This document shows, one piece after another, positions 1-33,901 of a DNA stretch of 33,901 nucleotides. This DNA comes from Bacillota bacterium (lineage in GTDB: Bacteria > Bacillota > GCA-003054495 > Carboxydocellales > JAJZSN01), in the NCBI GenBank assembly GCA_021849745.1, contig JAJZSN010000026.1:911-34811 (forward strand), read 5' to 3'. The notes under the pieces are model-generated. The model was not told the origin of the DNA. It ran no database searches and saw only the letters and a program-made list of their open reading frames with translations. Numbering within the stretch: position 1 is the first letter of the stretch; each line of letters opens with the position of its first letter. The translations under genes and the position numbers were made by a program.

Positions 1-927
1 GTACAGGAGGTTCCTTTCCATGACCTAGAGCAAATCACCATTGAAACCTCCGGGGCCTCTTTGTCCAGTGATGTCATCCGGGAATGCATGGAACACGGGA
101 TTCAGATTAACTTTCTCTCCTCCGGCGGTAAGCCTTATGCCAAATTAAGTTCGCCTAATCTTACCGGGACGGTGGTTACCCGGCGGGAGCAGGTGCTGGC
201 TTACCTGGATCAGAGGGGGATTCAACTTTCCAAGGCTTTTGTTGAAGGGAAGATTAAGAACCAGGTTAATACCCTTAAGTATTTCGCCAAGTATCGTAAG
301 ACCCAGGATATGGACTTATATAATCAGATCTATGCAGGGATTAACCGAATCGAAGGCAACCTCAATGAGTTGAAGGACATCAACGGTACTTGTATTGATA
401 ACATTCGGAGCCAGTTGCTTTCGGTGGAAGGACGGGCCGCCAATGTTTACTGGCAGATGGTGAAAATCCTGACTTCCGATAAAATTGATTTTCCGGGGCG
501 AGAGCACCGGGGGGCCAGTGACCCCTTTAACTCATTGTTGAACTACGGGTACGGCATACTACAAACCCAGGTCTGGGGGGCTTTAATTCTGGCCGGGCTG
601 GAGCCCTTTGCGGGTTTTTTGCATGTGGACAGGCCGGGTAAGCCGAGTCTCGTTCTGGATATGATGGAGGAGTATCGCCAGCCGGTAGTGGATCGGGTGG
701 TCATTGCCATGGTTAACAAAGGTACGGAAATAAAAATGGATGGGGATGGATTGGATACCCCTACCCGCCGGGATTTTGCGGATAGGATTTTTGAGCGGTT
801 ACAGAGTGATGAACGTTTTGAGGGGAAGAAATTCAAGATTCGCACCATTATTCAGCGCCAGGCCCGCCGGATGGCTACTTTTCTGCGTGGGGAAAGCAAG
901 TACAAGCCATTTGGGGCGGGGTGGTAG
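1..927 (+). CDS. cas1: CRISPR-associated endonuclease Cas1 (5' end cut off by window)
   Basis: The reading frame is open from base 1 to a TAG at 925-927, giving 308 codons. Cas1 proteins are usually about 320-340 residues, so only roughly 20-30 N-terminal residues lie outside the window. Cas1 is the metal-dependent integrase of the Cas1-Cas2 complex that inserts new spacers at the leader end of the array. Visible family hallmarks are VEGRAANVYW (with the first catalytic Glu), the block around FNSLLNYGYGIL, AGLEPFAGFLH (catalytic His) and SLVLDMMEEYR (catalytic Asp). All three metal ligands are therefore present and the protein should be active. The cas2 GTG begins 1 bp after the stop, so the genes are co-transcribed. 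The true start cannot be seen. Confidence 0.97.
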   Translation, partial: VQEVPFHDLEQITIETSGASLSSDVIRECMEHGIQINFLSSGGKPYAKLSSPNLTGTVVTRREQVLAYLDQRGIQLSKAFVEGKIKNQVNTLKYFAKYRKTQDMDLYNQIYAGINRIEGNLNELKDINGTCIDNIRSQLLSVEGRAANVYWQMVKILTSDKIDFPGREHRGASDPFNSLLNYGYGILQTQVWGALILAGLEPFAGFLHVDRPGKPSLVLDMMEEYRQPVVDRVVIAMVNKGTEIKMDGDGLDTPTRRDFADRIFERLQSDERFEGKKFKIRTIIQRQARRMATFLRGESKYKPFGAGW

Positions 928-928
928 A

Positions 929-1207
929 GTGAAGACCCTGGTCATCTACGATATTGAGGAAGATAAGGTGCGGAACAAGATTTTTGAGGCCTGCAAGGAT
1001 TATGGTCTACAGCATATTCAGTACAGTGCTTTTTTTGGTGAGCTTAACCATAACCGGCGGGAGGAACTGAGTCAGCGGCTGCGGAAAACCCTCGGGCGGA
1101 AGCGGGGAAAGATTTCTATTTTCCCCATGTGTGACAAGGACTTGCGGTTAATGAAGGAAATTCTGGTAGAGCCGGGATTGGATTTGTATGTTGAAGCTGA
1201 GGGTTAG
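929..1207 (+). CDS. cas2: CRISPR-associated protein Cas2
   Basis: This is a 92-residue protein starting at a GTG one base after the cas1 stop. The N-terminus MKTLVIYDIEEDKVRNKI is the classic Cas2 first beta strand with the conserved Asp (VIYDI), and the length fits the family (about 85-100 residues). Cas2 forms the dimer that bridges two Cas1 dimers in the spacer-integration complex. A longer reading from 740 in the same frame runs inside cas1 and is rejected, because the Cas2 fold begins exactly at this GTG. The 3' end overlaps cas4 by 20 bp, which suggests translational coupling. Confidence 0.95.
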   Translation: MKTLVIYDIEEDKVRNKIFEACKDYGLQHIQYSAFFGELNHNRREELSQRLRKTLGRKRGKISIFPMCDKDLRLMKEILVEPGLDLYVEAEG

Positions 1208-1763
1208 TGATATCAAGCAGTTTGTTTACTGCCCGCGGATTTTGTATTTTACTTATGTCCTCCCGGTGGATAAGAAGGTAACCAGGAAAATGACTTATGG
1301 GCAGGAGCGCCATGTGGAACTGGATTGCCTGGAAAAAAGGCGGAAACTCAAACGCTATAATCTTGCAGAAGGTGAGCGGAAATTCCATACCCACCTTTAT
1401 TCGCCACGGCTGGGGTTGGAGGGGAAATTGGACCTGCATATTATTTGTGGGCAGGAGTTTTTCCCGGTGGAATTCAAAAACACCTTAAAAGGGCCAGGGC
1501 TTAACCATAAGTACCAGCTTACTGCTTATGCCATGCTGCTGGAAGATGTTTACCGGCGTCCGGTGCGGTACGGGTTTATTTATCTGATTCCTACGGGGAC
1601 AATTCATGAATTGGAGATTACCCCTAACATGCGCCAGCACGTGAAAGAGATTATGACCAAAATACGATGCATGGTTAAGGGCCAGTCCATGCCCGGAACG
1701 GCTATCCGGAAACAAAGGTGCGTTGATTGTGAATACAGGAAGTTTTGTGGGGATGTGATTTAA
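1188..1763 (+). CDS. cas4: CRISPR-associated exonuclease Cas4
   Basis: This 191-residue protein has Cas4/RecB-nuclease features. Cys15 in FVYCPRILYF and three C-terminal cysteines (Cys178, Cys181, Cys187 in CVDCEYRKFC) would bind the [4Fe-4S] cluster. The nuclease core shows GLEGKLDLHI (Asp), PVEFKN (Glu and Lys) and the QLTAYAML motif equivalent to QxxxY. Cas4 trims pre-spacers and helps select for the PAM and orientation before Cas1-Cas2 integration. The ATG at 1188 lies inside the cas2 3' end, and csa1 follows 3 bp after the stop. The protein looks complete. Confidence 0.95.
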   Translation: MLKLRVSDIKQFVYCPRILYFTYVLPVDKKVTRKMTYGQERHVELDCLEKRRKLKRYNLAEGERKFHTHLYSPRLGLEGKLDLHIICGQEFFPVEFKNTLKGPGLNHKYQLTAYAMLLEDVYRRPVRYGFIYLIPTGTIHELEITPNMRQHVKEIMTKIRCMVKGQSMPGTAIRKQRCVDCEYRKFCGDVI

Positions 1764-1766
1764 AGG

Positions 1767-2687
1767 ATGTATTTTCTTACCGATGAGGAAAGAAAGCAAG
1801 TAATCAAAGGGTTTTTGCCCAAATCCAGGGAGTTGGGGGTTGCTGAAGAACTCAGGGGCTGGAATTGGCACGTGCCACCTTTGGCCCCGGTTTATGACCT
1901 GCGTTTAGGTGTTTATGAAATTGCCGGGAAGTATTGTAATTCCGGGCGGGATGTTTACCTGCGGAAAATTGATGGTATCAAGGCCCAGCCAAATAAGGAT
2001 ATGATTCGTGGATCCGTGTTTCATGAGGTTTTGGTGAATATTCTGGTGAGGGCCAAGCGATTAATTTATACTCATGGTGTTGCCAATTACCAGGCTGTTT
2101 TGAAAGGGTTGCAGGAACTTGTTGAGTTGGATTTGGAGAAATATAAGCATATCTTGAGTAAGGATGAGGTCGAGGATTTGAGGCACAAAGTTGAAATTAT
2201 TTCCGTATTTGAATCGTCCAGGATAAGCGCCAGGATTCAGGAAATCCTAATAAAGCAGCCCTATATCGGCGAGGATTCTCTGGTGGCTCTGGCTATTCCG
2301 GTGGTGGTGGAGCAAAAGCTGGACGGCTCTTTTCTGGGTTTGAGCCGGAACTTGAGCGCTGATGCTTTTACTTTTTCTGAACCTATGGTTGTGGATCTGA
2401 AGTTTGGGGGTAAGAAGGATTTCCATCGTTTAAGTACCACCGGTTATGCTCTGGTGATGGAGGCTGTTTATGAGTTTCCCATAAATCTTGGTTGCATTGT
2501 TTATGCGGAGTTTAAGGATGACCGGTTGGTGGTGACGAAGGATATTCATATTATTGATGATGAGTTGCGCCAGTGGTTTATTGAGGAGCGGGATGAAAAA
2601 ATGCGGATGATCTACGAGGAGATTGACCCTGGTTTGTCGAATAAGTGTTATGATAGTTGTCCGCATTTTGTGGTTTGTTGTAGTTGA
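1767..2687 (+). CDS. csa1: Type I-A CRISPR-associated protein Csa1 (Cas4-like)
   Basis: This 306-residue protein opens with MYFLTDEERKQVIKGFLPKS and ELRGWNW, the signature N-terminus of Csa1, a Cas4-superfamily protein associated with type I-A adaptation modules. A Cys at about residue 57 and the C-terminal CYDSCPHFVVCC cluster resemble an iron-sulfur site. The middle contains VDLKFGGKKDFHRLSTTGYAL, which corresponds to the RecB-type nuclease core. It is the last cas gene before the leader, so the four genes form a complete adaptation cassette. No ideal Shine-Dalgarno is visible (only AAAGG abutting the ATG), so translation is probably coupled to cas4, which ends 3 bp upstream. Confidence 0.9.
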   Translation: MYFLTDEERKQVIKGFLPKSRELGVAEELRGWNWHVPPLAPVYDLRLGVYEIAGKYCNSGRDVYLRKIDGIKAQPNKDMIRGSVFHEVLVNILVRAKRLIYTHGVANYQAVLKGLQELVELDLEKYKHILSKDEVEDLRHKVEIISVFESSRISARIQEILIKQPYIGEDSLVALAIPVVVEQKLDGSFLGLSRNLSADAFTFSEPMVVDLKFGGKKDFHRLSTTGYALVMEAVYEFPINLGCIVYAEFKDDRLVVTKDIHIIDDELRQWFIEERDEKMRMIYEEIDPGLSNKCYDSCPHFVVCCS

Positions 2688-2825
2688 GGAAGGAAGTGGT
2701 AATTTCGCAAATAACCAGGGTTTTTGAGCAGAAATTAGATTTGCGAAATTTTCGCCGATGTTGTGGGAGTTAGGGTTTGCCAAAACCCTTGCTGGATAAG
2801 GGTTTTGGCATTGGCACCACGGTCG
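2688..2825 (+). promoter_or_regulatory. CRISPR leader
   Basis: These 138 bp lie between the csa1 stop and the first repeat. The degenerate repeat at the far end of the array places the leader on this side. It holds a perfect 12-bp inverted repeat (AATTTCGCAAAT 2701-2712, ATTTGCGAAATT 2739-2750), an overlapping palindrome GCGAAATTTTCGC (2743-2755), three copies of AGGGTTT (2717, 2772, 2799) and a strong hairpin next to the first repeat. I could not pick out a convincing sigma-A -35/-10 pair. The role as leader follows from position; the palindromes are seen directly; binding by a Csa3-like regulator is only a guess. Confidence 0.8.
2778..2810 (+). promoter_or_regulatory. Strong hairpin in the leader, 15 bp before repeat 1
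   Basis: A perfect 13-bp stem pairs TGCCAAAACCCTT (2778-2790) with AAGGGTTTTGGCA (2798-2810) around the 7-nt loop GCTGGAT. No T-tract follows on either strand, so it is not a standard intrinsic terminator. Bases 2772-2778 (AGGGTTT) can instead pair with 2783-2789 (AAACCCT), giving a mutually exclusive alternative hairpin. It could be a protein-binding palindrome, an integration anchor or an RNA switch in the pre-crRNA leader. The sequence does not decide between these. Confidence 0.6.
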
Positions 2826-5075
2826 GTTACACCTCTAGCCCTAGTGAAAAAGGGACTGAAAGGTAATAGAACTTTGGGGGTGACCGTCTGCCTCTCCCGT
2901 TACACCTCTAGCCCTAGTGAAAAAGGGACTGAAAGCTGTATACCAAGCGTGCAGGTAATGTCAAAGTAACTAGTTACACCTCTAGCCCTAGTGAAAAAGG
3001 GACTGAAAGTCCTGGTAGATTCTAACTTCTCAGCGACTGCTTTAGAAGTTACACCTCTAGCCCTAGTGAAAAAGGGACTGAAAGACTGAATCCTTTACAG
3101 GGCGGTGAGGTAAATACCATGTTACACCTCTAGCCCTAGTGAAAAAGGGACTGAAAGCTTCCCCAAAGGTGGGGAGTACCAAGACGTTCTTGAGTTACAC
3201 CTCTAGCCCTAGTGAAAAAGGGACTGAAAGTTCTTTTTCTTCTGGGGTTGCGGTATGCCATGCCTGGTTACACCTCTAGCCCTAGTGAAAAAGGGACTGA
3301 AAGCCGGATGTTCAGTGGTTTTGCGGTTCAGGATTTTAGGTTACACCTCTAGCCCTAGTGAAAAAGGGACTGAAAGGCTATCGCAAAAGCATACTGGGAG
3401 GCCAAACAAAAGTTACACCTCTAGCCCTAGTGAAAAAGGGACTGAAAGTGAATTGGCTGCCTATGTTGCCGGTACCTCCGGGCACCGTTACACCTCTAGC
3501 CCTAGTGAAAAAGGGACTGAAAGCGAACTAAGGACCGGTAAAGAGCATAAAGATGCTAGTTACACCTCTAGCCCTAGTGAAAAAGGGACTGAAAGCCAGA
3601 CCTGCCGCCAGGTATTCGTACATTTTAATAGGGGTTACACCTCTAGCCCTAGTGAAAAAGGGACTGAAAGATTAAGACCAATCTCCAACCCAACTTTGAT
3701 TGTAGAAGTTACACCTCTAGCCCTAGTGAAAAAGGGACTGAAAGTACTTCTAACCAGGTTTTGGCGGAGTTAACGGCTCTGAGTTACACCTCTAGCCCTA
3801 GTGAAAAAGGGACTGAAAGGACTCAACAATGGGAAAGGTGTGGTTTTTGCTACCGGTGTTACACCTCTAGCCCTAGTGAAAAAGGGACTGAAAGCAAATA
3901 ACCTCTAAATGAAAGCGGAGAAGTAGGCAGAAGTTACACCTCTAGCCCTAGTGAAAAAGGGACTGAAAGTTCATGCTGTTTCCACGGACTCTAAGGGCAA
4001 ATGAGGGTTACACCTCTAGCCCTAGTGAAAAAGGGACTGAAAGTGCCATTGCCGGGCCTGTCTGTAGTGGATGGGGATCTAGTTACACCTCTAGCCCTAG
4101 TGAAAAAGGGACTGAAAGTGGGTAGTGCGCTGGGAACAAGTTCTAAATTGGAAGTGTTACACCTCTAGCCCTAGTGAAAAAGGGACTGAAAGTACAAGAA
4201 GATGCTGGACAAGATTGACCAAGAGGCCAGTTACACCTCTAGCCCTAGTGAAAAAGGGACTGAAAGGTTTCGCCAAGGTTAGCTTCAAAAACTTCCTTCA
4301 TTTGTTACACCTCTAGCCCTAGTGAAAAAGGGACTGAAAGACCATAACCCCAAAAAAGAGGCACGCCCCATCCCAGTTACACCTCTAGCCCTAGTGAAAA
4401 AGGGACTGAAAGATGTACTGGCCTGGGGATTGGTCAGGTGGCTTGTCACGTTACACCTCTAGCCCTAGTGAAAAAGGGACTGAAAGGAAGATGGATGTCA
4501 GCAAATATTTCTATAGGGTAAGTTACACCTCTAGCCCTAGTGAAAAAGGGACTGAAAGAGGATGTACCAAGGCGAGCCGTAAACGGGAGGAGAGAGTTAC
4601 ACCTCTAGCCCTAGTGAAAAAGGGACTGAAAGCTTGATAACCAAGGTTCTAAATCCACTGGCCCAAGCAAGTTACACCTCTAGCCCTAGTGAAAAAGGGA
4701 CTGAAAGACTTTTTCACATGCTTCATCAGATATTTTGTTTTTTGTTACACCTCTAGCCCTAGTGAAAAAGGGACTGAAAGCAGGTAGGCAGATTGTATCG
4801 GGGCCACGTTTTAAGGAGTTACACCTCTAGCCCTAGTGAAAAAGGGACTGAAAGATGGCCTGCTCCTGGGTGGTCACGGCCTTGGCTGCAAGTTACACCT
4901 CTAGCCCTAGTGAAAAAGGGACTGAAAGACAATAGTTTCAAGATTATTAACCATATTAGGAAATCGTTACACCTCTAGCCCTAGTGAAAAAGGGACTGAA
5001 AGCGCTCTAACAAGTAATCATGGCTGTTCTTTGAATAAGTTACACCTCTAGCCCTAGTGAAAAAGGGACTGAAAG

Positions 5076-5111
5076 TGGCGAGGGCATTAAGGCTGGCGAG
5101 GGCATTAAGGC
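5076..5111 (+). repeat. Spacer 31, an exact tandem duplication of an 18-mer
   Basis: The 36-bp spacer between repeats 31 and 32 is the 18-mer TGGCGAGGGCATTAAGGC twice in a row with no mismatch. No other spacer in the array shows internal duplication. The protospacer source may itself be a tandem repeat, because 18 bp is six codons and could encode a hexapeptide repeat in a target protein. Confidence 0.95.
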
Positions 5112-5924
5112 GTTACACCTCTAGCCCTAGTGAAAAAGGGACTGAAAGACATCATGACTTCCATCAAAAATCTTTTCCGGCCCAAGTTACACCTCTAGCC
5201 CTAGTGAAAAAGGGACTGAAAGCAGCGTTACGGGGAGAAGGAGGAAAAATAATGCGTGATGTTACACCTCTAGCCCTAGTGAAAAAGGGACTGAAAGCCC
5301 TCCAGGAGCGTTGCTCGGCGGCATCGGTGATTACGGTTACACCTCTAGCCCTAGTGAAAAAGGGACTGAAAGAAAAGCTAAGTATTGGCATGGTTCCGAA
5401 GAAGGCTTAGTTACACCTCTAGCCCTAGTGAAAAAGGGACTGAAAGTTTGGTACCTACATGGCCCAGGAATACCTTCATTTTGGTTACACCTCTAGCCCT
5501 AGTGAAAAAGGGACTGAAAGCTTATTAATCAACTCCTGTGCTTCGGACAATAACCGTTACACCTCTAGCCCTAGTGAAAAAGGGACTGAAAGGGATAATG
5601 GTCATATACTTTGCAGGAATAAGGCTTACGTTACACCTCTAGCCCTAGTGAAAAAGGGACTGAAAGCGGTGACGATTTCGCCGACAGGGATATCGCCTTG
5701 CCAGGTTACACCTCTAGCCCTAGTGAAAAAGGGACTGAAAGTGCCAGTCTGACCATGTTTCTGCTAAGTATTTACCTTGTTACACCTCTAGCCCTAGTGA
5801 AAAAGGGACTGAAAGGGACGATAACGAGTATTCCCGGGAGTTGTTTGACCAGTTACACCTCTAGCCCTAGTGAAAAAGGGACTGAAAGTCTATCCATACC
5901 ATCCTTAAGCATTTCCAAAATAGA

Positions 5925-5962
5925 GTTACACCTCTAGCCCTGACTGAAAAAGGGACTAAAAG
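5925..5962 (+). repeat. Degenerate terminal CRISPR repeat (leader-distal end)
   Basis: The last repeat keeps the first 16 bases of the consensus, then reads TGACTGAAAAAGGGACTAAAAG. That gives a one-base insertion with local changes and a G-to-A change in the 3' handle (TAAAAG for TGAAAG). A decayed terminal repeat marks the oldest, leader-distal end and confirms the array orientation. Confidence 0.93.
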
Positions 5963-6031
5963 GGGAAGGATTTTCTACCGTTACTGGAGAACTAATTAAA
6001 ATTTAATAACAAACACATGATTGGAGGCCAT

Positions 6032-7378
6032 ATGAATAACTATACTGCTACCGAAAAAGATATACAGAGAACCATCAGCGATTTTGAAATATTTTGCAAA
6101 TATCTTGAAGATAATCGACCAAAACTAACCAAAACAAGGGAGGAACTGGGCAAAAAGGACTGCTATGCTATTAATGCGCTGCTTTCTAGGCCAAGAGATT
6201 TTGATGGACCCAAATACATGCAGCCTTTGTATCCAACAATCAATCTATTTTTCCACATCATCATGCAAACCGGGCTGTTTACCATTGATTACGGTAAGAG
6301 TGATAGCTTATATCTCATGGCTACTCCCAAGCTGGAAAACTACCGAAAATTAAATCCATTTAACAGGTATCTATTGTTATTCAAAACTTACTGGACACAA
6401 ATCGATTTTGATAAGCTTTATGCAGGGACACTGATTTCTTTTCGGGATTTCAAAAATATTGAACGGGCATTTGAATTGATTGCTAATGCTGAACCTAAAG
6501 TGAGAATTTCTGCCAATTTTGAGGATTATAGTCATGGACTTGACCATGCAAACCCTATCCACAATTTGTTTCTATGGATAGGATTGATAGTACATCACCT
6601 AAGGGACTTTAATTTTTGGGAATATGAAGAAACGCATATACCGAAATTTAATTCAACTAAGAAAGATATTCAGGTCAAATCAGTTACTCCAACCTCTCTG
6701 GGTATAGCAATGATAAATGCCTGTCGCAGTCGGCCTTATGAGAAATATAATGAGAAATATAACGAGGGTTGGGATGAGGGGTACATTGAAGTCAGCTGGT
6801 CGGATACTCAGATTAGGCCCATATTCCGTGAAATGGTATCGACGCAGTCTTTATCCACAAAAAATAAAGAACCCTTTGAGAAGGCTTTTGAACCTATATT
6901 CCCCAATAATGCAATTGATGGCAATGCGATTATTAAAGTTTTAGAGTCAGAGGCAAAAAATAACCCAGTGTATAACGGGAATACCTATATATTCAAGGTT
7001 TGGCTTCGCAAGAATCTTTGGCGGCGAATCAAGCTGTCTTCGGTTCATACACTACAGCATCTACATGATGCAATCCAGGATGCTTTCGATTTTCATAATG
7101 ACCATCTGTATGCCTTTTTCATGGATGGGAAGCCTTGGTCAAAAGATGTATACTGGGATAAGAAAGCCGATGAGAAACCAACAGCAGACAAGGCAGTTAT
7201 TGGGAAACTTGGTCTTGTCCCAGGAAAGCGGTTATTATACCTCTTTGACTTCGGCGATGAATGGCAATTTAACGTGCAACTGGAGGAAGTCATGGACTCC
7301 AAAACCGTACCGATAAAAGCGGAAGTAATTGATAAAAAAGGGGACTCACCTGAACAGTATCCTAGTTGGGAGGATTAA
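6032..7378 (+). CDS. PRiA4_ORF3 / IS1096 TnpR-like family protein
   Basis: This is a 448-residue protein. The ATG at 6032 is preceded by GGAGG (6023-6027), while the in-frame ATG at 6017 has no ribosome binding site. The last 150 or so residues (YIFKVWLRKNLWRRIKLSS, then LHDAIQDAFDFHNDHLYAFF and LFDFGDEWQFNVQLEEV) match the plasmid pRiA4b ORF-3 / IS1096 passenger family, whose biochemical role is not established. The first 300 or so residues are probably the helical region seen in longer clostridial members, and I recognise no catalytic motif there. The gene looks AT-richer than its neighbours and sits 69 bp after the last CRISPR repeat as a monocistron between the array and a broken gene. 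That setting fits an accessory, acquired gene. Confidence 0.75.
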   Translation: MNNYTATEKDIQRTISDFEIFCKYLEDNRPKLTKTREELGKKDCYAINALLSRPRDFDGPKYMQPLYPTINLFFHIIMQTGLFTIDYGKSDSLYLMATPKLENYRKLNPFNRYLLLFKTYWTQIDFDKLYAGTLISFRDFKNIERAFELIANAEPKVRISANFEDYSHGLDHANPIHNLFLWIGLIVHHLRDFNFWEYEETHIPKFNSTKKDIQVKSVTPTSLGIAMINACRSRPYEKYNEKYNEGWDEGYIEVSWSDTQIRPIFREMVSTQSLSTKNKEPFEKAFEPIFPNNAIDGNAIIKVLESEAKNNPVYNGNTYIFKVWLRKNLWRRIKLSSVHTLQHLHDAIQDAFDFHNDHLYAFFMDGKPWSKDVYWDKKADEKPTADKAVIGKLGLVPGKRLLYLFDFGDEWQFNVQLEEVMDSKTVPIKAEVIDKKGDSPEQYPSWED

Positions 7379-7387
7379 AAGGTTCTT

Positions 7388-7764
7388 ATGTCATCACCCC
7401 AACCTTTTATCGAAATAATCAAAGGCGGCCTCCAGACCACCGTCCAGGATTTGGGCCGCCCCGGGTACCAGCGCGCTGGAGTGGTGGTGGGCGGGGCCGC
7501 CGACAACCTCTCCGCCCGGCTGGACAACCTTTAAGGGTAATTGCCGGGCCCCAGCAGGAATGGTTCACCCCAGAAGCCATGGCAAGGCTGTTGACCGGGG
7601 AGTTTACTGTGACTTCCAGGTCAAATCGTATGGGTTTGGTGCTGGATGGCCCGCTTTTACCCAGGGCCAGGGAGGATGAATTCATCTCCGATGCCACTAC
7701 CTTTGGCAGCATCCAGGTTTTGCCCGGCGGTCAGCCGGTGGTTCTGATGGCTGAAGTTATGTAG
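7388..7764 (+). pseudogene. Remnant of 5-oxoprolinase subunit C / KipA-type carboxyltransferase (pxpC-like)
   Basis: The N-terminal part, starting at ATG 7388, encodes IEIIKGGLQTTVQDLGRPGYQ and AGVVVGGAADNLSARLDNL, the typical start of PxpC/KipA biotin-dependent carboxyltransferase-family proteins. It stops at TAA 7532-7534. A different frame then continues with RVIAGPQQEWFTPEAM, VTSRSNRMGLVLDGP and IQVLPGGQPVVLMAEVM, which belong to the C-terminal half, and ends at TAG 7762-7764. Against a normal protein of about 320-340 residues, roughly 150 central residues and the last 60 or so (after the VLMA motif) are missing. The two fragments are fused out of frame near 7530. The gene cannot make a working enzyme. 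No pxpA or pxpB partner is visible. Confidence 0.85.
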
Positions 7765-7918
7765 ATAGGTAAATCATTTTAGACGAGATATTTTTTGATA
7801 TATATACTGGAACGCTGCTTGATGGATACCGTAAAATAGCTAGCGTACACTTGAGTCTAGCAATTGTTTTCGGTTGTCTTTTTCTGGCTGTCGTGATGCA
7901 TTGGTATCCCGATTATGC

Positions 7919-7924
7919 TATAAT
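7919..7924 (+). promoter_or_regulatory. Probable -10 box of the DUF350/ATP-grasp locus promoter
   Basis: A consensus TATAAT lies 22 bp upstream of the DUF350 ATG, in an AT-rich gap of 182 bp after the pxpC remnant. No good -35 hexamer sits 16-18 bp upstream, so the promoter may be activator-dependent or use another sigma factor. The rest of the gap (7765-7918) shows no gene. Confidence 0.5.
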
Positions 7925-7946
7925 AGAAAAAAATGTATGAAAGGGG

Positions 7947-8348
7947 ATGAATGCGATTAATCCTTACATATCTGTCCTTGTATATTTCCTGGCTGTCTCA
8001 CTGGTAATCATAGCCGCTACCTTCCTGTTTAACCTGGTGGTCAGGTACAAGGTTTGGGACGAAATTCACAGGGGTAATGTGGCTGTGGCCCTGTCTTCCG
8101 GCGGGGTAGTCCTGGGGGTAGCCAACATCATGCACTATGCAATTCGTACCAATGATGATTTGATTAATACCCTCATCTGGGGCGGTTTTGGTACCGTCTT
8201 GCTGCTGGCCGTTTACCTGGCCTTTGAATTGTTAACCCCCAAGCTGCCGGTCAGTGAGGAGATAGCTAAAGGTAACAAGGCTGTTGGACTGATTTCCTTC
8301 TTTTATTCCTTGGCCTTCAGTTTCGTAATCGGGGCCAGTATTACCTAA
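7947..8348 (+). CDS. DUF350 (YjfL-like) integral membrane protein
   Basis: This 133-residue protein has four predicted membrane segments (about residues 7-34, 45-66, 72-96 and 112-132), arranged as two related pairs as in the DUF350 family. The segments carry small-residue-rich patterns such as SSGGVVLGVANI. In E. coli the DUF350 protein YjfL is encoded beside YjfC, a glutathionylspermidine-synthase-like ATP-grasp protein. The same pairing is seen here with the large gene at 9575. The purine-rich AAAGGGG directly abuts the ATG, which is closer than normal, but an in-frame TGA at 7938 excludes an upstream start. It opens a six-gene same-strand run with small gaps. Its biochemical activity is unknown. 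Confidence 0.85.
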   Translation: MNAINPYISVLVYFLAVSLVIIAATFLFNLVVRYKVWDEIHRGNVAVALSSGGVVLGVANIMHYAIRTNDDLINTLIWGGFGTVLLLAVYLAFELLTPKLPVSEEIAKGNKAVGLISFFYSLAFSFVIGASIT

Positions 8349-8360
8349 GGGGGTTCAGGT

Positions 8361-8531
8361 GTGAAAGATATATACATTTATGAATCTATAGATTCCTGGT
8401 TAAAAGAGGAGCCTGAGGCCACCCTTAAGGGTTATGTCCAAAGACATACCGACCTCCTGCTGGAAATCAGGGATGATAAGGGCTTCACCCAGTTTATCAA
8501 TTTGTCCAAGTTGTTTGCGGTGGTATACTAA
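8361..8531 (+). CDS. Small conserved-looking protein, possibly Sm-like (56 aa)
   Basis: GTG 8361 to TAA 8529-8531 encodes 56 residues. The gene lies 12 bp after the DUF350 gene with AAGGGGG upstream, and the next gene starts at the base after its stop, so it is tightly embedded in the operon. The second half (LKGYVQRHTDLLLEIRDD, then INLSKLFAVVY) has the spacing of a small five-stranded Sm/Hfq-type barrel: a G-x-V turn, an L-x-L-x-I-x-D strand and a final I-x-L-xx-hydrophobic strand. That comparison is my inference from pattern only. It is not a named family I can recognise. Confidence 0.7.
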   Translation: MKDIYIYESIDSWLKEEPEATLKGYVQRHTDLLLEIRDDKGFTQFINLSKLFAVVY

Positions 8532-9197
8532 ATGAGGAAAAAACTCAGCCAGGTGGATTTGCTGCAAAACTACCGCAACTGGCGGCAAGGAACCGGAGTT
8601 TTTGAATGTTTCCTCCGGGCCACTCCCTTTGTTTCATTACGACATTACCCAGATATGGAATTAGATTTATCGCCGCCGGAACTGCCGGAAGAGGATAGAA
8701 AACTGATTGCCCTAGTTGAAAAGCGCCTGAACCTGGAAACCTTATTAGTGGCAGACCTCGCCGCAGAAAGGGCGGCCGGTTGGGCCTATTACCTGCAAAA
8801 GGCCTTGGGAAGAAAGCCGGTATTGGTTTTTAACAACCCCTTGCACCCTAAGGGTCTGGTCGGCAATGAAGATTTCATCAGGGTACTTCTGGCCGGAGGG
8901 GAACATCTGGAGACTGTCAGCGAGGCAGTCGGCTATGCCTTTATCCTGGATTACAGCCGTTACGGAGATTTTTCCCCGGAAGAGTTTCGGGAGTTCTTTA
9001 ATAATCAGTATGAATTATCGGATGAAGATTTGCCCCATAGGGATTTATTAAATTTTTGCGGTATTAACAGGTTAGTGGTGGTAAGCGGGCAGCCTATCAA
9101 GGAAGACTTGGCTTATTACCTGCAGTATATTGAGAATCAGGGCCTGGAGGTTCTGATGGTTAACCCGCAGGAGGGTGAAGATATTGACGGAAGATAA
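8532..9197 (+). CDS. Uncharacterised protein of the DUF350/ATP-grasp locus
   Basis: This is a 221-residue, soluble, acidic-looking protein with no signal peptide or membrane segment. I do not recognise the family. Features include an N-terminal basic stretch (MRKKLSQVDLLQNYRNWRQG), a central GRKPVLVFNNPLHPKGLVGNE loop, an aromatic-rich DYSRYGDFSPEEFREFFNNQ, and a C-terminal half with a Rossmann-like beta-alpha rhythm (RLVVVSGQPIKEDLAYYLQYI, GLEVLMVNP). The ATG directly follows the stop of the small gene, and the 3' end overlaps the lipoprotein gene. Its position implies a role in the same process as the ATP-grasp enzyme. Confidence 0.8.
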   Translation: MRKKLSQVDLLQNYRNWRQGTGVFECFLRATPFVSLRHYPDMELDLSPPELPEEDRKLIALVEKRLNLETLLVADLAAERAAGWAYYLQKALGRKPVLVFNNPLHPKGLVGNEDFIRVLLAGGEHLETVSEAVGYAFILDYSRYGDFSPEEFREFFNNQYELSDEDLPHRDLLNFCGINRLVVVSGQPIKEDLAYYLQYIENQGLEVLMVNPQEGEDIDGR

Positions 9198-9564
9198 CAA
9201 AGCTATCCAGGACCAAGATAATCGTGAAACTGGGGAAGAGGCAGCCAGGGTCAAAGGATTGTTGGGCAAGAACAAGGCAGCAGCCCTTGGTTTGGCGGTT
9301 CTTCTAGCCACCGGCACATTGCTGACCGGTTGTGGCGGCCCGGAGCGGGAATCGGCCGGGGCCCAATGGGAAGTAGTAGAAGATGAAGAAGAGGATGAGG
9401 AGGCTAATACCTTCTATCATGGCGGTTATTTTGCGGCAGGGTATTTTTTGCGCAGCGGCCGACCGGTGATAGATTTGGATGGCAAGGTTAAATGGAGCAA
9501 ACCCAAAGGTAAGTATAAATCCGGAGGCTATGGTGCCATCCGGGGCGGCAGCGCTATTAGTTAA
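9184..9564 (+). CDS. Small acidic lipoprotein with glycine/serine-rich tail
   Basis: The start was chosen as TTG 9184, because AGGAGGG (9169-9175) lies 8 bp upstream. The in-frame GTG at 9175 abuts that same site and would add three residues. The product is 126 residues. A soluble, charged N-terminus of about 30 residues precedes a hydrophobic stretch ending in LLTGC, a lipobox with Cys50. An acidic linker follows (EVVEDEEEDEE), then FYHGGYFAAGYFLRSGRP and a basic, glycine/serine-rich tail (KYKSGGYGAIRGGSAIS). The unusually long N-terminus before the hydrophobic segment makes signal peptidase II processing less certain. It occupies the place taken by the small protein YjfM in the E. coli yjf locus. 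A function as substrate of the adjacent amide ligase is an inference. Confidence 0.75.
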   Translation: MTEDNKAIQDQDNRETGEEAARVKGLLGKNKAAALGLAVLLATGTLLTGCGGPERESAGAQWEVVEDEEEDEEANTFYHGGYFAAGYFLRSGRPVIDLDGKVKWSKPKGKYKSGGYGAIRGGSAIS

Positions 9565-9574
9565 GGCGGAGTAT

Positions 9575-12115
9575 ATGTTTAGTCAACGGGATTTTACGGA
9601 AAAGCTATTATTCGATTACTACCTGGTGAGTTCGGTACGGGAAGGGGAGGTGGCTTCCCGGTTTCCTTTTTATCTGGACCGGGGGGTTTTTGAGGAAATG
9701 AAGGGGGCGGCCCTGGTATTAGACGGACTGGTCAGGAGGCTGATTGAGGCCTATTTGGCAGGGGAATCTAGGGTAGACCTTTATGTAGAGGAGTTTCCAC
9801 ATCAGCAAAAGGTTCAGGGCCTCAACTTACCATTACCTCCTTTCTTCTGGGTGCGTTTTGATGCCTTTGTTAGACCGGAAGGCGGCATTTTTTACACTGA
9901 GTTCAATTATGATAAGCCCTGTGCTCAGCGTGAACTGCTGTTTAATAACCTGATGGATCCCCTGGGGAATCCTAACCGCAATTTCCGGGAGGAATTTGTA
10001 AAGGGTCTTGAACAACTATGGGCCGCTTTTGGCCAAGGAACTCCTAATCCGACCGTGGGAATCATGGTGGACCCTAACCATTACGAGGAACTGCACCTGG
10101 CCTATCTGTATAAAGACTTGTTGCAAGATGCAGGGTATCCTTGCGTCATCGCCGGGGGCAAGAACTTTAAGGTATCCGGCAACCGGGCCTACGCCTTCGA
10201 CGAGGCGGTAGATATACTCCTGCGCCAGTATCCTATGGAACATGGTGATGAAATAGAGAATTACCCGGCCCTGCTGGAATTGTATGAAGGGGGTGGGGTA
10301 TTGCTGGTCAATGACCCCAGAGCCCTTCTGGGTCAGGGGAAAGCACTTTTTGCCACTCTTTGGGAACTGGTGGAAAAGGGCGGTTTTCCCTTATCCGGGG
10401 AAGAAGAGGAGGCCATCCGCAGAACCATCCCCCGTACCTGGTTGTATGGTACTGCATGGCGGGAGAAGCTGCGGGCGGAAAAAGATGCTTTTGTTGTTAA
10501 AGGTAACTACAGCCGGTATAGTGAAGAGGTTTATATCGGGCGGCTCCACACCAGGGAGCAATGGGATAAGGTTTTGGAGTATCTTGATGAAAACGCCAAA
10601 TTACATATAGTCCAGGAGTTTTGCCCCAGTGAGCCATGGGTGGTGCGCAAATACAGCGGCCAAAGTTATGGAGACACCACAGCTTATGGTAACTTCGGGG
10701 TGTATCTGATTAACGGCGCTTTCGGCGGCTTGTGTGCCCGCTGGAGCGGCGATTTGCTGACTTCCGACCTTTCCTGGTTTAGTCCGGTAGGTATCCGGGA
10801 ACATTCCTTGACTTTAAACCACTGGTGGGCTGAACCGGTACAAGGCGAGAAAAACCCTTCAGCATCCAAGACTCTTTCCGGAGGTCTTGAGCCTTCGGCA
10901 CTGGTATCCTGCCAACGGAAGCAAATCTGGCGGGATATCTACGATCGGGCCGCTTTCACCCTTGACTACACCGGCGGCTATACCGGGGACCAGGAGGCTT
11001 TTGCCCTGTCCTGCCTGGAATTGGAGCAGCCCCTGGTGGAGGAGTTGTACCGGGCTTCGGAGGGTTTTCTCCGGGTTTTCGCCAAGACCCTGGACTTGGT
11101 TCTGGAGCAACCTCAACTATTAGGCCCTGTGCTGGGCATCAGTGAACCTCTGCTGGACTTGGTTGCCAGCAGACAGACTTCGTCCCTGGGGTTATTGGGC
11201 CGCCTGGATTGGGTAGTAGACCACCAGGGCAGGCTGAAGCTCCTGGAATACAACGGGGAAACTCCCGCCGGTCTGTTGGAAAGCGTCGGCCTTAACCCCT
11301 TGGTAGCTAAAGCAGCCGGGGAGAGGGGGCGCCGGTTGGGTAAAGATCCTAATCAGGGTTTGCCAAATTTAATAAGGGCTGAATTTACCAGGATTGTTGA
11401 AGATTTTTCCCGGCAGCGGGAGATTAAAACTATTGGTTTTGTTAGTTCTACATATTATGAGGACTGGTACCACACCCGGCATCTTTTGGCACTGGTTAAG
11501 GAACTGCCCTATCAAATGGTATTAGGGGAAGTCTCCGGGCTTCGGACTCTAGAGGACCGGCTATGGCTGTATGATACCCCTTTGGATGCTGTTTTTCGCT
11601 ACTATCCCCTGGATTGGCTGGAAGATTTCCCGGGGGTATTGGCCGTCCTTGGCCGGGGAACGATGAGTATCAATCCGGTTCATACCTATATCCTCCAGAG
11701 CAAGGCCTTGTTGGCCCTCATCTGGGAATTGGCTGAAAAGGGTTACTATGGCCAAGAGGAGCTGCAGCTTATCCGCCAGTACCTACCCAAAACCTCTCTG
11801 ACACCTCAGGGGTTGGGGGATTTTGTGGTCAAACCTTACTTTAGCCGGGAGGGCCAGGGTGTAGTATACTCAGAAGATTTGCGGCCCGGTCAACTGCGGG
11901 AGCTTTCCGAAGAGGACGTGGTTTTCCAGGAGCGGGTCTACCTTCAGCAGTTAGGGATAGATTTGTATCATGGCCAAGGGAAAAGCCGTGTACCGGCTTT
12001 TCCGGTGCTTGGGGTTTTTACCGTGGGGGATAAAGCTGTGGGGATTTATACCAGGGCCGGCGCCGGAGTGACAGGTAAAGAGGCGGTCTACCTGCCTGCC
12101 TTTATACGGGAGTGA
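9575..12115 (+). CDS. Tandem glutathionylspermidine-synthase-like ATP-grasp protein (two modules)
   Basis: The ATG at 9575 follows AAGGCGGAG and gives 846 residues. The reading from 9479 lies inside the lipoprotein gene and lacks a good site. Two GSP-synthase-like units are visible. Module 1 has FYTEFNYDKP (about 106-115), LVNDPRALLGQGKALFATLW and DAFVVKGNYSR (about 304-314, with the ATP-grasp Lys). Module 2 has LLEYNGETPAG (about 556-566), SINPVHTYILQSKALLALIW and GDFVVKPYFSREGQG (about 748-762). The border is near residue 440-450. Typical YjfC-like proteins have one unit of about 380-400 residues, so this is a duplication or fusion. Family members form amide bonds from ATP, a carboxylate and an amine. 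GSP synthase itself makes glutathionylspermidine, but the substrates here are unknown. No amidase domain is present. Confidence 0.85.
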   Translation: MFSQRDFTEKLLFDYYLVSSVREGEVASRFPFYLDRGVFEEMKGAALVLDGLVRRLIEAYLAGESRVDLYVEEFPHQQKVQGLNLPLPPFFWVRFDAFVRPEGGIFYTEFNYDKPCAQRELLFNNLMDPLGNPNRNFREEFVKGLEQLWAAFGQGTPNPTVGIMVDPNHYEELHLAYLYKDLLQDAGYPCVIAGGKNFKVSGNRAYAFDEAVDILLRQYPMEHGDEIENYPALLELYEGGGVLLVNDPRALLGQGKALFATLWELVEKGGFPLSGEEEEAIRRTIPRTWLYGTAWREKLRAEKDAFVVKGNYSRYSEEVYIGRLHTREQWDKVLEYLDENAKLHIVQEFCPSEPWVVRKYSGQSYGDTTAYGNFGVYLINGAFGGLCARWSGDLLTSDLSWFSPVGIREHSLTLNHWWAEPVQGEKNPSASKTLSGGLEPSALVSCQRKQIWRDIYDRAAFTLDYTGGYTGDQEAFALSCLELEQPLVEELYRASEGFLRVFAKTLDLVLEQPQLLGPVLGISEPLLDLVASRQTSSLGLLGRLDWVVDHQGRLKLLEYNGETPAGLLESVGLNPLVAKAAGERGRRLGKDPNQGLPNLIRAEFTRIVEDFSRQREIKTIGFVSSTYYEDWYHTRHLLALVKELPYQMVLGEVSGLRTLEDRLWLYDTPLDAVFRYYPLDWLEDFPGVLAVLGRGTMSINPVHTYILQSKALLALIWELAEKGYYGQEELQLIRQYLPKTSLTPQGLGDFVVKPYFSREGQGVVYSEDLRPGQLRELSEEDVVFQERVYLQQLGIDLYHGQGKSRVPAFPVLGVFTVGDKAVGIYTRAGAGVTGKEAVYLPAFIRE

Positions 12116-12122
12116 TTTAAAA

Positions 12123-12737
12123 ATGAGTAAAATTAAAAGCGTTGACAAAAACGGCAAATATACCATTCTTATTGTGGGAATTTCATTTCTGGTCATATTG
12201 GCATTCATTATATATTTTCTGTTATTCTCCACTGCCAAAGATTACCGGTTGATTAACCTTGAAGTGAGGGAAGCCATGATTGCCCAGATGGATAATTCGG
12301 ATAAACCCTGGATTAGGGTTTCGGTACCCGGTTTGGAAAATGAGAAGGAACTATGGATAGAAGTCTCGAAGAATTTCTACAATGGTCATTATCACGGTCA
12401 ACAAGTGGGTATCTTATTGGGTCAGTATAACGAAAATGATAAGAAAATGGAAAAAGGCAAGAGGTATATGCGGCTTAAGCGGCAGATTTGGGGAGCGGAA
12501 GAAATCTATAACAGCCTGGAGGAAGCTAAGGCCGCCAATCCAGTGAAAAAGTATACTTCCTTCGGGAAGGTTGTGGAGAAAGATCAGGGAGTACTGGTTC
12601 TCGACCTGGATGGCAAGAAGGCCAGGTCGGTGGTGGAGAAGGAGTTATATGACCGGATTAAGGTGGGTGACACCGTAAAAGGGCGGTTTGAGAGTATCGG
12701 GGAGTACACCAAGTTTTTCGGAATTGAGAAAGGATAA
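12123..12737 (+). CDS. Membrane-anchored protein of unknown function
   Basis: This is a 204-residue protein beginning 7 bp after the ATP-grasp gene, with GGGAG about 9 bp before the ATG. One N-terminal membrane segment (about 14-36, ILIVGISFLVILAFIIYFLL) is followed by an extracytoplasmic domain of about 165 residues. The C-terminal 65 residues (YTSFGKVVEKDQGVLVLDLD to VGDTVKGRFESIGEYTKFFG) look like an all-beta barrel. I do not recognise the family. As the last gene of the run, it probably acts outside the membrane with the lipoprotein. Confidence 0.8.
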   Translation: MSKIKSVDKNGKYTILIVGISFLVILAFIIYFLLFSTAKDYRLINLEVREAMIAQMDNSDKPWIRVSVPGLENEKELWIEVSKNFYNGHYHGQQVGILLGQYNENDKKMEKGKRYMRLKRQIWGAEEIYNSLEEAKAANPVKKYTSFGKVVEKDQGVLVLDLDGKKARSVVEKELYDRIKVGDTVKGRFESIGEYTKFFGIEKG

Positions 12738-12779
12738 TCACAGCTACACGGCTGTGAAAAAATGAGAGAGTGCACATTA

Positions 12780-12827
12780 AAAACAATAAAAACAATAAAA
12801 ATGATTAACCACGGAGAACACGGAGAG
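12780..12827 (+). repeat. Two adjacent 9-bp tandem duplications, including a CACGGAGA element
   Basis: In the gap before typA, two copies of AAAACAATA stand in tandem around 12780-12797. They are followed at 12805-12827 by TTAACCACGGAGAACACGGAGAG, in which CACGGAGA recurs with a 9-bp period. The second motif resembles the dispersed ACCACGGAG/ACCACAGAG-type sequences I know from many bacterial intergenic regions. No gene is seen between 12738 and 12900. A 7-bp hairpin (TCACAGC/GCTGTGA, 12738-12757) precedes the repeats but lacks a T-tract. Confidence 0.55.
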
Positions 12828-12905
12828 TATATATACCATAAAAGATTCTATAGCTATTCAGGTTAACTTTCCGTTAAAAAACTACCTCTTTTCCGAAATT
12901 TTTGT

Positions 12906-12911
12906 TATACT
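12906..12911 (+). promoter_or_regulatory. Probable -10 box of typA promoter
   Basis: TATACT lies about 38 bp upstream of the typA start in an AT-rich region. The region 16-18 bp upstream has no good -35 hexamer, so this is tentative. Confidence 0.4.
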
Positions 12912-12948
12912 AGAGGAAGTGTTGTTTAAAACAGGAGGTAGTTTGACA

Positions 12949-14769
12949 GTGAAGATTAGAAATATTGCTATTATCGCCCACGTTGACCATGGTAAAACCA
13001 CCTTGGTAGACGTGCTGCTGAAACAAAGCGGAATTTTTCGTGACAACGAAGTAGTTAATGAGCGGGTTATGGATTCCAATGACCTGGAGCGGGAACGGGG
13101 AATCACCATCCTGGCTAAGAATACCGCCGTTCATTATAAAGATACCAAGATCAACATCGTGGATACCCCCGGTCATGCCGATTTCGGCGGGGAAGTGGAA
13201 CGGGTGTTGACCATGGTTGACGGAGTATTGTTGGTAGTTGATGCCTTCGAGGGACCCATGCCCCAGACCAAGTTCGTGTTGGGCAAGGCCTTAGAACACA
13301 AGCTTCATCCTGTTTTGGTGGTCAACAAAATCGACCGCCCGGATGCAAGACCCCATGAAGTTATTGACGAGGTCTTTGATCTGTTTCTGGAACTGGGAGC
13401 TGATGATGAGCAGTTGGAGTTCCCCATTGTTTATGCTTCGGCTAGGGGTGGCTACGCCAAGCACGAGGTAGAAGATAATTCCGATAACATGGAGCCTCTC
13501 TTTGAGGTTGTTTTAGAACACGTTCCTGCACCTTCCAGTGACCCTGAAGGGACCTTTCAAATGCTGGTGGCCAACTTGGAGTATGATAACTATATTGGCA
13601 AGTATGCCATCGGCCGGATTAACCGGGGGGTGGTTAAAGCGGGGGCTGTTGCTGTTATCCGCCACGATGGCAAAACCGACCGTGGCAAAATCGTTAAGCT
13701 TTTCACCTATCAAGGCCTCCGCAAGATTGAGGTTGAGCAGGCGGTGGCTGGGGATATCGTGGCCATAGCCGGGCTGGAGGATGTCAACATCGGGGAAACC
13801 CTGGCCGATCCGGCCAACCCGGAACAACTTCCGGTAATCACGGTGGATGAACCCACCCTCACCATGACCTTTATGGTCAACAATAGTCCTTTTGCCGGGC
13901 AGGAAGGGGAGTATGTTACTTCCCGGAAATTGCGGGAACGCCTCTATAAGGAGCTTGACTCCAATGTAGCCCTGCGGGTAGAGGATACCGACAGCCCTGA
14001 TGCCTTCCAGGTTTCCGGTCGGGGTGAACTGCACTTGTCCATCCTTATTGAGAATATGCGCCGGGAAGGTTACGAACTCCAGGTTTCCAAACCGGAGGTT
14101 ATCTATAAAAAGGTTGACGGCCAGGTTCTGGAGCCGGTGGAGAACCTTATCGTGGATATCCCCGAAGAGGCCATGGGTCCGGTAATGGAAAACCTGGGCC
14201 GCCGTAAAGCCGAGATGGTCAATATGATTAATAACGGCAACGGCCAGATGCGCCTGGAATTCAAAATCCCGGCCCGGGGACTCATCGGTTTTCGCTCCGA
14301 ATTCCTGACGGAAACCAGGGGTAATGGCATCATGAACCATACCTTCCACGGTTATGAACCCTTCAAAGGGGATATCAAGACCCGTTACCAGGGCGCCCTG
14401 ATTGCCTTCGAAACAGGAGAGTCAACCACCTACGGGATGCTGGGAGTTGAAGACCGGGGAACCTTATTTATCCAGCCCGGTACCAAGGTTTATGAAGGGA
14501 TGGTCATTGGCCAGAACAACCGGGAACGGGATCTGGAGGTTAACGTATGCAAGAAGAAACAGCTGACCAACATGCGGGCCAGCGGTTCTGATGACACCGT
14601 GAAGCTAAAAGAACCCAAGAACATGTCTCTGGAGGAGGCCATTGAGTTCATTGAAGATGATGAATTGGTGGAGGTTACACCCAAAAGCTTCCGCTTACGC
14701 AAAAAACTATTAGATAAAAACGACCGGGCTCGGGCCGCCAAGCAGGCCAGTCTGATGCAAGCCCAATAA
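12949..14769 (+). CDS. typA: Ribosome-associated translational GTPase TypA/BipA
   Basis: This is a 606-residue protein, the normal length for TypA. The start was chosen as GTG 12949 ([18 protein letters not shown]), which matches the family N-terminus and lies about 10 bp after AGGAGG. TTG 12943 and GTG 12919 are in frame but less likely. G-domain motifs are AHVDHGKTT (about 10-18, P-loop), RERGITI (about 48-54), DTPGH (about 72-76) and NKID (about 126-129). EF-G-like domains III and V and the TypA-specific C-terminal domain ([20 protein letters not shown]) follow. TypA binds ribosomes and supports subunit assembly and stress growth, for example at low temperature. It is probably monocistronic, with a terminator at 14823. 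Confidence 0.97.
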
Positions 14770-14822
14770 TAACAACAAGGGCAGTTTAACTAGATAGGTT
14801 GGTTAGTTTTGATGTACTCCGG

Positions 14823-14852
14823 CGGGTGGAATCTTCCACCCGTCTTTCTTTG
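14823..14852 (+). terminator. Intrinsic terminator after typA
   Basis: The stem CGGGTGGAA (14823-14831) pairs with TTCCACCCG (14834-14842) and is followed by the T-rich TCTTTCTTTG. It lies 54 bp after the typA stop. Confidence 0.75.
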
Positions 14853-14901
14853 TATAAACAATTGTCTTGAGGGAAAAAGTAGGTTAAGGAGGAGGGACCG
14901 T

Positions 14902-15627
14902 ATGAACGTATTCGGAGAGGTATTATATCAAACCATTTTGGCTTATTGTGCTATTCTTCTTTATGCCAGGATTCTCGGCAAACAACAGGTGGCTCAGCTT
15001 ACTCCTTATGACTACATAAACGGGATAACCTTTGGTTCTATAGCCGGCGCTTTGGCAGCTGATACTGATCCTACCAAAACGGTGGCCCACCTCACTGCAT
15101 TGACATTATTCGCTTTGATAACCTTTGGGGCTGCTTATCTATCCCTAAAAAGCCGACCGGCGCGCAAGTTACTGGAGGGGGAACCTACCATCGTAGTTCA
15201 CAATGGTAAGATTCTTGAGCAGAATATGGCTAAAATGCGTTATAATATGGATGATTTATTAATGCAATTAAGGGCTAAAAACGTGTTCAATCTATCCGAT
15301 GTGGAATATGCGGTTTCTGAACCAAACGGAGCCCTCAGTATCTTATTAAAAACTCAGAAACAACCGGTTACCGCCGAGACCTTGGGAATCCCAACCCAGT
15401 ACCAGGGTATAAGCAGCGAACTCATTATGGATGGAGATATTATCCAACAGAACCTCATACAAAACAATCTTGACTTAGTTTGGTTGCAAAACCAGCTCCG
15501 GCAACAAGGAATTCTAGATCCAAGGGAAGTGGCTTACGCGGCCCTGGATACCAGCGGAAAGCTCTATGTAGATAAAAAACAGGATGACCTCATGGATCCT
15601 ACTGATTTAACGGATAAGGACCGTTAA
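14902..15627 (+). CDS. DUF421 (YetF-like) membrane protein
   Basis: This is a 241-residue protein. The ATG at 14902 follows AAGGAGGAGGG, and the upstream in-frame ATGs run through the typA terminator and are rejected. Three N-terminal membrane segments (about 8-25, 38-56 and 63-82) are followed by the DUF421 hallmarks LLEGEPTIVVHNGKILEQNM and MDDLLMQLRAKNVFNLSDVEYAVSEPNGALSIL. A C-terminal extracytoplasmic domain of about 90 residues completes it. Members occur widely in spore-formers, and some influence spore or germination proteins, but the molecular activity is not established. It appears monocistronic, between the terminators at 14823 and 15691. Confidence 0.88.
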   Translation: MNVFGEVLYQTILAYCAILLYARILGKQQVAQLTPYDYINGITFGSIAGALAADTDPTKTVAHLTALTLFALITFGAAYLSLKSRPARKLLEGEPTIVVHNGKILEQNMAKMRYNMDDLLMQLRAKNVFNLSDVEYAVSEPNGALSILLKTQKQPVTAETLGIPTQYQGISSELIMDGDIIQQNLIQNNLDLVWLQNQLRQQGILDPREVAYAALDTSGKLYVDKKQDDLMDPTDLTDKDR

Positions 15628-15690
15628 TTACCGAAAAAAGCCATGGCAAAAATGACAGCTTACGAAATGGCGGGTATATTTATTATCTCC

Positions 15691-15718
15691 AAAGACCACA
15701 CAAATAAGGTGGTCTTTT
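15691..15718 (+). terminator. Intrinsic terminator after the DUF421 gene
   Basis: AAAGACCAC (15691-15699) pairs with GTGGTCTTT (15709-15717) around a 9-nt loop and ends in TTTT. It lies 64 bp after the stop. Confidence 0.8.
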
Positions 15719-15758
15719 CAACATCCCCTGGTTTTCAAACAAAAATCTCTGGAGGTAA

Positions 15759-15788
15759 TTGACTAAGTAAAGGAAAAGATGCTAAAAT
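15759..15788 (+). promoter_or_regulatory. Sigma-A-type promoter of the TetR operon
   Basis: TTGACT (15759-15764) and TAAAAT (15783-15788) are separated by 18 bp, about 50 bp upstream of the TetR start codon. The operator-like palindrome follows within 5 bp of the -10. Confidence 0.6.
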
Positions 15789-15792
15789 AAAA

Positions 15793-15806
15793 TTGACTTA
15801 GGTCAA
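15793..15806 (+). promoter_or_regulatory. Candidate autoregulatory operator
   Basis: The perfect inverted repeat TTGAC-TTAG-GTCAA lies just downstream of the -10 box, where a bound repressor would block transcription. A further palindrome, ACCATGGT, lies at 15813-15820. Since the next gene encodes a TetR-family regulator, autorepression is the simplest reading, but it is not shown. Confidence 0.5.
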
Positions 15807-15835
15807 GATTATACCATGGTCAGTTGGTGAGGATA

Positions 15836-16450
15836 ATGGAGCAAAAACTTAGTCGCACAGAACGAAAAAAAGAAGAAACCAAACAGCGGATTTATCAAAC
15901 TGCCCTGGAGCTTTTCCTGGCTAAGGGGTATGAACAGACTTCCGTGGAAGAAATAGTAGAAAAGGCCGATGTGGCCAAGGGTACTTTCTTTTATCATTTT
16001 CCTAAGAAGGCAGCCATCTTGGCTCATCTGGGGGAAAAGCGCCTCGAACGAATCAGGAATAGTGTTATAGAAGGAGTGAGTGAACGGGGAACGGTCCAGG
16101 ATAAGGTTACTGCCATCTTACGGGAACTCGGTCAATTAAATGAAACCGAACCTGATGAAACTAAGCTGGTCGTAATGGAGGCTTTACGTCGTTTTGATGA
16201 AATAGATGAACTAAATAAGAAGGCGACCGATGAATTAGGCGAGAAGCTTGGAGAAATTCTCCATGTAGGACAGGTACAGGGGGAAATAGCGGCAGATATA
16301 GACCTTGAACATGCGGTCAGAATGATTGTGGGCCTTTACTTTATAACTCTTCTGGAATGGATTAACCGTAATCAATGTTTTTCCTTATCGGAAGACCTGG
16401 TTGTTAAAACAGAAATGCTGTTCAATGGATTAAAAGTGGGGAGGAGTTAG
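15836..16450 (+). CDS. TetR/AcrR-family transcriptional regulator
   Basis: This is a 204-residue protein. The ATG at 15836 follows GGTGAGGA, and the TTG at 15824 is rejected. The N-terminal TetR helix-turn-helix is clear: RIYQTALELFLAKGYEQTSVEEIVEKADVAKGTFFYHFPKKAAIL (about residues 17-62). The C-terminal ligand-binding region is divergent, as usual. The partner gene starts at the base after the stop plus one, so the regulator probably controls the PEP-synthase-like enzyme downstream in response to a small molecule. Confidence 0.92.
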   Translation: MEQKLSRTERKKEETKQRIYQTALELFLAKGYEQTSVEEIVEKADVAKGTFFYHFPKKAAILAHLGEKRLERIRNSVIEGVSERGTVQDKVTAILRELGQLNETEPDETKLVVMEALRRFDEIDELNKKATDELGEKLGEILHVGQVQGEIAADIDLEHAVRMIVGLYFITLLEWINRNQCFSLSEDLVVKTEMLFNGLKVGRS

Positions 16451-16451
16451 A

Positions 16452-19013
16452 ATGGTTAATCCGCTTATAAAAGATCTGCAAGAAGTTTTTCAGAAGGATG
16501 TGGCCTTAGTAGGGGGGAAGGCAGCCAACCTGGGGGATCTTGCTCGCGGTTTGCGGGTACCGTCGGGTTTTTGTTTGACTTCCGAGGCCTATCTCCGTCA
16601 CTTAAACCAAAGCAAGTCCCAACAAAAGATCCTTGATTTGTTGTGGGAAGTGGATTTGGAGAATCTGGATGCTTTAAATGTAGTTAGTGAAAAGATTAGG
16701 CGGATTATTCTGGAAAGCCCTTTTAATCCTGAGGTAGAAAAGGCAATTGGTGAAAAGTATCTGCAATTTAGGGCCGAAAAAGATTCCTTCTTGGTAGCCG
16801 TACGCTCCTCAGCTACTGCTGAAGACCGACCGGACGCCTCCTTTGCCGGTCAGCAGGAGAGTTATCTTAATGTGGACGGTTTGTCCGATGTTTTGGCCAA
16901 AGTGAAGGAATGTTGGGCTTCTTTATGGACACCCAGGGCCATCCACTACCGGGCTAAGAAGGGCTACGAGAATGAGACCGTCCGGATGGCGGTCATTATC
17001 CAGGAAATGCTGCCCGCCCAGATCTCCGGGGTTATGTTCACCGCTAATCCGGTCAATAATTCCCGCCGGGAAATCCTTATTGAGGCGACTCGGGGGCTGG
17101 GAGAAGCAATTGTTTCCGGTCATGTAACCGGAGAAAGTTATACCATCTCCAAAGATGGCTTTAGACTCTTGGCTGTGACCGGGGCCGACCCGGCAAAGGG
17201 GCCCATGTTCACCGAGCTTCAGTTAAAACAATTGGCCCTTTATGGAGATAAAATCGAACAATATTATGAAAGTCACCAGGATGTGGAATGGGCTTATCTT
17301 AAAGGGGAGTTCTATTTTCTTCAGACCCGACCCATTACCACTTTGGCTGATGAAGAGGCGGAGGAGATCCAGTGGGACAAACTGAGCCAACTGCAAAAAG
17401 AGATTTTAACCACTGTATCCGAACGTTTTCCAGAACCCATTTACCCCATTGACGGGGAGGTAACCAAGTTGTTCTTTGCCGCCCAGTTTGAAAACTGGGA
17501 GAGGATGGGCTACCGGGTTGGGGTCATGGACTGGAGCAGGGTGGAAAAGGGTATGTTCCCCGAATTTTTTGTGCCTCCTACCATCAAGCCCGGCTGGCGG
17601 CAGTTATTTGCCTTCCTGGGTATCGGTAAGGTCTTGGGTTCCGATCCCTCCGGGGATTGGCGCAGGGAATCACAACACTTAACGAAAATGTTGAAATTTC
17701 TTAAAGGCAAGAAACTCAATGATTTTCCTTATGATATAGTCCATGAATATCTGGAGGATGCCTTAAAAGAGTTGCATTTATTCCTTATGCTTCGGTATAA
17801 GTTTTTTGCCAAGAATCGTATGCCTAGCAGTATATTGCTATGGTTCCTGAAAAGGCTCTTCGGCCGGGAGGCCAAGGAAATCCATGATAACCTCTTGGCG
17901 GGAATACCCTGTCTGACCTTGGAAATCAACCAGAAGCTGCGGCAACTTGCCCAGCAAGCCAAGGGCTTGTCGGAAGTTAACCGGGCGCTCCTGGAGGTTG
18001 AGGTGACAGCTATGGAGGAGCGGTTGGCCGGGGTTAAGGGCGGCTCGGAATACCTGTCGGCTTTCCGGGAGTTCATGGACGTTTACGGTGACCGGGAAAC
18101 CTCCATCGGTTTGGGCGGTCTTGGGGTAACCACCTGGCGGGAAGCCCCGGAAGTGGTTTGGGGTATCTTAAAAGGAATGGTTAAGGGTGGCATTGAGACC
18201 GATCTAGCTAGGGAGCAAGCCCTTCATCGGCGCAGGGAAGAAGCTGAAAGAAGGCTAAATGAAAGGTTGTCCCAGGGGATTTGGTCCCTGCTTCCCGTAA
18301 AAGGGCTGGTTTCCAAGTTGGTAGAACATAACCGGAGTTTCGCCGCTTTCCGGGAAGACAGTCACTTTGACTTAACCAGAGCTCTAAGCGTTTACCGCAT
18401 TCTATTCCTGGAACTGGGCCGCCGTTTTGTCCGGCAGGGCCTCCTGGATGACCCCAAGGATATCATGTATTTGAGTTTTTATGAACTTAAGGACGTTATC
18501 TATGAGATGTATCATTATATTAAAATAAACCAGAAGGTTTTTCGTCATCAGATTGCCGAAAGTAAAGCCTTTTATCAGCGGCGGCTGGCTCGCTGGAGAG
18601 CCAGGGGAGCGGCCCAGGAGGCGGCGGATGGAGCTTTGCAGGGAGTTCCCTCCAGCAGCGGTGTGGTTGCCGGGCCGGTTAGAATCATTAATGATCCCAG
18701 AGAATTTTATAAACTTAAACCCGGCGACATCATGGTGGCGCCCTATACCAACCCCACTTGGACCCCGCTTTTTGCTTCAGCGGTTGGCATTGTGGTGGAT
18801 ACCGGAGGGGCCGCTTCCCATGCGGCCATCATCGCACGGGAGTATGGTATCCCGGCGGTAATGGGAGTTCCGGGGGCCTCCAAGGTGTTAAAGGATGGGG
18901 AAATAATCACTGTTAACGGTTCCCTGGGCACAGTTGTCAGGGAAGAAGAAAAGGCCCCGGAACAGGTAAAGCCTGCCGGGTCGTCGATGGAATATTGTGA
19001 GGGGGCTATTTAA
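16452..19013 (+). CDS. PEP synthase / rifampicin phosphotransferase-like enzyme
   Basis: This 853-residue protein has an N-terminal ATP-grasp-type PEP/pyruvate-binding domain (VGGKAANLGDL, VAVRSSATAEDRPDASFAGQ, GVMFTANPVN, LQTRPITT; about residues 1-300). A long, variable central region (about 310-730) follows. The C-terminal phosphohistidine domain reads DTGGAASHAAIIAREYGIPAVMG, with His about 790. It lacks the C-terminal PEP-binding barrel of true PEP synthase. That architecture and length match rifampicin phosphotransferase-type enzymes, which move the beta-phosphate of ATP through the His onto a small molecule. The substrate is unknown, and many such proteins do not act on rifampicin. It is cotranscribed with the TetR gene. 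Its last 8 bp overlap the convergent amidase gene. Confidence 0.85.
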   Translation: MVNPLIKDLQEVFQKDVALVGGKAANLGDLARGLRVPSGFCLTSEAYLRHLNQSKSQQKILDLLWEVDLENLDALNVVSEKIRRIILESPFNPEVEKAIGEKYLQFRAEKDSFLVAVRSSATAEDRPDASFAGQQESYLNVDGLSDVLAKVKECWASLWTPRAIHYRAKKGYENETVRMAVIIQEMLPAQISGVMFTANPVNNSRREILIEATRGLGEAIVSGHVTGESYTISKDGFRLLAVTGADPAKGPMFTELQLKQLALYGDKIEQYYESHQDVEWAYLKGEFYFLQTRPITTLADEEAEEIQWDKLSQLQKEILTTVSERFPEPIYPIDGEVTKLFFAAQFENWERMGYRVGVMDWSRVEKGMFPEFFVPPTIKPGWRQLFAFLGIGKVLGSDPSGDWRRESQHLTKMLKFLKGKKLNDFPYDIVHEYLEDALKELHLFLMLRYKFFAKNRMPSSILLWFLKRLFGREAKEIHDNLLAGIPCLTLEINQKLRQLAQQAKGLSEVNRALLEVEVTAMEERLAGVKGGSEYLSAFREFMDVYGDRETSIGLGGLGVTTWREAPEVVWGILKGMVKGGIETDLAREQALHRRREEAERRLNERLSQGIWSLLPVKGLVSKLVEHNRSFAAFREDSHFDLTRALSVYRILFLELGRRFVRQGLLDDPKDIMYLSFYELKDVIYEMYHYIKINQKVFRHQIAESKAFYQRRLARWRARGAAQEAADGALQGVPSSSGVVAGPVRIINDPREFYKLKPGDIMVAPYTNPTWTPLFASAVGIVVDTGGAASHAAIIAREYGIPAVMGVPGASKVLKDGEIITVNGSLGTVVREEEKAPEQVKPAGSSMEYCEGAI

Positions 19014-19755
19014 GTTTATCCCAGAGTCTTTTGAGAACAACTGAAAATTCACCCCAAGAAACAGGACTGTCCAGATTATGTTCCTCTGTGACCAGTCCTT
19101 GTTTTTTGAGAAAATCAAAGGCGGCCCTGGCCCAATGAGGTATAGGGGTTGGCGTAGCAGTTGGCATTGGAGTTGGCTTTACGGTTGGCGATGGAGTTGG
19201 CTGACCGGCTTTCCGGGGCAAGTCAAGGGCGCTGACCAGCCCGGTAGCGATGGCCCCAGCCAGGTTCTGCAAGAATGCAGTATCTTTTAAAGCCGCTGCA
19301 TCCCTAGAGTTATCTATGAAGAGGTTTTCCAACAGCACTGCGGGTATCCTGGTTTCCCGGAGAACTGCAAAATTGGCCGTTTTCAGACCCCGGTCGGCAA
19401 AATTGTGTTGTTTATAAAAAGCTGCCAGCCGGTTATGGATGACCTCCCCGGCAGTTATGGATCTTCGGGAAGCAGAAGTATGGATATAGCTTTCGAAACC
19501 TGTACCGCCCCCGGCATTGGTATGTAAAGAACAGAAAAAATCGGCCCCTAGGCGGTTGGCATAATCGGTGCGGTTGGTTAAGGAAATAAAGGTGTCGGTC
19601 ATCCGGGTCAGTTTAATCTGGACATCAAAAGGCGCCAATTGGGCAGTCACCAGTTGGGCCAGGGAAAGATTCACATCCTTCTCCAGCAGCCCGTTGCCTG
19701 CGGCTCCGCTGTCTGTGCCGCCATGTCCGGGGTCTATGACGATTGTTTTGAGCAT
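19006..19755 (-). CDS. N-acetylmuramoyl-L-alanine amidase (Amidase_3)
   Basis: This 249-residue protein has an N-terminal Amidase_3 domain (about 1-180): VIDPGHGGTDSGA (zinc His), LLEKDVNLSLA (zinc Glu), FFCSLHTNAGGG (second zinc His) and PAVLLENLFIDN (catalytic Glu). It cleaves the bond between N-acetylmuramic acid and L-alanine in peptidoglycan. A Pro/Thr-rich linker (TPSPTVKPTPMPTATPTP) leads to about 45 residues that resemble one SLH-like repeat (WARAAFDFLKKQGLVTEEHN). There is no signal peptide, so export may be non-classical or lysis-dependent, or the enzyme may act inside the mother cell. GGAGGAAT precedes the ATG on the minus strand. The gene converges on, and overlaps, the PEP-synthase-like gene. 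Confidence 0.9.
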   Translation of the reverse strand: MLKTIVIDPGHGGTDSGAAGNGLLEKDVNLSLAQLVTAQLAPFDVQIKLTRMTDTFISLTNRTDYANRLGADFFCSLHTNAGGGTGFESYIHTSASRRSITAGEVIHNRLAAFYKQHNFADRGLKTANFAVLRETRIPAVLLENLFIDNSRDAAALKDTAFLQNLAGAIATGLVSALDLPRKAGQPTPSPTVKPTPMPTATPTPIPHWARAAFDFLKKQGLVTEEHNLDSPVSWGEFSVVLKRLWDKLK

Positions 19756-19814
19756 AAATTATTCCTCCTTGGGTTATATTATCAATTTATGCCCGATTAG
19801 GTTCGAATTAATAC

Positions 19815-19852
19815 TTGAAAAAATAAAATGGCCGGCGCTTAAAGCACCGGCC
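19815..19852 (-). terminator. Terminator of the NlpC/P60 gene
   Basis: On the minus strand, GGCCGG...CCGGCC with an inner GCTT/AAGC stem and one mismatch is followed by ATTTTATTTTTT. It begins 7 bp after the stop of the gene at 19859. On the plus strand the same hairpin is followed only by ATCTTTT, so it may be partly bidirectional. Confidence 0.8.
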
Positions 19853-19858
19853 TATCTT

Positions 19859-20638
19859 TTAGAACCCGTGGGGCAACTGATCAGGCATAACCACTGGTGT
19901 TTGTGGAGGCAGAAAGTACTCTTGAGGAATTACCGGGCCACTGCCGGGGTACTTGGCGCTGGCGGCAGGATCCCAGGCATCAGCAGGCAGGATGCGGCGC
20001 ACGCTGTGGAGTCTTTTGCCCATCCAACTGGTATGCAGATTGTCAATACCGATGGCGGTAGGACGACCGTCGGAAGTACCGATGACCATGGGATGACCGT
20101 TAACGATACCCATATAGACAGCCACATGGCCGATTCTGGTGTATTTGGGATCCCAGAAAGCTACCACATCACCGGGCTTCATTTTTTCCAAGCCCACGAT
20201 GGTAGAACGGTAATTACCGTCAGGTTTAGAAGAAACACCTTCAACTTTGGTACCGACGGAACCGTAGTTTCTGGCTGCTGAAGTAATCTTGAAACCGAAG
20301 TCGTTGTAAACCAGTTGCGTGAAGTTGGAGCAATCCAACTGGCCGGTTTTAGGATATTTCTTATGGTTATACACAATGGAACCATACTCCATGTACCAGA
20401 TGGCCCGGGCCACAACCCGATGGGCTAAACTACCGTCGTAGACGTTGTGGAAACCGTTGATCACAGGTACTTCCCGCTTCTGATAGCCGGGCATGTACTT
20501 TTGGTAATTGGCTTTAGCCTCTTCGGGGGTTCTGGAAACTATGGAAGCCTGGGCTTGTACCAGAGGAGACATTAAGGAAACCATGGTGAAAACCGCTGTT
20601 AAGAAAACTGCTACTCGATTACGAAGATTTTTTTGCAT
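19859..20638 (-). CDS. Secreted NlpC/P60-family peptidoglycan hydrolase
   Basis: This 259-residue protein has a Sec signal peptide (about 1-32: basic MQKNLRNR, hydrophobic core, VQAQA). A mature domain carries LDCSNFTQLVYNDFG with the catalytic Cys103, and GDVVAFWDPKYTRIGHVAVYMG with His171. These are the hallmarks of NlpC/P60 endopeptidases, which cut peptide bonds in the peptidoglycan stem or cross-link. The C-terminal 40 residues are Pro-rich. AAAGGAGAG precedes the ATG and a near-consensus promoter lies upstream. It is probably exported to the cell wall for growth, division or sporulation remodelling. Confidence 0.88.
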   Translation of the reverse strand: MQKNLRNRVAVFLTAVFTMVSLMSPLVQAQASIVSRTPEEAKANYQKYMPGYQKREVPVINGFHNVYDGSLAHRVVARAIWYMEYGSIVYNHKKYPKTGQLDCSNFTQLVYNDFGFKITSAARNYGSVGTKVEGVSSKPDGNYRSTIVGLEKMKPGDVVAFWDPKYTRIGHVAVYMGIVNGHPMVIGTSDGRPTAIGIDNLHTSWMGKRLHSVRRILPADAWDPAASAKYPGSGPVIPQEYFLPPQTPVVMPDQLPHGF

Positions 20639-20679
20639 CGCAATCTCTCCTTTCGGTTGGATTTTGCGGTGTTTTCTAA

Positions 20680-20709
20680 ATTATAAGCCATAAAAGCGAA
20701 AATGGTCAA
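20680..20709 (-). promoter_or_regulatory. Promoter of the NlpC/P60 gene
   Basis: On the minus strand, TTGACC (20709-20704) and TATAAT (20685-20680) are separated by 18 bp, about 42 bp upstream of the start codon. Just upstream of the -35 is an inverted repeat, GCTTGT/ACAAGC (20719-20724 and 20736-20741), that could bind a regulator. The rest of the gap to 20860 shows nothing else I can support. Confidence 0.75.
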
Positions 20710-20860
20710 AATACCTATGCTTGTTCTATTTAGGTACAAGCTAAATGTCGTATAAACAACAAGGATATAATGCTTTTTTTTGCGTAATACAGCCATATAA
20801 TTACCAATGGGATAATTTCCCCTAATAGGTCCAAATAAAACTTTCTTTTTGGTCAGTTTA

Positions 20861-20890
20861 TTGTTCCTGTGTCTACCAACCCGGCATAAT
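20861..20890 (+). promoter_or_regulatory. Possible promoter of the 25-codon gene
   Basis: TTGTTC (20861-20866) and CATAAT (20885-20890) are separated by 18 bp. An overlapping TATACT (20890-20895) could also serve as -10. It lies about 55 bp upstream of the start codon. Confidence 0.45.
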
Positions 20891-20945
20891 ATACTTATTA
20901 GATGAGGTGTTGTTCGTTGGAAGTTGAATAACGGGAGGACGTCAT

Positions 20946-21023
20946 ATGGAGAGGATTAGAAAATGGCTTTTCATGCTTAAATATCACCTTGCAGTTTGCT
21001 TGGGTTATTTTGTAAAGAAGTAG
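20946..21023 (+). CDS. Micro-protein, 25 residues, amphipathic or membrane-active type
   Basis: ATG 20946 to TAG 21021-21023. GGGAGG (20933-20938) stands 7 bp before the ATG, an ideal Shine-Dalgarno. The product starts MERIRKWLFMLK and ends CLGYFVKK: a hydrophobic, aromatic core with basic residues at both ends and a single Cys. A strong terminator follows 54 bp downstream. A promoter-like sequence, ribosome site and terminator all in order make it more than a random short frame. It resembles small membrane-associated peptides in composition only, and no family is recognised. Confidence 0.6.
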   Translation: MERIRKWLFMLKYHLAVCLGYFVKK

Positions 21024-21077
21024 TTTAATATGAGTTGAAAAGTTGACGACAAGCAATTTAAAGACGGAAATTATAAG

Positions 21078-21111
21078 AAAACCCTGCTTCGGTAAAAGAA
21101 GCAGGGTTTTT
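21078..21111. terminator. Bidirectional terminator shared by two convergent micro-genes
   Basis: AAAACCCTGCTTC (21078-21090) pairs with GAAGCAGGGTTTT (21098-21110) around a 7-nt loop. TTTTT ends the plus-strand side, and TTTTCTTATAAT follows on the minus strand. It ends 2 bp from the stop of the minus-strand gene. Confidence 0.9.
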
Positions 21112-21112
21112 C

Positions 21113-21226
21113 TCAATACAGATACTCATACACCCCATAAAGTATCAATATCCATAAAGGCAAGCTAAACAAAATTCCGTTAAACAAACCTCGGAAAAGG
21201 GCGAATTCATTTTCTTCCGGTTGCAT
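21113..21226 (-). CDS. Small single-span membrane protein, 37 residues
   Basis: On the minus strand AGGAGGG stands 7 bp before the ATG (21226-21224), and the stop TGA is at 21115-21113. The product has an acidic N-terminus (MQPEENEFALFRG) and one membrane span (about 14-31, LFNGILFSLPLWILILYG), and ends in YEYLY. A near-consensus promoter lies 42 bp upstream and the shared terminator follows at once. A longer frame through to 21697 is the antisense shadow of the aminotransferase gene. No family is recognised. Confidence 0.72.
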   Translation of the reverse strand: MQPEENEFALFRGLFNGILFSLPLWILILYGVYEYLY

Positions 21227-21267
21227 GGCGTATCCCTCCTGGTACAGAGTATGCCCACCGGTGGAAA

Positions 21268-21297
21268 ATTGTAAACCCCGGCAATTTGCATAGTCAA
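21268..21297 (-). promoter_or_regulatory. Promoter of the 37-codon membrane protein gene
   Basis: On the minus strand, TTGACT (21297-21292) and TACAAT (21273-21268) are separated by 18 bp. It lies back-to-back with the start of the glycan cluster on the plus strand. Confidence 0.75.
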
Positions 21298-21343
21298 AGG
21301 ACTTGTCCCCAGAATAGTATGGTAGGGGAAAGGAGGCTATGCC

Positions 21344-22441
21344 ATGATACCAATTGCCCAGCCCATCATCGGGGAAGAGGAAATCCAAAGGGTTACCGAA
21401 GTCCTGCGGTCGGGAGAACTGGCGGCAGGGCGTTATGTGAAAAGGTTCGAGGAAAAATTCACGGAGTTCCTGGGGGCCGCCCACGGGGTAGCTGTTTCTT
21501 CGGGAACGACGGCCCTGCATACCGCTCTGGCTGCTTTGGGAATCGGGCCTGGGGATGAGGTTCTGACTACGCCCTTTAGTTTTATTGCCACCGCTAACTC
21601 TATTTTGTACGTCGGGGCCAGGCCCATTTTTGTGGATATAGATGAAAAGACTTATAACCTGGCTCCTGGGGCTTTGGAAGAGGCTTGCCGCCGCCATCCG
21701 GGGGCCAAAGGGATTTTATTGGTGCACCTTTATGGCCATCCCGCTCCCATGAAGGAGATTATGGAAGTGGCCGAGAGGTTCGGGCTTAAGGTTATTGAGG
21801 ATTGCGCCCAGGCCCATGGGGCGGTTTATGGAGGTAAGAAGGTCGGGACCATGGGGGATGCGGGGATTTTCAGTTTTTATCCCACCAAGAACATGACCAC
21901 CGGGGAAGGTGGTCTAGTGGTTTGCCAGGATGAAGAAGTGGCCCTGTTGGCGAGACGATTTGTGAACCATGGTCAGGAAGTTAGGTACACCCACCGGGAG
22001 TTGGGGTATAACTTCAGGATGACTAATTTTCAGGCGGCCATTGGGTTGGCTCAATTAGAAAAGCTGCCGGGGTTTAATGAGCGGCGCAGGGCTAATGGAG
22101 AAAGACTTACGGCGGGGATAAACAACCCGAAGATTATAACTCCGGTGGAAATACCGGGCTGCCGACACGTTTATCACCAATATACCGTGAGGGTAAAGGG
22201 GCCTCAAGGGGATAAAGAAAGAGAGCAGTTTGTGGAACATCTCCGGCAGCAAGGGGTGGGTTGTCAGATTCATTATCCTCAGGTGATTTATCGGCAGCCG
22301 GTATACCAGGGCCTGGGTCTTAACGGGTCGTGCCCGGTGGCGGAGCAGGCGGCCCGGGAAGTGGTTTCCTTGCCGGTTCATCCGGCTTTGGGCCAGGGGG
22401 ATTTGGAGCAAATCCTTCAGGCGGTTAACAGCTACCGTTAG
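21344..22441 (+). CDS. DegT/DnrJ/EryC1/StrS-family sugar aminotransferase
   Basis: This is a 365-residue, PLP-dependent aminotransferase. PLP-binding features are [15 protein letters not shown] (phosphate loop, about 52-66), [11 protein letters not shown] (Asp stacking PLP, about 150-160) and [15 protein letters not shown] with Lys182 as the Schiff-base residue. Such enzymes transfer an amino group from glutamate to a keto sugar nucleotide. With the dehydrogenase at 23844 and the acetyltransferase at 22468 it could make a UDP-3-acetamido sugar, as WbpE does with WbpB and WbpD. GAAAGGAGG stands 6-7 bp before the ATG. It heads a seven-gene cluster, and no clear sigma-A promoter was found upstream. 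Confidence 0.93.
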
Positions 22442-22467
22442 GGGGGAGAAGGGGGAACATTGGCTTT

Positions 22468-23025
22468 ATGGGCAACAAGGCCTCACTCGGTACCTATATT
22501 CATCCCAGTGCAGAGGTTGCGCCGGGTGCTATCATCGGCCAGGGGAGTAAGATCTGGCATCAAGTTCAGATTTGTGAAGGAGCCACTATAGGGTGTGATT
22601 GCCGGCTGGGTAAGGATGTTTACATTGATCAGGGGGTAACCATCGGGAACAAGGTCAAGATTCAAAATGGGGTTTCAGTATACTATGGGGTGACCGTGGA
22701 AGATGAGGTTTTTATCGGCCCTTATGTTGCTTTTACCAATGACCGGCACCCCAGGGCTTTTAATCCTAATTGGACGGTTACTCTCACCAAGATTAGGGTG
22801 GGCGCTTCCATTGGGGCCAATGCCACCATTGTTTGCGGAGTTACCGTGGGCCGCTATGCCATGGTAGGCGCTGGGTCTGTAGTGACCCGGGATGTTCCGG
22901 ATTTTGCTCTGGTGGCGGGAAACCCGGCCCGGATAGTTGGCTATGTGTGTTATTGCGGCCAGCGTCTTAATGCGGCCGGGGTTTGCCCTGTCTGCCAGAT
23001 AAATGTAGATATAGGGGGCAAGTGA
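22468..23025 (+). CDS. Hexapeptide-repeat sugar N-acetyltransferase (WbpD/WlbB-like)
   Basis: This 185-residue left-handed beta-helix protein has hexapeptide repeats from [19 protein letters not shown] to [26 protein letters not shown]. The FTNDRHPRA loop is typical of the WbpD/WlbB group, which acetylates UDP-3-amino-hexuronates with acetyl-CoA. The C-terminus carries [16 protein letters not shown], two CxC/CxxC pairs that look like a small zinc ribbon and also occur in some family members. GGAGAAGGGGG lies upstream. The pairing with the dehydrogenase and aminotransferase supports the assignment. Confidence 0.9.
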
Positions 23026-23037
23026 GGAGGGATACCT

Positions 23038-23832
23038 GTGGGTAACCCCCTGGTTTCGGTGTTAATGCCTGTTTATAATGAGGAGCTATATGTTAGAACC
23101 GCTCTGGACAGTATTCTGGCCCAGACTTATAAAAATTACGAAGTTATCATTATTAACGATGCTTCGGAAGATGGTACGGCGGAGATGGTGAAGCCGCATC
23201 TTAATAAGTGTGTGAAGATGATCAGCATGATCAGGAATTTAGGGAAAGCCGTTTGCCTTAATTGGGGGTTGACCATGGCTAATGGCCGATACATCCTGGA
23301 AATGGACGGTGATGACTGGCTGGAGCCGGAGGCCCTGGAGGTATTGGTTAAGGAAGGGGAACGGTTGCCGGAGGAGGTAGCTTATATTTATTCCGACCGT
23401 AGGGTTTATTACCAGGATCGTAAGGGCCGTTTAAAATTTCATCATGTCAGCAAGGGGGTTTCTTTTATTGATCGTTACCGGTTTTTGTCTACGTTACGGG
23501 CCTATGGACCCAGGTTTATCCGAAAAAAAGTCTTAAGTTCCATAGGGGGCTGGCCGGTTGACTATCCAACTAGGGGAAGGCTTTTCGAGGATTTTGCATT
23601 GGTTTTGAAATTATTGGATCAATATAAATTTTCTTACGTTCCTAGATGTCTCTATAATATCCGTCGTCATGGGGAGAACATTTCTAAGGTTAATAAAAAG
23701 CTGTGGTGGCCGGTTTGTAAGGTTGTGGTGGATGAGGCCTTAATCCGGTGGGGTGGTGAATATAGAGCTGTGATTACCAATAAGCGTAGCAAATTCCGTT
23801 TGCTAAGAAATTATGATCAGACCGGCAGCTAG
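23038..23832 (+). CDS. Family 2 glycosyltransferase
   Basis: This is a 264-residue GT-A fold enzyme, with start GTG 23038 after GAGGAGGGA. Motifs are VSVLMPVYNEELYVRTALDSILAQTY (nucleotide-binding start), IIINDASEDGT, and MDGDDWLEP with the DxD-type metal-binding acidic residues (about 82-86). GRLFEDFALVLKLL contains the ED dyad where the catalytic base is expected. No membrane segment is present. It probably adds one sugar of the glycan made by this cluster, and the donor is unknown. Confidence 0.92.
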   Translation: MGNPLVSVLMPVYNEELYVRTALDSILAQTYKNYEVIIINDASEDGTAEMVKPHLNKCVKMISMIRNLGKAVCLNWGLTMANGRYILEMDGDDWLEPEALEVLVKEGERLPEEVAYIYSDRRVYYQDRKGRLKFHHVSKGVSFIDRYRFLSTLRAYGPRFIRKKVLSSIGGWPVDYPTRGRLFEDFALVLKLLDQYKFSYVPRCLYNIRRHGENISKVNKKLWWPVCKVVVDEALIRWGGEYRAVITNKRSKFRLLRNYDQTGS

Positions 23833-23843
23833 GGGGGAGAGGC

Positions 23844-24803
23844 GTGATAGGCATAGGATTAGTAGGTTGTGGGCCCTGGGGTCTTAACTACATAAGAAAC
23901 TTTGCCCAACAAAAGGGAGCTAAAGTTATCCGGGTTTGGGACACTAACAAGGAAGCCATGGAGGCTGCCCTCCGGGAAGATTCCCGCCTCCGGACAGCCG
24001 GCAGCATGGCTGAGTTATTGGATGAACCTTCAATACAGGGAATCATTATTGCTACACCCCCTGATAGTCATTATGCCCTGGCTAAAGGATGTTTGGAAAA
24101 GGAAAAACATGTCTTGGTGGAAAAACCTTTTACACTTTCTTTAAATCACGCCCGGGAATTAGAAGGTATGGCCAGGGCCAAGGGGCTGGTGGTTTTGGCC
24201 GGACACCTGATGGAATACCATCCGGCTGTTCTTAAGGTCAAGAGGTATATTGCCAGTGGTCTACTGGGCGAATTATGGTATCTGGACTGTCGCCGTATGG
24301 GCCGGGGGAAAATCCGGGGCGATGTCAATGTGTTATGGGATTTGGCCGTCCATGATATTGCTTTGGCCTGTTTTCTGGTAGATTCGCTGCCGTTGGAAGT
24401 GGCGGCCCATGGGAAAAGTTATTTGCAGGGTGGTTTACCGGAAGTGGTGTTTCTTGCACTACGTTTTGCCAATGGGGTGATGGTTCATATCCAGGCCAGT
24501 TGGTTGGTGATGAATCGTAACCGTTGTATGACGGTGGTGGGAGAAGAAAAGACGGTATTCCTGGATGAGTTAAACCAGGAACAGCCTTTGGTAGTTTATG
24601 AAGCCGATGGTCGGGCGGTTCATCCCCAGGTAGATGGAAGTCAACCTTTAGCCAATATGTGCGCTCATTTTGTGGCCTGTATCAACGGTAAAGCTAAACC
24701 TCTGAGCGGCCCGGAGGATGCGGTACGGGTGTTGGCGGTTTTGGAGGCTGCCCAAGGTTCTTTAAATGCTAAAGGGACGCCGGTTCAAGTTATGGGAGGC
24801 TAA
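23844..24803 (+). CDS. Gfo/Idh/MocA-family sugar dehydrogenase (WlbA/WbpB-like)
   Basis: This is a 319-residue protein, with start GTG 23844 after GGGGGGAGAGG. The N-terminal Rossmann fold has GLVGCGPWGLNYIRNF (GxGxxG type) and IIIATPPDSHYALAKGCLEKEKHVLVEKPF, the EKP motif with the catalytic Lys. The C-terminal domain contains LWDLAVHDIALACFLV, with the conserved D-x-x-x-H-D. In the WlbA/WbpB group this enzyme oxidises C3 of UDP-N-acetyl-hexuronate with NAD, which gives the keto substrate for the DegT aminotransferase. The exact substrate is inferred from gene context. Confidence 0.9.
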   Translation: MIGIGLVGCGPWGLNYIRNFAQQKGAKVIRVWDTNKEAMEAALREDSRLRTAGSMAELLDEPSIQGIIIATPPDSHYALAKGCLEKEKHVLVEKPFTLSLNHARELEGMARAKGLVVLAGHLMEYHPAVLKVKRYIASGLLGELWYLDCRRMGRGKIRGDVNVLWDLAVHDIALACFLVDSLPLEVAAHGKSYLQGGLPEVVFLALRFANGVMVHIQASWLVMNRNRCMTVVGEEKTVFLDELNQEQPLVVYEADGRAVHPQVDGSQPLANMCAHFVACINGKAKPLSGPEDAVRVLAVLEAAQGSLNAKGTPVQVMGG

Positions 24804-24804
24804 A

Positions 24805-26355
24805 ATGAAGGTGTTGTTCATAGATGATACTCCTTGCTGGATTCACAGCCTTCCTTGGGGTTTGGAAAATCTGGGCCATCAAGTGAAGATCCTCACCGAA
24901 ATCCGGGAGGATTCCCTGACCCGTGCCCTCAAAGATTTCCGCCCCGATTTGGTATTTACGGTGGGGTGGGGCAGGCTTCACGGTAAGGATAATCTCAAAA
25001 CCTTGCGCAAGGTTCTCAAAGCCCACGGGGCTTTCCATGCCTACTGGACAGTGGAGGATATCGACAATATAGAGACTTGGTCTATACCCTATGTTAAGCG
25101 GACCGAGCCTGACTTGGTATTTACCATTAATGGCTCCTGTCTCCATCGTTATCAAGAGATGGGTATACCTGCAGCATTTCTTGATTTCGGGTGTAACCCC
25201 GTGATTCATCATAATAAGGAACCGCAAAAGGAATATTCAGCAGATATAGCCATGGTTGCCCATACCTGGGAGTTCTGGATTAATTACCGGGCGGTAAGTA
25301 TGAATATGTTGCTGCGCCCTTTGCTCAACAAGGGTTATGATTTAGCGGTCTGGGGCAAGGGTTGGCGTCAGGTGCCTGAGGAAGTAGATTTTCGGGTGCC
25401 GGAAAAGTTTCTTCGGGGCTCTATGGCTTGGGAAGAGACGGCCAAGGTTTTTAGTTCGGCGAAAATTGTCTTGGCCCCCCAGAATGAGTACCGTTTCACT
25501 ACTCAAGTGGCTATGCGTACCTTTGAGATTATGGGCAGCCAGGGGTTTATGATTTCTCCCCGGACTACGGCCCTGGAAAAAATGTTCACCAACGGCAAAC
25601 ACCTAATGCTGGTTGATACTCCGGAGCAAACCCTGGAGGTGGTCAAGTATTATCTCAAACATCCGGAGGAGCGGGAGGCTATAGCCAAGGAGGGACAGGC
25701 CGAGGTTTACCGGAATCATACCTATATCCATCGGGCCAAGCAGGTGGTGGAAGTGGTGAAAAGTCTGCGCAAGGACCAGGGGGTTCCGGGTAAGTATTGC
25801 GAACCTTATCCCCAGTTCAACCGAAGGGAAGGGGTTTTTTTTCCCGGCGGGGAACAGGTTGTGGCGGTAAGCACCGGTAAAAGTCGGCGGGATGATAAGG
25901 TGATGTACCTGGGGGCCATGGATGGGAAGAAAGGCCGTCAGGGGGCGGCCCGGGCCTATTGGCGGTTTAACCTCAATCAACTGCCCGGAGGAGTGGAGAT
26001 AATGAAAGCCCGGTTACGCCTTTGGTGTAGCGAGGGATACGGTCAGAAGCTTAAGGTGGCCCTTTTCCCTGTGGAAGAACCTTGGCAGCCTGGAAAATTG
26101 GCCTGGGATAAACGTCCGGAAACCCCGGAAAAACCTTTGGGTTTGGCCAAACTACCCGCAAAACACCCTGACTGGGTAACGTGGGAAGTGACCGGTTTAG
26201 CCCGGGAGTGGTGGCTTGGTCAGCGCCATAACCATGGAATCATGCTGGCTCTCTGGCCTCAGGCCAATGAAAAGGATCACGGAGTGACTTTGCTGGCCGG
26301 CGGCTGGCCGGGCCATAAATGGTTCAGACCTCAATTGGTGGTGGAATATCGATGA
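24805..26355 (+). CDS. CgeB-like glycosyltransferase fused to a C-terminal DNRLRE domain
   Basis: This is a 516-residue protein. The ATG at 24805 overlaps no other gene and follows GGGAGG. Residues 1-340 or so resemble the CgeB/spore-maturation glycosyltransferase family: an N-terminal MKVLFIDDTPCW...LENLGHQV Rossmann half and a C-terminal half with SSAKIVLAPQNEY, TFEIMGSQGFMISPRT and LVDTPEQTLEVVKYYLKHPEERE. Residues 350-516 or so match a DNRLRE module (ARAYWRFNLNQLPGG, ARLRLWC, LAREWWLGQRHNHGIML), a beta-sandwich common on secreted surface proteins. Such a module on a glycosyltransferase is odd and might bind the glycan or tether the enzyme. CgeB of Bacillus acts at the spore surface, which hints at a spore-coat glycan. 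Confidence 0.82.
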   Translation: MKVLFIDDTPCWIHSLPWGLENLGHQVKILTEIREDSLTRALKDFRPDLVFTVGWGRLHGKDNLKTLRKVLKAHGAFHAYWTVEDIDNIETWSIPYVKRTEPDLVFTINGSCLHRYQEMGIPAAFLDFGCNPVIHHNKEPQKEYSADIAMVAHTWEFWINYRAVSMNMLLRPLLNKGYDLAVWGKGWRQVPEEVDFRVPEKFLRGSMAWEETAKVFSSAKIVLAPQNEYRFTTQVAMRTFEIMGSQGFMISPRTTALEKMFTNGKHLMLVDTPEQTLEVVKYYLKHPEEREAIAKEGQAEVYRNHTYIHRAKQVVEVVKSLRKDQGVPGKYCEPYPQFNRREGVFFPGGEQVVAVSTGKSRRDDKVMYLGAMDGKKGRQGAARAYWRFNLNQLPGGVEIMKARLRLWCSEGYGQKLKVALFPVEEPWQPGKLAWDKRPETPEKPLGLAKLPAKHPDWVTWEVTGLAREWWLGQRHNHGIMLALWPQANEKDHGVTLLAGGWPGHKWFRPQLVVEYR

Positions 26356-27020
26356 TTTTAGCTATTCATCAACCCAACTATTTGCCTTGGTTGGGGTTTT
26401 TTGATAAATTAAAACAGGCTGATTTGATGGTTATCCTGGATGAGGTCCAGTTTCCCAGAAGGGATTACTGTAACCGCACCATGATTAAAACGGCCCAGGG
26501 GGTACAGTGGTTGACGGTGCCTGTGAAAGCCAGGGCCGCCACCCCCATCAAAGACGTGGAACTGGCCGAGTCCCGGACCAATTTGGCCAAACATTGGCAG
26601 ATAATTGTTCATAATTACGGTAAGTGCCCTTATTTCCCGCAATACGCTGCCGAAATGGCCGGCTATTTTCATCGCTACCATCACCGCCTGGCGGAGTTAA
26701 ATCTGGCTTTGCTTAAACTGGTGGCAGGGTGGCTGGGAATCGGTACCCCTATCATCTTGGAGTCTTCCTTGGGCCGCTCCATGGGCAAAGGCTCTACCCG
26801 CAACGTCAATATCTGCCGCTACCTGGGCGCCGATATTTATCTCTCCGGTCAGGGCGCCAGGGCCTATAATGACGAGGCGGCTTTCGCCTCCGTCGGTATC
26901 GAGCTTCGCTATCAGGAGTTCCGGCACCCGGTATATCCCCAGCGTTACGGGGAGTTCATACCTGGCCTGTCGGTTATTGACTACTTTTTTAATACCGGGG
27001 GTGACGGCCATGGAGTGTAG
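26352..27020 (+). CDS. WbqC-like family protein
   Basis: This is a 222-residue protein. The ATG overlaps the preceding stop (ATGA), so translation is coupled. The N-terminus MILAIHQPNYLPWLGFFDKL is the signature of the WbqC family, followed by LDEVQFPRRDYCNRTMI, WLTVPV and the C-terminal IELRYQEFRHPVYPQRYGEFIPGLSVIDYFFN. Members lie in O-antigen and surface glycan clusters and are suspected to modify sugars or transfer groups, but their reaction is not established. It overlaps the next gene by 11 bp. Confidence 0.92.
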   Translation: MILAIHQPNYLPWLGFFDKLKQADLMVILDEVQFPRRDYCNRTMIKTAQGVQWLTVPVKARAATPIKDVELAESRTNLAKHWQIIVHNYGKCPYFPQYAAEMAGYFHRYHHRLAELNLALLKLVAGWLGIGTPIILESSLGRSMGKGSTRNVNICRYLGADIYLSGQGARAYNDEAAFASVGIELRYQEFRHPVYPQRYGEFIPGLSVIDYFFNTGGDGHGV

Positions 27021-27675
27021 CTGGAAGTTCTCCCATTACCGGGAGTGTCTGGCGGCAGCCCATTCTCTGGGTTATCAATTCACTACCTTCAGTAATTACC
27101 CCAGTCGCTACCGAAAAAAGAAACTGATTATCCTCCGTCATGATATTGATTTCTCTGTTCCCAGAGCTTTGGAGTTTGCCAAGATTGAAAGGGATCTGGG
27201 AATTGAGGCCGTTTACTTCGTCCGGCTTCACAGCCCGGCTTATAATCCCTTTGAGTACAAGACCTACCTGGCTCTCAAGGAGATCCTCGGGATGGGCCAC
27301 GAGCTTGGTCTTCACTTCGAGGTTTTCGATTTCCAGGCCGCCACCGGTGAAGACTTGGTGGACATTTTCAGGCGGGAAAAAGGGGCCTTGGAGAACATTT
27401 TGGGCATCCCCGTGGTCAGCGCCGCCCAACACGGGGACTACACCCGGGTCGGCCCTGATTACAGCCGCCATTTTTTCACTCAGGTCAAGCCGGAACAAGT
27501 GGGAATCAAGTACCAAACCTTCGATGACCGCTTTTTCCGCCACATGAAATACATCTCCGACAGCAGCGGCCACTGGCGCGAAGGCTGCATGTGCCAACAT
27601 ATCGGCCACCATGACCGGCTGCAGATCCTAACCCATCCCTGCTGGTGGTTTCATAAACATTACCATGTGGAGTAG
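27010..27675 (+). CDS. Polysaccharide-deacetylase-like protein
   Basis: This is a 221-residue protein, with ATG 27010 about 8 bp after GGGGG inside the wbqC-like gene. LIILRHDIDFSVPRALEFAKIERDLGIEAVYFVRL matches the start of a NodB-type deacetylase barrel, with HDID supplying metal-binding Asp/His. GHELGLHFEVFDF supplies the second His, and ILTHPCWWFH lies near the end. The order of motifs fits short deacetylase-like proteins of glycan clusters. It would remove an acetyl group from a sugar in the cluster product. It lacks a signal peptide, so it probably acts on a cytoplasmic intermediate. It is the last gene of the glycan cluster. Confidence 0.8.
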   Translation: MECSWKFSHYRECLAAAHSLGYQFTTFSNYPSRYRKKKLIILRHDIDFSVPRALEFAKIERDLGIEAVYFVRLHSPAYNPFEYKTYLALKEILGMGHELGLHFEVFDFQAATGEDLVDIFRREKGALENILGIPVVSAAQHGDYTRVGPDYSRHFFTQVKPEQVGIKYQTFDDRFFRHMKYISDSSGHWREGCMCQHIGHHDRLQILTHPCWWFHKHYHVE

Positions 27676-27681
27676 CAGGTA

Positions 27682-27711
27682 TGCAAACAAAAATCTCGAA
27701 TAGAATATACT
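27682..27711 (+). promoter_or_regulatory. Weak promoter candidate for the SpoIIM-like gene
   Basis: TATACT (27706-27711) is a good -10, 25 bp before the ATG. The sequence 18 bp upstream (TGCAAA) is a poor -35, so a sporulation sigma factor or an activator is possible. Confidence 0.35.
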
Positions 27712-27736
27712 AAAGGATTAAAAAGGGAGGAAAGCT

Positions 27737-28357
27737 ATGAACATTGGGGCAATTTACCGGCGACAATGGCTCAGGTTTAAAGATGTTTACGCCAATTGGT
27801 TCCTGGCCAATCTGATCTTCTTCATCATCAGTGGTCTGGCCGGATACATTTATGTCATCAATAACCCGGAAATAACCCAAGCGGCCCTTAAATTCATTGC
27901 CGATAAAATGCCCCAGTTTCAACCGGGCCAGTCTTTATTTCTCATCATCCTGGAACGTAACTCCCTGGCCAGCCTGACTTTCATCGGCTTAGGCCTAATC
28001 ACCGGCGGCGCTTTAACCCTTGTTTCTATCCTGGTCAATGGCGGCATGGTAGGGGCTTTGCTGGGGGTTTTCGGTCTGAAAGGCACTGTAAGTCCGGTTA
28101 AACTCCTGCTCTTTGGGATTCTGCCCCATGGGATTCTAGAGATTCCGGCCATTGCCCTGGCCGGGGGACTGGGCATGCGGTTGGGGGTTAAAGCAATCCA
28201 GCGGCTGACCAAGGGAGGTTTTTCTTTTAAACAAGAGTTAGTAGAAACCATAATTACTTATGGTGCTGTTATCTTACCGGTTTTGGTTATAGCGGCTCTT
28301 GTCGAGAGCGTAGTAACCCCTGTGCTGATTAAATCAATGCTGCCGGGGTTGAAGTAG
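27737..28357 (+). CDS. Stage II sporulation protein M-like membrane protein
   Basis: This is a 206-residue integral membrane protein with about five spans (residues 25-42, 72-92, 94-116, 123-145 and 175-197). The FGILPHGILEIPAIALAGGLGMRLG block is the core SpoIIM/DUF95 signature. SpoIIM in Bacillus belongs to the DMP complex, with SpoIID and SpoIIP, that remodels septal peptidoglycan for engulfment. Non-sporulation paralogues also exist, and no spoIID or spoIIP is visible here, so the exact role is open. GGGAGGAAAG precedes the ATG and a terminator follows at once. Confidence 0.85.
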   Translation: MNIGAIYRRQWLRFKDVYANWFLANLIFFIISGLAGYIYVINNPEITQAALKFIADKMPQFQPGQSLFLIILERNSLASLTFIGLGLITGGALTLVSILVNGGMVGALLGVFGLKGTVSPVKLLLFGILPHGILEIPAIALAGGLGMRLGVKAIQRLTKGGFSFKQELVETIITYGAVILPVLVIAALVESVVTPVLIKSMLPGLK

Positions 28358-28387
28358 AACCGCAGGTGAATTGCTTGCGGTTTTTCT
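28358..28387 (+). terminator. Intrinsic terminator after the SpoIIM-like gene
   Basis: AACCGCA (28358-28364) pairs with TGCGGTT (28376-28382) around an 11-nt loop and runs into TTTTTCT. It starts at the base after the stop codon. Confidence 0.8.
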
Positions 28388-28480
28388 ATTAACTCAACTT
28401 TCGCGGTTGGGGGAATGATCTTTGATTTATCTTAATATTTCCTAATTTCTCCACCTTAACTTTAGAAAAATGTGCAGGTT

Positions 28481-28508
28481 ATTGGAACTTTACGGCGAAA
28501 TTTATAAT
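28481..28508 (+). promoter_or_regulatory. Promoter candidate for the kor operon
   Basis: TATAAT (28503-28508) lies 33 bp before the start codon. TTGGAA (28482-28487) upstream gives a 15-bp spacer, slightly short. The surroundings are AT-rich. Confidence 0.5.
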
Positions 28509-28541
28509 TAAATAATAACAACCAAAGGAGAGAAATAACGG

Positions 28542-29999
28542 GTGAAAGAACAACAATACCAGGTTCTCATCAACAAGGGTTGGTGCAAGGGCTGCGGAAT
28601 ATGTACCGGTCTTTGCCCGACGAAAAACCTTTATCTAGACGAAAAAGGCAAAGTTCACAGCCAGAATCCTCCCACATGTATTGGCTGCCAATTGTGTTCG
28701 GCCAATTGTCCTGATTATGCCATAACCGTAACCAAGAAGGGGGAAAAACCAGGCCAATCCCAACACCTTTCCGTTCAGGTGTCTGGGAAACAGGAATTAC
28801 CACAGGAACAAACACAACCTTCCTTCCCGGCAAAACCGGTTCCCAAAACCAGACTGCTCCAGGGTAACGAGGCCTGCGCCGAAGGGGCCATCGCTGCTGG
28901 GGTTAGGTTTTTCGCCGGGTATCCCATTACCCCTTCAACCGAGATTGCGGAGAAACTAGCCGGATTGCTCCCCAAGGTAGGAGGCAAGTTCATCCAGATG
29001 GAAGATGAAATCGCCGGCATTGCAGCTGTTTTGGGGGCCTCCTTGACCGGAGTCAAAGCCATAACCGCCACCAGCGGCCCCGGATTTTCCCTGATGCAAG
29101 AGAACATCGGGTTTGCTGCCATGGCTGAGGTGCCATGCGTTATCGTTAATGTTCAGCGGTTTGGCCCCAGTACCGGAATGCCCACTTCCGCCGGGCAGGG
29201 CGATGTTATGCAAGCCCGCTGGGGTACCCACGGAGATCATCCGGTGGTGGTATTGACCCCTGCTTCAGTAGAAGAAACCTATCACTTAACCGTCAAGGCG
29301 GTGGAGATTTCGGAACAACTCCGAGTGCCCGTAATTCTTCTGATGGATGAAGTTATTGGACATTTACGGGAAAAGGTTAGCCTTCCCGACTTGGATTTGG
29401 CGGTAGAAAGAAACCGGGATACGGAGCGGCCTAGACTAACACTAAGCAAGGAATTGTATCTTCCGTACCGCCCCGACCCTAACGGAGTTCCCCCCATGGC
29501 CAGTTTCGGCCAAGGGATGCGTTTTCACGTTACCGGGCTGGCCCATGACGAAACAGGTTTTCCCACCAATGACTCCCAGGTGGCGGGAGCCCTGGTGACC
29601 AGGCTTAACCGGAAAATTGCCGACAGGTGTGACCGATTGGCCATGGCTGAGGAATATATGTTGGACGACGCTAGATTGGTGGTGGTAACTTATGGCGGAA
29701 TGGCCAGGGCCGCCCGGAAAGCGGTCAAACTGGCCCGAGCCGAAGGTTTGCCTGTAGGCATGCTGCGCTTGATCACCCTCTGGCCTTTTCCGGAGAAGTA
29801 TCTCCACCGGTTAAACCAAGGGGTTAAAAGGGTTTTGGTACCAGAAATGAATCTGGGCCAGATTAAACTGGAAGTAGAAAGAATAAGCAAAGGTCGCTGG
29901 CAAGTACTGGGGCTGCCCAAGGTAGACGGTGAACTCTTCACCCCTGACGAACTGTTGACCCGCATTAAAGAGGAGGTGGCAGCATGTTTAGGGAAATAG
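28542..29999 (+). CDS. korA: 2-oxoacid:ferredoxin oxidoreductase alpha subunit with fused ferredoxin (KorD-KorA)
   Basis: This is a 485-residue protein, with start GTG 28542 after AAAGGAGAG. The N-terminal ferredoxin domain has two 4Fe-4S motifs (CKGCGICTGLCP about 15-26, CIGCQLCSANCP about 46-57) and is normally the separate KorD subunit. A Gln/Pro-rich linker (about 70-100) leads to the alpha domain: LLQGNEACAEGAIAAGVRFFAGYPITPSTEIAE, with the conserved Thr in YPITP, and TSGPGFSLMQENIGFAAMAEVPCVIVNVQR. With KorB and KorC it oxidatively decarboxylates a 2-oxoacid with CoA, thiamine diphosphate and ferredoxin. The KorA-type motifs favour 2-oxoglutarate, but 2-oxoisovalerate is possible. It overlaps korB by 16 bp. 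Confidence 0.92.
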   Translation: MKEQQYQVLINKGWCKGCGICTGLCPTKNLYLDEKGKVHSQNPPTCIGCQLCSANCPDYAITVTKKGEKPGQSQHLSVQVSGKQELPQEQTQPSFPAKPVPKTRLLQGNEACAEGAIAAGVRFFAGYPITPSTEIAEKLAGLLPKVGGKFIQMEDEIAGIAAVLGASLTGVKAITATSGPGFSLMQENIGFAAMAEVPCVIVNVQRFGPSTGMPTSAGQGDVMQARWGTHGDHPVVVLTPASVEETYHLTVKAVEISEQLRVPVILLMDEVIGHLREKVSLPDLDLAVERNRDTERPRLTLSKELYLPYRPDPNGVPPMASFGQGMRFHVTGLAHDETGFPTNDSQVAGALVTRLNRKIADRCDRLAMAEEYMLDDARLVVVTYGGMARAARKAVKLARAEGLPVGMLRLITLWPFPEKYLHRLNQGVKRVLVPEMNLGQIKLEVERISKGRWQVLGLPKVDGELFTPDELLTRIKEEVAACLGK

Positions 30000-30811
30000 C
30001 CCAATACTTCCGGCAAGATAAATTACCCCACATGTGGTGTCCAGGCTGTGGCAACGGGATGATTCTAGCCGCCTTTGCCCGGACTATGAAGGAACTAAAC
30101 ATCGACCAGGACCGCACGGTCATCGTCTCCGGTATCGGCTGTTCTTCCCGGTCTTCCGGTTATCTTGATTTCGATACCCTCCACACCACCCATGGCCGAG
30201 CCTTAGCCTTCGCCACCGGGGTCAAACTGGCTAAGCCGGAACTGAATGTCATCGTCCTTTCCGGGGACGGTGATAGTACTGCCATTGGGGGCAATCACCT
30301 CATCCATGCGGCCAGGCGTAACCTCGACCTGACCCTTGTGGTGTTCAATAACAGCATCTATGGCATGACGGGGGGCCAGTATTCGCCCATGAGCCCGCCA
30401 GGAAAGAAGGCCACCACCGCACCTTATGGCACCTTGGAACGAACCTTTAACCTGGTGGATATTGCTAAGGCCGCCGGGGCCACTTATGTGGCCAGGTCCA
30501 CCGCTTATCACCATCGCCTGTTAACCAAACTTATTGTTAACGGTATCAAGCACAAAGGTTTTTCCCTCATCGAAGCGGTTTCCCAGTGTCCGGTGAATTA
30601 CGGCCGCCAGAACAAGGCCGGTACCCCTGCCGACATGCTTAAATGGCAGAAAGACCATGCCATTACGGTGGAAGCGGCACAACAATTGGGGGCCGGGGAA
30701 ATGCAGGATAAATTCCTCATCGGCGAACTCCACCAAGGAGAAGCCCCTGAATACACCGCAGAATACCTGAAGATTATAGCAAGGGCCGCCGGGGAAGGAG
30801 GGGGCAAATAG
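29984..30811 (+). CDS. korB: 2-oxoacid:ferredoxin oxidoreductase beta subunit (KorB)
   Basis: This is a 275-residue thiamine-diphosphate-binding subunit. The start ATG 29984 lies inside the korA 3' end with AGGAGG upstream. MWCPGCGNGMILAAF has a CxxC pair typical of the beta subunit. IGCSSRSSGYLDFDTLHTTHGRALAFATGVKLA and LSGDGDSTAIGGNH (the GDGD...N thiamine-diphosphate/Mg site) follow, with FNNSIYGMTGGQYSP after them. Length and motifs are normal. korC begins at the base after its stop. Confidence 0.94.
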   Translation: MFREIAQYFRQDKLPHMWCPGCGNGMILAAFARTMKELNIDQDRTVIVSGIGCSSRSSGYLDFDTLHTTHGRALAFATGVKLAKPELNVIVLSGDGDSTAIGGNHLIHAARRNLDLTLVVFNNSIYGMTGGQYSPMSPPGKKATTAPYGTLERTFNLVDIAKAAGATYVARSTAYHHRLLTKLIVNGIKHKGFSLIEAVSQCPVNYGRQNKAGTPADMLKWQKDHAITVEAAQQLGAGEMQDKFLIGELHQGEAPEYTAEYLKIIARAAGEGGGK

Positions 30812-31339
30812 ATGGAATACCAGATTCGATTGGCAGGGTCTGGGGGTCAGGGATTAATCCTGGCTGCCATCATCCTGGCCGAGGCCGCCATCCAGGCCGG
30901 ATACAATGTAGTCCAGACCCAATCTTACGGCCCTGAGGCCAGGGGTGGTGCCAGCCGGGCGGATGTCATTATCAGCAAGGGAGAAATTGATTACCCCAAA
31001 GTGACCAACCCCAATCTACTATTGGTTATGTCCCAGCAGGCCTATGATAAATTCTCCTGCCTGGCTTGTCTGGATGGCACCATAGTAGTGGACAGCACCT
31101 TTGTTGATAACATCTGTGCCGCCCATTGCCAAGTGGTTAGTGTCCCTATCACCAAAGCTGTCCTTGACCACCTCGGTGAGAACCAGATGGCCAACGTGGC
31201 GGCCCTAGGGGTCCTGGCGGCCCGCCAGACCATATTAAAACCGGAATTCGTTCGAGAAGCCATCCGTTACAGGGTACCTTCTCATAAACTGGACATAAAT
31301 CTTGCCGCATTCGATTTGGGAATAGGTTTAGACAAATAA
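30812..31339 (+). CDS. korC: 2-oxoacid:ferredoxin oxidoreductase gamma subunit (KorC)
   Basis: This is a 175-residue protein, with the ATG directly after the korB stop and GGAAGGAGG upstream. IRLAGSGGQGLILAAIILAEAAI and TQSYGPEARGGASRADVIIS are the defining motifs of the gamma subunit, which together with alpha and beta completes the catalytic heterotrimer. The C-terminus is normal. It is the last gene of the operon. A plus-strand promoter for another transcript begins 7 bp after its stop. Confidence 0.94.
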   Translation: MEYQIRLAGSGGQGLILAAIILAEAAIQAGYNVVQTQSYGPEARGGASRADVIISKGEIDYPKVTNPNLLLVMSQQAYDKFSCLACLDGTIVVDSTFVDNICAAHCQVVSVPITKAVLDHLGENQMANVAALGVLAARQTILKPEFVREAIRYRVPSHKLDINLAAFDLGIGLDK

Positions 31340-31345
31340 ATAAAA

Positions 31346-31374
31346 TTGAAAATAATACCAAAATAGTATATAAT
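31346..31374 (+). promoter_or_regulatory. Near-consensus promoter just after korC, no gene start visible
   Basis: TTGAAA (31346-31351) and TATAAT (31369-31374) are separated by exactly 17 bp. The first 90 bp downstream contain no ribosome site with a start codon, only a CCAGG/CCTGG pair (31388-31392 and 31417-31421) and then the hairpin at 31431. It may drive a short noncoding RNA, or a leader to the membrane protein gene at 31667. Confidence 0.6.
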
Positions 31375-31427
31375 AGTTAAAGAAGGTCCAGGCATTAACG
31401 GGTGGAGATATAAGTTCCTGGAAGTAC

Positions 31428-31530
31428 AAAAAGAGCGAACTTGGTTTTTTCAAGTTCGCTCTTGCGATTTTATATGGAGCGGAAGACGGGAGCCGACGGA
31501 CTCGCCACTTCCGCAATAACTTCAACGAAT
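31428..31530 (-). ncRNA. Candidate small noncoding RNA, about 100 nt
   Basis: On the minus strand a near-consensus promoter (31562-31534) is followed by a likely start near 31527-31530. The body contains a perfect 7-bp stem, GCGGAAG (31514-31508) with CTTCCGC (31485-31479), enclosing 22 nt with CGGCTCCCGTC. A short linker TCCATATAAAATCGC follows, then a 13-bp terminator stem ending in TTTTT. No start codon with a ribosome site lies within it. The unpaired CTCCC and GCTCC stretches are complementary to Shine-Dalgarno sequences, which would fit a trans-acting regulatory RNA. I do not recognise a known family. The evidence is architectural only. Confidence 0.65.
31431..31463. terminator. Strong terminator hairpin, best on the minus strand
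   Basis: AAGAGCGAACTTG (31431-31443) pairs perfectly with CAAGTTCGCTCTT (31451-31463) around a 7-nt loop. On the minus strand it runs into TTTTTGTAC. On the plus strand it is followed by GCGATTTTAT, a weaker tract. It would end the minus-strand small RNA and perhaps the kor or plus-strand short transcript. Confidence 0.85.
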
Positions 31531-31533
31531 CAT

Positions 31534-31562
31534 AGTATACCCAAAAAAAATATTTTCGTCAA
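31534..31562 (-). promoter_or_regulatory. Near-consensus promoter of the small RNA
   Basis: On the minus strand, TTGACG (31562-31557) and TATACT (31539-31534) are separated by exactly 17 bp, with an A/T-tract between them. It fires away from the gene at 31667 and toward the structured region. Confidence 0.75.
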
Positions 31563-31666
31563 GGGAGAAATAATTAGCATAGCTCACATTTTAAACCTGG
31601 TGGTCCTTTCAGACGGTATCATTTTATTAATTTTCTCATATATATGAGGGGAAAGGAGGGTAGTTA

Positions 31667-31999
31667 ATGAAGTCCAAGATTATAATCGAGAAAGTCAATC
31701 TATTATCTTTGTGGAAAACCGTCTTACCCATTTTAGGGTTTTGGGGTATGGTCACAGGAGCTTTGGGAGGAACTTTCTTCGGGGGTTTATTTCAAAAAAA
31801 CGTTATGTTCTGGCAGGGTTTGCTCTTTGGTCTATGGGTAGGCTTCCTTGTAGGACTCTGGTTAACGTTATTTGCCATGACTTATAACTTGATTGCTCCA
31901 TATTTCGGCGGAATAATTTTAAACCTGGAGCAAGACCAAAGGGAGCAGGTTAACCTGGAAAAAACCTTAATTTTGAGCAGGGAGGCAGGTCGGTCTTAA
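31667..31999 (+). CDS. Small membrane protein, DUF3566-like
   Basis: This is a 110-residue protein, with the ATG 7-8 bp after AAAGGAGGG. Two membrane spans are visible (about 17-42 with a glycine-zipper-like GMVTGALGGTFFGG, and 49-72). A C-terminal segment, LTLFAMTYNLIAPYFGGIILNLE, resembles the end of DUF3566-type membrane proteins. The short cytoplasmic tail is charged. The function is unknown. It lies between the small RNA gene and prkA. Confidence 0.65.
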   Translation: MKSKIIIEKVNLLSLWKTVLPILGFWGMVTGALGGTFFGGLFQKNVMFWQGLLFGLWVGFLVGLWLTLFAMTYNLIAPYFGGIILNLEQDQREQVNLEKTLILSREAGRS

Positions 32000-32147
32000 A
32001 TCGATTGGGATACTAATTGGCTTAGTACAACTTCTTTTTGCCATTAGCCATGCATATAAATACTAACAGACTAAAGCCAGCAGCCTATCACTGACAGTAT
32101 GCATAGGGCCGGCACTCAATAAACACAACAGTGAAGGGAGGAGCATC

Positions 32148-33901
32148 ATGGAATTTCTCAAACGTATTGAGGAATACCGGCAACAGGAGAAAAAACTTTC
32201 CTGGTCAGGTACCTTTAAAGATTACTTGGAAATGGTTATTGAAAATCCCCACCTGGCCCAACTTGCCCATTCTAGAATCTACAGCATGATTAAAGATTCC
32301 GGAATTGAGGAAGAAAATGATCTCAAGAAATATAATTTTTTTTCAGAGGAAATTTTTGGGCTGGACAAAACCTTAGAAAGGTTGGTGGAAGAATATTTCC
32401 ACTCTGCGGCCAGAAGATTGGACGTTCGCAAACGGATTTTGCTCCTGATGGGACCGGTAAGTGGCGGGAAGTCTACGATTGTAAACATGTTAAAAAAGGG
32501 GCTGGAAGAATACAGCAGAACTGACCGGGGCGCAGTGTATGCCATTGCTGCCTGTCCTATGCAGGAAGATCCATTGCACTTAATACCCCGGGAATTACGC
32601 GATGAATTCCAGGCCAAGTACGGTATCTACATTGAGGGTAACCTTTGTCCATCCTGCCGCTTGATGGTGGAAACAGACTACGGTGGCCAAATTGACGAAA
32701 TACAGGTAAAAAGGGTGGTTTTCTCGGAAGAAAACCGGGTGGGTATCGGTACCTTTACCCCCTCTGACCCCAAATCCCAGGATATTGCCGATTTAACAGG
32801 GAGTATAGATTTCTCCACTATTACGGAATATGGTTCTGAGTCCGACCCCAGGGCCTATCGTTTTGATGGTGAACTGAACAAAGCTAACCGTGGCTTGATG
32901 GAATTTCAGGAAATGCTTAAATGTGATGAAAAATTCCTTTGGAATCTTCTCAGTCTCTCCCAGGAAGGCAACTTTAAAGCTGGCCGCTTCGCCTTAATTT
33001 CCGCTGACGAAATGGTAATTGCCCACACCAATGAATCAGAATACAAGTCCTTTACTAGCAACAAAAAAAATGAAGCCCTCCAGTCCCGAATAATTGTAAT
33101 GAAAATCCCCTATAACCTCAAAGTCTCCGAAGAGGTGAAAATTTATCAGAAGCTAATCGCCCAATCGGACATGAAAACCATTCATGTCGCTCCCCATGCC
33201 CTCCGGACAGCAAGTATCTTCTCCATTTTGTCCAGGCTTAAAGAATCCAAAAAACAAGGGATGGACCTGGTAAAGAAGATGAAACTCTATGGCGGCGAGG
33301 ATGTAGAAGGCTTCAAACAAAAGGATCTTATTGAATTGCAAAACGAAGCCATTGACGAAGGAATGAGCGGGGTTGACCCCCGTTATGTCATTAATCGTAT
33401 TTCCAGTGCCTTAGTAACCAGGGATACCGTTTGTATCAACGCCCTGGACGTACTGCGGGCCTTAAAAGACGGTCTGGATCAGCATCCTTCCATTACCAAG
33501 GAGGAGCGGGATCGGCTGTTGAACTTTGTTTCCCTGGCCAGAAAAGAATATGACGAGATGGCTAAACGGGAAGTTCAGAAAGCCTTTGTTTATTCATATG
33601 AAGAATCGGCCCAAACCCTTTTTGCCAATTACCTGGATAACGTGGAAGCCTATTGTAACGGGGTTAAACTAAAAGACCCTATTACGGAAGAAGAGTTGGA
33701 GCCAGATGAAAAGCTTATGCGTTCCGTGGAAGAACAAATCGGTATCTCGGAAAACGCCAAAAAGGCTTTCCGGGAAGAAATCCTCATCCGCTTATCCAGC
33801 TATGCCCGGAAGGGTAGAACCTTTGAGTACAATTCCCACGAACGTTTAAAGGAAGCCATTGAGAAAAAGCTCTTTACCGACCTCAAGGATGTAGTCAAGA
33901 T
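32148..33901 (+). CDS. prkA: Serine protein kinase PrkA (3' end cut off by window)
   Basis: The ATG at 32148 follows GGGAGGAG, and the frame stays open to the window end, giving 584 codons of an expected 630 or so. MEFLKRIEEYRQQEKKLSWSGTFKDYL is the standard PrkA N-terminus, and the AAA-type Walker A GPVSGGKST is at about 102-110. FDGELNKANRGLMEFQEMLK, ALISADEMVIAHTNESEY and AIDEGMSGVDPRYVINRIS match the PrkA AAA and C-terminal domains. PrkA is induced during sporulation and starvation. It has been called a protein kinase, though other activities have been proposed. The 148 bp upstream (32000-32147) contain no clear sigma-A promoter. Downstream partners such as yhbH or spoVR are not visible. 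Confidence 0.95.
   Translation, partial: MEFLKRIEEYRQQEKKLSWSGTFKDYLEMVIENPHLAQLAHSRIYSMIKDSGIEEENDLKKYNFFSEEIFGLDKTLERLVEEYFHSAARRLDVRKRILLLMGPVSGGKSTIVNMLKKGLEEYSRTDRGAVYAIAACPMQEDPLHLIPRELRDEFQAKYGIYIEGNLCPSCRLMVETDYGGQIDEIQVKRVVFSEENRVGIGTFTPSDPKSQDIADLTGSIDFSTITEYGSESDPRAYRFDGELNKANRGLMEFQEMLKCDEKFLWNLLSLSQEGNFKAGRFALISADEMVIAHTNESEYKSFTSNKKNEALQSRIIVMKIPYNLKVSEEVKIYQKLIAQSDMKTIHVAPHALRTASIFSILSRLKESKKQGMDLVKKMKLYGGEDVEGFKQKDLIELQNEAIDEGMSGVDPRYVINRISSALVTRDTVCINALDVLRALKDGLDQHPSITKEERDRLLNFVSLARKEYDEMAKREVQKAFVYSYEESAQTLFANYLDNVEAYCNGVKLKDPITEEELEPDEKLMRSVEEQIGISENAKKAFREEILIRLSSYARKGRTFEYNSHERLKEAIEKKLFTDLKDVVK

Follow-up and report, generated by a model that had tools for sequence, protein, structure and literature searches.

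The window is a 33,901-nucleotide stretch of a Bacillota genome of the Carboxydocellales (contig JAJZSN010000026.1, positions 911 to 34,811), and it contains a block of six genes at 7947-12737, all on the + strand. Gene 1 (7947-8348) and gene 2 (8361-8531) are separated by 12 bp, gene 3 (8532-9197) follows gene 2 with a spacing of 0 bp, gene 4 (9175-9564) overlaps gene 3 by 23 bp, and gene 6 (12123-12737) begins 7 bp after gene 5, which ends at 12115. The raw start of gene 5 at 9479, with an 86-bp overlap with gene 4, is a miscall. The N-termini of the orthologs match the residues after an ATG at 9575, and the ribosome-binding sequence AAGGCGGAG (9563-9571, + strand) lies just before it; this ATG is therefore taken as the start. 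Gene 5 then encodes 846 aa and leaves a 10-bp gap after gene 4. The tight packing of six same-strand genes described in an earlier note on this DNA is real, and only details (the start of gene 5) are corrected. Scans for intrinsic terminators and promoters gave nothing usable, and genes 2, 3, 4, and 6 have no Pfam family above cut-off.

Just upstream of the block, at 7388-7764, lies what remains of a carboxyltransferase gene. It matches PF02626 CT_A_B over 74 aa with E 1.7e-20 and is apparently shortened and frameshifted. The window also contains a CRISPR locus, with genes for Cas1, Cas2, Cas4, and a Csa1-type exonuclease at 61-2687, followed by an array at about 2826-5990. Its repeat (GTTACACCTCTAGCCCTAGTGAAAAAGGGACTGAAAG) is about 37 nt long and occurs at least 42 times, with a spacing of 72-75 nt.

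Gene 5 (9575-12115, + strand) encodes a two-module ATP-grasp amide ligase, as identified by PF03738, the structural model, and Foldseek. The N-terminal module (residues 1-432, 9575-10870) is GSPS/CP_ATPgrasp-like and matches circularly permuted ATP-grasp models and the PDB entry 3n6x. The C-terminal module (residues 433-846, 10871-12115) is YgiC/YjfC-like, with a PF03738 match above cut-off (E 1e-44) and a YgiC profile match at E 8.5e-17. The AlphaFold2 model from a 31-row alignment has a mean pLDDT of 88.5. Its best Foldseek matches in the PDB are GspS (2io7), YgiC (7uk8), YjfC (7uk6), glutathione synthetases, and 3n6x, and the comparison with YgiC gives an E-value of 1.4e-16 and a target TM of 0.79. 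The N-terminal module has R94, D96, E109, N111, K309, and R314 invariant in 31/31 sequences; the C-terminal module has R543, D545, E558, and N560 invariant in 31/31, and K753 and R758 in 30/30 (one row is truncated). The Arg, Asp, Glu, and Asn of this RxD...ExN pattern align with GRMDF...EYN in the E. coli enzyme GspS, in which the Asp, Glu, and Asn bind magnesium. The earlier reading of a two-module glutathionylspermidine-synthase-like enzyme is thus confirmed by the PF03738 and CP-ATP-grasp matches and by the GspS/YgiC fold of the model. Neither module has lost its ATP and metal ligands, as RxD...ExN and the Lys/Arg pair are kept in both across the 31 sequences. GspS and trypanothione synthetase share the ATP-grasp fold and the catalytic motif with gene 5. 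In contrast, gene 5 has no amidase domain, is fused to a second ligase module, and gives no sign of a glutathione substrate. No signal peptide is seen in gene 5.

In the tree, the N-terminal modules group with single ATP-grasps encoded beside GCS2 (glutamate-cysteine ligase family 2) genes with a support of 100/98, and the C-terminal modules group with YgiC-like enzymes. Since the modules come from two subfamilies, the sequences argue for a fusion and not a recent duplication, with an exact placement that is unsure on account of long branches. A recent tandem duplication of one module is rejected by the same tree, with the caution that long branches meet in it. One module could alternatively be a structural or regulatory pseudo-ligase, which would make the enzyme functionally the same as a single-module YgiC or YjfC, with a choice of substrate that overlaps the proposal given below. 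The N-terminal module is the more distant from characterised ligases, but its RxD...ExN, Lys, and Arg are invariant in all 31 sequences, and a pseudo-ligase is accordingly considered unlikely.

Separately from the block, Bacillota pair a GCS2-family gene (tested in the locus L042) with a GSPS-like ATP-grasp of about 445 aa in L042-L046 and L048. The single 864-aa frame of L048 may be a fusion of the GCS2-family gene and the ATP-grasp. The pair represents a possible small-peptide pathway.

A pattern search of genome contigs with a single protein gave no match. A profile from a 3-row ortholog alignment, run against a collection that spans 84,980 species, gave 32 loci, nearly all from Clostridia, and the two full-length relatives obtained by whole-genome search are also among them. 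The set without duplicates comprises 32 loci including the window, all fetched through gene 5 alone. In 32/32 of these loci, which belong mostly to Clostridium and other Clostridia, genes 2-5 keep their order and share a strand, which is more than chance would give. An independent check agrees: among 399 Bacillota genomes, the gene 3 profile matches the three that have the full two-module enzyme and none of the other 396. Comparison within the order and class of the host covers four genomes. G003, from the same order as the host, has a C-terminal piece of the ligase, 72% identical, at the edge of a contig of 3.2 kb. Searches of this assembly, which is 83% complete, found no gene 3 and no gene 6.

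The outer genes are far less constant. DUF350, the family of gene 1, adjoins the block in 21 of the 32 loci, as a full-length copy upstream of gene 2 in 8 and as a half-length copy (67-87 aa), mostly downstream, in 13; the other 11 loci have no adjacent copy. Ten block genomes without an adjacent copy were tested, and DUF350 was undetected genome-wide in seven of them, which rules it out as an essential partner. A relative of gene 6 occurs at the same place in 7/32 loci; in C. drakei, C. carboxidivorans, and C. magnum, a small membrane protein of another kind is encoded after the ligase. All six genes are found together in a subgroup of only 7/32 loci. The core consists of genes 2-5, with DUF350 and gene 6 as lineage-dependent accessories, and it occurs in several arrangements, among them the six-gene form. 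The co-occurrence of six genes envisaged in the earlier note therefore holds for genes 2-5 and fails for DUF350 and gene 6, and the six genes do not form an obligate unit. This distribution also bears on the idea of a device against envelope stress, with DUF350 and gene 6 at its centre and the ATP-grasp as a regulator. Excerpts from PMC11237479 do place DUF350/YjfL genes in PspA-linked operons with GSPS-like ligases. The block of the window has no PspA family gene, and genes 2-5 remain in the seven genomes in which DUF350 is undetected, which makes such a device very improbable.

Gene 1 encodes a DUF350 membrane protein of the YjfL family with 133 aa, and the family assigned to it earlier is upheld by PF03994 (E 3.4e-31, 108.5 bits against a cut-off of 26). 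Half-length DUF350 proteins (67-87 aa) occur in L054-L081, many of them from Clostridium, and align with the latter half of the Pfam model (L059 was tested). This suggests that DUF350 is a duplicated unit. Gene 6 encodes 204 aa with one N-terminal membrane segment, in line with its earlier description as membrane-anchored, and a beta-rich domain; its profile search gave chance-level matches only.

Gene 2 encodes a predicted beta-rich protein of 56 aa that belongs to no known family and has profile matches in all loci. It is a single unit of 56-63 aa in some loci, and many Clostridium loci have a double form of about 127 aa with two repeats. At the sequence level its description as Sm-like is unsupported, as no LSM match was found in Pfam at E<=1 or among PDB profile matches at E<=10; only weak unrelated matches were obtained, and NF041655 scores below the cut-off of that model. 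Gene 3 encodes an alpha/beta protein of 221 aa with the conserved motifs HPxGLVG and NNQYE..EDLP in a 31-sequence alignment. Its fold family is unassigned, since searches with the AlphaFold2 model (pLDDT 89) against the PDB and viral folds gave nothing at E<=0.001. Genes 2 and 3 represent two previously undescribed obligate partner families.

Gene 4 encodes a lipoprotein-like protein of 129 aa with a hydrophobic segment, an acidic stretch, and a Gly/Ser tail. The hydrophobic segment contains the lipobox-like LLTGC, of which Cys53 (9331-9333, + strand) is the candidate lipidated residue. The lipobox Cys is present in the window and in most orthologs, and L032 and L033 have no Cys at that place. 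The term lipoprotein, used for gene 4 in the earlier note, thus fits commonly and not universally. The tail SGGYGAIRGGSAIS (9520-9561, + strand) has Tyr at -11 and a terminal Ser, and its Arg lies one place off -7. Tails of the orthologs are of the type Tyr-Ser-Gly-x-Lys-Gly-Gly-Ser-x-Ser. The last residue is Ser in 26 and Gly in 5 of the 31 orthologs, where shuffling gives a mean of 18 and a maximum of 27. Tyr is found at -11 in 24/31 (shuffled mean 1.5, maximum 7), and a basic residue at -7 in 23/31 (shuffled mean 3.6, maximum 11). These values come from 5,000 rounds of shuffling of the last 40 residues, which ignore the relatedness of the orthologs. The register of the tail is fixed to the C-terminus although the length of the orthologs varies from 93 to 154 aa, and this is what a ligase that activates the terminal carboxylate would demand. 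A graspetide-like reaction, in which side chains of the acidic stretch and the Lys and Ser of the tail would be cross-linked instead of the terminal carboxylate, would draw on the acidic stretch and the Lys/Ser-rich tail of gene 4. The acidic part is, however, variable among orthologs where the C-terminal register is fixed, and the GspS/YgiC fold belongs to a family that acts on a terminal carboxylate. Such cross-linking is considered highly unlikely.

Gene 4 directly precedes the ligase, as yjfM and ygiB do in E. coli. The two E. coli loci are ygiB-ygiC and yjfI-yjfJ-yjfK-yjfL-yjfM-yjfC, and a DUF1190 lipoprotein-like gene lies directly before the ligase in both. In E. coli, Rhizobium, Rossellomorea, Geobacillus, and other Bacillota, the gene directly upstream of a single-module ligase also encodes a partner with a Gly/Ser end. 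Their C-termini are ...RGGYGRSSSARGHWGG in YjfM, ...SSRSMGG in YgiB, ...RSSFSFGG in Rhizobium, ...SSSKGGFGG in Rossellomorea, and ...KSSAGS in Geobacillus. Gene 4 behaves as a DUF1190-like partner, with a membrane-directing N-terminus, a tail ending in Gly/Ser, and a position directly before the ligase. It has no Pfam match, DUF1190 included, and its alignment with YjfM (E 0.24) is not significant; the shared tail could thus be a convergence in Gly/Ser-rich sequence. Three single-module loci (L038, L039, and L040) contain a Gly/Ser-tailed partner before the ligase, DUF350 after it, and a conserved protein of ~152 aa (MAQLEYRLLDEE..., no Pfam match) that represents an undescribed partner family.

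The block resembles the E. coli YgiC and YjfC loci in the sequence and fold of the C-terminal module, in the Gly/Ser-tailed lipoprotein-like gene upstream, and in the nearness of DUF350 in yjf. It differs from them in its two fused modules, its obligate genes 2 and 3, and a gene 4 that is not alignable with DUF1190. The six genes also lack the PspA, DUF2170, and DUF2491 of yjfIJKLMC. The earlier comparison with yjf was right about these absent partners and missed yjfM (DUF1190), whose place gene 4 takes. Single-module loci of Bacillota (L035-L041, L047, and L099) likewise have a tight cluster of ligase, DUF350, and Gly/Ser-tailed lipoprotein, but have one module and neither gene 2 nor gene 3. 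YgiC and YjfC of E. coli are reported as peptide-spermidine ligases in the title of Pederick et al. 2023, as cited in PMC12568646, and carry the same name in RefSeq. Excerpts from PMC11237479 describe operons of GSPS-like ATP-grasp, DUF350, DUF1190, and DUF2491 genes, with DUF4247-DUF2617 and band-7 variants. These share the association of ligase, DUF350, and lipoprotein with the block; unlike it, the variants described in the same excerpts all lack a two-module ligase as well as genes 2 and 3. In the part of the literature covered, no description of a two-module enzyme with genes 2 and 3 was found. The association of ligase, DUF350, and lipoprotein is already described, and single-module ligases have an activity assigned to them. 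The two-module enzyme, in its block with genes 2 and 3, is related to the E. coli peptide-spermidine ligases and was previously undescribed.

From the synteny, the fold, the conserved catalytic residues, and the conserved tail, we infer that genes 2-5 constitute a system for ligation to a protein C-terminus, a reading held with slightly better than even confidence. Gene 5 would activate the C-terminus of gene 4 and add an amine, perhaps a polyamine, and the other module would carry out a second ligation. The ligation chemistry of gene 5 is well supported, the C-terminus of gene 4 is a fairly well supported candidate for the substrate, and a polyamine is a tentative choice for the amine. GspS joins the glycine carboxylate of glutathione to spermidine, and the C-terminus of gene 4 would be the counterpart of that carboxylate. 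The position of gene 4 in the place of yjfM, with the same type of Gly/Ser tail, points to the lipoprotein C-terminus as the substrate. The envelope-linked amide ligation of the earlier note agrees with the GspS/YgiC fold, the intact residues, and the membrane and lipoprotein neighbours.

In the proposed course of events, gene 5 would act in the cytoplasm, and each module would convert a carboxylate to an acyl-phosphate at the expense of ATP before coupling it to an amine. The YgiC-like C-terminal module would attach the amine, most plausibly a polyamine, to gene 4. That both active sites are intact suggests the formation of two amide bonds, and the N-terminal module may form the second one, at the other end of the same amine or in another step. 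Since the ligase and the lipoprotein would finally be separated by the membrane, modification before export must be assumed. The gene 4 precursor would then be exported and, in most species, lipid-anchored, with the modified tail outside the membrane. Being constant in the block and specific, genes 2 and 3 probably serve in recognition or delivery of the tail, and DUF350 and gene 6 may be accessory membrane parts.

It is conceivable, with a rather low probability, that the two modules work in sequence on one amine. The C-terminal module would add a polyamine to the C-terminus of gene 4, and the N-terminal module would join the free end to a second carboxylate, of another gene 4 tail or of a second molecule. 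The small surface protein would then be covalently tethered at its C-terminus via a diamine linker, with gene 3 as a dedicated adaptor. Somewhat more weight, still well short of an even chance, is given to an enzyme that makes a small metabolite, such as a peptide-polyamine conjugate or another amide, with gene 4 bound at the surface as its sensor, carrier, or buffer. The product of GspS is such a small metabolite, and the N-terminal modules group with ATP-grasps beside GCS2 genes, a small-peptide pairing. Against this, no gene for a metabolite precursor is constant in the block, and a sensor would not need a tail register tied to its C-terminus.

For the ligation to the gene 4 C-terminus, the counts of polyamine genes neither favour polyamines beyond the background nor exclude them. 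AdoMet decarboxylase is not enriched, as it is present in 18 of 26 block genomes compared with 160 of 200 Bacillota, and a spermidine dependence by co-occurrence is unsupported. Carboxynorspermidine decarboxylase is found in 5 of the 8 block genomes without AdoMet decarboxylase. The genome of the window, which is 86% complete, showed neither enzyme.

To our knowledge, the natural protein substrates of YgiC/YjfC-type ligases have not been established. What makes the block interesting is the proposed protein substrate that it offers for this entire family of ligases: an upstream partner with a C-terminal register, present in two-module and single-module loci including those of E. coli, is a concrete candidate. 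The block further adds a fused ligase of two subfamilies and two undescribed obligate partner families. Its occurrence in culturable Clostridium species (C. beijerinckii and C. carboxidivorans) makes deletion and mass spectrometry feasible.
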